Assembly (NCBI RefSeq): GCF_014133895.1 | Contig: NC_050730.1 | Location: 1,054,001-1,118,000 of the forward strand | Reading direction: 5' to 3' | DNA length: 64,000 nt | Origin: Torulaspora globosa | Taxonomy: Eukaryota; Ascomycota; Saccharomycetes; Saccharomycetales; Saccharomycetaceae | Shown here: one piece after another, positions 1-64,000 of the stretch | How the letters are laid out: the number at the start of each line of letters is the position of its first letter | Numbering within the stretch: the stretch's first letter is position 1 | The notes under the pieces: model-generated | Seen by the model: only the letters and a program-made list of their open reading frames with translations | Database searches by the model: none | What the model was told of the DNA's origin: nothing | Made by a program: the position numbers and the translations under genes

Positions 1-2574
1 TGTTTGTGGCAATAGTGGAGTGTAATCACCCGAGAAAGACATCCCGTCGATCATAATGTCTGTCATTCCTATTAACGCAATCTTCCGATCCAGTAAATTA
101 CCAATAGTAGGAAGGGTTGGGACCACAAAGCTCGACCAGATTTGTGAGAACAAGCCCTTCTGGACCTCATTGATAAACGAGATGACAAAGCTTGCACCAC
201 GCTTGATGCAGATCACGCCAAGGAAAACCACCAGCTTTTTCACATATCTTTCGGTTTTTGAACTCTGCAGACGTTGCAATAAAAGCACCGCGATCTGGTT
301 CAGATAAGGCTTCAAAAGATTGGAATCGAAAAAGATTAGGATATCCTCAAGAAGTTCAAAACCATGAACGTCATAGGCTTTTGATGCGATTAGTCTTTGG
401 AAGACTCCTAAAACTGGTACCAGATCAGGGAAAAGAGATTGATCAACCTTAATAAAGGCTTTTAACAGTCTTGTAACAGCAGGTATGTTTCCCTTGAGCT
501 CCCATATCCCTGGGGATAAGATGGGCTGAGCCAACTGCTTTATGCTATCTGGTACGACTGACCCTTTCTCGACGATATATGCAATGATCTGAAAAACGTA
601 GGGAACGAACTCTTGTATATCCTCTGACAAGATATTCAAAAATGTGGGCATTACAGTATTAGCCAATGCCGGAAGCGACTCGGTTGAGCAGTAAGCCATA
701 ATGGTACCAATCGATTCAAAAGAATAATGAGAAAAGCGAGGATTCGAGGGATTTCTGGATATTGCTGAAATGATACTGAGGAGCTGGCTTAAAAGCTCTG
801 GAAACATTACCTGTACCGTGTCTTCAGATACCTGTAGTACCCTGAAGACAGCTCTCATAATGAATTCATTTTCTGCCAATTTCTCTGGCGATGAGTTTTG
901 CTTCATGATCAAGCGCAGCAAATTTGTCAACAAGACATTAGCACTGCCCGATAAGTCTGATTTGTTGAAGATGAAAGCTGACGAGATGTTTGATTCTCTG
1001 ATGGTCAGAATCCTTTCTATTGTGACAGCAGCATACGTGTAAACAACGTAATCATCAACTTCCAAAAACTCGGCCAGAATTGGCATAATTTCGATGAGCT
1101 GGGTCTTATTCAGTTGATTCCTAAAGACGTAAACGTACTTGATAGCGTCAACTCTCAGTATGATATGTGGAACATCTTTGGTCAGATCTGGGGCAATTTG
1201 CTTGGTAAAAAACTCAACAACATTCAGTAAGCTATTGATCGACGAAACCCCGCTACTTGTTACGCTAGCGTCCACCGCTAGGGCAGTGAAAAGAAACACG
1301 CAGAGATCCTTGTATTTCCAGTTAGACGAAGGGTCCGATTGATACAGTTCAAAGAACTTCTGAATATGAGTGGAAAAAACGTTCGTCACGAGTGGTTCAT
1401 TCTTTGATTTCAATTCTTTCAAAAAATCAGAACAAGCTCTTCTTCTTGTATCTGTATCGGAGCCCTCCAAATCTCTACGAATGTACTCAATCGGATCATC
1501 TTCAAACAGTTCAATATCGGACTCACGTATCATAACGTTGGGCAACACTATCTGCTCGACTACGTTGTTCATCGCAAATTCATTATTGAATACTTCAAAG
1601 TACTTTGGAATTCTTGAGACTGCTGAGAGGAATGACAGCGATTTCGAAACAAGGATGTCATACTTGGGGTCCGTCGATAGCGAAGTCAGTAAGTCCCATG
1701 TTATCTGTATGAATTCATTAATCATAGGTCCGAACACATCTTCATACCTTGCCGTATAGAGCTGTACCAGTTCCTGGATGGAGGACTTGACTTTTATTAG
1801 CACGCTGGCTTGCTCCGTTTCATCGGGGTCGTCCAGTAAACGGTTTTTGTACGCGAGGTACTTATGTAGGATACCCATACCTGTCATAATATTGTCCTCA
1901 AAAAACTCGGGGATATCTTGGCAATTGAAGTCGTAGTAGAGCTTGACCAGCACCAGCAAGACGTCAAAAAGCAGGTTCAGAGCAGCTTCGTTGCCCTCAT
2001 TCTTAGAGATTTGCTCATCAACGCTCTTCAGCAGATTTAAAAAGGGAACGGCAAACGCATCTAGAACCGCCTTGATCTCGAGAAACAATTCGTCGGATCT
2101 GAAAAGGGGCCTCCATCTCTTGAAAATCGAATGTGCCACCATCAAAACACCTTTGTTCGTTACCATATCGTCTGGCGACAAACTACTGGCCAACTCGCCC
2201 AACAGCGTCGGCCATCTGTGAGGAAAGTCGGAATCTGCAATTTCCGATATCGCCTCACCGATCTGGATTTGCAGATTATTGGGAAGCGCGATCATCAACG
2301 GAACTATCTCTTTCTTGATGAGCTCGACGTTGTTCGGCGAGAGCAGGTGATTGCCATCCTCATCGATCCATTTCCTTCTGATGAAATTCTTGAAGAACAG
2401 GGCACCGGCCAGTCTAGTAGGATTCGGCAAATTGCTCGATGCCACAACATGCAACAGGGTCAACCCAAACCCGTCCTGGTTTTCCAAAGACTTCAAGCTT
2501 TTCTCGGCGTTCTTCGACGTCGATGCCACTACGGATTCCGCCAAAAACCTGGCAATGGTTTCAATATCTGACAT
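1..2574 (-). CDS. CSE1: Exportin Cse1 (importin-alpha re-exporter), 3' end outside window
   Basis: The reading frame starts at the ATG at 2572-2574 (MSDIETIARFLAESV) and stays open to the left edge, giving 858 codons of a protein of about 960 residues in S. cerevisiae. Cse1 is the karyopherin-beta family receptor that carries importin-alpha (Srp1) back out of the nucleus with Ran-GTP. The N-terminus (QDGFGLTLLHV, then ALFFKNFIRRKW) is the importin-beta N-terminal domain, and the rest is a HEAT-repeat solenoid with the segment IFKRWRPLFRSDELF near residue 160. About 100 C-terminal residues lie outside the window. DOC1 follows on the same strand, as in S. cerevisiae. Identification is by close protein similarity recalled from the yeast orthologue. 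Confidence 0.96.
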   Translation of the reverse strand, partial: MSDIETIARFLAESVVASTSKNAEKSLKSLENQDGFGLTLLHVVASSNLPNPTRLAGALFFKNFIRRKWIDEDGNHLLSPNNVELIKKEIVPLMIALPNNLQIQIGEAISEIADSDFPHRWPTLLGELASSLSPDDMVTNKGVLMVAHSIFKRWRPLFRSDELFLEIKAVLDAFAVPFLNLLKSVDEQISKNEGNEAALNLLFDVLLVLVKLYYDFNCQDIPEFFEDNIMTGMGILHKYLAYKNRLLDDPDETEQASVLIKVKSSIQELVQLYTARYEDVFGPMINEFIQITWDLLTSLSTDPKYDILVSKSLSFLSAVSRIPKYFEVFNNEFAMNNVVEQIVLPNVMIRESDIELFEDDPIEYIRRDLEGSDTDTRRRACSDFLKELKSKNEPLVTNVFSTHIQKFFELYQSDPSSNWKYKDLCVFLFTALAVDASVTSSGVSSINSLLNVVEFFTKQIAPDLTKDVPHIILRVDAIKYVYVFRNQLNKTQLIEIMPILAEFLEVDDYVVYTYAAVTIERILTIRESNISSAFIFNKSDLSGSANVLLTNLLRLIMKQNSSPEKLAENEFIMRAVFRVLQVSEDTVQVMFPELLSQLLSIISAISRNPSNPRFSHYSFESIGTIMAYCSTESLPALANTVMPTFLNILSEDIQEFVPYVFQIIAYIVEKGSVVPDSIKQLAQPILSPGIWELKGNIPAVTRLLKAFIKVDQSLFPDLVPVLGVFQRLIASKAYDVHGFELLEDILIFFDSNLLKPYLNQIAVLLLQRLQSSKTERYVKKLVVFLGVICIKRGASFVISFINEVQKGLFSQIWSSFVVPTLPTIGNLLDRKIALIGMTDIMIDGMSFSGDYTPLLPQT

Positions 2575-2735
2575 GTTTCACTGCCCGATGGTATGCGCTT
2601 GAACAATGGTTCTCAGATGCTAATGCAACGCCTGGAAGTGGTCTGCTACGGCTCTCCAGTCACCAAATACGCCTTGCTTGCAATGGTTCAACACCTGTAG
2701 GTCTAAAATTTTGCTAGCTATTATAGCCTTTATGG

Positions 2736-2743
2736 TCACGTGA
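2736..2743. promoter_or_regulatory. TCACGTGA E-box between DOC1 and CSE1
   Basis: A perfect 8-bp palindrome TCACGTGA lies about 160 bp upstream of the CSE1 start and just past the DOC1 stop. It is the textbook Cbf1/E-box sequence. That it serves CSE1 is an inference from position. Confidence 0.5.
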
Positions 2744-2749
2744 TCCAGA

Positions 2750-3508
2750 TCATCTTAACGAGCACTCACTCATAAGCTTACTGCCGTGGCCAAAGCATTG
2801 TATGAGCTCTGTGGAGGCCATTGAGAGCTTCTTGGATGGCGCAAAGACCCGTATTCCTCTCAGATGGGTGTCCTTACCGTTTTCGTGGTTCGCCGGGAAC
2901 ACAAATCTGAGATACTGGCACTTCAACAGCTTGTCGTGCGGTCTGCTGTCTTCGAAGGTCAGAGATACCCATCCATTGACGTTCCTCACCTCGAGGGTCT
3001 TGTAGAAAAGTGCGTCTGATGGCGAGTGGCCCGCGTAAATGCAGACAAACCTTGGCGTGTACGACTCATCCGCGATGAGGGAGAAGTAAAGCATCAGCTG
3101 AACGATGCTCATGCGCTTGCTGAAATAAACCTCGATTTGGTGGGGTTGCGAGCCGTCGCTCTGCCAGAACGTCTCGGGATCGTCGTCTAATGCATTCTCG
3201 ATGGGGTTCCCGGGCTTAGACGAGGAGGCCTTCCAGTGGGCCAGACGGCTCACGTCGGTCATGTTCTCATAGTCGAATAGCTGCAAGCCTTGTGTAAACC
3301 TTGTTGCCAGCTTTTCTGGTGTCATAGCCGCGAATTGCGACTCCTCCTGGATCCCATTCACAAACATCCGTCTCGTATTTTCGTCTCCGACTGTGTCATC
3401 CAGGACCACTCTCTTACTGCGTCTCAAGGTGGTCGGCTTAAGCGCCGCTGAGGGAGCCAACTTATCCAGGATTGCCTCGATCTGCTCGCTGTCCATCTTG
3501 GCGCCCAT
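2750..3508 (-). CDS. DOC1: APC/C subunit Doc1/Apc10
   Basis: This is the 252-residue processivity subunit of the anaphase-promoting complex, which helps bind D-box substrates. The DOC/jelly-roll domain covers roughly residues 70-230, with the family blocks ALDDDPETFWQSDG, ADESYTPRF, VRNVNGWVSL and HENGKDTHLRGIR. The protein ends in Leu-Arg, like the Ile-Arg-type C-terminal tail by which Apc10 docks on Cdc27. Two in-frame ATGs are possible: 3508 and, four codons later, 3496. The second aligns with the S. cerevisiae start (MD...), so 3496 is plausible and would give 248 residues. The neighbours CSE1 and KAP114 match S. cerevisiae chromosome VII, with BNA6 interleaved from chromosome VI. Confidence 0.95.
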   Translation of the reverse strand: MGAKMDSEQIEAILDKLAPSAALKPTTLRRSKRVVLDDTVGDENTRRMFVNGIQEESQFAAMTPEKLATRFTQGLQLFDYENMTDVSRLAHWKASSSKPGNPIENALDDDPETFWQSDGSQPHQIEVYFSKRMSIVQLMLYFSLIADESYTPRFVCIYAGHSPSDALFYKTLEVRNVNGWVSLTFEDSRPHDKLLKCQYLRFVFPANHENGKDTHLRGIRVFAPSKKLSMASTELIQCFGHGSKLMSECSLR

Positions 3509-3661
3509 GTTGACGATCGAGATGGCTTACCGGCGGGCCTGCCTTGCTTGTGGGCCTTTCGAGCTACCACATAAAATAGTTAGCTGTAACTTACGCATAC
3601 AAGAGCTCGTGGTAAGGACTGGGCTATATACAAATAAAGCAGTTACACAGATCAGGACGGC

Positions 3662-4549
3662 TCAATGGTCGATCTTCAAGGAGAAATCGACGACCTTGCA
3701 GCCCTGATGGATGCTGCTTGTGCTGTAGATATCGATATCCGAGCAAAGGTATCCTTCCAAATTGTCTAATCTGAGCCCTCCGCTACACTCTAGCAGAAAA
3801 TGCTTCTTGCCTTGCCATTTCTCCTTGAGGCTTCTAGCGCAGGTTTTCAGCGAGTCGTTCGTGAAATTGTCAAGCATAATGACATCCGCCCCCGCTGCGA
3901 TGGCCTCATCTGCCTCCTGCTCGCTCTGACACTCAACTTCGATCTTTACGGCGAACCCGCAAGCGTCCCTAGCGCTCTTCACCGCCTCTGTGATCGAACC
4001 CAGAGACCAAATATGGTTGTCTTTCAACATCACCATGGAGGATAGGTCATACCGATGAGAGTCGCATCCACCAACTAGCATCGAGTATTTCTCCAAGCGA
4101 CGCAAGCCGGGTGTGGTCTTTCTCGTCCCGGCAATAATCCCTTCGTAACCCACCTTACGGGCCAATTCTAGTGTCTGTCTAGCCGTGGTAGCGATTCCTG
4201 AGCTTCTGCTTAACAGGTTGAGAGCGGTTCTCTCAGCTAGCAAAATATCCTTGGCCTTCCCGGTAACTTTGGCGACAGCTAGCTTGCCCGTGGCACTCTC
4301 GGAGGGCTTCAATTCCTCGCCTTCCTTGTAGAACCATTCCACTTCCAATTGGCATTGGTTGAATACTTCTTGAGCAAATGGAACGCCGCTTAAAACACCG
4401 TCTTGTTTGCACAGCAAGGTAGCAGATTTACGCTCAGATCCCACAACATATCCACCGTAATCAAACGACGGCACATCTTCCTGCAGCCAGTTTGTGACTT
4501 CTTGCTTCCACTGGCCATTGGCAGGCAGTAAATTTTCAAAGACAGGCAT
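3662..4549 (-). CDS. BNA6: Quinolinate phosphoribosyltransferase (nicotinate-nucleotide pyrophosphorylase)
   Basis: The product is 295 residues, the same length as S. cerevisiae Bna6. It converts quinolinate plus PRPP to nicotinic acid mononucleotide, the last step of de novo NAD synthesis from tryptophan. The family segments are clear: [40 protein letters not shown], and the barrel strands KIEVEC and DVIMLDNF; the C-terminus has STSSIHQG. The basic residues of [10 protein letters not shown] belong to the phosphate-binding site in this type II PRTase family. The gene sits between DOC1 and KAP114, whereas in S. cerevisiae it is on the duplicated sister region (YFR047C). Confidence 0.97.
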
Positions 4550-4662
4550 TGAAGTCTTCTATGTGCTTTTCCTGGGTACTCTTGAAGATCGCTCCAAGCT
4601 CGGTTTTCTTTACTTATAACAAGGCTATCTACGATGTTCGTTTAGAAGGCAGATAAAAAAAA

Positions 4663-7600
4663 CTACACCAAGTTCTCAGAAAGTATCTTCTTGTCAGATT
4701 CTGACAACGAGTTGTAGATGCCTCGGAAGTCGCTGGTGTTATTTGCAGCAGCAGCTTTGAAAAACGAGAGCAGGATCTCTCTTATGCTTTGGTCGCTGTA
4801 ATCTCCCTCAAGTTGTATGCAAAATTCACCATGCGTGTCACCACTGTCAACTTGATCGTCATCGTCAACGTACTCCTGCAACTTTTCATAATCCAACACG
4901 TCCTCTACGTCTTCCCAGTCATCATCCGAGCCGTCGTTGTCTTCGGGCGTACCATTGTCCCTGCTGGCAATAAATCTCTCTGGGTCGGCCTGCTTGTCTT
5001 GAAAGTTCAGCTCGGCGATGAAGAGCTTGATTATCTTGGTGTATACAGAGACCTGTGTATATCTGTCAGGCATTTGTCTTGCCATGGACCTGGTGATGAT
5101 CCGATCGCCCTCATACGGTATTATTTCGTCGTTCACCTGCATAGCCGCAATCCTCGCATCATTTAACAGGTATATCTTGATTAGAGCAACGATATTTTCT
5201 TTCGTCCTTCGTTCGCCTTTGATAAGCTCGAAAGACTCCAACCATATTGACATTATTGACTGGAGAGCATTTTTGCCCGTACCTTCGACGTTCATTGTGT
5301 ATAGGAAATCTACCGTTTGCTGAGCATCCACAGACGCGAGGTAGCAAAACACGGATAGGAGATTGTGAGTTGTGGATATGTTCTTTGCTTGAATTAATCT
5401 GTTTGCAGCGGCTTGAAGGATCACAGGCATCATGTTTTCAATTTCTGTCGAGAATCTGGTGAATATAGTTACTATGAGGGAGCCAACGTGCATTGCAGCT
5501 ACGTCCGAAACGTCAAATGACAGTAATCTGTCCAAAACTGCAACGATAGATCCGAGATGGGTAGAGACGATAGCCACTTCCGTGTTTAGTACCAAATAAC
5601 TGAACGCCTCTGTGGCCAATTGCATCATTTCATCATCTTCGGCATCAAGAAGAAGGTTTTTCAGAGGTTCAAAGGCATATTTGCATACCAATGAGGGCAG
5701 ATGGTCGTGCGCTGGCTTTTTTCTCATAAATATGGCCAAAAACTGTAACACCAATGACAAAAGTGGTGAATATGCGTATTTCAAGTGCGAATGTCCTTCA
5801 ATAATTTTCAAGAATGATGGTAGGCAAGTCTCGACGTACTTTTCGTAATCCTTTCTGCTGACACCCTCAAGAAGCTTCTCAAGGCACTCCTGTGACTCCA
5901 CAACGGTTTGAATGTTCGACGGGTCCTTGGCGGATATCGACAGCACTAGATTAAATTCGGCCTGGACTATCTCTTCATCCGCATCCTCGGGGAGGTTACA
6001 TTCAATTACATTGTTCAACACCTCCATAAGTACACCGTCAGTATCGTCTTCGGCATTCTCAGAAAGTTGTGATATCAGGTTCAGCAGTCCTTTTTGACTA
6101 AACATGCGCACTTCACGATTTAGGACTGATGATAGTTCTGCAAAGTTTGAATAGTAAGTAAAGGCGACCAAGAAAGAGGCCCTGATTACATTATCATTCA
6201 GTGACAGTGCAATTTCTAAAGATTTTGAGAGAAGATGTGACGTCAATACTTTGATGTCCTCTAGTTCCTCCATGAATTTCCCTAACATCTTCGGTAGAAC
6301 AAGCATTGTTCTAGAAATGACAAAGCTCACAGCATCATCAGAACATAGCATGGACTCCAGGAACGCAACAGCCTCTCTGGTTAAATTGACAATCTTGTCC
6401 GACGGTTGAGATTCGTTCTCTGCAATTGACTGTAGTAAGAACAGTAAAGATTCTTGAAACTTCCAGTTCTGTTTCCAGTCAGTTAGTTGAGAAACTTTAA
6501 GTAAGATATGTTCAAAAACCAGGTTGTAGTTTTCATCATCCATTGAGTTAAGTAACTCGCAAGCTTGATCTCTGGTGCTGAAACAAGCCGTTAATCCACT
6601 TTCCACCGAAATGTAACTATTGAAGTCATCCAACCAAGACGCAACGCTTTCATTGTCCAGACAACACAGGTTGCCTAGGGCGTCACAGATCGCCGAAACT
6701 TCTGTGGAGTTTAATTGAAAATGACATATAGCTGTCAAGAATTCCAGTATATGGATGGCGCATTCGTTCATCTCTTCAAGCTGATAATCAGGAAGGAAAT
6801 CTTGCAAAATTGACAGATAAGCCTTGCCTGCGGTCTGAAGATCTGCGAGGGCAAGTTCTCTAAACGGCAAATAAAGCCCTTCAGGCACCAACTTTTTCGG
6901 AAGCTCGTTCTTTAGCAACGCTAGATCTTCGTAAACCCTTCCAGTTATTGGCAAGTTCAATGGATGGTCGGTAATCGAGCGGCTTTGCAAATACTCGCCC
7001 CACATCTTGAGCGCTTCTTTCCCACAGTGCGCTGCCATCTCCTTCCGCTTGGCGGCCGATGAGGAACTCACCGTCAACAGCTGCTGGAGACACGCATGCA
7101 ACAAGTTGAACGCCGCCAGCCTAGCTTCTAAACTCGAATTTGGATTGTTGTGAATCTGAATAACGATGCGGACGGTCTCTAAACCGATGCCCTCATCGAA
7201 AAACATGTCCTCAGTCATCACATCATCGTATATTTCATTCAGCAAGGAAATCGCGGCCAGTGAATGCCTACTCAGAATCGCATCGTACACTGTCGACAGC
7301 AACTGCGGCCACTGGTCCGGGAAGTCAACGGCAGAAATCTGAACAACACAATACGATGCTGCGTTTCTTAGCTTCGTGGACTGCTCATCGCTCAAACAAA
7401 GCTCCAGCAGAGACTCTCTTGTCGTATCTTTGGCCGTTTCTTTCAAATTTGAGCACGACCTGTATGATTCGAAACCGGGGCTCCAGTACATAGTAATGAG
7501 CTTTCGCAATGCGAACAATGCAAACTGTCTAGACGACAAGGTATCTTGAGGATTCAATGCCACTCCCACCATCGAAAGAAACACTAGCGAAGCATCCCGA

Positions 7601-7707
7601 TCACACAACTCCACCAATTGCGTCTCAGCTGCCCTTCTGACACGATCATCGGAAGACTGTGCCCCATTTATCAGCTGGCTGCTATCAAACATCAAATCCT
7701 GACCCAT
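4663..7707 (-). CDS. KAP114: Karyopherin-beta Kap114
   Basis: A 1014-residue importin matching S. cerevisiae Kap114 (about 1004 residues), the receptor that imports TBP, Nap1-bound histones H2A/H2B and other cargoes. The N-terminal importin-beta domain includes SSRQFALFALRKLITMYW and VQISAVDFPDQWPQLL, followed by HEAT repeats. Near residues 935-990 is a long acidic stretch (DGSDDDWEDVEDVLDYEKL) corresponding to the acidic loop of yeast Kap114, preceded by IPYEGDRIITRSMARQMPDRY. The start ATG at 7705-7707 is the first in frame. It is divergent from the YGL242C orthologue across an 812-bp gap. Confidence 0.95.
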   Translation of the reverse strand: MGQDLMFDSSQLINGAQSSDDRVRRAAETQLVELCDRDASLVFLSMVGVALNPQDTLSSRQFALFALRKLITMYWSPGFESYRSCSNLKETAKDTTRESLLELCLSDEQSTKLRNAASYCVVQISAVDFPDQWPQLLSTVYDAILSRHSLAAISLLNEIYDDVMTEDMFFDEGIGLETVRIVIQIHNNPNSSLEARLAAFNLLHACLQQLLTVSSSSAAKRKEMAAHCGKEALKMWGEYLQSRSITDHPLNLPITGRVYEDLALLKNELPKKLVPEGLYLPFRELALADLQTAGKAYLSILQDFLPDYQLEEMNECAIHILEFLTAICHFQLNSTEVSAICDALGNLCCLDNESVASWLDDFNSYISVESGLTACFSTRDQACELLNSMDDENYNLVFEHILLKVSQLTDWKQNWKFQESLLFLLQSIAENESQPSDKIVNLTREAVAFLESMLCSDDAVSFVISRTMLVLPKMLGKFMEELEDIKVLTSHLLSKSLEIALSLNDNVIRASFLVAFTYYSNFAELSSVLNREVRMFSQKGLLNLISQLSENAEDDTDGVLMEVLNNVIECNLPEDADEEIVQAEFNLVLSISAKDPSNIQTVVESQECLEKLLEGVSRKDYEKYVETCLPSFLKIIEGHSHLKYAYSPLLSLVLQFLAIFMRKKPAHDHLPSLVCKYAFEPLKNLLLDAEDDEMMQLATEAFSYLVLNTEVAIVSTHLGSIVAVLDRLLSFDVSDVAAMHVGSLIVTIFTRFSTEIENMMPVILQAAANRLIQAKNISTTHNLLSVFCYLASVDAQQTVDFLYTMNVEGTGKNALQSIMSIWLESFELIKGERRTKENIVALIKIYLLNDARIAAMQVNDEIIPYEGDRIITRSMARQMPDRYTQVSVYTKIIKLFIAELNFQDKQADPERFIASRDNGTPEDNDGSDDDWEDVEDVLDYEKLQEYVDDDDQVDSGDTHGEFCIQLEGDYSDQSIREILLSFFKAAAANNTSDFRGIYNSLSESDKKILSENLV

Positions 7708-8519
7708 CTCGGACCTTTGGACGACTCTTAATCGTGGACAGGCTGTTAGATTGGTGTGATTTACAGTGTAACCTTATGAAGATTTCATAAGGCCGCGAGA
7801 AGCTCCAAGGGCATCGCTAAGGCAAGAAGACGAAGTGCATCGTATGCCCTGCATCTTGCTGCTACTAGGAGCAGTCCTAGATCGTTATGCACCCGCCAGG
7901 TGCCAATTGGAAACGTAGAATTCTTGGAGGCCCAGAGCCAAAGAACTTTGTAGATCGTTCAAGCTAGCTGGCTTGCTGCCTCGCCCTTGAAGAAGAGCTC
8001 CAGCTCTGCCTGCTGAGATGACGAGACGAGCTTGAATACATGCTAGGTCTTCTATCCACGGCCGAGGTCATCCTGGGAGAGGAACACCTTCAGCCGTTTC
8101 GTGACCATTCCTGGGCAAGTCGCTTCCGTCTGGCTATCGCTGAATGCTTGATACTGGCCCAGCCTGCTAAAGGACTCCGCTTTGGATCCGCAAGGAGCAT
8201 TTACGAGATGGCTGGAGCAACCTTCATGAGTCGCACTGGAAGTGAACAAGACTCATCCTACATAGACATCACGGCCACAAGAGCCCAGAGCAGTGGCATT
8301 GACCTTCACGGCGATCTGGCTTGGCTATACATCGCACTGCTAAGCTGTCTGTAATGTCATTAGGGACTGCCAAAAAGCGCGAGTCGAATCTCCTATATCG
8401 ATGTTGTAGCGACAAGGTGTAAGTAACCGGAGTGCTTGTGCCAGAGTAGCTATATCACGGCGTATCCTTGAATTTTGAGAACGATACTGTTGACTTAAGG
8501 TGCTTGCTGGTGGCTAACT
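7708..8519. other. Divergent intergenic region KAP114 / YGL242C orthologue
   Basis: This is 812 bp between two divergent starts, unusually long for the core region. It holds an ATG-started open frame of 104 codons (8040-8354, plus strand) with no motif I recognise, plus shorter antisense frames. I see no tRNA, snoRNA boxes or repeat. It is most likely regulatory DNA for both genes, and the small frame is probably chance. Confidence 0.5.
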
Positions 8520-9053
8520 ATGGAATCTGAGGGAGCTTCGTTTGGAGAACAACTTTTAGAGGCCTCTAGGAGGAACAACATAGACTTGTTGGAGACAATT
8601 TTGGAGAGTCTCGCTAATGAGCCTGATAGGATTGCTGATCTCATAAACAGCTCAAAAGACCCGTTTGGAAACACTGCCCTTCATCTGTCATGTAAGTCCG
8701 GATCATGGGAGGTCCTGGACCTACTGCTAGACCAAGAAAATATCGAGATAGACCCACAGAATAAGGTCGATGGCGACTCCCCGCTTCATGTGGCTGTCAG
8801 GTACGCCCAAGAAGAGCCTGAACATGGGACGTTCATTGCGAGAAACCTCGTCGAAGTCGGTGCGGATCCAAGACTGAGAAACCGGCACAATCAAAAGCCC
8901 ATCGACCTCATCCACGGCGATGAGCTCGACGAACTCATTGATTTGCTGCAAGGCGCGGAATTGGCCGCTGACATGGATGGCGATCAAGCGGAGGATGTGG
9001 AAGACGAAGTGATAGACGATGGTCCAGACGATGCTGATCCTGATGTCGAATAG
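8520..9053 (+). CDS. Ankyrin-repeat protein, YGL242C orthologue
   Basis: A 177-residue protein with ankyrin repeats. LLEASRRNNIDLLETIL, then DPFGNTALHLSCKSGSWEVLDLLLDQ, then DGDSPLHVAVRYA... and GADPRLRNRHNQKPIDLI are successive repeat units across residues 8-130. The C-terminus is highly acidic (EDVEDEVIDDGPDDADPDVE). It matches the uncharacterised S. cerevisiae protein YGL242C in length, repeat layout and acidic tail. The molecular role is unknown. It is convergent with TAD1, 79 bp apart. The start is the ATG at 8520. Confidence 0.9.
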   Translation: MESEGASFGEQLLEASRRNNIDLLETILESLANEPDRIADLINSSKDPFGNTALHLSCKSGSWEVLDLLLDQENIEIDPQNKVDGDSPLHVAVRYAQEEPEHGTFIARNLVEVGADPRLRNRHNQKPIDLIHGDELDELIDLLQGAELAADMDGDQAEDVEDEVIDDGPDDADPDVE

Positions 9054-9132
9054 ACTAGACAAAGTTGCATAGCGTATTATCGGTCAATAGTAAAACAACT
9101 AGACGTACCAAGCGCCGTATCACTGGCTCAAA

Positions 9133-10326
9133 CTACAGTTGACAATCGTCCTTGCAGGTTCTAATCCAGCCATCAGGCGATAGTTGTCTTTTTACGTCAC
9201 ATATGAGTTTATTTCTTGTATCTTGACCGGCTTTGAAGGCCAGGTAGGTGCTTTGGCTTAGTTCTGGCCGAATCTCTGTGAATAACTTCCACTGGGCATA
9301 TCTACTGACGATGGGCTCGCAATTTGTCCTCAATGGCTTGTTATCCTTGGTGTAGAAACCGTTCCTGACGCCATTTAAGATGGCCTGCTCTATATTACCG
9401 ACACTCGGTAGATCGATGAAGAGTTTCACACAAGCCATTGATGAAGGGTCATCGGTTGAATCACTTTTGCCATCGCAAAAGGACCTGGTGCATGTCAAGA
9501 ACTCCAATGGTCTACAGGACATAGGAGCAAGCCTGTCTCTGAAACTGCGCCGTAGGTCCTGAGGGTGAGTCTCTTTTGGGATGACCAGATATTTTAGGAA
9601 GAGTGGGGCCTCCATTAACTCCCACGTCAAGGAATTGAGGACTGACGTTACTTGGATGGCGCACAGCTTATCAGAGCAAGACTTGGAATAGGTAATCTGA
9701 GAATCGTACCTTCCAGGTTTCGTTCTAACGACGCCAATTGTGCCATAGTTGAAGCGTCCTCGTATGATGGTGCGAATCTTCTCGTCTATCCATTGGATCC
9801 GGTCGCTTTCCTGGAAAGAGAGCCTCCTGTACTCATCACATTCTGCTTGAGCAGTCTTGCTAAGCGCAATCATACTAGCGTCACCGCAAGGTAACGTACT
9901 GATATACAATGCCAATTCCCACTTGTTCTTAAAAGCATAGGCGCCAGTCGATCCCTTTTCGATAAGATCAGAGCTCCGAAGTGGGTTCTTCTTTAGGTAG
10001 TTAATGTGTTCTAGTATAACAGTATTAAGCCCTCTGAGAGCTAGTATCTCTGCATGGCAGTCGTGAACCATCTTTCCTTGACTTCTGGCCAAGACGACAT
10101 CGGGCAATGCTTTGACGCCTGTACCAATGCTGATCAGCCTAAACTGGCTCTTTCCTGACGCCTTATCGGTGGAAACAGCAACTGTGCCTGCCAGAACAGT
10201 CCACTCTTTCAATCCATTTGATCGTACAACTGGTTTACATGCTGGACCCAGTTTTTGATATGCGTTTTGTACCAAAGCTGCAATACGGCCTCCTAGATCC
10301 TCCTCCAGAGCTCCATCAGTCATCAT
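9133..10326 (-). CDS. TAD1: tRNA-specific adenosine deaminase Tad1
   Basis: A 397-residue ADAR-like deaminase that converts adenosine 37 to inosine in tRNA-Ala. The zinc and catalytic motif HAE is at residues 91-93 (in VHDCHAEILALRG). The second zinc ligand is Cys147 in TLPCGDAS, and the third is the Cys of the KSCSDKL block near residue 220. The deaminase domain fills nearly the whole protein, as in yeast Tad1 (400 residues). Two adjacent ATGs (10326 and 10323) are both usable. Genes on either side match S. cerevisiae YGL242C-YGL244W. Confidence 0.95.
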   Translation of the reverse strand: MMTDGALEEDLGGRIAALVQNAYQKLGPACKPVVRSNGLKEWTVLAGTVAVSTDKASGKSQFRLISIGTGVKALPDVVLARSQGKMVHDCHAEILALRGLNTVILEHINYLKKNPLRSSDLIEKGSTGAYAFKNKWELALYISTLPCGDASMIALSKTAQAECDEYRRLSFQESDRIQWIDEKIRTIIRGRFNYGTIGVVRTKPGRYDSQITYSKSCSDKLCAIQVTSVLNSLTWELMEAPLFLKYLVIPKETHPQDLRRSFRDRLAPMSCRPLEFLTCTRSFCDGKSDSTDDPSSMACVKLFIDLPSVGNIEQAILNGVRNGFYTKDNKPLRTNCEPIVSRYAQWKLFTEIRPELSQSTYLAFKAGQDTRNKLICDVKRQLSPDGWIRTCKDDCQL

Positions 10327-10570
10327 GCTTCCTGTTTATCACTGGTGCTGACGGAAGTATTTGTGAACCATCGATGCCGTTGAAGTTTGCGACTGAACCT
10401 GGAAGGGTAGCTAAAATGACCAGATAGGTCGAAAAGGATGTCAGCGCCCACTGCTCTGTGAATTAGCTAGACCCCATGATGGGCCGAAGCCATCTCATCC
10501 TCCAAGAAGCGACCGTAATCAACACGACCAGTAAGATATCGTCTTATTAAAATTACATACGTGAAGAGAG

Positions 10571-12268
10571 CTATACGCCGAAGGTGAAAGAGAGTTCCAA
10601 TTGACCGACGACTCTTTCCAAACCGCCCAGTCGTCTGAAATCTGCTGATAAGATATCCCTTTCCTTCTTGGCTAATGCCTCTTCGCTTTCCTCGAGCTGC
10701 TTCTGCTTTGCAATGTTCTGAGCTCTTTCGTTCTCCTCCCTTTGAATTTCCTGATAGTAAACTTTAGTCCTTGTTTTCAGTCTGCTGAAAGGATCACTCT
10801 TTGCGTCGATATTGCTGTCTTCTTTCTTGACGTGCTCAGCATTTCTGATCCTGTCCATATTGACTTTCCGATTCTTAGAAGTCAAGGCATTTAATTTATT
10901 GATGCCGCTTTGATCCTTTTCGTGGTGCTTCTCGTATGCCGACATTCGCTTAACCAGGTTTTTTAGCTGTCCCGAATACTTGGCCGTGTCTCTTTCGTTA
11001 CCAGTCTCCTCCGCATATCTCAGTTTCTCCTTCAGCACTGTTTTCTCTAACACTGCGTTGGAACCCGATAACTTCTTATTGAACCGCATCCTATTACGAA
11101 CGATGTCGTCTGTCAACTTATCGGTCAATGGCTGAGAAACAAACGCATTGAGCTCCTTTGATTTTTTCTCCAGAGAATATATGGAAGGTTTGCTTATATG
11201 CGCTGCATCAAGAGCTTTCAAATATCTTTCATATTCTTGCTGGGTAATGTTACCATCACTGAAGAAGTTCATCTGAAACACTTTTCTGTCTTTACCTTGC
11301 GTGACACCAAAATACTGGTTGGTGAGAAAGTTTCCCATGCTGTATGGCTTCTGCATAAACACCTTCTCGATCTTGACCATTCTGTACTGCGTTTGTCCAG
11401 ACCGCTTGTCGACACCAACATTAACTCTTCCATAGTAACCTTTTATCATATCGTTGAACTCAGGATAGAAACAAAATTTTGCAACAAACGAACGGCCTAT
11501 CTTGACCTTATTGAAGTGGCTGACATCGGCTTCGCGGTCCAGTTGATCCTCCGCCCACTCAATCTCATCCTTCTGTGTGTCAAGGTGCGAAGTTCTAGAG
11601 TAAGGATCGTAGTCCTCCTCCTCCTCGCCCTCTTCGTATTCGCTTCCCTGGTATCTGTCTTCCTCTTCTTCTTCTTCTTCCTCGGACTCCTGGGCCCTTC
11701 CAGCTCTCTGACTCCTCTTCTCCCTTTGCTTTCTGAGCTGAGAGAGCCGTGTAGCCTTCAGATCAGAATGGCCTGTAGCGTGAGTTGTCCTCCCTGACGA
11801 TCTTGTCTTAGCTCCGTCTCTAAGAGGCCTAGCTCTCTGCTGTTCCCTTATATTTCTTTCACGCTCTCTGAACAGTTTACGATCTTGGTATTTCTGCATT
11901 ATCTGTGATCTCTCGAACAACAAAGTCTCGCGTTCCATTTCAGGCAGACCCTCTAGATACGCACGATCATCCTCATCCTTATACTTTCCTTCCAGCGGGA
12001 ACGGATTTTCTTCCTCCTCCTCTTCCACTTCCTCATCTGCCGCCGCGTACCTATCAGTCTCAAGTGCGGCAGGATTGTAGTCATCCTCATCTTCCTCTTC
12101 GTCCTCCTTATCCTCCTCGTCGATGCCTTCCACCTCAATCCTCCGTCTCTTGGACGAAGAACTGTCAGGAGCCTTATTTCTCTTTGCCGAAGTCGTTAGC
12201 ACCTCATCTTCGTCTTCTTCCTCGCCGGCACCTGCCAAAGCCAAAAGATCTTCTTCGATATCAGACAT
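10571..12268 (-). CDS. RTF1: Paf1-complex subunit Rtf1
   Basis: A 565-residue transcription elongation factor of the Paf1 complex, needed for histone H2B ubiquitylation and H3 K4/K79 methylation. The acidic N-terminus ([13 protein letters not shown]) is followed by basic and Glu-rich segments, a histone-modification segment around [20 protein letters not shown], and the Plus3 domain (roughly residues 230-360: [53 protein letters not shown]). The C-terminal helix region carries [19 protein letters not shown]. The frame extends five codons further upstream to a GTG, but yeast initiates at ATG and 12268 gives [13 protein letters not shown], matching the S. cerevisiae start. Confidence 0.96.
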
Positions 12269-12584
12269 ATCCTCGTATTCCACAGTATCAACACCAGATC
12301 AGCTATTCGAAGTCCCAATATCTCTACTAATGGTTGTTGTCTTGTGTGTTTAATAAGCGGTATCCAACTTATTAGCTTGTGCTGATGTTCGTACCTAGTG
12401 ACACTGGTAATTAAAGCTAGAAGGACAAAGGGAACAGCTCATCAAGTAATAGCTGGTTGCCGAATGGGTGGAAGGTCCGCCGCTTGAGTTGCCGTATACG
12501 TCATTCAACTCGTAAGACTAGGAATAGTGGCAGTCCGCTGAATCTGGGCTTGAAATTCTGTGAAAATAGGTTGGAGAGGTCGAA
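12269..12584. promoter_or_regulatory. Divergent promoter RTF1 / RMD8
   Basis: 316 bp separate the two divergent starts. I see no open frame or recognised site worth naming; it presumably holds both promoters. Confidence 0.5.
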
Positions 12585-14339
12585 ATGAGTTACAAGGCTG
12601 CCAGTGCGGATCGGCTGGATTCTAACGGGCTACCGATGTCTAAGAGGTCGCCATCTATCCTCGTGACAGACTCTAGATCTTCTAAGAAGCGAATAAGTGC
12701 ACCTTTTGCGGGACATGCGGCCGGTGTACGAAATCGCGCTGAATTGCCTGGCGGAAATACTGGCAATGGATTGCATTCACTCGGTACCGGAGTCAAGAAA
12801 AGGACATCTGGTAGGTTTAGTGATATATCGATCGACAACATATTATCTGAGATGTCGGATGTCCCCTCTGGACGACGAGAGGAACGACGGTCAACGTCAT
12901 CAGCGGACAGATATTACGGTTCGGACAGGACACGGCCGCTGAGCTACTCTAAATCTATCAATCCCTTGCCTTTAAGGACTTCGAAGACTTCTCAAAAGTT
13001 GGTGCTTATCCCCGAGGAAGAAAACCGAGAATCACCGAACGTATTTTATCGAAAGAAGTCTGCAACATCGCTGAAATACAATGAATCAGCCCATCATGCG
13101 AGAAGAGACCATAAACTAGCTAGGATAACCGCATATAATGTGGCAGAAGGGTTCAATCTCAAAGTGATGTCAAAGTTCTTAAAGTCTACGCACGAAGTGT
13201 CTCCCAGATTGTACGATGAGTGTCTGTATGTCGCGTATACTTTGCCACTACTTCATGGTAAAGATGGCTTCAGGGTTAAGTCGAACATTTCTAAAAAAGT
13301 CGTCGGCGGAAAGACGCTCATTGACAAGCTGATCGATACAAGCGAACAGCGAGATCATCACTACGAGTATTACTCCGGAGTGGAGACACTAGAAGATTCA
13401 AAGAATGCTTATGAACTGGATTCTAATGCGGTACTCGTTGAAACTGATCCTAATACCATTCCAAATCATTTGCCGAATCCGATAGGGAACCAGGACTCGT
13501 TTGATCCCAGCGAACCCCAGTTTTTTGCGGAAGAAACTCCTTCAGAGCAGGAACAGAGAGAACGAAGGGAGCAGCTACATATATCATCCAATAGTCAGCG
13601 CAGCGAAATAGTGACTGATGGCGGCCAGCACGCAGAGATATTTATTTTTCGCTATGGTGTTATTGTGTTCTGGAATTTTACTGAAATTCAGGAAAAGAAC
13701 ATATTAGGTGATATTGCATTTGCTGACTATAAATCTCTGGTCATAAGACCTTTGGACGAGCAGGATATCGAGAGGGAGCAATTTCACTTTGAATATGACA
13801 AAGACACAGAACGACCACGAATTTTCAACGATATAGTGACATTAAGGTCCGGCGATCATATTATAGAACTTACCATCTCGCATGCTATTGCACAATCATC
13901 TAAATTGTCGCGTTTCGAGTCGAGAATATCACCTATCCTGACGGCTGTAACCAAGCTCCCGAAAAGGTTGGCATTGTATGGAACTCTAGGATTAAAGAGA
14001 GAACAGCTCTTAAAGAAGTCTGGTAAGCTTTTTAAACTTCGTGTGGACGTCAATTTGTCATCAAGCATTTTGGATACACCAGAGTTCTTTTGGAGTTTTG
14101 AACCAAGTTTGCATCCACTTTATGTTGCTATGAGAGAGTATCTAGAAATCGATCAAAGAGTCCAAGTTGTTAACGATCGATGCAAAGTCTTTCTCGAATT
14201 CTTTGATATATGCGTCGATTCTGTCGCAGAAAGAAACATAGCTCGTGTGACATGGTGGTTAATCATAGCAATTATTGTCGGGGTTATTTTCTCATTGACA
14301 GAAATTCTCGTGAGATATATAATTATTCATAGTCATTGA
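12585..14339 (+). CDS. RMD8: DUF155-family protein Rmd8
   Basis: A 584-residue member of the DUF155/RMND1 family, orthologue of S. cerevisiae Rmd8 (YFR048W, 662 residues), whose deletion affects meiotic nuclear division and sporulation. Residues 1-190 are low-complexity and Ser/Arg-rich, likely disordered. The DUF155 domain runs from about residue 345 (HAEIFIFRYGVIVFWNF) through RLALYGTLGLKREQLL and LDTPEFFWSFEPSLHPLYVAMREYLEI to about residue 545. A single C-terminal membrane segment (WWLIIAIIVGVIFSLTEILV) ends four residues before a short basic/His tail, so it is a tail-anchored membrane protein by inference. Genomic placement between RTF1 and GUS1 is an insertion of the chromosome VI sister gene. 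Confidence 0.92.
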   Translation: MSYKAASADRLDSNGLPMSKRSPSILVTDSRSSKKRISAPFAGHAAGVRNRAELPGGNTGNGLHSLGTGVKKRTSGRFSDISIDNILSEMSDVPSGRREERRSTSSADRYYGSDRTRPLSYSKSINPLPLRTSKTSQKLVLIPEEENRESPNVFYRKKSATSLKYNESAHHARRDHKLARITAYNVAEGFNLKVMSKFLKSTHEVSPRLYDECLYVAYTLPLLHGKDGFRVKSNISKKVVGGKTLIDKLIDTSEQRDHHYEYYSGVETLEDSKNAYELDSNAVLVETDPNTIPNHLPNPIGNQDSFDPSEPQFFAEETPSEQEQRERREQLHISSNSQRSEIVTDGGQHAEIFIFRYGVIVFWNFTEIQEKNILGDIAFADYKSLVIRPLDEQDIEREQFHFEYDKDTERPRIFNDIVTLRSGDHIIELTISHAIAQSSKLSRFESRISPILTAVTKLPKRLALYGTLGLKREQLLKKSGKLFKLRVDVNLSSSILDTPEFFWSFEPSLHPLYVAMREYLEIDQRVQVVNDRCKVFLEFFDICVDSVAERNIARVTWWLIIAIIVGVIFSLTEILVRYIIIHSH

Positions 14340-14421
14340 AAGTGGGCATTTCTCTTTCTCATGTCCACCTTATATTGACCTGCTTCATGATGTAGGCAGT
14401 GGTCTTAAATACTTACACAGC

Positions 14422-16545
14422 TTATTTCTTGGCACCATACTTGTTAACAGATTTACCGTCGGGAATGGTAAAGAAGACAAATGGCTTGCCGTCCTTGGCC
14501 GGTTGATCCAAACGGTAATATCCTTTTCTTTCGAATTGAATTATGTCACCGGTCCTGAGATCTTTAACATTCAAATCAGCTATAGCGGAGGTATGGAATT
14601 CCGTTTGTGGTGTTAAGAAATCCTCGAAACTCTCATCTTCTTCCAATCTGTCCTTGCTAATTAAATGGTCGAAATCCACTAGATCGACAAACACAGAATC
14701 TTCAGTATCCGCCAACCAGGTAAGTTTGTGCTTAGTTTTCTTGAAGTCACCTTCCAGATTTAGTTTACCAGTCAATGAGCCGTCGGCATTCTTCTTTGTG
14801 ATGATGATATTACCCCAGTCCATCAAAGTGACCTCCTCGTTCTCTTCAATAACATCAGCATCATCTTTGTCGATCACGATATCCTTGTAAAAGATAACTT
14901 TCTTCTCTCCGACGTCAGGGTTTTTCTTATGTTTAGCCCTCATTTCAACCTTAGGAGTCTGGGGAGCGTCCTCACCCTCGAGGTGAAGTTTAACTGGGTT
15001 GACGACTGCAGTAAGTCTTGGTGCGACTGGGTCAATAATCTTCTTGTTGAAAGCCCAAATCAAGTTCCATTCAAGATTAATGACATTTCTAGAAGGACCC
15101 TGAGAGAGAACGAAGTTTCTCAAACCCTCCACTGTCATACCTCTTCTTCTCACACCTCTCACAGTTGGGAATCTTGGATCGTCCCAGTTTGACACCAAGT
15201 TTTTATCGACCATCCATTGTAGCTTTCTCTTGGATAGCAAAGTTCTGACGAAGTTAACACGAGCGAAATCCCAAATGTGAACCTTTCTCAAATTCATAGC
15301 CTTCAACATCCAGTCATACTGAGGATTACGGTCTCTGTACTCAATTGTACGCAAAGCATGGGTCACACCTTCCAATGCATCAACGACAGGAACACAGAAG
15401 TCATATGTTGGGTACACCTTCCAAGTGGTTCCGGTACGATGATGAGGCGTCAAGTTACATCTATAGATAACAGGGTCTCTTAGGGCCTTGTTTGGTGCTT
15501 GGTAATCGATCTTTGCACGCACGCAGTTCTTCAAACCCTCCTCGGTACCGTTGGTCATCTCCTCGGTGAAAATCTTCAAGTTTTCCTCCACTGAGCGATC
15601 TCTTCTGGCTGAAGCGATGCCATCCATACGCTCTTCTCTCATTTTCTCCGTAGGAGTATCATCACAGTATGCTTTACCTTCCTTGATCATTTTGACACAC
15701 AACTCGTACATTTCCTGGAAATAGTCGGAAGAGTAGGTTACGCGGTCTCCCTTGATGCCTAGAAGTTCCAAATCTTCGAGGATAGAGTCTTGAAATTCCT
15801 GTTTCTCCTTAGATGGATTCGTGTCATCGAATCTGATGATCAATTTACCCTTGAACGCCTGAGCGAAATACTGGTTAAGCAATGCAGCCTTGGCATGACC
15901 GATATGCAAGTATCCGGAAGGTTCGGGAGGGAAACGTGTCACGACTTCTCCCATCTTGGCGTCCGGCAAATCAATCTCAAAATTTGCCTTATGGCCCTCC
16001 TTCTTCTTGCCGACGTTGGCAGCTTTCTTCAGATCTTGCATCGACCTCGTCAAAAACTCATGAGCTTCGCCAAAAGCTGGATCCATCTCTAGTAGAGTGT
16101 ACCAACGGGAAACGTTCACATCGACCTTGTTTTTGATGATCGATCCCACCATACCGTTTGATCTCAGCGCGCCCCAGCAGGCGATGTCGGCAGCTGAGTA
16201 CTTCAGACCACCGAGAATATAAGTTTTCAAGTTCAGCACGGCGTCCAATTTCTCTAACGAACCGGAAAGCTTCTGGAAGTTTTTCACAACGTAGTTCTCA
16301 TTAGCGATCTTTGTCCAGGACGCAATCTCTTCCGCGCTTCCCTCGGTGAAGACGTCTGGGAAATCGCTGACAATTTTAATCAGAACATCATTAGATTCAC
16401 CGTTCAAAACTGCTGGTGCTGCCTTCTTATCGTCGACAAACTCGATTGCAATACTGCCCGCTTTAACGGCGTTAACGACAAGGGCAGCGATCAGCTCACC
16501 GTAGGCTACAACTGGCGCTTTACCGTTGATCACTAGCTTGTACAT
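14422..16545 (-). CDS. GUS1: Cytosolic glutamyl-tRNA synthetase
   Basis: A 707-residue class I synthetase that attaches glutamate to tRNA-Glu. Residues 1-190 form the GST-like appendix that binds Arc1 in yeast. The catalytic Rossmann fold starts at VVTRFPPEPSGYLHIGHAKAA, with the HIGH motif at residues 214-217. The KMSKS counterpart is LLSKRKLQWMV near residue 436. The C-terminal anticodon-binding beta-barrels end in KPFVFFTIPDGKSVNKYGAKK. Length and sequence match S. cerevisiae Gus1 (708 residues) closely. The start ATG at 16543-16545 is the first in frame. It is divergent from RAI1. Confidence 0.98.
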   Translation of the reverse strand: MYKLVINGKAPVVAYGELIAALVVNAVKAGSIAIEFVDDKKAAPAVLNGESNDVLIKIVSDFPDVFTEGSAEEIASWTKIANENYVVKNFQKLSGSLEKLDAVLNLKTYILGGLKYSAADIACWGALRSNGMVGSIIKNKVDVNVSRWYTLLEMDPAFGEAHEFLTRSMQDLKKAANVGKKKEGHKANFEIDLPDAKMGEVVTRFPPEPSGYLHIGHAKAALLNQYFAQAFKGKLIIRFDDTNPSKEKQEFQDSILEDLELLGIKGDRVTYSSDYFQEMYELCVKMIKEGKAYCDDTPTEKMREERMDGIASARRDRSVEENLKIFTEEMTNGTEEGLKNCVRAKIDYQAPNKALRDPVIYRCNLTPHHRTGTTWKVYPTYDFCVPVVDALEGVTHALRTIEYRDRNPQYDWMLKAMNLRKVHIWDFARVNFVRTLLSKRKLQWMVDKNLVSNWDDPRFPTVRGVRRRGMTVEGLRNFVLSQGPSRNVINLEWNLIWAFNKKIIDPVAPRLTAVVNPVKLHLEGEDAPQTPKVEMRAKHKKNPDVGEKKVIFYKDIVIDKDDADVIEENEEVTLMDWGNIIITKKNADGSLTGKLNLEGDFKKTKHKLTWLADTEDSVFVDLVDFDHLISKDRLEEDESFEDFLTPQTEFHTSAIADLNVKDLRTGDIIQFERKGYYRLDQPAKDGKPFVFFTIPDGKSVNKYGAKK

Positions 16546-16966
16546 CGCACAACTTACAGCTCCAATTGGCCAATTCGAACGCCCTATGCCTTCTTTAACC
16601 GTCTTAGACCTGTCTCATCTCGTATGGTACTTACAGTGACGGAAAATTTGAAAAATTTGGCTCCGGGTAACGACATAAAAGGTAAATAAACCATCAATTG
16701 AGATGAATTGCGGCTCAGAAAGCTCGTTTGCGAGCTTTCAGGACTCGCATCGGGCTGGTCAGACCAAGAGAACATGAAAGCTTGCTGGTAAGGCTTTAAA
16801 CGCTGGTCCAACGGTATTCTTCGAGCAACAACAAGGATGTCACTTCTCACGAATAGTCTATCTCGAACCAGGTACTCGATGAGTTGAAGACTGAGCATTT
16901 GATGGCTAGGAGGTAGTAGAAGAGGTTGTGTAGGGCTCTGTTGAGGCTGGTACTGTCATTGTGGCT
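16546..16966. promoter_or_regulatory. Divergent promoter GUS1 / RAI1
   Basis: 421 bp between divergent housekeeping genes. It contains a minus-strand open frame (16584-16898) with no recognisable content, which I take as chance. No recognised binding site was noted. Confidence 0.5.
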
Positions 16967-18103
16967 ATGGGCAAGACGTATAACCTGTTTGTGAAGCAGA
17001 AAGGGACCACCACGGCTCTCAAGCAGCCGAAAGAGATATCGTGCTACTCCAGGACTTCAAACGATGAGTTTCTTATTGGCAACGACTGCAATTTGAGATA
17101 TTACTACCTGCCAGACTCGCAGCTGGAAAACAGACTGGATCTGTCGGCTGGAGCCAAGAAGATGAAGGACAGTGCCGAGACGTTCAGCGATCCTTGCACT
17201 CTTCGAGGGCTGCTACAATGCGTCAAAAGCTATGAGGAAAAGAAGCAGAAGAAGGTTAAGGCGGACATCGTCACGTTCAGAGGCATCATCAGAAAGCTTA
17301 TCTCGGCGGCGTTCGATAGCGCCGCCTACAACAAGGTGGAGCTGCGAGTCGTTTCGTTTGACGGCCAACTCTTTATCAAAGATGTTGCTTCCAGAGACGA
17401 GGAGCGCAAGGGCACTGCCGAGAGCCAAAATGCTTGGTATACGGGATATAAGTTTGAGAGTTTGGCGACCCTCTCGCAGCCGCTTCCGTACGTGGACAGG
17501 GCGATATTGGAGAAGAGACCCAAGAGGTTGGTAAACACAGGAGATGAATTCATCACGGTGGTCAGAACGGGAGTCGGGAATACAAAGCTAATACTGGGAG
17601 CAGAGATCGACTGCATTTTTGATTTCAAGGAAGACGGGAAGGACAACCTGAAACATTACGCTGAGCTGAAATGCACTTCGATGGTATCAACACAGGCTGA
17701 TGCTCGTAAGTTCGAGCGGAAGATCTTCAAGACTTGGCTGCAATGCTTCCTCGTCGGGATTCCAAGAATCATATACGGGTTCCGGGACGATAACTGTATC
17801 TTGAGGACAGTCGAGGAATTCGCCACTGACGAAGTACCTCTGATCCTGAAAAACAACAATCCAGCAATGAATACTGCGTGTTTGGATGCTATAAAATGGT
17901 ACGGATTGCTGTGTGAATGGCTTCTGAAATCCATCCCCAGGGATGACGTGGAAAACGTCAAACCTTTCAAGCTTGTGTACGAGAATAATCATCTTCGCTT
18001 GACAGAGATGGACGAAACGGACTCTGAATACGACAGCATTGTCAATGGGGATGCGGTTCTAACAAGCGAGTTCAAGGAATGGAGAAAATCCTTGGCTGTG
18101 TAG
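16967..18103 (+). CDS. RAI1: Rai1, RNA 5'-end pyrophosphohydrolase and Rat1 partner
   Basis: A 378-residue DXO/Rai1-family protein that stabilises the nuclear 5'-3' exonuclease Rat1 and removes incompletely capped or triphosphorylated 5' ends. The active-site blocks are visible: [22 protein letters not shown], then [10 protein letters not shown], then HYAELKCTS, with [27 protein letters not shown] further on; the acidic residues of E-x-D and E-x-K bind the metal. The protein ends [11 protein letters not shown], as in S. cerevisiae (EFxEWRKSL). The frame opens two codons earlier at a GTG; the ATG at 16967 fits the family start ([13 protein letters not shown]). Confidence 0.96.
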
Positions 18104-18157
18104 AATAGACTAATCAAGTAGTAGCATACGTTCCGATATGAGAGGTCATTCGTCAAG

Positions 18158-18691
18158 TCAGCGGGATGATCTGTTGTAGTGGTAAACTCTGTAGGACCCA
18201 AAAGCCGAATTAGTCACCAGCACCAGAGCGCAGATGACTGAGACTGTCAAGAGCGCCGACCGTATACTTATGGGCTCAACGAACGAATTCAGAATCTCAG
18301 CGATCGTCCGCGCCCATAACGTCCCCGACTGGTATATCCTTCTACCTCCGGCGTGTACATGTTGCGCTTGATTCATGCAATAGAACCATTCGTCGCATGA
18401 TTCTTCCAAAGCAGGCACTCTAGACTCCGGTGAACACTCATTCTGTTCATAGCTCTTCCGGCAAGCTTCTATCAGCCTCAATTTCCTCAGCTCATCTTCG
18501 TGCAGTTTGAAACGAACATCCTCGCGCACCATAACCATGAACTTGACCACCAGCGTGAGCACCAGGGTCAGCAGGAACGCATTGAACAACAATTGCATGT
18601 ACTCAGCAATGATGTCCGGCCTCAACCAAACATCAGAGGCAGCAAGTCTCCGTTCCTCACGCACGCTGCCATCCTCGATGCGGTCCCTCAT
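18158..18691 (-). CDS. BRR6: Nuclear envelope/ER protein Brr6
   Basis: A Brl1/Brr6-family membrane protein involved in nuclear pore assembly and envelope lipid homeostasis. Two membrane segments (LLFNAFLLTLVLTLVVKFMV near the N-terminus and SALLTVSVICALVLVTN near the C-terminus) bracket a lumenal Cys-containing domain (ACRKSYEQNECSPESRVPALEESCDEWFYCM), the pattern of four cysteines typical of the family. The open frame extends upstream to a TTG, with an in-frame stop just before it, so the first usable ATG is 18691 (177 residues; S. cerevisiae Brr6 is 197). A slightly different N-terminus, for example through an unseen intron, cannot be excluded. Confidence 0.88.
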   Translation of the reverse strand: MRDRIEDGSVREERRLAASDVWLRPDIIAEYMQLLFNAFLLTLVLTLVVKFMVMVREDVRFKLHEDELRKLRLIEACRKSYEQNECSPESRVPALEESCDEWFYCMNQAQHVHAGGRRIYQSGTLWARTIAEILNSFVEPISIRSALLTVSVICALVLVTNSAFGSYRVYHYNRSSR

Positions 18692-18938
18692 CACAGACCA
18701 GACAGTCACTGGAGACAGATCGGCACAGATCAACGACAGTAATCCTGGCCTACGTCATATGAAGATTAGCGATGAGCTGTAGTCGATGCGAGTCGTCCCA
18801 AACGATCCACTAGCTAAATAGACCGACCGACCACATTTCGGCTCCCAATACAGCCCATTTGGTCCCAGATAGATCGGGAACCCGTCCGTCATCTTGACCG
18901 GGACCACCTCTTGGCCTGCTTGAGTATGATACTGCGAT

Positions 18939-18952
18939 GGGTCACGTGACCC
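18939..18952. promoter_or_regulatory. 14-bp palindrome with E-box (GGGTCACGTGACCC)
   Basis: A perfect 14-bp palindrome centred on CACGTG sits in the BRR6/KGD4 divergent intergenic region, about 250 bp upstream of BRR6 and 400 bp upstream of the conserved KGD4 start. CACGTG palindromes are Cbf1-type sites. It overlaps an ATG at 18937 that opens a longer frame into KGD4, which argues that this ATG lies in regulatory rather than coding DNA. Confidence 0.5.
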
Positions 18953-19344
18953 CTCTTATAGTGCTTCTTCGAATCAGAAGCTCACTCTCTGGCGCCATCC
19001 AGCGGTCCATCAGAGCTCTGGACCGATCTGCTAGACGCCTGGTTGTGCTGCCCTTCATTCTCACTTTCAATCTGTTCAACACGCCTCGAACTGCGGTGCC
19101 GCAATCGGGGACAAACTCCAGCAAGGTGTCGAACGGAGGCTGGGTTCAGCTTGCAAGCACAGCTACAACGACCGGTGGAGCCGTTGGAGAGTGTTTCAGT
19201 CGTTTCAGAGAGCTTTACGTACACTTTCCACGTTCATTGCTGCCTACAGTGTCTATCTTACAACAACTAGCGAAATCGCTGTCGAAGCTATTGACTAAAC
19301 CACCGAAGATTACTGCCCAGAGCATTGAAAAGGAATTGCCAGAG

Positions 19345-19761
19345 ATGCGTCAGACGGTTGCTAAACTTGCCCAAGCGTACGTGCCAATGATCAAATTTGT
19401 CGGGGGCAGACACCCGCAGATCCAGCACAGCGGTGCTGTGAAGTGCCATCCCTGCACGGTGGATGGCCTGTTGCCGGGATCAGACGGCTGTGTGCCAGCC
19501 GGGGAATTTCTAAGCAAGCAGAAGCCATTTCAAGTGTTCCCCTACCGTTCGAATGGCAGCGGGCAGTTCGGCTCTGGAAGCTCGTCAGCAGGCTCTGCTT
19601 CGGCTGAATTGGCTGAGAAGAACCGTTCCAGATACGCATTCGTCGACAGGCCCCTAAAGGACAAGGAGCTGGACTCTATTTTTGAGTTGCCTGCCCGTTT
19701 CAGGTACAAGCCTATCAGCGACCTGGAGGCAGAGGCCATTAACGGAGGCGGTGCATTATGA
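19345..19761 (+). CDS. KGD4: Kgd4/Ymr31, alpha-ketoglutarate dehydrogenase subunit
   Basis: From the ATG at 19345 the protein has 138 residues and aligns from its first residue with S. cerevisiae Kgd4 (123 residues): MRQTVAKLAQAYVPMIKFVG, then HPCTVDGLLPGS, and the C-terminal hallmark LDSIFELPARFRYKPIS. Kgd4 is the small mitochondrial subunit that tethers the E3 lipoamide dehydrogenase to the E1/E2 core of alpha-ketoglutarate dehydrogenase. A Ser/Gly-rich linker near residue 80 accounts for the extra length. The frame is open for another 136 codons upstream to an ATG at 18937; this extension resembles nothing I know and starts inside an E-box palindrome, so I prefer the short form. Convergent with PDE1, 53 bp apart. 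Confidence 0.88.
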   Translation: MRQTVAKLAQAYVPMIKFVGGRHPQIQHSGAVKCHPCTVDGLLPGSDGCVPAGEFLSKQKPFQVFPYRSNGSGQFGSGSSSAGSASAELAEKNRSRYAFVDRPLKDKELDSIFELPARFRYKPISDLEAEAINGGGAL

Positions 19762-19814
19762 AGATTTTATGATAAAGCATTTTTGCAAGGAATTTATATG
19801 TATATTCTTCTGGC

Positions 19815-20921
19815 TCAGAACGAGAATGTGTAGCCCTGTACAGCCATTGAGAAGCGGACGTCCAGCCGCTCCTGCAGGGCGGCTTCTCGAAGCTCCTGTA
19901 AGATTACCAGTCGCGGATCCTTCTCGGATATGATCGTCTTGACATGTGTAACCAGGATGCTCAAGCCTGCCAGCACATCTGGGTCCCCGTACATTTCTCT
20001 GAGCCTCGACAACTGCCCGACCAGGTATGCGGGGGACATATGGCCATAGAGCTCGTGTTTTGGAGTGCTTGCAGAACTTGAGCATTCCACAATGATGCCT
20101 TTGAGATTGCCACGAGGAACACGCGTTGCTATGTATTCCCAGGCCTTCTCAAGCAAGGGTTCTCCGCCGGAAGCAGAGTCTGGCTCCAGGTCCCCACATA
20201 CTAACAGCGACTGCTTTGTACTCCTATCTGAAAACAGGTAAACCGTGCTGTACACGCGTTCATCGACGATGGACGCGCTAAACCCATGGTGGACTTTGAA
20301 TGGTATAATATCCCATTGAGGGAAGGCCCCGCAGACATGTGGTATCCCATCTGTCAAACTGCTCAGCTTCAGTCGACTTGACCCACCATGAAGTAAATCA
20401 GGCCATATCACATCGTTAAATATATGCTTCTCGATAGCTTGCAGCGTAAACGGGAGCGCACATATCAGTTTAGCATCTCCACTGTTCGCATCGCACGCGA
20501 AAGGCGAGTTAAGCACCATTGCTCCAATATGATCCAGGTGAGCATGCGTGATATAGTACTCTTTCACCCCCATATAAATTTCCATCGCCTTTGTAAAAGT
20601 ATTCAAGTGCTTGTGCTTCTCTAAGGCATCCTCAAGGCTACCAAGGATGCATTGGGGAAACCCCAAAGAAACCGAAGCCTTAGGATCAAAAAACTGGCCA
20701 GCAGGCTCAAAATCATTGGCATAGAAACTCTCCAGCAGCTCACTTTTGAAAGAATCCTTCGAACGCGCCAGCATCTGTGATATTTGGCTAAAACCGGCTC
20801 CTCCGTCCACACAAATCGAACGGAGACCCCGGCAGCCCATCGGTCTCACCATAAAGCATTGCGTAGCACCCCCATCAGTCCCACCAGATGCCCCCAAAAC
20901 AGTTACCTCGAAGTTGCTCAT
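19815..20921 (-). CDS. PDE1: Low-affinity cyclic AMP phosphodiesterase Pde1
   Basis: A 368-residue class II phosphodiesterase that hydrolyses cAMP (and cGMP), turning down Ras/PKA signalling after glucose stimulation. The class II metal-binding motif HxHLDH is present as YITHAHLDHIGAMVLNSPF near residues 117-130. The N-terminus has the beta-lactamase-fold strand FEVTVLGASGG, and SICVDGG near residue 36. Further conserved blocks are VHHGFSASI, YLFSD and GIIVECSSSAS. Length is like S. cerevisiae Pde1 (369). The start ATG is at 20919-20921. Confidence 0.96.
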   Translation of the reverse strand: MSNFEVTVLGASGGTDGGATQCFMVRPMGCRGLRSICVDGGAGFSQISQMLARSKDSFKSELLESFYANDFEPAGQFFDPKASVSLGFPQCILGSLEDALEKHKHLNTFTKAMEIYMGVKEYYITHAHLDHIGAMVLNSPFACDANSGDAKLICALPFTLQAIEKHIFNDVIWPDLLHGGSSRLKLSSLTDGIPHVCGAFPQWDIIPFKVHHGFSASIVDERVYSTVYLFSDRSTKQSLLVCGDLEPDSASGGEPLLEKAWEYIATRVPRGNLKGIIVECSSSASTPKHELYGHMSPAYLVGQLSRLREMYGDPDVLAGLSILVTHVKTIISEKDPRLVILQELREAALQERLDVRFSMAVQGYTFSF

Positions 20922-21074
20922 CCAAATAATGCTACTTCGAGATGAAGTTACGCAAGAACTGCGTAAGTTCTATCTTCAGTAGCTGCAGCGCGCTGTTTTC
21001 GGTGAAATGTATAGGATATTACTAAGAGGCTACTAAGACTGCGAGGATGCGAAGTTAACCTCCTTAACAGTCAG

Positions 21075-21872
21075 CTATACAGTCTGGGTACCATACCCAC
21101 GTATATCCTTGGCGAATCCCCAGCTCATGTTTTCGACGTGCTGGTCTCTCTTGATGATGACGCCCTGATCATTGTCGATAATGGCTAAGGTGTATTTCCT
21201 CGAGGAGCGTGCATCCCTGTAATATAAAACCTTCATACACTCGACGATTGTCTCCTCAGCTTCTTTCTGGCTGGTCTTTTCGATGTCGGACTCATGGTCT
21301 ATCTTCCGTCTTAACAGCGGAATCGCTAGATGGGCACCAAAACCGGTTGCCAAGGTGGGAGACCCGTAGGTGACCCCTAGTAAATTTACGTACCTCAGGA
21401 ACGGTTTGCTGTCCTCGACACCGGCGACAATCAGTGCGTTCCAAAGAGGATTCATTTTAGACCTGCGCTGGTACATCACAGCTGCCAAGTACTCGAAGAC
21501 ATTGCTAGGCCTCAACGCTTCTTCGTCATCCGCATACGAGTTGTCGTAGTTGTTTTCTGTCTGCAGCTCCTCTAGAAGATGCTCGATGTGTTGCATATCT
21601 GATATGTCTCCGGATATACCCACCACTGTATTCTTACCGACCGGAATCAGCCTTTCGACGTCACTAAAGCGCAGCAATGACCCGTAGGATCCCATATTAT
21701 CAGCAGCAATGACTACTCCATTGTTGTATTTCATAGATATGACAGAAGTACCAGTCACTATCGGCTGCTGAGTGTTCATTTTGGGATAGGCTGGAGCATC
21801 GGCAATGGCCCTGTTGTAGGCACCGTAGTGCTCGTCTGAAGGTCTCCCCCAGCTAAATGGATCGTGATTCAT
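21075..21872 (-). CDS. PRE4: 20S proteasome subunit beta 7 (Pre4)
   Basis: A 265-residue beta-type proteasome subunit matching S. cerevisiae Pre4 (266). A propeptide of about 40 residues (MNHDPFSWGRPSDEHYGAYNRA) precedes TGTSVISMKYNNGVVIAADNMGSYGSL, the beta-subunit core start. Beta 7 is not itself catalytic but contributes to the post-acidic (caspase-like) site and, through its C-terminal tail, to half-mer assembly. Other blocks are IVAGVEDSKPFLRYVNLLGVTYGSPTLATGFG. The gene shares an intergenic region with RET2 in which an Rpn4-like box is seen. Confidence 0.97.
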   Translation of the reverse strand: MNHDPFSWGRPSDEHYGAYNRAIADAPAYPKMNTQQPIVTGTSVISMKYNNGVVIAADNMGSYGSLLRFSDVERLIPVGKNTVVGISGDISDMQHIEHLLEELQTENNYDNSYADDEEALRPSNVFEYLAAVMYQRRSKMNPLWNALIVAGVEDSKPFLRYVNLLGVTYGSPTLATGFGAHLAIPLLRRKIDHESDIEKTSQKEAEETIVECMKVLYYRDARSSRKYTLAIIDNDQGVIIKRDQHVENMSWGFAKDIRGYGTQTV

Positions 21873-21932
21873 CTTATGGCGGTCGAATGACTGGGACTTG
21901 TGGATAATGCAGGTTTGCCTTGGCCTGCTAAG

Positions 21933-21941
21933 GGTGGCGAA
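21933..21941 (+). promoter_or_regulatory. PACE-like Rpn4 site upstream of PRE4
   Basis: GGTGGCGAA, one base from the proteasome-associated control element GGTGGCAAA, lies about 60 bp upstream of the PRE4 start. Rpn4 uses this element to raise proteasome genes together. Function here is inferred from position and similarity. Confidence 0.6.
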
Positions 21942-22001
21942 ATGGCTCTCTATTAGATCAAGCCGCTTAGTGCCAAGGAAGTATCACAGTGCGGGTAACA
22001 A

Positions 22002-22013
22002 CATCACGTGATG
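22002..22013. promoter_or_regulatory. 12-bp E-box palindrome CATCACGTGATG upstream of PRE4
   Basis: A perfect palindrome centred on CACGTG lies 130 bp upstream of PRE4 and just past the end of RET2. It fits a Cbf1-type site; which gene it serves is inferred. Confidence 0.45.
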
Positions 22014-22121
22014 ATTTTGGATAATACCAATCCTGGTTGATTTGGCCCATCGAGCTTACGGTATTTACTCTACGTAGTGCTGTCTCAGTCTGCAACAGTT
22101 GCGTACGTCCTCTGCTCCCGG

Positions 22122-23732
22122 TTAGATGACTATGTACTCCTCTGTCTTCAACGAAGTGATCACGTCATAAGGCAGGGCTTCCTCACCCTCCAGAGAGCTA
22201 GTGACATTAGATATGGACACACCGCTAATGCTTCTACCGCCAGCTTCCGAATGTTTAAATTCGACGTTGATTGGGAATAGACCATCTTCGTAGGCTGCCT
22301 CGATGGCGAAGGCAAAGACGCCTGACGTGGCAGGCGCAATCGACTCTAGTTTTATGGTAACGCCAGTGTCTTCATCGATGTCAACGATTGTTGCATTGTG
22401 TTCATTATTTTCTGCATTGATGGAAACGTTTTCCGTAAAGACAGGAAACGTGAATAGCACTTCGTTGAGTGTCTGTGTGTGATTTTCGTTAACTTCGAAT
22501 TCGACGGTGACATCGAAGACACCATCACTTTGTTCTGATGGTGAGACCCATGTTGAAATCTCCAATGGCAGCAAAGTCTTTTCGTCTGCCCCAGCAACCT
22601 TGCGCCATCTTAACACCCCAAGACTTTGATCGTTCGACGGAAATGCCTTTTCTTTGTCCCTCAGGCTGATGGTTTTTGAGTTCAGGAACTCGTTTTTGTC
22701 GATATTTGGATGAGTTTTGAATTGAAGCGACCTATCTTTAACGTCGACACTCTCATCTAACGCTAATTTCGCGTGTGCTAGCGCCCTGTCGCTCACACGC
22801 AATTCCAACACGCCCTTGAGTTCACTAGAGTTTATCGCGCCATCGCGGGTGATTTCTGCATTTACGGTTTCTTTGATGGAGATCAGTATACCGTTATTGG
22901 TAGGCTTCTCTTCCTCCTGGTCTTGCTGTGGTGCCCTGCTAAATCCGGGCGAGCGACCGCTGGTAGCCATGCCACGTTTAGATTGACCAGCTAATTTCAT
23001 ACCTCTACCATCACCATGATGGTTAGCTTCCGCCGAAGCACGACCATTAGTTTCCGCTGGTCTCTCCCTGTGAGACTGTATATATGATTGTTGGGCAGCA
23101 GCTGACGCGTGGCTATAGTAGCTGTTATACGCATTGGCTACGTTGGGATCATCGCTAGCCATAAATCTGTTAGAAGGAACACTGAATTCTGATGGTACGA
23201 TGCCCATTTTCCTTTCTTGCTCTCTCCTAGCGATTTCTTTTGCACGACGCTTACGCTCCTCAGTCGCTTCGAACTCCTTATTACGTTCAATGATCTCTTG
23301 GATCCTTTCCTCATGCGACTCGAGTGACAGGTAGGTGCTTACCTGAGTGATAGAAAGGTTTTCCTTATAACCCATCACCACAATCTCATCGAAAGAACTT
23401 AAAATTTCAAACGCATTGTCATATATCTCTGCTTCATCAAAGCTGCTCAAATAATGATTGACAGTCTGAGAGAACAGATTTAAAGTCGAGAGATCCATGA
23501 TGATGTTGGACTGGCGATTGGTGATCAATATGATGTAGTAGTCATCGAAGGGCCTGTAGACATACCTCACATGTTCGTCTTCGACGAACGTGTGCTCAGA
23601 CAGTATATTTGTGACTAAACTTTGGAAATTCGACAAAAGTTCAAGAACTCGATCCTTACTTATCTCCGTGAATTGACGCGACAATAGCGGCTTCCCTGCG
23701 CGTGTTGTGATCGAAGCAGCCAACACCACCAT
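22122..23732 (-). CDS. RET2: Delta-COP, COPI coat subunit Ret2
   Basis: A coatomer delta subunit that acts in Golgi-to-ER vesicle transport. From the ATG at 23732 the protein has 536 residues and begins MVVLAASITTRAGKPLLSRQF, exactly the family start; an ATG-like extension five codons upstream is not conserved. The N-terminal longin/adaptin-small-chain domain (residues 1-140) includes FVEDEHVRYVYRPFDDYYI and NIIMDLSTLNLFSQ. A charged linker (ERIQEIIERNKEFEATEERKRRAKEIARREQERK) follows, then a C-terminal mu-homology domain from about residue 280 (ISIKETVNAEITRDG) to the end. Length is close to S. cerevisiae Ret2 (546). Confidence 0.96.
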   Translation of the reverse strand: MVVLAASITTRAGKPLLSRQFTEISKDRVLELLSNFQSLVTNILSEHTFVEDEHVRYVYRPFDDYYIILITNRQSNIIMDLSTLNLFSQTVNHYLSSFDEAEIYDNAFEILSSFDEIVVMGYKENLSITQVSTYLSLESHEERIQEIIERNKEFEATEERKRRAKEIARREQERKMGIVPSEFSVPSNRFMASDDPNVANAYNSYYSHASAAAQQSYIQSHRERPAETNGRASAEANHHGDGRGMKLAGQSKRGMATSGRSPGFSRAPQQDQEEEKPTNNGILISIKETVNAEITRDGAINSSELKGVLELRVSDRALAHAKLALDESVDVKDRSLQFKTHPNIDKNEFLNSKTISLRDKEKAFPSNDQSLGVLRWRKVAGADEKTLLPLEISTWVSPSEQSDGVFDVTVEFEVNENHTQTLNEVLFTFPVFTENVSINAENNEHNATIVDIDEDTGVTIKLESIAPATSGVFAFAIEAAYEDGLFPINVEFKHSEAGGRSISGVSISNVTSSLEGEEALPYDVITSLKTEEYIVI

Positions 23733-24055
23733 CTCAAACAGATACAATTGAGCCCTTTAAGGATTCTAAAGCTTCCTCTTCTCGATCAATGGCTTTAAAA
23801 TCATTTAAATTTAGTGTGTTGTCAGTAAGCGTGCTGTTTTGTCTTGTCAAACTCAATTGGCGAGCCAAAGGCTCTATCAAAGGAGCCGTACAGAAGTATC
23901 TAGAGCGACTCAAAATCGTGTCGCCATTCTAATTGCAGAAGGCCAAGCATCCTCTGGAGTCATTGATGGTTGCGAAATTTCATCTAGAGTCCTTAGCCGC
24001 AGTCGGGAAATATCATCTTCTGATGACAGTTCTTTCGCCTAAAACCTGTTGAATT

Positions 24056-25910
24056 TTAGAGCCAGTAGGAGCTCTCGAAGGCGAAATTGAATGAGTATTT
24101 TTGAGCCAGCTCATAGACCCACATTCCTACTGTTTCGTAGTGATTCGAAGTTAGGTACGTCTCGAATTCTGGTCTATTCAGAAAGTGCCGCACTTTCCAG
24201 AAAACATCCCTGCCAGCTCCTTCTGTTAAAATATCGTATTCCAAAAGGATAATTACCTTTCTAATTCACCTAGCAGATTAACTAAGGGACTTCATGGAAA
24301 TTGATTTCGCCCTCGCAGATCTGTTCAATTGGAGCCGTACCACGCATATGTTTGGATTTAGAACGAAGTCCAACATCAACGGCTATTCCTGCTCGACCAT
24401 TTTAAGCTTTCTTGCTCGGGGTAAGAACTGTATAACGCGGTGATCATGTTTCATTTGCCCCAGGTTAATATGGGTGAATTTCCGAGTATTGGATGGATTG
24501 CTTGGATCGAAGGCAGTTGAGCTGGCGTCAATAATCTGGAGCGGGCACGCAACATGGTTCCGGTTCGAAGATACGGTACACTGAATACCCACCTCTCTAT
24601 CGCGAAACGTTTCTTTGTGGGGTGCGCAGCACTTTAACGCTTAACAGCACTTCAAGTCTTTTGTTGTCCTGCCCCCTGGAACTTGCTATCCTTCTTCTTT
24701 TCACTGTCAACAGGCTTCCGAAATCATCGTCTATAATGGAAGTTACATGAGGCATGAGTGACGAGTTTGGTTCCGAGCTTTGGTTCATGTTCTCTACCTC
24801 ATGCTTTGGTGGATCGGCCACGGTTTCCTTTATCGGACTGCCTTGGAGCTGGTCTCTATGATCAATCAGAATATTTGATCCAGAACCATGTATTTCCAAT
24901 GTGCTTATCGATTTCTTCATGTCAATGAAATTGATGGAGCAATACATTAAATTTGGGAATCCAGCGAGGCCCTTCGCTTCTCTTACGCTCTCTATCCCAC
25001 AATTGTAGCTTGTCGGAAATCAGCTTCCTGGGCTTTGCAAGCGGATTCCATTGTAACTCTTTCACCAGCTCTCGAGGGATCTAACATAAGAATCTCTGTC
25101 CAGGTTTGCTGGCTTCGGTTTACGCTGGTATTTGGGCAATCTCAGCTTGTAAAAGTCCAAAGCATTGAAATCAAGATCAAAAACTGTTCCTGCATGCGCT
25201 TGATGCTGTCACCACAATCATGAAAGACTCACTCAGCTATCCATTCTGTCGGCTGGAAAGATGTGTCTCGGCTTTCTAACAACCAAGAGCCTGATGTGGT
25301 AAATCATTAAGAACAAGTCAACTATCACCGATTCCTGCGCAAACTGCTAGCCTGTGGTATGATATGGTAGAATGGCGCTATTCAGCATCTCATCTTCCAT
25401 ATGAGAAATTCGATGCTGTAAAATGCTGTAAAAGTGCGGGGCATTTCAAGAAAAGTGATTTCACGCTTTTTCAACTCTTTCCTCGACATTTTACGTCCAA
25501 CTTCCACCACCATAGATCTTGAGACATGGTCGTTGAGTTAGCTATTGTATGGACTTCAAGTTCCGTCTTGCCAGTATCTCGCGCCCATCTCAATATAGCA
25601 AGGATTGAGGGTCCAAGCTTTGCTATATTGATCCTTTCCTTAACAAAATTCGTATCGTGGTGGCAACATCGATGATTTCTGTTCTCTGGCCATCTAGAAA
25701 GGCGACGATCGTTAGGCTCCCGCTTGCAGCGAATAACGTCAACAACGCAAGATTGAATGAACTTCGAAAACTCGCTCTTCTCAAACCGAATATAAAAGTT
25801 TGAAGTTTAGAAACATTTTTGAGTAGTCTTTGTGCCTTTTCCAGACTTATGCTCTCTTTTCTCCTGTTATTAGTTGCGCCATAGCCGCCGCCATCGGCGG
25901 CTAATTTCAA
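24056..25910 (-). pseudogene. ZIP2: Broken gene at the ZIP2 position
   Basis: In S. cerevisiae ZIP2 lies between PDE1 and RMR1; after allowing for the interleaved PRE4 and RET2 it belongs here, on this strand. Coding-like minus-strand pieces follow each other in the expected direction but in changing frames. The last 62 codons (24056-24244, ending FESSYWL and stop) read cleanly. Upstream, GIAVDVGLRSKSKHMRGT ends at about 24285, and pieces at 24383-24592, 24597-24947, about 24918-25065 (KELQWNPLAKPRKL) and about 25065-25190 continue. Frame changes or stops fall near 24258, 24284, 24390, 24600, 24930 and 25065. A 95-codon minus-strand frame at 25623-25910 may be the 5' part. Zip2 is an XPF-like protein of the ZMM crossover group. 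Identity rests on synteny and general character rather than an alignment. Confidence 0.72.
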
Positions 25911-26267
25911 TGAAGCATCACTGGGCTCCCCACGACGTAAATAACACTACAACTAGCGACGTCAAGACCTCATTAAAAGTATACGGGAACTGATTAAAAA
26001 TTCAAAGCATAGTACAGTTCAACACTTTGGACTATGTTTTTTTGGATGATTATCAACCATAAGATCAAACGCGCAGTGAGTTGAACTAAACAATAAAATC
26101 CGGTCAAACTAAAAACCAAGATGCCTGCAATTGGCTTTCTGCCCTCGAATGCGCCAGTAGTCATACATCTAGGTACCCTCAATGTCGCACCGTCTGACGA
26201 GGAGGTTCTACCGGACCTGAGCCTGCCCCAATTCCCAAGTGCTGGCGGAACTCCTTGCTTGTAGCTC

Positions 26268-27119
26268 TTAACTCCGGCTGTTTTCCTCTTCATCAGCTTC
26301 TTCATCTACAATTTCAAGCAGCTCGTCAGATTCATTCTCTGAGGCTTCTCCATGTGAGCGCGGCCTGTCTTGTCCACGGTCTTCCATCCTATCCTCCTCC
26401 CCACCTTCGTCTTCGTCATCGACGTCCATTGTTACGGTTTCAACTACTGCAACAGCAGGCGTGCTGGTATCGTCCAGCACCAGAGGATTCGAGCTGTCGT
26501 TTGTGAATGGCTTTATATTACCCAAGGTCGCGGAAGTCTGAGTCAGCTCCACTAAGGCATTATATCTAGAGACAAAGCGCGGTCTTACCGTCAACCTGGT
26601 CTCAAGCCACCGTGGAATATTGTGCTCCATGTTCCTTTCTGATCTTTCCTTTAGGATCTTGAATATGGTAGCAATGTCATCGAACGTTATCTGGCCGTTG
26701 TAAATATTGTCCTCGCATAGCACTATATCCAGACAAGGTATATCCAGCAGTAGTTCCTTCGAAAGGAATGAAAGACTACCGTAAAACTCTTCTAAAAATC
26801 GCCGCAGTGAGGCAAACAGCCCACTACAGGAATCATGGAGATCACTTTCTTTCTCGCATATGATTGAGGAAACATTCGGGAGACCAGTTTGGTCGTCGCA
26901 ATCGAACAACAAAAACAGATCAGTTTCGTATGATACGGTGACACACGGCTTCTCCTTTTTCAATAGCATTTCAGCAGCTTTGCGGGCTTCGATTTGGTCA
27001 GTCCCGTTTGAACCGCTCTCCAATTCATCCTCGGAACCCTCCTCCGGGACATCATCATACCCCAGCAGATCTTCCTCCTCATCAACTAATGACACCTGTA
27101 TGCCATCGCCTGCAGACAT
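26268..27119 (-). CDS. RMR1: Rmr1-like meiotic recombination protein
   Basis: A 283-residue acidic protein at the YGL250W (RMR1) position, between the ZIP2 relic and HFM1. The middle (KPCVTVSYETDLFLLFDCDD, LRRFLEEFYGSLSFLSKELLLDIPCLDI, LCEDNIYNGQITFDDIATIFKIL) resembles yeast Rmr1, whose loss reduces meiotic gene conversion and which has been linked to Cdc20-independent APC regulation only loosely. Both ends are very acidic and low in complexity (EEEDLLGYDDVPEEGSEDE; MDVDDEDEGGEEDRMEDR). It is longer than S. cerevisiae Rmr1 (about 241) mainly through the C-terminal acidic tail. No catalytic motif is visible; identification depends on synteny plus moderate similarity. Confidence 0.75.
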   Translation of the reverse strand: MSAGDGIQVSLVDEEEDLLGYDDVPEEGSEDELESGSNGTDQIEARKAAEMLLKKEKPCVTVSYETDLFLLFDCDDQTGLPNVSSIICEKESDLHDSCSGLFASLRRFLEEFYGSLSFLSKELLLDIPCLDIVLCEDNIYNGQITFDDIATIFKILKERSERNMEHNIPRWLETRLTVRPRFVSRYNALVELTQTSATLGNIKPFTNDSSNPLVLDDTSTPAVAVVETVTMDVDDEDEGGEEDRMEDRGQDRPRSHGEASENESDELLEIVDEEADEEENSRS

Positions 27120-27519
27120 TGTTGCTTCCTATGACCGCCTTATATACCTCACTCTTGTGCAGCTTTTAAACTGATAGGCATTGTTTGTTTATGGTGAGCT
27201 TTAAGCGCGAGCCTCCCTTGTTTGAGTAAACCACCTCCAAGCAAGAAGGAATCAAGTGCTGTGCAGGATAGAGGCTGATAGCACCCCAGTTGAGCACAGT
27301 GCCGTGGCCGACTATGAGGCATAAGTTTGACTCGATATTCAGTGAACCTGAGAGCAACAGGCGAGGGAATGAAATCGGTAGGCTGAGCATCGGACCGGTT
27401 TGGTTTGAGTACTAATTTATTACCCTTTGTGAAGCTTCCATAATCGAGCAGCACACTAACCTGCATTCCTGAGCACTTTTGAACAGAAGTGCTCATGTTA
27501 TGTCTCTTCAGTCAAAGAC
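27120..27519. promoter_or_regulatory. Divergent region RMR1 / HFM1 with 9-bp inverted repeat
   Basis: 400 bp between two meiotic genes. A perfect inverted repeat, TGAGCACTT (27470-27478) and AAGTGCTCA (27487-27495), sits 25-50 bp upstream of the HFM1 ATG. CACTAAC at 27454-27460, a near-match to the yeast intron branch site, is followed by CAG at 27484-27486. The frame from 27487 into HFM1 is open, so a short 5' intron as in S. cerevisiae HFM1 is possible, but I found no good 5' splice site. Minus-strand frames of 74 and 115 codons (27166-27390 and 27149-27496) overlap here and are unrecognised. Confidence 0.45.
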
Positions 27520-30500
27520 ATGACCAAGAGTAAGGGGCTCAATAGCCGCGGAGCTTTCAAGGTTGGTATAACATACAACAGTATCTTAGATGATCGAGAA
27601 AATGAAGAAGAACTGTCTGAAGGCGACAGTGGAGTGAGTTTCTTCACGGCTAAGGACAGCGGGATCGATGCTACAGCTGCTTCTCTCGATAACACTCAGC
27701 CGAGCAGCTTTCTATGCGATAATGATGAAATAGAAACTTCTTCGACTCTGGGCTATAGACAGAAGAAACGGCGGGTGGTTAAGAAGAAGAGTGCTCAAGA
27801 AGGCTGTTTGGGAATCGACGTGCTGCCTGATTCATTTCAAACGGCCTTCTCGTTTCGACAGTTCAATCGGATGCAAACAGAAGCCTTCCCAATTATCTAC
27901 AAAGGAGAGGAAAATTGCGTGATATCCTCCCCAACTGGGTCAGGCAAGACAGTATTATTTGAGCTGGCTATTATGCGACTCATTAAGGATATGAATGGCG
28001 CAACAGAAAATGTAAAGATCCTCTACATTGCTCCAACAAAATCCCTGTGCTGTGAAAAATTCAAAAACTGGAGCCCAAAGTTTTTAGGTCTCTCAGTCGG
28101 AATGCTAACTAGTGACACTTCTTTTTTGGAAACACAGAAGATTAAGAAATGCAATATAATAATAACAACTCCAGAAAAATGGGACTTGCTAACGAGAAAA
28201 TGGAAGGATTACGGTCGTTTGTTTGAGCTTATTAAGTTGATTTTGGTTGATGAGGTTCATATTTTAAGAGAAAGGCGAGGCGCAACTTTGGAAGTTGTCC
28301 TTACGAGGATGAATATATTCTGCGATAAAATTCGTATCATAGCTGTTAGTGCAACCATACCCAATGTAGAGGACATTGCTCAGTGGTTAGGGTCGAGGTG
28401 TCATGGCAAGTACGCTGAGGTACTGGCGTTCGACGACACATACAGGCAGGTGACGTTGGAGAAGCATGTATACGGCTATTCATTCCACGGTACGAATGAG
28501 TTTCAGCATGATTCTCTATACAATTTGAAGCTTGATGAGATTCTGGTCAAACACAGCAAAGAGCGTGCCGTTATGATTTTCTGCCCAACAAGAGCCTCCA
28601 CTGTTTCCACTGCAAAATATATTGCTAAACATTGCCCGAGTTCTATTGCTGGCCAAAGAAGAAATCAAAGCTATCGAGTTGATGACCAGAACCTAGCGTG
28701 CTTGGTTAATCAAGGCATTGCATTTCACCACGCTGGCCTATCCATGGCAGATAGGGAATTTGTGGAGCAAGGATTTCTAAACGGAGTGATCAAGGTCCTT
28801 TGCTCTACCTCCACGTTGGCGGTTGGAGTTAATTTACCAGCCTACTTAGTTGTCATTAAGGGCACGAAGATGTGGAATACGTCAGGCACTCAAGAATATA
28901 CCCAGTTAGATATACTACAGATGATCGGTCGAGCAGGCCGCCCTCAGTTTGAGAAGAATGGCTGCGCAGTAATTCTGACTGAATCTAAAATGAAAGATTC
29001 ATATGAGAAGCTGCTACTGGGCACAGACGAATTGGAGAGCGCCCTTCATTTGGAGCTCATCGAGCATTTAGCCGCCGAAATATCCTTGGGTACAATATTC
29101 TCCATTCAAACTGCGGTGAGTTGGTTGCGCAAGACATACTTTTATGTGCGTTCCAAGAAAAAACCTTCAGCATATTATCAGTTCAACATGGCGGTAAGGG
29201 ACAACCTGGATCAGGATTCTCAAATCACCCATTTTGTACAGCACCTGTTGGACAGACTACTTGAGTTCGAGATCATCGAGCGACAAAATGATAAACTCAT
29301 TTGTACACCTTATGGGAACGCAATGGCTCGCCATTATGTATTATTCGACAGCATGAAGCTATTTCTTGGAGCGCACAATAGCCAGGGTCCGGATGAAATC
29401 TTGAATTTCTTAGCTAATGCCAAAGAATTCGCTGATATCCGTATTCGACAAAAGGAGAAAAGGCTTTATAAAGAGATAAACGGTTCACCACTTTTGCGCT
29501 TTCCTTACCTCACTGACGGCAAGCAGAGCCGAATTATTGGTTCGCCTAGCCAAAAAATATCCTTACTCATACAGTATGAACTGGGTGGATTGGAGTACCC
29601 TTCGTACAATGGTGCCTTTGCCTTACACCAGACAATGGTACAAGACAAGCTACTGGTGTTCCGACATTGCTACCGGTTACTGAAATGCATGGTTGACATT
29701 TTTGTTGAGAGAGAAGACGGCACATCATTGAAGAATGCTCTATTCCTTCTCAGATCCGTAAGCGGCGTGTGTTGGGAAGATTCAGTGATGGTCCTACGCC
29801 AGCTGAAATCCATCGGATTGATCTCCGTCCGAAAACTCGTTCAAAGAGGCGTTCGGTGTCTGCAAGACATGCGTAAACTTTCTGACCAACAAATTGAATC
29901 TTACTTGAGTCTTAAGGTGGGCAACGGATCGAAAATAAAACGCGACGTGAATTCGCTACCACAGCTTGAAATGGAATGTACCCTGGAACATTTGAAAGCC
30001 CAAAAATCACATGTCATCGCAACGTTTAAAGTTCAGATAAGTGCAATCTTTACTTCATCTGTGTGGCATGGCCAGCATTTATCGGTTGATGTAGAAGTCT
30101 CGAAGGCCTCGGGTGAGCTCTTAGATTTCAGACGGATATCTTTGGCTTACCTAGCTTCACCACGAGTTTTCACAGTTGTCGCCGATATCAAATCGAGTAC
30201 TGATAATGTGGAGTTCAGTATGAATTGCTTGGAAGTTGCTGGACTAGGTGAGAGAACAAAATTTTTCGCTGCCGATCTCTTATCGAATTATCCAGAATCA
30301 TTAGTTGTCCCTGCTGTGAAAGGAAATGTACAATGTTTGCGGCAGCCGGAAGACATGGAGAGCTCGCCGTCATCGGATGATAGCATTTTGGAGTATTTAA
30401 GCACTCAGCGTGATGAAGCCCATAAAATGGCGGTAAAAAACGAAAGTGACACATCAGAACATAGGAAAATTCGATCGAATGGCAACTGCGAATGTTATCA

Positions 30501-30912
30501 CTCCTGTAAAGATAAAACGAGATGTAGGCACCTTTGCTGCAAAGAAGGCATACCAGGCAATTGTTTGCGAGGCAAAAATGGGGTTACCAATTCGCAATCA
30601 ATAGCATCAGTAAGCTGTGAGAGAAAAGATTCAGTAAATCCCACCGCAAATACTTCGCTACTGCCAGGGAGCTCGATAATTGTCGAATCTAAACGCTGCC
30701 GAGTTCCACCAGATTTGCTTCGCCAAGTCGCAGGCGATCGCGAGAGCTGGTCCGAATTGGAAGCTGTCAATGCACGAAATGACGATGACCTTCCATCTGT
30801 CTGTCTTCCATACAACGCGGGGCGACCAGCTTCTGCTGCATCTTCCAGTTCAGCTACGACTTCGAACACCGCAACTTCCGAGAAAGCAGAAGAATTGAAC
30901 TCGAGTGCTTAG
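27520..30912 (+). CDS. HFM1: Meiotic DNA helicase Hfm1/Mer3
   Basis: An 1130-residue Ski2-family 3'-5' DNA helicase that promotes interference-dependent meiotic crossovers. Walker A TGSGKT is at residues 139-144, DEVH at 244-247, the motif III SAT in AVSATIPNVEDIAQWLG, and motif VI QMIGRAGRPQFE near 467-478. A winged-helix and Sec63-like region follows (SLLIQYELGGLEYPSYNG, FRHCYRLLKCMVD). The C-terminal Cys/His cluster C990-C992-C996-C1002-C1006-C1007 (CYHSCKDKTRCRHLCC) is the family zinc knuckle. S. cerevisiae HFM1 has a short 5' exon and an intron; here the ATG at 27520 gives MTKSKGLNSRGAFKVG, which covers the conserved start of the protein but may omit a small first exon. The frame is intact over the whole length. 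Confidence 0.96.
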   Translation: MTKSKGLNSRGAFKVGITYNSILDDRENEEELSEGDSGVSFFTAKDSGIDATAASLDNTQPSSFLCDNDEIETSSTLGYRQKKRRVVKKKSAQEGCLGIDVLPDSFQTAFSFRQFNRMQTEAFPIIYKGEENCVISSPTGSGKTVLFELAIMRLIKDMNGATENVKILYIAPTKSLCCEKFKNWSPKFLGLSVGMLTSDTSFLETQKIKKCNIIITTPEKWDLLTRKWKDYGRLFELIKLILVDEVHILRERRGATLEVVLTRMNIFCDKIRIIAVSATIPNVEDIAQWLGSRCHGKYAEVLAFDDTYRQVTLEKHVYGYSFHGTNEFQHDSLYNLKLDEILVKHSKERAVMIFCPTRASTVSTAKYIAKHCPSSIAGQRRNQSYRVDDQNLACLVNQGIAFHHAGLSMADREFVEQGFLNGVIKVLCSTSTLAVGVNLPAYLVVIKGTKMWNTSGTQEYTQLDILQMIGRAGRPQFEKNGCAVILTESKMKDSYEKLLLGTDELESALHLELIEHLAAEISLGTIFSIQTAVSWLRKTYFYVRSKKKPSAYYQFNMAVRDNLDQDSQITHFVQHLLDRLLEFEIIERQNDKLICTPYGNAMARHYVLFDSMKLFLGAHNSQGPDEILNFLANAKEFADIRIRQKEKRLYKEINGSPLLRFPYLTDGKQSRIIGSPSQKISLLIQYELGGLEYPSYNGAFALHQTMVQDKLLVFRHCYRLLKCMVDIFVEREDGTSLKNALFLLRSVSGVCWEDSVMVLRQLKSIGLISVRKLVQRGVRCLQDMRKLSDQQIESYLSLKVGNGSKIKRDVNSLPQLEMECTLEHLKAQKSHVIATFKVQISAIFTSSVWHGQHLSVDVEVSKASGELLDFRRISLAYLASPRVFTVVADIKSSTDNVEFSMNCLEVAGLGERTKFFAADLLSNYPESLVVPAVKGNVQCLRQPEDMESSPSSDDSILEYLSTQRDEAHKMAVKNESDTSEHRKIRSNGNCECYHSCKDKTRCRHLCCKEGIPGNCLRGKNGVTNSQSIASVSCERKDSVNPTANTSLLPGSSIIVESKRCRVPPDLLRQVAGDRESWSELEAVNARNDDDLPSVCLPYNAGRPASAASSSSATTSNTATSEKAEELNSSA

Positions 30913-31181
30913 GTTCTGACGGTGAAATAAAATGACGCCCACTCATGAGAACCAACATTATGATGATTACATCTCTTCGATGTTACCGATGACTCAAATG
31001 TCACTCTCAACGTGAAAACTTTTCGGCTCTGGATTGATAGTATATCTACACTGACCTCCTAGCTAACGTTAGCCGTCCAACTTCAAGGCTTTAGAAACAT
31101 ATCACACCTGGCTTTTCTAAATCAGTTGCTCGACATTTCAAGTAAAAAGTTTATTCGCCGCTTGACGGGCCTCAAAGAAAT

Positions 31182-32960
31182 ATGTCAGCGATTTCCGATA
31201 GCGATACAGAGACTGAAGTTGTCTCCAGAAATTTGTGCGGAGTGGTGGATATTGGGTCCAATGGTATAAGATTCAGTATATCTTCGAAAGCAGCTCACCA
31301 CGCTAGAATCATGCCCTGCGTTTTCAAAGACAGAGTAGGAGTCTCATTGTTCGAGGTGCAATACGCAGCAAATTCTTTGGAGAAGGCGCCTATTCCCTCA
31401 GAGACTATAAAAGACATTTGTGCCGCTATGAAGCGTTTCAAGCTCATATGTGAGGATTTCGGTGTTCCGGAATCAGGCGTCCGGGTTGTCGCTACGGAGG
31501 CTACAAGAGAGGCCCTTAATTCTGACGCTTTTATACAAGCAATCTACGACTCAACGGGTTGGGAAGTGGAGTTACTTACCAAGGAAGATGAAGGAAGGAT
31601 AGGAGCTTTCGGTGTTATTTCATCTTTCAATAATGTTAGCGGGCTTTATATGGATATGGGTGGAGGAAGCACTCAAATCTCATGGATCAGTTGTATAAAT
31701 GGCGAGATCAAACAATCGGATACCCCCGTTTCACTTCCGTACGGTGCTGGTGCACTGTCACGTCGTTTGAAAGTGGAAGAGAAAAGAGCACTATTTCTAG
31801 AAATCAAAGAAGCGTACAGTAGTGCAATAAAAAAGATAAACATACCACAGAACATGATAGATGAAGCAAAAGAAAAAGGAGGGTTTGATCTTTTTACCTG
31901 TGGCGGTGGACTGAGAGGGATGGGGCATCTGTTGCTATCACAATCAAAAGACTATCCCATCCAAACCATCATAAATGGGTTCTCTTGTTCGTACGAAGAT
32001 TTCTCAGCAATGTGTGATTATCTGTTTTTGAAGAGAAAAGTACCAGGGTCGAAAGATTCTAAAATTTTTAAGGTCTCTGACAGAAGAGCGTCTCAACTTC
32101 CAGCTGTGGGATTGCTGATGAGCGCTGCATTCGACTCTCTACCACGGATAAAAACGGTACATTTTAGCGAGGGCGGGGTCAGAGAAGGCACTTTGTATTC
32201 GATTCTTCCAAGAGAAATTCGCGCTCAAGATCCCCTGATCATAGCAACGAGGCCCTACGCCCCCCTGCTCGCTGAAAAATATTTGCAGCTACTCAAATCA
32301 GCTATACCTGAAGACTTGATTAACGACATAACATACAAGAGAATCGCGCCGGCGCTGTGTAACCTTGCTTTCGTTCATGCCTCGTACCCTAAAGAGTTGC
32401 AACCAACCGCAGCTTTGCATGTGGCAACGTCCGGCATCATAGCTGGATGTCATGGTCTCTCTCACAGAGCCCGTGCTCTGATCGGAATAGCGCTGTGCAA
32501 CAGGTGGGGTGGCGACATACCTGACGTGGAAGAAAACTACATGCGTTCTTTAGAAGAGATTGTTTTGCGCGATGGCAACAAGCTCGAAAGGAGGAGAATT
32601 ATATGGTGGACAAAATACATTGGTACAATCATGTACGTTATTTGCGGCGTCCACCCCGGCGGAAATATCAGAGATGGTGTTTTCAATTTCGACGTCCTTG
32701 AGAGACGCGTGCCTACGGATGATATGAAAAATCTGACTATCGATGAGGCACTGGCTACACCCAATGGTGACGGTTTAGCCAGCACGAACAACCGCAGCAG
32801 GCGGGAATTTGAAGTTGTAGTCAGAATCGGCAAAGATGATCTGAAAACAAGTGCCTCGGTACGTTCAAGAATTATTACTCTGCAGAAAAAGATAAGGAAG
32901 CTATCTCGTGGTAGCTCAGAAAAGGTCAAGGTAAGTGTTGAATTTTGCGATGAGCATTAA
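31182..32960 (+). CDS. RTG2: Retrograde signalling regulator Rtg2
   Basis: A 592-residue orthologue of S. cerevisiae Rtg2 (588), the cytosolic sensor that couples mitochondrial dysfunction to activation of Rtg1/Rtg3 by binding Mks1. The N-terminal half is a Ppx/GppA actin-like ATPase fold: phosphate 1 motif LCGVVDIGSNGIRFSIS, then EDEGRIGAFG and the phosphate 2 motif LYMDMGGGSTQISWI, with LFTCGGGLRGMGHLL further on. The C-terminal half (from about residue 360) includes VHASYPKELQPTAALHVATSGIIAG. The start is the ATG at 31182. Same orientation relative to HFM1 and the hexokinase as on chromosome VII. Confidence 0.97.
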   Translation: MSAISDSDTETEVVSRNLCGVVDIGSNGIRFSISSKAAHHARIMPCVFKDRVGVSLFEVQYAANSLEKAPIPSETIKDICAAMKRFKLICEDFGVPESGVRVVATEATREALNSDAFIQAIYDSTGWEVELLTKEDEGRIGAFGVISSFNNVSGLYMDMGGGSTQISWISCINGEIKQSDTPVSLPYGAGALSRRLKVEEKRALFLEIKEAYSSAIKKINIPQNMIDEAKEKGGFDLFTCGGGLRGMGHLLLSQSKDYPIQTIINGFSCSYEDFSAMCDYLFLKRKVPGSKDSKIFKVSDRRASQLPAVGLLMSAAFDSLPRIKTVHFSEGGVREGTLYSILPREIRAQDPLIIATRPYAPLLAEKYLQLLKSAIPEDLINDITYKRIAPALCNLAFVHASYPKELQPTAALHVATSGIIAGCHGLSHRARALIGIALCNRWGGDIPDVEENYMRSLEEIVLRDGNKLERRRIIWWTKYIGTIMYVICGVHPGGNIRDGVFNFDVLERRVPTDDMKNLTIDEALATPNGDGLASTNNRSRREFEVVVRIGKDDLKTSASVRSRIITLQKKIRKLSRGSSEKVKVSVEFCDEH

Positions 32961-33080
32961 ACAGCCAGCTCTTCGATGCTCGACGTGCATTTATCATCTT
33001 TATATGTCAAACAGCATTTCGTTTTTAATGATATACGAAGTTAGATGTAGACTGGTATAATTAAGGACTAGCTATAATAG

Positions 33081-33089
33081 TTTGCCACC
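33081..33089 (-). promoter_or_regulatory. PACE element (Rpn4 site) upstream of RPN12
   Basis: TTTGCCACC on the plus strand is the exact complement of GGTGGCAAA, the proteasome-associated control element, 50 bp upstream of the RPN12 ATG. Its presence is seen directly; Rpn4 control is inferred from the known family-wide use of this site. Confidence 0.8.
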
Positions 33090-33138
33090 TTGAGGCTGAA
33101 AGGACGTAGTGGTTCGGTCAGAATTGGTTGAAAGGAAT

Positions 33139-33933
33139 ATGGCGTCGTTACTGGATATGATGAAAAGCCTGTGTGTTGCTTTTGGTTCGCAGGATTATAT
33201 GAGCTGCAAGAAATTACTAGGTCCTATCAAAACGGAACTCATCAAGAATAATCTACTCATCCCCGACCTCCAAAGCAAGAATGAAGCGTACATCAATGAT
33301 CTCGCTATCGCCAATAAGTTTCTAGAAATTGGGGCCTTGGTGAGCATTTATACTCTGGATTTTGATTCATTCCAGAGTTTCTTTGCCCAGGCAAGGGTAT
33401 ACTATTTCTGTTCTAACCCCAGGTTGTCTGAATCTGAAAACAAATCGAAGCTTATAAGCTTATATCTGCTAGTTCTCCTATCAAAAGGTGAGATAACAAA
33501 GTTTCATTCGCAGCTTGAGTACCTCAGTAGAAATATTAGTAATTTGGAAGAGGATGAATTGCTGTCATATCCGATAAATGTAGAGAAACGGTTAATGGAA
33601 GGATCTTACAGAAAGGCATTTGATTTGTTGTCATCAGGCAGCAAGGTCCCAGAGTTCGACGTTTTCACTGAGACGCTGATAGATGCTATCAGAGAAGAAA
33701 TTGCTCGCAATACTGAAGTGGCTTATGAAAGTTTGCCTCTGGTGAGTATAAACGCTTTGCTCTTTTTCGCTAACGAGAAGGAATCCGAAAGATTTGCATT
33801 GGAAAGAGGCTGGACGGTTGAGCATGGTTCAGTGTATTTCAAAAAGGAAGACTTGACTGACGTCGCTGTTGAGAAGATTTCAGTGATCGAGAAAACTTTG
33901 AAGTATGCCATCAATCTCGAAGCAATTGTGTAG
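33139..33933 (+). CDS. RPN12: 26S proteasome regulatory subunit Rpn12
   Basis: A lid subunit of the 19S regulatory particle whose incorporation completes lid assembly. From the ATG at 33139 the protein has 264 residues (MASLLDMMKSLCVAFGSQDY), which matches the S. cerevisiae start (MPSLAELTKSLSIAF). The frame opens ten codons earlier at a GTG, which is not a yeast start. Conserved segments include GPIKTELIKNNLLIPDL, SKLISLYLLVLLSKG, NISNLEEDELLSYPINVEKRLMEGSYRKAFDLL and the PCI-type winged helix ending KYAINLEAIV. Length is close to yeast Rpn12 (274). Confidence 0.96.
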   Translation: MASLLDMMKSLCVAFGSQDYMSCKKLLGPIKTELIKNNLLIPDLQSKNEAYINDLAIANKFLEIGALVSIYTLDFDSFQSFFAQARVYYFCSNPRLSESENKSKLISLYLLVLLSKGEITKFHSQLEYLSRNISNLEEDELLSYPINVEKRLMEGSYRKAFDLLSSGSKVPEFDVFTETLIDAIREEIARNTEVAYESLPLVSINALLFFANEKESERFALERGWTVEHGSVYFKKEDLTDVAVEKISVIEKTLKYAINLEAIV

Positions 33934-34100
33934 GATAATAGGATACAGTATCAGTTGAACTAATCGATTCATGTTTCAAACTCTGTAAATGGTTTTCTAT
34001 TGTGCAAAGATATTTGTTCGTCAACATAAAGTCAGTTTATAAACGTACAAACATTTAGAAAAATAGGTCATTAAAACATAACTGGCGTCCCGCTACCGTT

Positions 34101-35564
34101 TTATTTAGATTCAAGGACACCAACAGACTTACCAGCAGCAAGTCTCTTCTCTGTTAGGGCGGCAATAATAGCGGCACCAGCACCAGAACCATCTTCAGAT
34201 GGAACAATCTGGATTGGATATTGTTGTGGCTTTAGGTCCTTCCAGCCGTAGATGTCCTTCAAAGCTTCTGCAGCTCTCTCCTTGAATCCAGGGTACTTGT
34301 TGAAGACGGAACCATCAGCGGCGATGTGTGCGGTTTCGTAACCTCTCTTTTGACAGATAGCTGCAATACCACAAACAGACAATCTAGCAGATCTAGTGCC
34401 GATTAGCTCACACAGACGTCTGATCAATTTACGTTCTGGAGAGGTGGTTTGGATACCCAAGTCCTTGCTAAACAATTCATCGGTATCTTCCAAGTTCTCA
34501 AATGGATCATCCTCAATCTTGGATGGGTAAGAAGTGTCCATGATGTAAGGAATCTTCAGCTTGGTCAAGTCTTGATCCTTAAAGATGAAACCTTGTTCGT
34601 GTAAATCGATCAACGCCAGACGCAGTAACTCACCTAAGTAGTAACCAGAGGACATCTTTTCGAAAGCTTGTTGACCTGGTCTTGGGGATTGTTCGTCAAC
34701 CATAACGTCGTACTTGGTTCTTGGCAAGACCATGTGCTCATTGTCGAAAGAACCGTACTCACAGTTGATCGCCATTGGTGAGTCTGGAGTGATATCAGCT
34801 GGCAACTTACCTTCTAGCTTCTCAATACCGCTGCAAACATCGTAGTAAGCACCGTTGACACCAGTACCAAAGATGACACCCATCTTGGTCTCAGAATCAG
34901 TGTACAAAGATGCAACCAAAGTACCGGTGGTATCGTTGATCAAAGCAACAACGTCGATTGGAAGTTTCTTTTCTTCCAAATGTTTTTGCAACATTGGAAC
35001 AACGTCGCGGCCTTCCACGTTTGGAATGTCGAAACCCTTGGTCCATCTCTGCAAGTAGCCCTCGTTGATCTTGCTTTGAGAACATGGGTAGGAGAAAGTG
35101 AAACCCAATGGCAACTTACCCTTAACACCGTCTGGGAACTGCTCGACGATGAAGGCCTCCAAACAGTCAGCAATGAAAGCCCACAACTCTTCGTGGTTTC
35201 TGGTTGTTCTCATAGAGTCCGGCAACTTGTACTTGGACTGGGTAGAGTCGAAAGTACGGTCACCGCCCAACTTGATCAAGACAACTCTCAAATTGGTGCC
35301 ACCCAAATCGATAGCCAAGTAGTCACCCTTCTCGGTACCGGTTGGATATTCCATCACCCAACCTGGAATCATAGGAATGTTACCACCCTTCTTGCTCAAA
35401 CCCTTGTTCAACTCGCCGATGAAATGCTTAACAACAGCTCTCAATTTCTCAGGACTGACACTAAAGATCACTTCCAAACCATGGATCTGTTCCATCAAAT
35501 CCTTTGGGATGTCAGCCATCGAACCCTTTCTGGCTGGTGGTTTCTTTGGACCTAAACGAACCAT
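34101..35564 (-). CDS. HXK2: Hexokinase (single orthologue of HXK1/HXK2)
   Basis: A 487-residue hexokinase that phosphorylates glucose, fructose and mannose. ATP-binding phosphate 1 motif AIDLGGTNLRVVLI is near residue 85; the sugar-binding block LGFTFSYPCSQSKINEGYLQRWTKGFDI and the catalytic Asp of ALINDTTGTL (near 210) are intact, with IFGTGVNGAYYD and the adenosine motif EDGSGAGAAIIAAL at the C-terminus. The N-terminal MVRLGPKKPPARKGSMADIP resembles the Hxk2 segment used in Mig1-dependent glucose repression. It stands where HXK2 (chromosome VII) and HXK1 (chromosome VI) would both be, so it is pre-duplication. Very strong codon bias leaves a long antisense open frame over its 5' half. Confidence 0.97.
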   Translation of the reverse strand: MVRLGPKKPPARKGSMADIPKDLMEQIHGLEVIFSVSPEKLRAVVKHFIGELNKGLSKKGGNIPMIPGWVMEYPTGTEKGDYLAIDLGGTNLRVVLIKLGGDRTFDSTQSKYKLPDSMRTTRNHEELWAFIADCLEAFIVEQFPDGVKGKLPLGFTFSYPCSQSKINEGYLQRWTKGFDIPNVEGRDVVPMLQKHLEEKKLPIDVVALINDTTGTLVASLYTDSETKMGVIFGTGVNGAYYDVCSGIEKLEGKLPADITPDSPMAINCEYGSFDNEHMVLPRTKYDVMVDEQSPRPGQQAFEKMSSGYYLGELLRLALIDLHEQGFIFKDQDLTKLKIPYIMDTSYPSKIEDDPFENLEDTDELFSKDLGIQTTSPERKLIRRLCELIGTRSARLSVCGIAAICQKRGYETAHIAADGSVFNKYPGFKERAAEALKDIYGWKDLKPQQYPIQIVPSEDGSGAGAAIIAALTEKRLAAGKSVGVLESK

Positions 35565-36894
35565 GATGCTATTGTTGTAGAGTACAAGAAGTTTCTGATG
35601 GGGGAAAAAAGATCAATTAACGGGCTAGTTTGAGCGATAACTGAGCTTGGCTTTTTTGGTAGCTAGCACAAATTAACTAGAAACAAATTTCAACTTTCAC
35701 TGATTATTCATTCACATTTATATCAAACTGATTAACGTACCTCTTTTCGTGACGTTGAAAAAATCGTGTGTCTGGCTCTTTTTCTCAGCGACTCGGCATT
35801 CCACTACTTTCTACGCAAATCCCGTAGCCCCTCAGCTTCCTATTTTTCCGCCCCTCGCTCGTTCAACGGCTCCTGCTATTCAAGAAGCGCCGATCACAAG
35901 TCGCGTGGTGGTACGATACGAGCATTCGGATGCTGAGTTTTTCCTGCGGGGGCGAATGAGCTGTTTTTTCGGAAGAATCTGAGAATCGGCCGTACAGATT
36001 GTTTTTCCAGGGAGACAAAATCGGCTTACCCCTGGAAAAACTTTTTTCCGCAAAGTTCCGTGATTCTCGCTACGCGGATAAACTTGGGACATTCGAAAGC
36101 AGACCAAGAACCCCACGGGGAAATATAAGCGCTCGCGGAGGCAGGATTCTGGATCTGTGGGGCAACTGCGACGGGGTACTCAGTAGTCTGCTACAAGGAA
36201 CTGCCTGTCAGCCGCCGTCGCATTCTTCGTGTGCCCCACCAAAGGTGGGGCATTTGTGGGAAATCTCACAAGACTGCCACGCGGTGGGAGGTCAGTCAAA
36301 GACGAGGCAGAACTATAAGTTCCTGTCTCCCTCGCTCAGCGGATCGAGCAAGATCAAGATTTGGTCACATGATATTCATGTGACAAACAAGGGGGGATGG
36401 GTGTGTTCTTTCCCACGGAACCCTTCCGCGGTGTGCGGATCAATGCTCGAGCTGCTTAAATAGTCGGTCGAATCTTTCGTGCAACATGACAGTGTTTTTA
36501 ATTATTCAGCAGGTGAGAAATGTGCGTCTTATGTCCGCAGCAAAGCCCATAGTAAAACGGACGTGATGGTTATGACAATTATAGGCAGGGATAGGGCCCT
36601 GGAGAACCCATTGTTGGCGTGCGTGGAAATGAGAAGAAGGTCTAGCGCCTGCGTCCCTAGTCGTATATTCGATGGCCATTAGACGGAAAAAGCGCTTGTT
36701 TGTACCAATGATTACAAAGCAGTAAGCTATCTATCCAAGCAATCCATTGTTGCGGTCGATGAGTTGAGTCAGCGTTCAGGGCGTGATACCAGGGATACTT
36801 AAGCGAACAAGATTGGATCTTGAGATGTTGTGTTCCTTCTTTGGTTTGGTTCCAAATAAGCAAGAAACCAATCTACAGCATACCAATCGCCATT
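35565..36894. promoter_or_regulatory. Hexokinase / FLR1-like divergent region with palindromes
   Basis: 1.33 kb without a gene. Two strong dyads stand out. TGCCCCACC-AAA-GGTGGGGCA (36232-36252) has 9-bp arms, each arm a Mig1-like GTGGGG core. GTCACATGA-TAT-TCATGTGAC (36364-36384) also has 9-bp arms. TGAGTCA at 36765-36771 (a Gcn4 or Yap-type site) lies 124 bp upstream of the transporter ATG. A 154-codon open frame at 35999-36463 overlaps these elements and is not credible as a gene. Synteny with S. cerevisiae ends in this stretch. Confidence 0.55.
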
Positions 36895-38529
36895 ATGTAC
36901 GTGGATAGTTTCAGGAACACATTTTTTGTTGACGTTTTAGAGTATTTCGGCTGGACCAAAGCTTTCAATGACATGGCGATGGTTGATCCAAACCTGAGGG
37001 CCAGTTCTGACTTAGAGGCCTTGAAGGGATCAGCTCCCAGTGAGAGCTCGGTGAGTTCTGAGAATATCGAGGTCGAGGTCGAGGCCGAAGAGAAAGAGAA
37101 AGAGATAGCAACTGCAAAGGATCCATTTTTGGTTGAATTTTCAGGGCCCGATGACCCAGAGCACCCTCACAACTGGCCCACTTGGAAAAGAACTTTGGTT
37201 ATCGCCGAGGTGATGCTGCTTACGACGGTCACTTACATGGGCTCTGCGATCTATACGCCGGGCCAGGAACAGATTCAGAAGGAATTCGGCGTTGGTCATG
37301 TTGTTGGAACGCTGAATCTTTCGATGTACGTCTTGGGTTATGGTTTGGGTCCAGTAATATTCTCGCCTCTTTCAGAGTTTGCAAAGATCGGAAGACAGCC
37401 ACTGTATATTCTGACGTTTTTCGGTTTTGCGATGTTGCAAATCGGTTGTGCTTTGGTGGATAATATCGCAGGGCTGGTCATTCTACGTTTTATCACAGGT
37501 GTGCTGTGTTCTCCCTCGTTGTCCACTGGTGGTGCGACTGTCGGGGACACTGTGAAGCCTGATCTCGTTCCTGTTTTCATCGGGTTGTGGTCTGTTGGTG
37601 CTGTCTCGGCTCCAGTACTTGGTCCTTTGCTTGGAGCTGCTATGGTTGATGCTAAGAATTGGAGATGGATTTTCTGGCTATTGATGTGGCTTGCCTCTGC
37701 CTTATTAATCGTTCTGGTTCTCTTCTTCCCCGAGACTAGCGAAGAGTCAATCCTGTACCGCCGTGCTACTAGGTTGAGAAAAATCACTGGTGATGACAGA
37801 TACTATACTGCAAAGGCTAGAAGCGAAGATGAATTGAGTATCAAAGAAGTTGCAGTCATTGCTCTTTACAGACCTTTTAAGATCATTATCAAGGAGCCAA
37901 TTGTGCTGGCGTTGGATCTCTATATCGCCCTTTGTTATGGTACGTTCTACCTATTTTTCGAGGCTTTTCCTATCGTCTTTATTGGAATCTACAATTTTAC
38001 GCTTGTTGAGGTGGGTCTTGCCTATATGGGCTTCTGCGTTGGTTGTGTTATTGCCTATGGAATCTGCCTCATCTTTTTGTCTCAATACGTAGCCAAGAAA
38101 GCGGCTCGCAATGAGTTTTCACCTGAACTGTTCATGGTCCTTGCTATGTGGGTATGTTTTTCCCTGCCTCTCTCGTTGTTCCTCTTTGGTTGGGCTGCAA
38201 GTGTTCATTGGATTCTTCCCATTATTGCAGAGGTTTTCTTTGTCATTGCTGTTTTCAATCTGTTCCAGGCCACCTTCGCTTACCTTGCTATTTCCTATCC
38301 AAAATATGTGGCCTCCGTCTTTGCTGGAAACGGTGTTTGTCGTGCAGGGTTTGCCTGTGCATTCCCTCTGTTCGGTAAAGCGATGTACGATAACTTGGCA
38401 ATCGATGGTTATCCAGTGGCGTGGGGATCATCTCTGCTAGGATTTTTCTCCATTGCTTTGGCTGCGATCCCATTCCTACTCTACAAGTGGGGTCCTTACC
38501 TCCGTAGCAAATCTTCGTTCACCGACTAA
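36895..38529 (+). CDS. FLR1: Multidrug MFS exporter, FLR1 type
   Basis: A 544-residue plasma-membrane drug:H+ antiporter of the DHA1 family with twelve predicted membrane segments. From the ATG at 36895 the start MYVDSFRNTFFVDVLEYFG parallels S. cerevisiae Flr1 (MVYTSTYRHTIVVDLLEYLG); the frame is open for 25 more codons upstream, which I leave out. An acidic N-terminal tail leads to DPFLVEFSGPDDPEHPHNWP, then VTYMGSAIYTPGQEQIQKEF, and the DHA1 motif around SPLSEFAKIGRQPLYI. The C-terminal third (FNLFQATFAYLAISYPKYVASVFAGNGVCRAGFACAFPLFG) is nearly identical to Flr1. Flr1 exports fluconazole, benomyl and related compounds and is a classic Yap1 target. Confidence 0.93.
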   Translation: MYVDSFRNTFFVDVLEYFGWTKAFNDMAMVDPNLRASSDLEALKGSAPSESSVSSENIEVEVEAEEKEKEIATAKDPFLVEFSGPDDPEHPHNWPTWKRTLVIAEVMLLTTVTYMGSAIYTPGQEQIQKEFGVGHVVGTLNLSMYVLGYGLGPVIFSPLSEFAKIGRQPLYILTFFGFAMLQIGCALVDNIAGLVILRFITGVLCSPSLSTGGATVGDTVKPDLVPVFIGLWSVGAVSAPVLGPLLGAAMVDAKNWRWIFWLLMWLASALLIVLVLFFPETSEESILYRRATRLRKITGDDRYYTAKARSEDELSIKEVAVIALYRPFKIIIKEPIVLALDLYIALCYGTFYLFFEAFPIVFIGIYNFTLVEVGLAYMGFCVGCVIAYGICLIFLSQYVAKKAARNEFSPELFMVLAMWVCFSLPLSLFLFGWAASVHWILPIIAEVFFVIAVFNLFQATFAYLAISYPKYVASVFAGNGVCRAGFACAFPLFGKAMYDNLAIDGYPVAWGSSLLGFFSIALAAIPFLLYKWGPYLRSKSSFTD

Positions 38530-38796
38530 TAATTAAACTTCTTATAGTGATAGACTGCTGGGTATATACTTTTATTCAATCTCCGGTTTTTGGCCACTTT
38601 TTTTTTCTCGAGATTACCGTCACCGCTATCAGAACAGAGTGCGGCTAGCTTCCAGCAATTACCTGCAATACGATTTCTGCTCTGCAATAGTTAACTAGCA
38701 TTCTTTAAGCACAGTGCAATGAATATCAGCTGTTCTTGCTCTAAATGCGTAGATGGGTCATGTATATAGAGACCTGTTAGGTCGTGCTATATCCAG

Positions 38797-38956
38797 GCGG
38801 AGTTAACGGCCTTCCAACGCGGCCTTTGGAGCAAATGTGCAGTGATGCAGGGTCAAACTTAAATTGAATAGTCCGAAGTAGAACTACCCTGTCCGATTTT
38901 TACAGAGGGACATGTTAGCGATTTAAGCTTTAACTCCGCGCGGGGTCTAACTCCGC
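38797..38956. promoter_or_regulatory. Three copies of TAACTCCGC upstream of the quinate-type transporter
   Basis: The 9-mer occurs as GCGGAGTTA at 38797-38805 and as TAACTCCGC at 38931-38939 and 38948-38956, 200-360 bp upstream of the transporter ATG. The CCG/CGG triplets suggest a zinc-cluster activator. Nearby, CTCCGGA is repeated at 39001-39007 and 39027-39033, around GGAGGG-GT-CCCTCC (39009-39022). The binding protein is unknown. Confidence 0.5.
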
Positions 38957-39152
38957 AACTAATTGTAGCGGGGTATGAGAATGGTAAGTCCGTTTTGTAT
39001 CTCCGGATGGAGGGGTCCCTCCGCCTCTCCGGACAGCTGGCGCTATTTGAGATAATCAACCATTGATCACCTCAATTATTTAAAGACTCAACTGCCATGC
39101 AATTCGAAATGTGAATTACCATCAGACTAAGTTCAAAGGAGTGTCAAGCAAC

Positions 39153-40832
39153 ATGAAAGGCATTAAAATCAAAAACATATTCGCAAAGGTCGAAGACCGG
39201 CCCACGCCGTCTCAAGTTTACAATTGGAGGATATACTTTACCGCGATGCTGGCATCGACGGCTTCTATCCTCATCGGTTATGATAGTGGGTTCATTGGTG
39301 GTACGGTGGCCAACCCACACTTTCTACCAAACTTCGGCGTGAAGCCAAACACCACCGAGGCAGACAACACTACTGCTAACGTGATTTCATGCTTCCATGC
39401 AGCCGCATTTTTTGGAGCCCTTCTGGGCTATCCATTAGCGCACTACTGGGGCCGCCGCAAGGGGCTGATAGTGTTTTCTGCCATCGGTGCCATTGGCGCA
39501 GCTGTGATGATAGCAGCGATACAAGGCAGTCTCGCCCCTATGTATATTGGCCGTGTGCTCACCGGTTTGACCGTTGGGGCCTCGACAAACTTGACAGTCG
39601 TTTACTTGAGTGAGGTTTCTCCCTCGCCTATTCGTGGACAGATCGTTGCACTTTATGAGCTTGGATGGAGAGTCGGAGATCTGGTTGGATTCTGGATCAA
39701 CTATGGTGTCGTTGAACACGTTCCACCGGGCAACAAACAGTGGCTAATTCCACTAGCTGTTCAATTGATTCCAGCCGCGTTGTTTTTCGTTGCTTCTCTC
39801 ATAATGGTTGAATCGCCTCGTTGGTTATTCCAGGTCGGACGTGACTCGGAAGCTATTAAGAATCTAACGTGGCTCAGGAATCTGCCTGTGGACTCAGAAT
39901 ACGTCGAATGGGAAATCAATTCTATCAAAGAATCGATCGATTACCAAAACAAAACCGTCGGAACAGGAATTCTAGATCCCGCAAAGGAAGTTTTTATCAG
40001 AAACACTAAGTACTTCAAGCGGTTGGGAATCACATGCTGCTTGTTTTTATTCCAAAACTTCATGGGTATTCAGGCTTTAAACTATTACAGTGTGCCATTG
40101 TTTAAGAGCTTGGGTGTCAAGGGAACTAATGCCAGTCTTTTCTCGTCCGGTTTGTTTGGTGTTTGCAAGTTCATCTGCACCTTCATTTACATTTTCTTAA
40201 TAGTGGACTGTTTTGGAAGACGTATCGCATTCTTGGTGTCTTCCTCCTTTTGTACCGTCTTCTTCTGGTATATTGGCGCCTATTTGAAAGTCGTGGACCC
40301 CACAAAGCCTGGTGTTGACCCTGGACCGGGAGGAAAGGCAGCTATCGCGATGATGTACCTCTGGACTTGCTCTTTTATTTTGGCATGGTCTGGTGGACCA
40401 TTCGTGTGGGCGGCTGAAGTTTACGAGCAAAACATCAGAGTTTTCACTCAGAGTCTCAACGCTGCTGTATCATGGGTACCAATTTTTATTATGACCAGAT
40501 TAACAACCAACATGGTGAAGTCAATGCGCTACGGTATTTTCTTCTTCTTTGCCTGTATTGCCCTTCTGTCAATTCCATTTGTCTTCTTCTTCGTTCCTGA
40601 AACTAAAGGTATACCATTGGAAGAGATCGACAAGCTCTTTCACAAAGGAATTCCAGCTCGCAGGGCGCACGCTATTGTAAGTAAAGAGCTTATGGCTATC
40701 AATAATAGCAAGATCGATGACTCCGAAGGATCAAGGTTCGACTTGGAGGACAATCCGAAGAAAGGCGAAGAGCTTTTTATCGAGAATGCTAGTGGTTCTA
40801 CAGAAGATGAGAGAAGCCGCACTTCGACTTAG
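39153..40832 (+). CDS. Quinate-permease-like sugar-family MFS transporter
   Basis: A 559-residue member of the sugar porter family. The start VEDRPTPSQVYNWRIYFTAM followed by ILIGYDSGFIGGT closely resembles fungal quinate permeases (QutD/Qa-y: VEDRPTPxxVYNWRIY), more than yeast hexose carriers. Other family signatures are HYWGRRKGL (loop 2-3), GRVLTGLTVGASTNLTVVYLSEVSPSPIRGQI (sugar transport signature 2), VESPRWLF, and PETKGIPLEEIDKLF after the twelfth segment. The C-terminal tail is acidic and cytosolic. The substrate may be quinate or another organic acid or sugar; no quinate-degrading enzyme gene is visible nearby. The frame opens at a GTG 14 codons earlier; the ATG at 39153 is used here. 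Not a gene expected beside the hexokinase. Confidence 0.85.
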   Translation: MKGIKIKNIFAKVEDRPTPSQVYNWRIYFTAMLASTASILIGYDSGFIGGTVANPHFLPNFGVKPNTTEADNTTANVISCFHAAAFFGALLGYPLAHYWGRRKGLIVFSAIGAIGAAVMIAAIQGSLAPMYIGRVLTGLTVGASTNLTVVYLSEVSPSPIRGQIVALYELGWRVGDLVGFWINYGVVEHVPPGNKQWLIPLAVQLIPAALFFVASLIMVESPRWLFQVGRDSEAIKNLTWLRNLPVDSEYVEWEINSIKESIDYQNKTVGTGILDPAKEVFIRNTKYFKRLGITCCLFLFQNFMGIQALNYYSVPLFKSLGVKGTNASLFSSGLFGVCKFICTFIYIFLIVDCFGRRIAFLVSSSFCTVFFWYIGAYLKVVDPTKPGVDPGPGGKAAIAMMYLWTCSFILAWSGGPFVWAAEVYEQNIRVFTQSLNAAVSWVPIFIMTRLTTNMVKSMRYGIFFFFACIALLSIPFVFFFVPETKGIPLEEIDKLFHKGIPARRAHAIVSKELMAINNSKIDDSEGSRFDLEDNPKKGEELFIENASGSTEDERSRTST

Positions 40833-42084
40833 TTTGTATCGTAGTATCAATATTAATAATTTTTACGCAACTTATGAGTGATGAGTGAGGCGGGCCCATG
40901 GGTCAATAGCCTTTACAGTCTTCAGATCCTTTCTCTGGTATTCCTGTCGATCTTGGAATCTCGCGCATTCTGGCAAGAGCGCCTTCGGTCTGCGTCGTTG
41001 TAGACTAAAGTTTCTGCCGACCTTTTTAGTTGATCAATTTTGGTCTCCATGGTTACAAGATTTTACCTTTGAGCTAGGTAATCAAACAACGATTCGAGAA
41101 AAAGTGGAGCAGTATCTGACGGCATTTGCTTCCATTTTCTGAGTTGGAGATGCTTATCTTTAAGATAGATAATATCTAGTGTTTGCTGGGAACAACCTGG
41201 GGCTTACATAATAACGTGAGGTGACCGATTGACCATGAGATATCGCCTGTGCTGTTGGTTCCCGCCAGTATGGCTATAGGAATCCTCCCTATCTCGTGTC
41301 AGCTAAGATGAGCAGTATCGGCTAAGTGCGATTGAAGTCCTCGTTAAGCGAAGAGCGCCAAGCGATGCTCATTCAGCGGTCGTTTAATGGCCCTTTTGAT
41401 CTTGATGGAAAGAATTTAACAACTAATGATAGCTTGCAGGATCGGTACCCACTTTTTTGATAACGATTTTGGAGACTATGCGTATTTTAGTATTGGACAG
41501 CGTGCCGCATTATTGTGTTGAGCTTTAGTCATTCTTAACCGACAGCCCCGTTTACTGAACGCCCCCCTTCCGGGTTTTAGATGTTGTCAACAATAGCTGT
41601 CACTTTCCTAGACGAATCATGGACAAACTAAGAAAGCTATGAGTACTGCCAGGCTGCCAAGATAGCTAAGCCTAAAATCCGCAAGATATGAGCAGCCGCG
41701 ACGGATATCTCAAAGTCTGATAATTTGTAGACTCATGTTTAGATAATTGTTCTACTCAGATAGCACTTGATATTTTGCCAGGTAAACGATAAGGATCGTT
41801 CTTAAACGTCGTTATCAGATAGTTGAAATAGCTGTTTACTCTTCTGCTATACCTATCGGCTTATCTCTCGCCGCGCAGTCTTCTCGAAGCAACCAATGAA
41901 TCACCGATCTCTTATCTGTCGAATGTGGAGGGTATAAGCGGTGATTACTCAGCAATATGCTACGTGTTAGATCGGGAAACAAGGCGTTTAAGTATGCCAG
42001 CTACTAACGTATTCCGCTTTGCCTGCCTCACATATTCCAGCTATCTCTAGCAGATTTAGTATCCACAGATCTAATATCTCCTTC
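40833..42084. other. Intergenic region upstream of CHA1-like gene
   Basis: 1.25 kb without an ATG-started frame longer than 80 codons. It is AT-rich with no repeat or RNA gene that I can recognise. It presumably contains the promoter of the deaminase gene. Confidence 0.4.
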
Positions 42085-43092
42085 ATGAGCCACTACGTAA
42101 AGACACCGCTACTAAAACAGGATTTCAGCGAATCAGACGTCAGAGGGCCGCAATTTTACTTGAAGTGCGAATTTTTGCAGCCATCCGGAAGCTTCAAGTC
42201 CAGAGGAATAGGATATCTTATACTTAACGAGGTAGAAAAGGCGAAGGCAAGCGGATCGACACTCCATGTTTTCATCTCTTCCGGCGGGAATGCAGGGCTC
42301 GCTGCCGCAGTGGCAAGCAAGGCTGTGGACACTAACTGTACCGTCGTCGTACCTAGCACAACCAAACCGCACATGATTACCAAGATCAAAAAAGCAGGAG
42401 CAACTGTCGTTATACATGGGGATCATTGGCAAGATGCAGACAGCTATCTTAGGGAGACTGTTATGAAAAATTTACCAGCACATGTAGAACCTCTTTACGT
42501 TCACCCTTTTGATGACAGTCGGATTTGGCAAGGCCATTCTACCATAATTGATGAGGTTCTTGAACAATTGTCGCAGGAGGATCAATCACCGCTTAAAGTA
42601 AAGGGCGTGATTAGCAGCGTAGGGGGTGGCGGTCTCTACAACGGCATTGTTCGCGGGTTAGAGCGCCATGGCCTTGCCGACAAAATACCGCTGATTGGAG
42701 TTGAGACGATTGGGGCGGACGCCATGACTAAATCCCTGGAAGCAGGGAAGTCTGTGCGATTGAGTGATATTCGCAGCATCGCTACGACTTTGGGTGCCTC
42801 CTACATAGCCCAAGATTCCCTGGATAAAGCGGCTAGATACAAAACAAAATGCTTCGCTCAAAAGGATGCAGAAGCTGTAAAAGCATGCTTCAAGTTCCTG
42901 AATGACAGGAATGTTTTAGTTGAGCCTGCCTGCGCGGCATCGCTGTCTCTTTGTTACGACATTGATACTCTTAAACAGATATTGCAATGTGATCTGACGA
43001 AAGACGATATCTTCATCGTCATTGTCTGTGGCGGCTCCTCCATGACCATTTCAGATTTACAGAGAGTGGCTGACGAACTACAGATACGCTGA
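42085..43092 (+). CDS. CHA1: Catabolic L-serine/L-threonine deaminase, Cha1 type
   Basis: A 335-residue PLP enzyme of the serine dehydratase family that converts serine and threonine to pyruvate or 2-oxobutyrate plus ammonia. The PLP lysine is in LQPSGSFKSRGIGYL near residue 38, followed by SSGGNAGLAAA and the glycine loop SSVGGGGLYNGIVRGLERHGLADKIPLIGVET near residue 190. The C-terminal block VIVCGGSSMTI is also conserved. S. cerevisiae Cha1 has 360 residues and a longer C-terminal tail; this one ends shortly after SDLQRVADEL. The ATG at 42085 (MSHYVKTPLL) fits the family start; an upstream in-frame TTG does not. In S. cerevisiae CHA1 is also near a chromosome end. Confidence 0.9.
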   Translation: MSHYVKTPLLKQDFSESDVRGPQFYLKCEFLQPSGSFKSRGIGYLILNEVEKAKASGSTLHVFISSGGNAGLAAAVASKAVDTNCTVVVPSTTKPHMITKIKKAGATVVIHGDHWQDADSYLRETVMKNLPAHVEPLYVHPFDDSRIWQGHSTIIDEVLEQLSQEDQSPLKVKGVISSVGGGGLYNGIVRGLERHGLADKIPLIGVETIGADAMTKSLEAGKSVRLSDIRSIATTLGASYIAQDSLDKAARYKTKCFAQKDAEAVKACFKFLNDRNVLVEPACAASLSLCYDIDTLKQILQCDLTKDDIFIVIVCGGSSMTISDLQRVADELQIR

Positions 43093-43644
43093 TTGATGGA
43101 TGAATGCAGGCAAATGAGAACTCAAAATGCCGCTGATGCCATGTAGGTTAGGTGGTCAGCTTCTCTGCAATCTTGCGGTTGATTTTAGGCAAAAAAAAAG
43201 CCTTCTACACTTCTACAACTTGGTTAATGGCTTTTCTGTGATAGCGCCACAACAGCCCGCCGTAATCGCTATTGGCGTAAATTATGCGCAGATCCTGCAG
43301 TCAGCCGATTCTCTACTCACTTCGCGAAGCAGAAAGTATGTGGACCTGGATGCAGCTACTGCCACAACAGAGTTTTAATATCAGTGAGCAGAGCAGAAAA
43401 CTGGCTGTCAGCCTGAGAATGTTTACGACAGCGTTGCAAAAGTTCTGTCGTCCAAGAATGATGTGACCCGGTTGTCTAAACAGTTTTGCCGACGCTGTCA
43501 TCGTTTAAGGAATCTTACACCATATTATGTGCATTTATATCATCCTGGCTGCATCAGAAAAGCAAATCGATGAGTGATTAGATTGGCAGAGATAGTAAAA
43601 CTTACATACTTTCCAAACACTTAAATTAATTATTTTCACAATAT
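43093..43644. other. Convergent intergenic region CHA1-like / ARR3
   Basis: 552 bp between convergent genes. It has only short open frames, one A9 run and nothing else that I recognise. Confidence 0.4.
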
Positions 43645-44859
43645 CTAGAACGCAAGCCTGTCGTCCTCTTCGGATCTCCAGATGAAGAGTCTCTTGAAAT
43701 AATTAGCCTGAAGTGCCAATAACAGTAACACTGGGACTTCAAGTAAGGGACCAAAAGTTGCAGCAATAGCTTGCTTGCTATCATTACCGTATAGTGAAAT
43801 TGCCACGGCCAACGACAGTTCGAAGTTGTTAGAAGCCATAGTGAAACATTGCGTCATTGTAGTAGCATAGTCAGCTGAACAAGTATTTTTACCCCAGAAA
43901 TCCTTCGAAAGAAGTGATTCATCGCAATCGCATTTCTCACCTTCTACTGGTTTCTTATCTGCCGATAGCAATCTCATTAGTCCAAAAGTGAGAAACCAGG
44001 CAATCAAAAAGTACAGTATCAAGGGAATAAAACAAAGGATAGCCTGCCCTATTTGGTGAATGAACTGGTAACCCCTGCTTATGAAGATGACCAGTAATGT
44101 GTAGTGAAAACCGATCATCGCCCAAGGAGAAATGAATTTTAGTGCCTTCTTCTCATATTGTTGTTTACCCAGCATAAAAATCAAACCCAAACGCATCCCA
44201 ATCCCCACTCCAATTGGGATACCAAGAAACGCTCCCACAGATTTAGCCACCTCTTGATATATCTCGCTGTTTGGAACCGGAGCCCTTTGTCCTGAAATTA
44301 CGTAACAAAGGAGGGTTGCCATCGGCGCATAAAGGATCATTTGGAGAATAGAATTCATCACAACAATGATGACGCATAAATCGTTGTCACCTCCTGCGAT
44401 TTGGTTCCATATCAAGACCATTGCAATACACCTTGCTACCCCGATCATTATGATTCCTTGTCGATATTCTTCATACTTGAACAGCACCATCCATGACAAA
44501 GCTGTCATCAGAAATGGCCCAACTAACCAGTTCAGAGCCAGGGAGATCATAAGCTGTTTAAAGACGTACCGCCTCTTGAGGAACACATGTATAGATTCCC
44601 ATGGAACCTTGCAAATGGGTGGAACCATCATGACAATCATTCCGATTGCCAAGGGAATAGAGACACCAACAAAGCTCCCATGCTGCTCAGGATCAAAAGC
44701 ATTACGAGAAGACGGCACGTAAACAGATATCACAACTCCGATAATGATACATAGAAGAATTGTAAACGGCAGCAGTAGATCCAAAACCGACAACCTCTTG
44801 GCTGTTTGCAAAAGCACATTCCACCGAGACCGCTCGGCTGCAACTTCCGTGTTGGACAT
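43645..44859 (-). CDS. ARR3: Arsenite exporter Arr3/Acr3
   Basis: A 404-residue plasma-membrane arsenite/antimonite:H+ antiporter, the same length as S. cerevisiae Arr3. Ten membrane segments are expected. The conserved essential cysteine is in [23 protein letters not shown] near residue 143-165, and the conserved Glu of the ninth segment is in [22 protein letters not shown] near residue 350. A cytosolic Cys-rich stretch ([12 protein letters not shown]) parallels the yeast protein. The neighbouring ARR1 regulator and ARR2 reductase genes found beside it in S. cerevisiae are absent from this window. The start is the ATG at 44857-44859. Confidence 0.96.
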
Positions 44860-44884
44860 TGAGCGGATCTTGTAACCAGCGGAT

Positions 44885-44920
44885 CGATAAACTTTGCTCG
44901 ATAAACTTTGCTCAGCTGAG
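44885..44920. repeat. 14-bp tandem duplication and palindrome in the ARR3 leader
   Basis: CGATAAACTTTGCT is repeated twice head to tail (44885-44912), and the second copy runs into the 10-bp palindrome CTCAGCTGAG (44911-44920), 26-61 bp upstream of the ARR3 ATG. In this position it would be transcribed in the 5' leader. Confidence 0.6.
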
Positions 44921-48765
<3,845 letters not shown>

Positions 48766-49501
48766 TAGAATCGTGATATGTTTAGACCTCTGTAGCGTTC
48801 ATATCAACATCAAATGTCGCTTTTCAGATTTTATTCCCTTGCGTTCCATCCAACAAGTGAAGCGCATTCGCATCCTCGCATCTTAAGACGCACTTGGCCA
48901 GTGAAGGAATCTTTATCTACCTGGACAAGCTCATATTAATACGGTTGAAGTGACGGAGAATTGATTTGGGAGCACAGGTTGCTGCTCATATTACGCTATA
49001 AGTATGCGTAGGGTTTCATTTTCCTTGAGATGCTGATGAGATATTGTGATACGGACAGAGTTTGTAAAGCAGTTTAACAGAAAAGATCAGGTTGACGTCC
49101 TCGAGGTCTGGCTTTCAGTTCAGATGTCAACCAGGATTGTTATACTGTAGTTTATCTGATTTAGCTATGAGTGGGTGGAAGTACGAAATGAGAATTCCAC
49201 CGTGACCATAAACTTGAGATGTCAAGTGTCGCGGAACAGCCTTTTAGGGGCTTTTGATGTACGCTAATTCTTAGGGCAAAAGTCCTTAGATACTAACAGT
49301 GACTGAGTGTCGTACTATGGTAGGCTGCGCAAGAGAATCCCTTAGTAACGAAGGGCGTTGAGCCGGCACGATTATTCACCCCTTAGAGTTTTTGGAAAAT
49401 TGTCAATCATATAAAAGGGTACGTCTCGTTTATCCATGGATATGGGACCAGTTGAGAAGATGGGCATCTAATCACTTAGAAATTACCTGAACGATACCAT
49501 C
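48766..49501. promoter_or_regulatory. OYE / AAD intergenic with Yap1-type site
   Basis: 736 bp without a gene. TTAGTAA at 49342-49348, complement of the Yap1 site TTACTAA, lies 154 bp upstream of the AAD start and sits between CCCTT and AAGGG. Nothing else was recognised. Confidence 0.55.
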
Positions 49502-50644
49502 ATGTCTGATTTGTTTGCACCCGCACCTGAGCCTCCTACTGAGTTGGGCCGCTTGAATCTTCTGTCGAAAACGGCCGGCATCAAGGTTTCGCCCTTGGCT
49601 TTAGGAGCAGGGTCACTTGGAAAGGCATGGTCTGAGGCTTTGGGCTCAATGGACAAGAAGCGCGCTTTCGAATTGCTAGACGTCTACTACGAAGCAGGTG
49701 GGAACTTTATCGACACAGCGAACAACTACCAGAACGAAGAGTCGGAGGCTTGGATCGGTGAATGGATGGAATCGAGGAAGATTCGCGACCAGCTGGTGAT
49801 CGCTACAAAGTTTACAAGCGATTACAAGGCTTATGAAGTTGGCAAGGGTAGGAGTGCGAATTTCGGTGGAAACAATAGGCGCAGTCTGCACGTAAGTGTC
49901 CGCGACTCCTTGAAGAAGCTGAAGACCGACTGGATCGACATCTTGTATGTCCACTGGTGGGACCATATGACTTCGATAGAGGAGTTGATGGATAGCTTGC
50001 ACGTTCTGGTGCAGCAGGGTAAAGTTTTGTACCTAGGAGCTTCCGACACACCAGCATGGGTTGTGTCCGCCGCCAACTACTATGCTGTGTCGCGTGGCAA
50101 GACTCCGTTCAGTGTTTATCAAGGCAGATGGAACGTTATGCTCAGAGATTTCGAACGAGAGATTCTTCCGATGGCCAAGCATTTCGGTATGGCGCTTGTG
50201 CCCTGGGATGTTCTTGGTGGGGGAAGGTTCCAGACCAAAGAATCTATCGAGAAGCGCAAAGAACGTGGAGAGAACTTACGTTCGTTTGGTAACCCGCCTG
50301 AGCAGACTGAGCAGGAAGTGAAGATCAGTTCCGCTTTGGAAAAGGTTGCGAAAGAACATGGCACGCATTCCATCACAGCCATTGCGCTTGCGTATGTCAG
50401 GTCCAAGGGAACCAACGTCTTCCCGCTTGTGGGAGGCAGAAAGGTTGAGCATTTGAAGGACAACATTGCCGCTTTGTCGATCAAATTGACTCCAGAACAA
50501 GTCACGTACCTTGAGAGCATTGTTCCTTTTGATATCGGGTTCCCAAACAATCTGGTTGGAGAAGATCCAGCCATCTCGGGGAAGCTTCCTTTCCTTTCTG
50601 CATCTTCTTACAAACTGAACCTCGATTCTTTGCAGTTCAAATGA
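49502..50644 (+). CDS. Aryl-alcohol dehydrogenase-like aldo-keto reductase (AAD family)
   Basis: A 380-residue NADPH-dependent reductase of the yeast AAD4/AAD14 family. The AKR tetrad is visible: Asp in [14 protein letters not shown], Tyr four to five residues later, Lys in [10 protein letters not shown], and His in [11 protein letters not shown]. The cofactor end includes [10 protein letters not shown] and the C-terminal [22 protein letters not shown]. In S. cerevisiae most AAD genes are subtelomeric and several are induced by Yap1 under oxidative stress. A copy of its last 62 codons and about 100 bp of 3' flank recurs at 55.8 kb. Confidence 0.93.
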
Positions 50645-50786
50645 TTGAAGCAGGAACGCAGGCATCGCACGTAAATAGTAAGTGAACCACACAGACCGGG
50701 GTGAAAAGCGGAGGAGCTTACCATCTGGACCTGCAGGTGTACTAAGCTATACGAAGAAAGATGGTTGGTAACCTTTTTTACAAGGA

Positions 50787-51215
50787 ATGTCCACAAAGAA
50801 TATTACCCAACGTGGGCTAAAGGGGGTCGAGACTGGAATACCAACCATTGATATCCTTATGCGGTCATTCGACCCACATAACGAGGAAGAAGAGGATATT
50901 GACATATTGGAAGAAATTATGAAATACTCATATGACGGTGAGATAGATCCTGGAGTATATCTCCCTGATTTTAAGAGAGCAATTGACAAACTGGAATCCT
51001 CCATCGGTCTAGCCCTTCCTAACTACTTTAAATGCGGATTAGTAACCGCTGGGTTCAAAGGCGAATATGCCAAAAACCGTCATAACATAAAAACCGGAAA
51101 GATTGAGAAGTCGGTGCATCAGATTCTCGCAGAGATTAAAGCGATACATGACGCTCAGGAAGATTCTCAGAAGAGCTCGAGAAAAGAACAACCCGCTCAA
51201 TCAAATGTTCGATAA
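50787..51215 (+). CDS. Unrecognised 142-residue acidic/basic protein
   Basis: An ATG-started frame of 142 codons. I do not recognise the family. It has a Glu/Asp-rich stretch (PHNEEEEDIDILEEIMKYS), a central LPDFKRAIDKLESSIGLALPNYFKCGL, and a Lys/His-rich part (EYAKNRHNIKTGKIEKSVHQI) ending in a hydrophilic tail. No signal peptide or membrane segment is visible. Its stop is 20 bp before the recognisable part of a truncated short-chain dehydrogenase, so it occupies the place where that enzyme's N-terminal half should be. It could be a real small gene or a fragment of a larger one brought in by the rearrangement that truncated its neighbour. Confidence 0.45.
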   Translation: MSTKNITQRGLKGVETGIPTIDILMRSFDPHNEEEEDIDILEEIMKYSYDGEIDPGVYLPDFKRAIDKLESSIGLALPNYFKCGLVTAGFKGEYAKNRHNIKTGKIEKSVHQILAEIKAIHDAQEDSQKSSRKEQPAQSNVR

Positions 51216-51223
51216 GAAAATCA

Positions 51224-51697
51224 TATGTCGGGAAAGTGTTGAAGAAGCCATTTGCGGAGGTGACGGAGGCAGAATTTGATGAAATGGATCTCATCAACAA
51301 CAAGGTTGCTTTTTTCTTCATATCAGAATCTATTAAAAAAGTTTCTGATGGTGGCCGTATCATCACACTTGTAACCTCTCTTTTGGCTGTTTGCACACCA
51401 TTCTATCCCGTGTATCAAGGCACTAAGGCAGCTGTTGAATACTATACAAAGGCGGCCTCCAAGGAATTGATGGCAAGAAACGTTACAGTGAATTGTGTTG
51501 CACCGGGACCAATGGACACACCATCCTTCTATCCACAAGAGACACCAGAAGCTGTTGAGTTTTACAAAAGCAGTGCTTTGCAGCATCGGTTGACTGACAT
51601 TAAAGATATCGTCCCAATCATAAAGTTTTTGGTTACTGATGGGGGTTGGATAACGGGTCAGGTCATATTTGCTAATGGGGGACTGGCTGCAAATTAG
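51224..51697 (+). pseudogene. Short-chain dehydrogenase lacking its N-terminal half
   Basis: Coding for the C-terminal 150-odd residues of an SDR oxidoreductase. The catalytic Tyr-x-x-x-Lys is YQGTKAA, followed by ELMARNVTVNCVAPGPMDTPSFY and the terminal block FLVTDGGWITGQVIFANGG. The N-terminal Rossmann motif TGxxxGIG and the NAG strand are missing: the similarity begins at VGKVLKKPF and there is no ATG there (the open frame begins with GTG; the first ATG at 51284 would leave 137 residues). Catalytic without a cofactor-binding half, it cannot work as an SDR. The remaining part shows no frameshift, so the truncation is recent or the piece is under some constraint. Confidence 0.8.
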
Positions 51698-52516
51698 TAC
51701 CACTTCAATTTTATTCGTGAATCGGTTTTATAGTTGGTTAGGATATTAGAAGTTCCATGTTCCATGTTCCATGTTGCATGTAGGTAGGTGACGTAGCTGC
51801 AGCTTTTTCCGTCTTCCCAAGGGACCATTTGAAGAATGTAGCTGTTATTTACATTTCAGATGGTCGACCGCTCGATGTTTTCAATCTTGAGTTAAATTTG
51901 CTAATTCCTCCGGCGTCATTGTTTTTAGGATGCGTAGACCCCTGATGCAATACGTTGATTCGTTTCCTCATTTCATGAGTAAGGTACACAGGAAATGCGC
52001 ATGCTTTAGCAGGGCTTGATGCGCATCTGTATCAAGACGCCGTGTCAGGAATGTTTAGAGGTTGTCACACGTGTGAACATTGATTTGAATAAAGAGATCA
52101 ACTCTTCAGTCTGACTAGAGATGAGTCTGAAAGAGCGCCAGTAGAGTGGTGTGAATTTGATCAGATTGCAAATTTCTACACGAAAATGATGGCGCACAGA
52201 CGTACAAGTGACCAATAGTTCTGATGATGGTGATGCCCTCAAAGGTCACTTATGATTAGTAGTAGCACTGTAATGATACGATATCTGTAGGACGCTCGTA
52301 AAGGGCTTCCCAAATACGACGACTTTCGTATTCCGTGACATCAAATACGAATACTCAGCAAGTACGCAACGCGACCCTAAAGCACGATAGTATGTACTTC
52401 AGTGTAACCATACTAGTCATACTAAGAGGTGGAATGCAAACCTATCAAGCGTAAGATTCACTGGAGGTTTAGTCTTTTGACGGTTAATAGAGAAGTGATT
52501 GAAAATCAAGAAAGAA
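51698..52516. other. Intergenic region with TTCCATG microrepeat
   Basis: 819 bp without a gene. TTCCATG is repeated three times followed by TTGCATG (51753-51780), a 7-bp tandem array. The rest presumably contains the promoter of the following reductase. I found no Yap1-type TTACTAA site in it. Confidence 0.45.
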
Positions 52517-53551
52517 ATGACTGAGATTGAACAGGTAAAACAAGTGAGGTTGGGTAATTCAGGGCTTAAGATCTCTCCGATCGTAGTAGGCTGTATGTCA
52601 TATGGGTCAAAGAAATGGGCGGATTGGGTTATTGAGGACAAGGAAGAAGTATTCAAAATTCTGAAGCGCTGCTATGATATTGGTTTGCGCACCTACGATA
52701 CGGCCGACTTTTATTCGAATGGTGTGAGCGAAAGATTGCTCGGGGAGTTCTTGCGCAAGTTTAACATAAACAGAGAGACAGTTGTAATTCTAACCAAGGT
52801 TTTTTTGCCAGTGGATGAATCGCTACCGCTGGGACATGCCATGAAACTGACATCTGCAGATGAATTGCAATTGTGTAATCAACGGGGGTTGTCGAGAAAG
52901 CACATCCTGGCCGGTGTTTCAAATTCTGTCGAAAGATTGGGTACCTACATTGACCTTTTGCAGATACACCGACTGGATCACGAAACTCCAATGGAGGAAA
53001 TTATGAGGGCCCTCAACTGCGTCGTTGAGAGGGGTGATGCTAGATATATTGGGGCTTCCTCAATGCTGGCTACTGAGTTTGTTGAAATGCAGTTCATAGC
53101 TGAGAAGCACGGATGGCATAAATTCATCAGTTCTCAATCCTGTTACAATCTTTTGTACCGCGAGGATGAAAGAGAACTGATACCCTTTGCAAAGAGGCAC
53201 AACATCGGCCTTCTACCCTGGTCCCCTAATGCCAGAGGGCTGCTCACCAGGCCAATAACAAAGCAAACTGAAAGAATGAAGAGCGATCCCATGTTCAAAT
53301 CCAAGGGACTCGATAAGTTACAGGATCACGAGGTGGCAATCATTTCTCGCGTTGAGGAGCTGGCAAACAAAAGAGGAATTCCAATGGCAGCTATTTCTAT
53401 TGCTTGGTCTAGAAGAAAGGGATGCTGTCCTATAGTCGGCCTAAACTCTGTCGAAAGGGTAGACGAGGCCGCTGCAGCTACCAAGGTTGAGCTGACCGAT
53501 GAAGAGGTTGCAGCGCTTGAAGAACTCTACAGGCCAAGGAATATTCTATAA
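52517..53551 (+). CDS. Aldo-keto reductase, YPL088W orthologue type
   Basis: A 344-residue NADPH-dependent aldo-keto reductase matching S. cerevisiae YPL088W (342), a putative aryl-alcohol dehydrogenase. It starts KQVRLGNSGLKISPIVVGCMSYGSKKWADWV. The tetrad Asp and Tyr are in RTYDTADFYSNGVSERLLG, Lys in VILTKVF, and His in LLQIHRLDHETP. Conserved later blocks are FISSQSCYNLLYREDERELIPFAKRHNIGLLPWSPNARG and GCCPIVGLNSVERVDEA. The frame opens at a TTG six codons before; the ATG at 52517 is used. In S. cerevisiae the gene is not beside AAD genes, so its presence here is part of the local clustering of reductases. Confidence 0.93.
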   Translation: MTEIEQVKQVRLGNSGLKISPIVVGCMSYGSKKWADWVIEDKEEVFKILKRCYDIGLRTYDTADFYSNGVSERLLGEFLRKFNINRETVVILTKVFLPVDESLPLGHAMKLTSADELQLCNQRGLSRKHILAGVSNSVERLGTYIDLLQIHRLDHETPMEEIMRALNCVVERGDARYIGASSMLATEFVEMQFIAEKHGWHKFISSQSCYNLLYREDERELIPFAKRHNIGLLPWSPNARGLLTRPITKQTERMKSDPMFKSKGLDKLQDHEVAIISRVEELANKRGIPMAAISIAWSRRKGCCPIVGLNSVERVDEAAAATKVELTDEEVAALEELYRPRNIL

Positions 53552-53774
53552 AATACGTACAATAGATTGAGGTTGTTAGCGCAGTTCACAATATTGCACT
53601 TACACCAAACTTTCTTACTTTGCTCTGTTGCAGCAGGGATAGGTCTGAATAAGGTCATGGTCAGGTAACCACGGCTAGCACACAATATCCAAAGCCTTGA
53701 GCGACGGCTTTGATCCATAATCAAGGTATGAATTCAATACATTTGGAGGGTATTAAAAAAAGGAATTTGAACAT

Positions 53775-54256
53775 CAGATCTGTATGGGCCAGACACAGGC
53801 CCATTGACCGATAATCCTTCGAATACTAAGTTTCTATCTCAGCAAGAGAAAGATATTGTCATGTGGAAATTGAGAATGGATGTTGGCGACTCAGATGACG
53901 ATAAGACTGTTCTCGGAGACGCTGAAGGGGGCCACAATTCCTTTAAATTTGGGTTGAAGCTGGCCTTTTTGGATCTCAAAGTTTGGCTAATCACTGGTTG
54001 CTTCTCATTTCTCGTTGCTGCCCGTGGTGTGACAAACTTCTTCCCATCTGTTGTGAAAATGCTGCAATTCGACAGGATGGTCACCCTCTGTTTGACCGCC
54101 CCACCTTGTTGTATTGCTGAGGTAACTACCTTCATTTGGTCTGGGCATTCAGATCGCACTGGTGAAAGATTTTGGCACATTGTGCTGCCTCTTATCCTTG
54201 CGTTGGTATCCTTCGTCATCACTCACTGGACGGGAGACATACCAGTCATTTGCTAG
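53775..54256 (+). pseudogene. DAL5-family transporter fragment
   Basis: About 160 codons resembling the middle of allantoate-permease-family (DAL5-type) anion transporters: YGPDTGPLTDNPSNTKFLSQQEKDIVMWKLRMDVG, then FGLKLAFLDLKVWLI, NFFPSVVKML, LTAPPCCIAEV and the family block HSDRTGERFWHIVLP. There is no ATG start (the frame opens at TTG after an upstream stop), and neither the first six membrane segments nor the last four can be found on either side; the reading frame ends two segments later. It is a single fragment, not a functional transporter. Confidence 0.78.
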
Positions 54257-54649
54257 TCTTTGCCTACTGTCAGGTGAGAAGCAGAAAGAAGTATATAAGA
54301 TTCAGCAAGAACAAAGGAGAGTATACGGCTGGTCCAACGACAGCTCTACCATGTGGTACTCGAGAGACAAACAATGACGTGAGTCACCTCATCTTTGATA
54401 TTGATGGTCTCCAATTTACAGAATCAGACTGTGACCTCTTAAAGGGCTTTTCTCTGCGTTCTATAGTACTCTTGGTCTATCTATGGTAACCATAGTGTCA
54501 CCAAGACCACTTTTGGCCAAAGTTCTGTTGATGGCAAGGCATCTGTAATCAAAAAGTACCACGGAGATACACGAAAGGAATACGGTGCTAGGCTAGGGTT
54601 GATTGTGATTATGCTCGTGCACGCAAACCGCTTGTCAGTCCTTTCTGAA

Positions 54650-55062
54650 TATCATAAGTCTGCCGCCACGGCTACTGACGGTGAGCGGATTGGGTTCACA
54701 GGTCTGGAAAAGGCAGAACCCATCGCACTGGTCCTTGAAGGCAAGAGCCCAAGGGGCTTGCGTAGCTATCCAACAAAGATGTTCAATCTGGTAACAGAGA
54801 TTCCTTTGAAGCAAGTACAAAAGCAGATTATCAAGGTCACGGATACATCTCGTGAAGCGTTCAGGCTGCTCAAGGCGCTCTTTGTCTGTGAGCCTCATGC
54901 TAGGGCGGTGGTCGCTCTGGGCTCAAGGAAGAAGATGGAAGAGCTGGCGCAAGCATGGGAGAGGGACTTTCAGATCGTGTGGATGCACAGCGGGATCGGG
55001 CCTGAAAAGAACAGCCTCTTATGGCTCTGTACCTGTCCAAGAAGTCATGTAACTAGCCCATC
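54650..55062 (+). pseudogene. Y'-element helicase fragment, C-terminal half of helicase core
   Basis: An open frame of about 135 codons aligns with the subtelomeric Y' helicase (YRF1 family): ERIGFTGLEKAE matches RIGLTGLAKK, then GLRSYPTKMFNLV matches GLSSYPTRMFNL, and a run ending WERDFQIVWMHSGIGPEKN matches WRKYFRVVWIHGKLGAAEK. The Walker A/DEAH part upstream and the helicase C-terminal motifs downstream are missing. The frame after GPEKN no longer matches. Y' elements in S. cerevisiae lie directly next to telomeres, so this marks former telomere-adjacent DNA. There is no ATG context for independent expression. Confidence 0.75.
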
Positions 55063-55757
55063 ATTAGATACAGGTAAAAACCGAAAAAACAATTCTGAAG
55101 AACGATCAATGCCGGGGAAATGACGTAGGTAATCTTGAGGCTTCAGTTGCAGAGCAGTTAAAAGATTCTTAATTCCTGGTGAGTGACAACAAAATCTACT
55201 ATTAAAAAGATAAAAGTTGCTTATGTTGTGTCTTCCAATGAAAAGTCGATAAACTCGATTTTACTAAGTTCATTTCCTTTAAGGGATTAAAGGTTAAATT
55301 GCCGCTCTTAGAGGTGATGTCCCCGTTGGTAGGGAAGAGGTTCTTTGTTGGTCGTAGAGTGTAGACTTGACCTGCTCGTACCACGCTGGAGCAGCTGCAC
55401 CCCATGGCCCTGAGTAGCACGAGGTCCCTAATCAAGTCAGGCTACTGTGCTACTATGGACAACAGTGCTACAAATCAACGCTTCACTTAACTATTGTATT
55501 ATTTACGACCACGACACGAGAGCATCCTCTGCAAGGATAAGTATGAGATAGATTTGTGAAGTCGCAACGAATCTGGCACGCTGAGGTTGTTGCATCAATT
55601 CCCGGTCTTGTCTCCAAACACCAGACCAATGCTTCTTGGAGTCGAGATTACTCATTTGTGATTTTCGATCCCAAGGAAGACGTCTTTAATTGGTAAACAC
55701 TACTTGCTAGAAGGTTTAATTCGGTGGCAGAAAGAACAGTTCCAAGTTCTTTCATAA
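55063..55757. other. Gene-free stretch between Y' relic and AAD relic
   Basis: 695 bp without a frame longer than about 77 codons. I recognise nothing in it. Confidence 0.4.
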
Positions 55758-55985
55758 ATGCTCTTAACGGACAGGGTTCAGAATTTCGCACAAGACAAAG
55801 ATAACATTGCCGCTTTGTCGATCAAGCTGACTCCAGAGCAAATCAGCTACCTCGAGAGTATTGTACCCTTTGATATCGGGTTCCCGAACAATTTTGTCGG
55901 CGAGGATCCGGCGATTTCGGGCAAGCTTCCCTTTGCCTCGGCCTCTTCTTTCAAGCTAAACTTTGATTCTTTGCAGTTCAAATGA
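55758..55985 (+). pseudogene. C-terminal fragment of an AAD-family reductase
   Basis: A 75-codon ATG frame whose last 62 codons (from [15 protein letters not shown] to LNFDSLQFK) are nearly identical to the end of the complete AAD gene at 49502-50644. The nucleotide similarity continues about 100 bp past the stop (GATTGAAGCA... AAATAGTAAGT...), so it is a copied DNA segment, not a domain. The 13 codons before it are unrelated. It has the substrate-side C-terminus only, without any catalytic residue. Confidence 0.88.
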
Positions 55986-56083
55986 TTGAAGCACGACGCA
56001 GATTTCGCATGTAAATAGTAAGTAAACCATACAGGACGGATTGAAAAGCGGAAGAGTTAACCTACAAGTGTGCTGGGGCTTCC
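55797..56083. repeat. Diverged duplicate of the AAD 3' end (copy 2)
   Basis: This segment matches about 50458-50745 (copy 1) across coding and 3' flank, in the same orientation, at roughly 5.3 kb distance. Matching in the flank is looser than in the coding part. Confidence 0.75.
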
Positions 56084-56402
56084 GGGAGTTTTTTAGGATA
56101 AAGATCTTGCGGCGTTGCTCGCGCTGTCTCGTTTTTAAGTTTTGATCTACATCAGGTATTTTGGTTGTGGAAGCCCATAAATTTAAAGCATAGAAAGACA
56201 ACCAGTCAAAGATGCTACTGACATCGAGATCTTGTATTTACAGCAAATAGAACTCCTCTAAGTAGCGATACTAGACGTACCACAGAAACACTCTTCAAGG
56301 TGCTCAGATAGCGCCACTGGTATTTATGTTTAGGCATATCGATCGTCAAGAGGCCAATGCATGGTGGCGAGTTTAAGAAATATGCCTACTCGTATACATT
56401 TT
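55986..56402. other. Gene-free stretch
   Basis: 417 bp. The first 100 bp are the 3' flank of the AAD duplicate; the rest shows nothing I recognise. Confidence 0.4.
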
Positions 56403-56770
56403 ACTCTTTTTGAAAGCAAATTCGCCAGTCCGACGTATAATACTTTTCAGCCAGTTCTTTCAACGATTGGAATTTACCAGGGTTTCCCAATTCCGTAGAT
56501 GGATCGCTCTCAAAATGGACTGTTGTTCCGGACCTGTATTTCATCTCCCTTGAAAGCGTACGCTCTTCCGTAAAGGCATCTCGATCAACCCGTAATTTCG
56601 TGGGTTTCTCATACGATCGAAGTCTGAAGCACCCACGACCTGTAAGATGATTTTGCTTCCTCGCTTGTGATGGTCAGCCATCGCTGCGCTTATGCTACCC
56701 AGAACTAAATCTAATTGGGGTGCATTACTTGAACTTGCAGCAAGAATCACAGGGTACTGATAGAGAATTT
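56403..56770 (-). pseudogene. Unrecognised gene fragment with one frameshift
   Basis: Minus-strand coding-like sequence in two frames. The first, about 56541-56770, reads YPVILAASSSNAPQLDLV, then ISAAMADHHKRG and VGASDFDRMRNPRNYGLIE. The second, about 56403-56575, continues REMKYRSGTTVHFESDP, then GNPGKFQSLKELAEKYYTSDW and a stop. The amphipathic pattern and unbroken run across the shift suggest one former protein of which about 120 C-terminal residues remain. I cannot name its family. No start codon is left. Confidence 0.5.
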
Positions 56771-57231
56771 GGCAGTTAGCATGCCGTGCCCCTTAAGTCA
56801 TGATTATTTTGAGGCATCAAGGGGGTTCAAATCTGCCTCTGGTTATAATGAAATTATTTTCCGGATCTGAGTATCCATTATAGGCCGTACCTGCTCCTCA
56901 TGACTATCACACGTGAAGAGGTCACCGGTCCCACCATCGGTGGCTTCTCCATTACTAGGTAGTACTTTCAATCACGAGTCTGCAACAAAGCTTCTATGTG
57001 ACATAATCATGATTCTCCCGGTCCTGTCATTCAGCGGCTGAATAAAATAGTTGAAGGATAGGCGCTATTGCCGCTTCATCAGTCTAATGTCCGAGCTGAC
57101 GACGGGGCTTATTATTTTGTGCCCATTGTTGGAACATAGTGAAGTTCCACTAGGCGTGCAAGCTGCCTATGTCATCTGGCATAGCACTGGGGGATACAAA
57201 GTTGTTTCTGTCGTCACAAATCGTAGAGTTT
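56771..57231. other. Gene-free stretch
   Basis: 461 bp with short frames only. A tRNA-B-box-like GGTTCAAATC at 56826-56835 lacks a matching stem and A box, so it is not called as a gene. Confidence 0.4.
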
Positions 57232-57399
57232 TCATACGCTTAGAGTCCCGTAGCCACCTTCAGGAGCATTATCAGACTGATTGAGGCTATCACATACATC
57301 AATCAGGTCTTTCACTTCTATCGCTGTTAAGATTAAAAGATAGAGTACCAAAATTAATAGTTCGAAGGGGATCGTCTTGCTTATTGTTAATTGGGTAAA

Positions 57400-57725
57400 T
57401 GAGTTGTATACTACCTTTCCAAACAGTTTTTCGCCAGCAGCCAGCAGATCATCAAACGACTTCGGTTCCACCGGATGCTCGCAAGACAGAACCGGCATCT
57501 CGGCGGCTGGCGCCGTCACTTTCTCCTGGGCAATAGTACCATCTTCCACCTGCAGCCACGCAATCCATCTCCGTGAGGCCTCTTCCTGCAGCTGGATGGC
57601 TTTTGATCCAGCAACAGATGCTAACGAAAAGCTGTCGACAGCGCACGTGGAATACGCTGTCCTGACGCTATGGTTGGCTTCGTGAGTTAAAGACTGCGCT
57701 GTGCGCACCTCCTCTGAAAACGGAG
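57400..57725 (-). pseudogene. Y'-element helicase fragment, region before the helicase core
   Basis: A minus-strand frame reads EVRTAQSLTHEANHSVRT, then VDSFSLASVAGSKA, LQEEASRRWIAWLQ and FDDLLAAGEKLFG. This follows the Y' helicase (YRF1) order ANHSVQT, VDSFSLTSVSG, LQERASERWIQWLG and NDILVAGQKLFG. After KLFG the match stops, so the helicase ATP-binding motif that should come next is missing. It is opposite in orientation to the Y' relic at 54.65 kb and comes from an earlier part of the same protein, so they may be two pieces of one element separated by rearrangement or two different copies. Confidence 0.75.
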
Positions 57726-58109
57726 AATCAGCGGGATGTGCTCCATCAGCTTAGCGCTCTGAGGATCCATAGTGACACAGATACTTCTAGAACTGCCACG
57801 CAGTACATTAATCTGCATCTGCATTAGGACCACGATAAAGTAGAACAGACAGTCACGCTGTCCATAGCCTTGAGAGTGGCTTCCGAAGACTTGTTCTTGT
57901 TGTAGGTGCAGTACAACTGCAGACGGCGAGACTTGTCATCAACAAAGACGTTTCTGGAGAGAGGTGACTTTTAGCTTAAAATTATGCTGTCATACCATTG
58001 CTATCTGAATCTAAGAAAAAAGGTAACTAAAGAAAAAAGATTGATTTTTATTCAGTATTAAAAAATCTAATCTAAAAGAACCAGTATCCTGAAAGGTTAA
58101 GTCGAATTA
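57726..58109. other. Intergenic region downstream of the quinone reductase
   Basis: 384 bp. Near the Y' relic, coding-like similarity may extend a little (up to about 57740). Nothing else was seen. Confidence 0.35.
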
Positions 58110-58886
58110 TCAGTTTTTGATATGCAAACTGAAACCTCCACATCCACATCCGATGTCGCCCTTAAGTTCAAGAGCGGGTATCGTGTAGTCACCATAATTT
58201 TGCCTTTTATATGCGATTGGTTTCGTTTCTTGAAGAGAAATAATCCTTTCTTTCAACTTAAGAGACAGCTTTTTGAAAGAACTATCATCAACCGAATCTG
58301 AACGGTATGCAACAAGTGGTGGCAGAACATCAAATCCCGAATAATACAAAATACCATGGTTTATAGGAAACAAAAGGTCTTCTATTGGACCGTTTATGCC
58401 CCTCGCGCTGTAATGAGACTCCCAGCCTCCAGCAAGAGTTATAACCATAGCTTTTTTCCCCGCAAAAGTCCCTTCGCCATATCTATCACCCCAATGGGTA
58501 CTATCGTGAACGCCAACTCCATAGCCTACTCCGTAGGAGAAGACTCTCTCCACCCAGCCTTTGAGAATTGCAGGCATTGAGAACCACCAAAGCGGAAACA
58601 CCAAAAACAATGTGTCACACCAAAGTAATTTTTTTTGTTCTTCCACGACATCTTCGGTTAGGCTATTTGATCGCGTAGCTTTCTTGGAGGCGTCGCAGAC
58701 AAAAAGCCTGTCCGAATTATTTCCGGGGAAATCTTCTTTATCGACATTGCTCTTCCAACCAAGACCGTAAAGATCACTAACCTTAACTTCATCTCCTTGC
58801 GATTCGAAAGTCTCTTTGGCCAACATGGCCAGAGAACTGGTTAAAGAGGCTTTTTCAGGATGTGCCAATACAATCAAAACTTTCAT
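58110..58886 (-). CDS. NQO-like flavodoxin-fold NAD(P)H quinone reductase
   Basis: A 258-residue protein of the Flavodoxin_2 (NAD(P)H dehydrogenase, quinone) family, which binds FAD or FMN and reduces quinones by two electrons. The start MKVLIVLAHPEKASLTSSLA carries the flavin phosphate-binding strand and loop. The hallmark LWCDTLFLVFPLWWFSMPAILKGWVERVFSYGVGYG parallels mammalian NQO1 ([20 protein letters not shown]). LPINHGILYYSGFDVLPPLV corresponds to the later NQO block. The C-terminus has an odd IGCGCGGFSL run. The frame opens upstream at a TTG; the ATG at 58886 fits the family. S. cerevisiae has no close homologue, so transfer from bacteria is possible. Confidence 0.88.
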   Translation of the reverse strand: MKVLIVLAHPEKASLTSSLAMLAKETFESQGDEVKVSDLYGLGWKSNVDKEDFPGNNSDRLFVCDASKKATRSNSLTEDVVEEQKKLLWCDTLFLVFPLWWFSMPAILKGWVERVFSYGVGYGVGVHDSTHWGDRYGEGTFAGKKAMVITLAGGWESHYSARGINGPIEDLLFPINHGILYYSGFDVLPPLVAYRSDSVDDSSFKKLSLKLKERIISLQETKPIAYKRQNYGDYTIPALELKGDIGCGCGGFSLHIKN

Positions 58887-59899
58887 CGAGGCACAGCTAG
58901 GAAATCCTTGGAGGGTGGAGGAACTAACGATGCGCAAACTCCCATAATGTGGGCATCTTTCTCAGCATTATTATACTTGGTATCTGTCACAAAGCGATCT
59001 CTTGAGCTTCTTTGCTTACTAATAATCGTAGTCGGTTCTTGTGAGTTGCATTAGAGCCGAGAATCATTAGATATCTAACGGCATTTTGTTAAGCTTGAGA
59101 TTCTCAGCAGCATTTTGGAAGTTTGGCGTCAACAAAGAGCTACATACAATTCATTGAAATTCAATAGTTTCTCAAAAATAAAGCGCATATTCAACTAAAG
59201 GATATCAACAAAAATGAATTTTTATGAAAAAATGCCTAACCGGATTCGCTAACAAACTTGATATTTCACGGAAGACAGATGAACTGGTGATAAAGTCAAT
59301 ATTGATATCAATTAGCACAGCAGGCTGTCCAGAACCAGTGTATTCTCCACGCAAAGCGGCGTAGGCTTCTTAAGACGGCAAATGTGTTGATGTTACACCT
59401 GGGAGGTAATATTGGGATTTGCGGGAATTCGAATCCTGCTGACAAATATTACACCGGATATGCGGCAAAATCGCGATAACAATAACAAATAAGATAGGAG
59501 ATAGAGATCGATGAAGTCCGATCTGGCGGAGCGCTCAAACTAATCCATGACTTTCCCGATCCCAACACGTTATCAGCGAGAAGACAAACTCCCTTCGGCG
59601 GCTAATTTAGGGGAAGACCCTGCATGGCATCGCGTGACCAAGAATGATTCCCGGGTAAAGTTTCGGAGTATTTCCGCTGGCGTGCGAAGTATTGTCATCA
59701 CGCGGCCCGGTTTTTTAGGGGTCCGTTTGTGGGAAGAACATGCGAAGAACATATTTACCAGGTAATAGAGGCAAGTGCCGTATATAGAGAGTAAAACTTT
59801 GTCTTGCAGTAACGCTTGAGAGGTTGCTTTCTTTTTTTAGAAATGCAGACGTAGTTGATTTTTCTCAAGACTGGGCTCAGTGCCCGTTTTTGACACTAC
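58887..59899. promoter_or_regulatory. Quinone reductase promoter region with Yap1 site; Ty3 5' flank
   Basis: 1.01 kb. TTACTAA at 59016-59022 lies 130 bp upstream of the quinone reductase start. Further right, TGTTGATGTTACACC near 59372 and CAAATATTACACC near 59440 suggest long-terminal-repeat-like sequence in front of the Ty3 relic, but no matching second copy is visible. GGAATTCGAATCC near 59430 resembles a tRNA B box with one inserted base, not a gene. Confidence 0.5.
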
Positions 59900-60480
59900 G
59901 CATCATGTCTACTTATGCCGTATGCGGGACGTAGACCCGACAATGACTGTTGAATACTCCGAAAAGTAATTCGCCAAGGTCCCTGACAACATCCGCAAAT
60001 CAGTGCTTGCCAACTTCCGACAACTCTATGAATCTCAAGGGGATCCCGAGAGGGGAGAAGATATTGTATCTAGAACTGATACAAACTCATGCTGAGCTGG
60101 ATGTCCAAGTATAACAAAGGTTAGAAGTCGTGAACACAGTAAGAGAACCGAGGGAACCAACCAATCATAAAAGCCATCAACGGAGAAGCAATATTCAATA
60201 GTATTGTCCTGATAAAAAAGCTGACATCAGATTGGTCAATGGCAATGGCATAATGAAGTCGCCCGTGTTGCTTATTTCACGAAACACCTTAGCGGTCCAG
60301 CCGCAGAATGGGCTGAAAACTATCAGGATGTGTCATTCGATGACTTCACGGAAGCATTTCCAAATCACTTCTAGAAGGAGCCCGACGTTTGTGGGATACT
60401 CAACAGCATCATTATGTTTTCCCAAGAAAAGCTGGGAATCGAACAATTTTAACGAGCAGTTCAAAAAGAACTAGGATAAG
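59900..60480 (+). mobile_element. Decayed Ty3/gypsy gag region
   Basis: Short frames interrupted by stops contain capsid-like pieces: VPDNIRKSVLANFRQLYESQGDPE, then after an interruption VAYFTKHLSGPAAEWAENYQDVSFDDFTEAFPN, which has the HLxGxAAxWA pattern of Ty3-type gag capsids. No complete frame remains, so it is a defective remnant. It is followed on the same strand by integrase coding sequence after about 400 bp that should have held protease, reverse transcriptase and RNase H, of which nearly nothing is left. Confidence 0.7.
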
Positions 60481-60877
60481 ATTCCCAAAAAGCCATACTA
60501 TTGAGAAGTTGGCGATAGCTCACTATTTCCGATGCCTCAAGTCGTCAACACAGAATATTGTACGGCTCCACAAACTGACCACCTTGAAAGAGATAATAGA
60601 TTGATTTCCACGCCTGATAACCTTAGCCAAGAAGCTACTCAAGATACACATTCTAACCCATTAAGCTAATCTGGTAATACGGACCTGTATTACAACCGAT
60701 CGCGTACCGGACATTGACCAAGGCGACGAGGACACAACCGTCTCAACAGTCTCCGGTTCCAACAACCGCCGAGTAAAAAGATCTAGGAGCCAAGGGAGGC
60801 CTCAGTAGGTTAAGCGACAAAAAGCGCCTTCCAGAGATGAATGCACCAAACAAAATTACCGGCTTTCCTGAATCTCG

Positions 60878-61204
60878 AACAATGGTTTGATTTACTACCG
60901 AGATCGTATTGTTGTTCCTAGGAAATACCAAGATGAAGTCATGAAGTTATACCACGACCACACCTTGTTCGGTGGACACTTCGGCGTTAGAGTCACACTA
61001 GGGAAAATAGCCCCCATGTGCTACTGGCCAAAGTTACAACATTCGATTGACCAGTACACCACACAACCTTACGTCCAATATCAGTTGATCAAATCCCATA
61101 GGCCACGCCAGCACGGCTTGCTGAACCCGCTACCCGTAGCGGACGGAAGATGGCTTGACATATCAATGGACTACCGCCTACAATATAGATTTAAAATGAA
61201 ATAG
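60878..61204 (+). mobile_element. Ty3/gypsy integrase N-terminal fragment
   Basis: The frame NNGLIYYRDRIVVPRKYQ, then MKLYHDHTLFGGHFGVRVTL, KIAPMCYWPKLQHSI, QLIKSHRPRQHGLLNPLP and GRWLDISMDY is the HHCC zinc-binding domain and the beginning of the catalytic core of a Ty3-type integrase, with GHFGV and YWPKL as hallmarks. One of the two zinc cysteines has been changed (YVQYQLIKS where CVxCQ is expected), and a stop ends the frame right after SMDY, before the catalytic DDE. Non-functional. Confidence 0.85.
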
Positions 61205-61624
61205 GCATATTTACAATATATTACCCGTCAGGTTCATTTAATAATAATCCTGTGTCATAGACCGGACAACCTGAAAATGATCCTGGTTGTGGCAGACTAG
61301 GCGGCGGGAGTAAATTTTTCGTAGGAATCCTGCAAAGCGCCGAAATGAAACTTGGGCAGTCAAGGATTCCACATTACAGCTGGATCGACGTGCACAATGT
61401 CAAGCCTTTTCTCGTACTGCCCTGCAGTCTTGTCCCTTTCTCAACTCAACTGCGGGTGATTTTGTCAAATATTCTGCTTTCCGCAAATACCTGCTTGAGT
61501 TTCCCAGGGATGGTAGAGAGAAGGTCACCTTTAGTCTCGCACAGGAAATGAAATTGTTTTCAAGACTTTCGCGACAATCCTTGCCTCTAACTTTCTATAA
61601 GACTTTTGTCAGGAGAAGACTATA
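61205..61624. other. Gene-free stretch between integrase relic and the next relic
   Basis: 420 bp. It has a 68-codon ATG-less frame (61345-61551) of no recognisable content. Confidence 0.35.
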
Positions 61625-62827
61625 ATGGCAAACAGGATACGTACAGGCCCTCCTTTAGGCCTTTTGACAAGCACTCCGGCTTGGGCATCACCAACTAGAC
61701 CAAAAGACCAGCCAACAAACAAAGAGGTTCTAGCTTATTTGTCATAATGCTTCTTCCTCTTACCACATCGGGTCGCTTACAGCCCTGAAGATCATGTATC
61801 ATTTCAATGCGTCGATGGATGAACGTCCCTGATTCCTTTGCTGAATACCCACTGCTGGCCATCTACGTCGCCAAGTTCAGGCTCAGGAAATATCCTTTTG
61901 ACGTTCTTCGCAACGACATCAATTGGCCTGAACCATATGTGGTCCTAAACACTATTATGAAGCGACTACGAAGCCACCGATTTCTGAAGGGGAATGCTGA
62001 TGCTGCCACTATACCTGAGGACATTAGAAAGGTTATAGCACTAGGTGATGTGATCCCAAATGGCATGGAGGACGAAGTCCTAGAAATGCCTTATAGCGCA
62101 AGTAAAGTGAGCGCGAACAACAACCGTGTGATGAAGGTTTTGAGGGGTCAGAACACAAGGAATGATGTTGCCAAGTTCTTCGATGAAATTCTAAGCTCCG
62201 AGCACTTAGAACTATATCAAGACCCGGCAATTATCCAATTAGTGTCAGCGTATCCATAAGAACGAAAACAGAACTTATCGTTCTTACGCAATACTTGCGA
62301 AAAATTTTGGTACATTGAGAAAATTCTAGCGCTCTATAATAGATTGCCAGACACTGTTCGCCGCTCAGAGAGGGACCTTCCTTCAACGGAAATTTGGAGT
62401 ACACTTGAAGACCTTCAATGGTGCCTCATCCATATTCCCTCTCAAGACGAAAAGATGACGAAAGTGGCTAACCTCCTGAAACTTTTTCCAGAACAAGTGC
62501 ACGAATTGCAGCAGCACCGGAAGGATTGCAGAACCTCGGGCATGGTTACCAAAGGAAAAATTCAAAATATAGCGAGGAACTCGTGTACTTGATGATGGAT
62601 CAATAAAAGTGAGTGTCAATTTTACAGAGTATTCATTCCTCAAGTCTGCTTTTATTTTTTTACAAGCTGTGGGGCGGCCAGACGATCCAACGGACGTTGA
62701 GAATGTTTTATCATATTTGAGTGCCGCCATGGTGCTGGAAGTAGCTCTAATAGTCATGAAGAATAGTACTCTTAAGTGCGGAGCCATTTGCAATAAGCTA
62801 TCTCATCTTGTAGAGCGCTACGAATAG
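61625..62827 (+). pseudogene. Unidentified gene relic (about 390 codons)
   Basis: A run of coding-like plus-strand sequence interrupted by small lesions. It begins with an ATG frame (MANRIRTGPPLGLLTSTPAW, stop at about 61745), continues as HRVAYSPEDHVSFQCVDG, shifts frame near 61820, then reads WMNVPDSFAEYPLLAIYVAKF through VLNTIMKRLRSHRFLKGNAD to LVSAYP and a single TAA at 62257-62259. The same frame then continues as ERKQNLSFLRNTCEKF to IQNIARNSC. After another frame change near 62575 it ends TRVLDDGSIKVSV... LSHLVERYE, stop at 62827. I recognise no family. Position among Y' and Ty3 relics suggests a subtelomeric gene family member. Confidence 0.6.
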
Positions 62828-64000
62828 TTTGGTTTTGTACTCTACTCCACCAGTTATCGACCATATATTGCTTACTTTTGTGCGCTTTTATGCTGTGCTG
62901 CCTAGACTTCCAGGTCCCAGAGACAAGAGAGGATTGCAGCCGCCATGCAAGCCTTGTCGGCTCTATCTGCACGTCCCGCTCTCGTAGTGACATTTCGGGC
63001 CAGTCTCTTTTGATACTTCAGAAACATTGTTAGTCTCAGGTCCACGGTTGGGACCAAATACATATTTGGCAGGGCAAATAGAGCAATTAGAGGACGAAAC
63101 AAAGAGTCGAGGAAAGGGCGGTTGTCACAGAAGTAGTGTGCTCAACCAGTTATTCAAGTGCGGAGTGTTGAATTTGGCCTGGCAGAGGCGCAAGTAACAA
63201 ATACTTGGGGCCAAATCTGCTGAGGTAAGTGCCGTATATGACGATAAAAGTATACTGCCTATAAGAGTCCTGTAGCTCCTGTCCAGATGGCTGGGAGTCT
63301 ACTTTTCTATATGGGAGAGGCAATGACAAGATAAGCCTGTACGAATGTTATGCAAACATTTTTCCTCTGCTTGTCATTTAAGGCCTGTCGACATGAGGTT
63401 GCTTTTCCTTTTTGGGAAACCATCCACGTGACAGCGAGTAAAGCCCTGGAGGGATGAGCTACGAAGACGGATGGTGGCAAAGAGACGAGTGATTGATGAG
63501 GAGGAGAGAAAGTAAGGATGAGGTGAGAAATGAGATTGATTACTTCTTAGATCGGAAAATACAAGAAAGAGACGAGTGATTGATGAAGAAGTTAGTTTGA
63601 GGAGAGATAGTAAGGATGAGGTGGAAGTTGTGAGAGTGTTTATTTTTTTAGATCCGTAAGATGAGAGGAAGGGTTTATCGAGGAGCTTGTTCGGTGAAAG
63701 ATAGAGATGGATGAGTTTTTAGAGTAGTAATTGTTTGATTATAGGTATCCACCAGGAAATGGAGCAACCCAGGTCTTGACGAGATGTAAATGTTGTTGTG
63801 AAGGGTCAACAAGCAAAGGGGCACTGCGATTTAAAGTCCGGGTAACGGGGGGCTTGCATTTCTGACGGGCGTTTATATTCACGGGCTCGGGCGACGATTT
63901 TGAAGCTGGCGCGGGCGCGCGGACCGGGCAAATATATGTTTCGTCGGGCAAACAGGGAATTGCGAATGGCCAATTGCAATGAAGAGGTGGTTCTTGGGGA
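62828..64000. other. Gene-free right end, subtelomere-like
   Basis: 1.17 kb with no credible gene. From 63470 the plus strand becomes purine-rich and contains an 87-bp tandem repeat. AAGTGCCGTATAT near 63226 also occurs near 59772 in front of the Ty3 relic. A minus-strand frame at 63739-63951 is unrecognised. No telomere repeat array is visible. Confidence 0.5.
63479..63656. repeat. Imperfect 87-bp tandem repeat, purine-rich
   Basis: Two units start with AAAGAGACGAGTGATTGATGA at 63479 and 63566 and both go on through AGTAAGGATGAGGTG to TTAGATC(C/G)G. The middle of each unit has drifted. Part of a further unit may precede the first. Function unknown; such repeats are common near yeast chromosome ends. 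Confidence 0.75.

Follow-up and report, generated by a model that had tools for sequence, protein, structure and literature searches.

What has become of ZIP2 beside HFM1/MER3 in Torulaspora globosa, and why has HFM1/MER3 itself been kept? Both are among the eight classic ZMM genes, on which an even spacing of meiotic crossovers depends. The window analyzed here is a stretch of 64,000 nucleotides (bases 1054001-1118000 of contig 4) from the T. globosa genome with the prefix HG536, which comprises eight contigs and 9.28 Mb. Its HFM1 protein is HG536_0D06080 (P0001; 100% over 900 compared residues); the HFM1 protein of HG537 (P0002), another genome named T. globosa, is 85% identical. We take HG536 to be strain CBS764 and HG537 to be CBS2947. 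In a tree, HG537 HFM1 clusters with P0003 and not with the window strain; given this grouping and the 15% difference in HFM1 protein, the name T. globosa may span more than one species. The comparison with HG537 covers ZIP2, ZIP3, and HFM1 and is made at the protein level, with proteins only on the HG537 side. Lesions were counted in protein-to-DNA alignments that tolerate frame changes. Published work is cited from excerpts of the papers concerned.

ZIP2 is a full-length relic

Between the RMR1-like and RET2-like neighbors (names that we take from yeast synteny), a six-frame reading finds short minus-strand pieces only (Table 1). Do these pieces represent ZIP2? Joined with an X for each break, the 3' pieces find S. 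cerevisiae ZIP2 among the PDB entries (6bzg_B, E 2.4e-8; 6bzf_B, 3.3e-8), and the matches after these two entries lie at E 0.91 and above. The last 200 residues of a single-frame read-through match the ZIP2 protein P0122 of HG537 (HG537_0D00240, 668 aa; E 2.1e-56) and P0123 (692 aa; E 7.8e-43). No Pfam family was found on the pieces in any of five queries. All 668 residues of P0122 can be placed end to end on 2,024 bp at 61-62% identity, so that the similarity, like that to 6bzg_B, takes in the XPF-like domain. The score of 1619, against 58 for the reversed protein, excludes chance.

The alignment to P0122 requires 14 frame changes at a frameshift penalty of 10, 13 at penalties of 14 and 18, and 11 at a penalty of 24, with 4 in-frame stops at each of the three lower penalties and 6 at the highest; that to P0123 (45% identity) requires 15 frame changes and 5 stops. 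The codon at the position of the relative's ATG no longer encodes methionine. The longest open stretches in the three frames are 111, 140, and 85 codons, and alignment and open stretches alike leave no single translatable protein. A preliminary description, made from the letters of the window, had placed a wrecked ZIP2 here by synteny and proposed a frameshift-tolerant alignment to a close relative as a check. That alignment identifies the pieces as ZIP2 and bears out the broken frames, while the extent first given (25910..24056, with at least six breaks in about 1.1 kb) proves too small: the relic runs from 25947 to 23924 and contains between 11 and 14 frame changes and between 4 and 6 stops.

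Table 1. Features of the ZIP2-HFM1 region, in window coordinates
Feature	Position	Strand	Basis
RET2-like neighbor, intact, adaptor medium subunit	22122..23747	-	Pfam
ZIP2 pseudogene, full-length relic	23924..25947	-	PDB match and frame-aware alignment to intact relative
RMR1-like neighbor, intact, DUF2420	26268..27119	-	Pfam
HFM1/MER3 exon 1	27314..27377	+	N terminus of P0001; start from alignment, end placed by hand
HFM1/MER3 intron, with GTAGGC at the start, an internal TACTAAT, and CAG at the end	27378..27511	+	Borders placed by hand from P0001
HFM1/MER3 exon 2, helicase, winged-helix, and Sec63 domains open	27512..30912	+	Pfam, alignment
Out-of-frame remnant of HFM1 C-terminal FLGSD motif	30896..30934	+	Frame-aware alignment

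Could the pieces be exons, or could ZIP2 have moved? Introns joining them were rejected, as P0122 aligns residue by residue across the frame changes and stops without an intron-sized gap. Relocation, an alternative in the preliminary description, finds no support: a search of the whole genome at the DNA level, which a diverged copy could escape, gives a single match. The relic adjoins the RMR1-like gene and HFM1, and the HG537 tags 0D00220 (HFM1) and 0D00240 (ZIP2) are also close to each other. ZIP2 is thus intact in one T. globosa genome and broken in the other. Two relatives appear among the matches listed in the ZIP2 search, though additional Torulaspora-like lineages close to the window strain turn up with HFM1 and ZIP3; in some of these, ZIP2 may be missing too or merely unlisted.

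The damage is local. All nine scanned frames (HFM1 and eight other genes) carry a Pfam family above the cut-off, in agreement with the earlier statement that all neighbors of ZIP2 are intact. The same aligner finds no frame change and no stop in ZIP3 against two relatives, and in HFM1 nothing beyond an intron and one terminal frame change. By these controls, the lesions are local and not a matter of base quality.

Other ZMM genes are broken

How far does the loss extend? Five of the eight classic genes are relics: ZIP2, ZIP4, MSH4, MSH5, and, less securely, SPO16. For ZIP4, one SPO22 match (6.8e-10) lies in a frame interrupted by two stops and another (1.2e-7) in a second frame, and the relic shares a 10-kb stretch with the HORMA gene HOP1. 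A third SPO22 match, on contig 7, lies below the family cut-off inside a 768-codon frame. Directly after the ZIP4 relic is an intact gene of the old-yellow-enzyme type (L013:6909-8135, contig 3; PF00724, 5.9e-123). An open piece behind it (L013, 8447-8752) has no Pfam family above the cut-off and may be a ZIP4 end that was displaced.

Of the six genomic places marked by the MutS_V family, four lie in frames of 964, 960, 1276, and 1021 codons, and the other two contain stops. The broken two also carry pieces of MutS_IV (1.8e-6, L011) and MutS_III (6.3e-13, L012). One adjoins an Ulp1-type protease and a frame that looks sirtuin-like by eye; the other is flanked by a Sas10 gene on one side and a cyclin on the other. 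From yeast synteny, we take them to be MSH4 and MSH5. When aligned with the remaining MutS proteins of the genome, they give 7-16 frame changes, with scores of 188-305 versus 101 for the reversed control; since one intact paralogue aligned to another gives 6 spurious frame changes, none of these figures can serve as a lesion count.

SPO16 is likely broken as well, judging from the sequence, and is the weakest of the five. The candidate, beside RTT107, consists of pieces in two frames. Once joined, their only PDB match is S. cerevisiae Spo16, at weak E values (0.018 and 0.023), and the alignment scores 75 versus 31 for the reversed fragment; the longest single frame gave no relevant match. Relative to the length of each region, the longest open stretch is 140 codons in 2,024 bp for ZIP2, 149 in 2,705 for ZIP4, 206 in 2,350 for MSH4, 180 in 2,150 for MSH5, and 224 in 690 for SPO16. 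The suspicion of a partial ZMM loss, raised from ZIP2 alone, is therefore upheld by ZIP4, MSH4, and MSH5, and probably by SPO16.

Errors of assembly or base calling can mimic frame changes. As an account of these loci they are extremely improbable: CBS764 (the type strain) and CBS2947 were both sequenced with Illumina and PacBio (PMC7282813), the ZIP3 and HFM1 controls and the nine scanned frames are clean as described, and several unlinked ZMM loci are in the same state. For the ZIP2 wreck, long and short reads, clean controls, and unlinked broken loci together led us to reject such errors.

Genes that remain open

Three of the eight genes, ZIP1, ZIP3, and HFM1/MER3, are still open. ZIP3, which the preliminary description had named for a genome search along with the four genes just described, is a 358-aa frame with a RING finger (4.6e-7) and no lesion; its identity to HG537 is 82% in the search listing and 86% in the frame-aware alignment. 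ZIP1 is an 827-codon frame named by its place between a PAP2 phosphatase and a Glrx-like gene, and has no Pfam family above the cut-off. Of the MutL genes, MLH1 (744 codons), PMS1 (908), and a third (683) are open frames. The third would be MLH2 by elimination, a candidate based on the frame, the C-terminal half lying outside the check. Loss of MLH3 was suspected when MutL_C found one gene; it was ruled out by a PF13589 match and PDB naming, MLH3 being a 735-codon frame of which the part read matches the S. cerevisiae protein (6rmn_B, 6.7e-32). SPO11 (383 codons), HOP2 (233), and the part of HOP1 that was read are open, as are three Rad51-family frames (404, 290, and 477 codons), among which we take the 290-codon exon to be DMC1. 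The survey of meiotic genes left out MND1, MEI5, SAE3, RED1, MEK1, REC8, NDT80, MUS81, MMS4, YEN1, EXO1, ECM11, and GMC2.

Might the relics be the first sign that meiosis as a whole is being given up? The same doubt has been raised for Eremothecium gossypii (PMC3276169). We consider it quite improbable here, with SPO11, DMC1, HOP2, MLH3, ZIP1, ZIP3, and the read part of HOP1 all open and with recent homing elements of the WHO10 type, whose movement is assumed to take place in meiosis, reported from T. globosa (PMC7282813).

HFM1/MER3 and its C-terminal tail

The preliminary description called HFM1 intact, with 1130 codons. Its helicase, Sec63, and winged-helix domains are indeed open, and a cysteine-rich "zinc knuckle" was seen, by eye in the translation only. 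Length and 3' end need correction. A short 5' exon and an intron bring the deposited protein (P0001) to 1154 aa, more than the 1130-codon frame alone, and a frame change near the 3' end puts other residues in place of the conserved last 12. The intron starts with GTAGGC, versus the usual yeast GTATGT. The S. cerevisiae MER3 gene also has a special, meiosis-regulated intron.

At this end, MER3 proteins mostly carry the consensus F-(L/F)-(G/D)-S-D-(V/I)-(D/E)-(L/F), which is present in 118 of 120 proteins among the matches listed, mostly from S. cerevisiae, and in 17 of the 19 diverse proteins used for the tree. It is absent from P0001 and P0015; the out-of-frame remnant in the window strain and the HG537 sequence disagree at 4 of 12 positions. 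P0015 sits on a long branch in the tree and could come from another ZMM-less species. The window strain thus flags a conserved Mer3 motif for which the literature searched, in the excerpts available, yielded no description of a function. What might the tail bind? The C-terminal region of Mer3 is unstructured and contributes to self-association (PMC10201424), and a C-terminal part binds Mlh1 in two-hybrid assays while being dispensable for the interaction in meiotic cells (PMC5215242). From these reports, candidates for the lost partner are a ZMM protein, Mlh1, and Mer3 itself; to settle on a ZMM protein would be bold. R893 of S. cerevisiae Mer3, needed for Mlh1-Mlh2 binding and recruitment (PMC5215242), corresponds to an arginine in the window HFM1.

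Is selection on HFM1 and ZIP3 relaxed?

With outgroup P0004, the window strain has 39 unique HFM1 changes and HG537 has 81 (1072 columns, chi2 14.7); the counts are 35 versus 64 with outgroup P0005 and 45 versus 93 against P0003, fewer than in the sister in all three comparisons. For ZIP3 they are 8 and 20 against HG537, 11 and 29 against P0125, and 16 and 17 against P0126: fewer in two of three and equal in the third. ZIP2 gives 59 and 62 (629 columns). Set against HFM1, this amounts to a two-fold shift (Fisher p 0.013); set against ZIP3, the shift is not significant (p 0.06). These protein counts give no sign of relaxed evolution in HFM1 or ZIP3, although the slower rate of HFM1 could be a lineage-wide effect.

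Are the open genes simply next in line? The whole ZMM set may be leaving, with HFM1, ZIP3, and ZIP1 open without a selected role because their turn has not come. This is how Mer3 has behaved in Lachancea, where it was lost four times, after other losses (PMC9851511); ZIP3 is gone in the other loss lineages, as far as the excerpts describe them, and the HFM1 tail motif has already been lost in the window strain. We nevertheless hold such a lag to be unlikely. At the lesion rate of ZIP2, and presuming equal time since release, HFM1 exon 2 should have collected about 28 lesions, ZIP3 9, and ZIP1 21, and the probability of no lesion would be ~1e-4 for ZIP3 and ~1e-9 for ZIP1; the unique changes in HFM1 and ZIP3 argue in the same direction. 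The earlier proposal that Mer3 is kept for another role is plausible as to retention and fits the lack of relaxed HFM1 evolution; the role itself is conjectural.

What could Mer3 be retained for?

In S. cerevisiae, ZMM proteins protect joint molecules, which Mlh1-Mlh3 cuts into interfering crossovers; Mer3 with Mlh1-Mlh2 limits conversion tracts, and when Mlh2 is lost from zip4 or msh4 mutants, their spore viability rises (PMC5215242, PMC9851511). In the window strain, the core of the class I interfering route has probably been lost, the ZZS and Msh4-Msh5 genes being pseudogenes, while Zip1, Zip3, Mer3, Mlh1-Mlh3, and the third MutL are kept and meiosis presumably goes on. Crossovers would then arise mainly by ZMM-independent resolution and, given the gene content and by analogy with L. 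waltii and K. lactis, should show little interference. Mer3 would persist because it acts on recombination intermediates independently of ZMM, its most likely task there being to restrict gene-conversion tracts together with Mlh1-Mlh2, and only its tail would have been released from constraint. The Mlh2 role is not a general reason for keeping Mer3, as L. waltii has Mer3 without Mlh2 and Lachancea shows the four later Mer3 losses.

One speculation goes further and is possible but doubtful: a stripped-down route of Zip1-Zip3-Mer3 and the Mlh1-Mlh3 nuclease might operate, the FLGSD tail would be a docking peptide for one of the lost partners, freed from selection once that partner was gone, and yeasts would lose ZZS and Msh4-Msh5 first, next Zip3 and Mlh2, and finally Mer3. 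How Zip3, Mer3, and Mlh3 are used without Msh4-Msh5, and with what effect on crossover spacing, is directly testable in T. globosa.

Comparison with other yeasts

ZMM loss in yeasts is a known kind of event, here caught part-way. No description of it in Torulaspora was found in the open-licence literature, as represented by titles and the starts of abstracts, without supplements. What is new are the readable relics, a ZIP2 that is broken in one strain and intact in the other, and a different set of retained genes, which suggest an order of loss.

The comparisons that follow are with the published excerpts. L. waltii, like the window strain, has lost ZIP2, ZIP4, SPO16 (likely here), MSH4, and MSH5 and kept ZIP1 and MER3, and its meiosis continues with little interference (PMC9851511, PMC11460703). 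In Lachancea, the ZMM loss lies on an old branch, after L. kluyveri, and ZIP3 and MLH2 are gone too (PMC9851511, PMC11460703), whereas in the window strain ZIP3 and the third MutL are open and the relics can be read. L. kluyveri itself shows little interference although all ZMM genes are present (PMC11460703). Z. bailii and Z. parabailii, of the same family group, have likewise lost ZIP2, ZIP4, MSH4, MSH5, and SPO16 (likely here) and kept ZIP1; both lack ZIP3 and MLH2, unlike the window strain, where ZIP3 and the third MutL are open (PMC5433688). E. gossypii resembles T. globosa in a loss relative to a congener, but only ZIP1 is left there, while the window strain keeps MER3 and ZIP3 too (PMC3276169). 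Kluyveromyces lactis shares the loss of MSH5, described as frameshifted there, and of SPO16 (likely here); these two are the only genes listed as missing, whereas the window strain also has a broken ZIP2, ZIP4, and MSH4 (PMC11460703). Crossovers in both K. lactis and L. waltii show little interference, with gamma values near 1.2 (PMC11460703). In Lachancea, the genes that were lost together went on a single early branch, which conceals the order of their loss; with relics in one T. globosa genome and an intact ZIP2 in another, it becomes directly testable.
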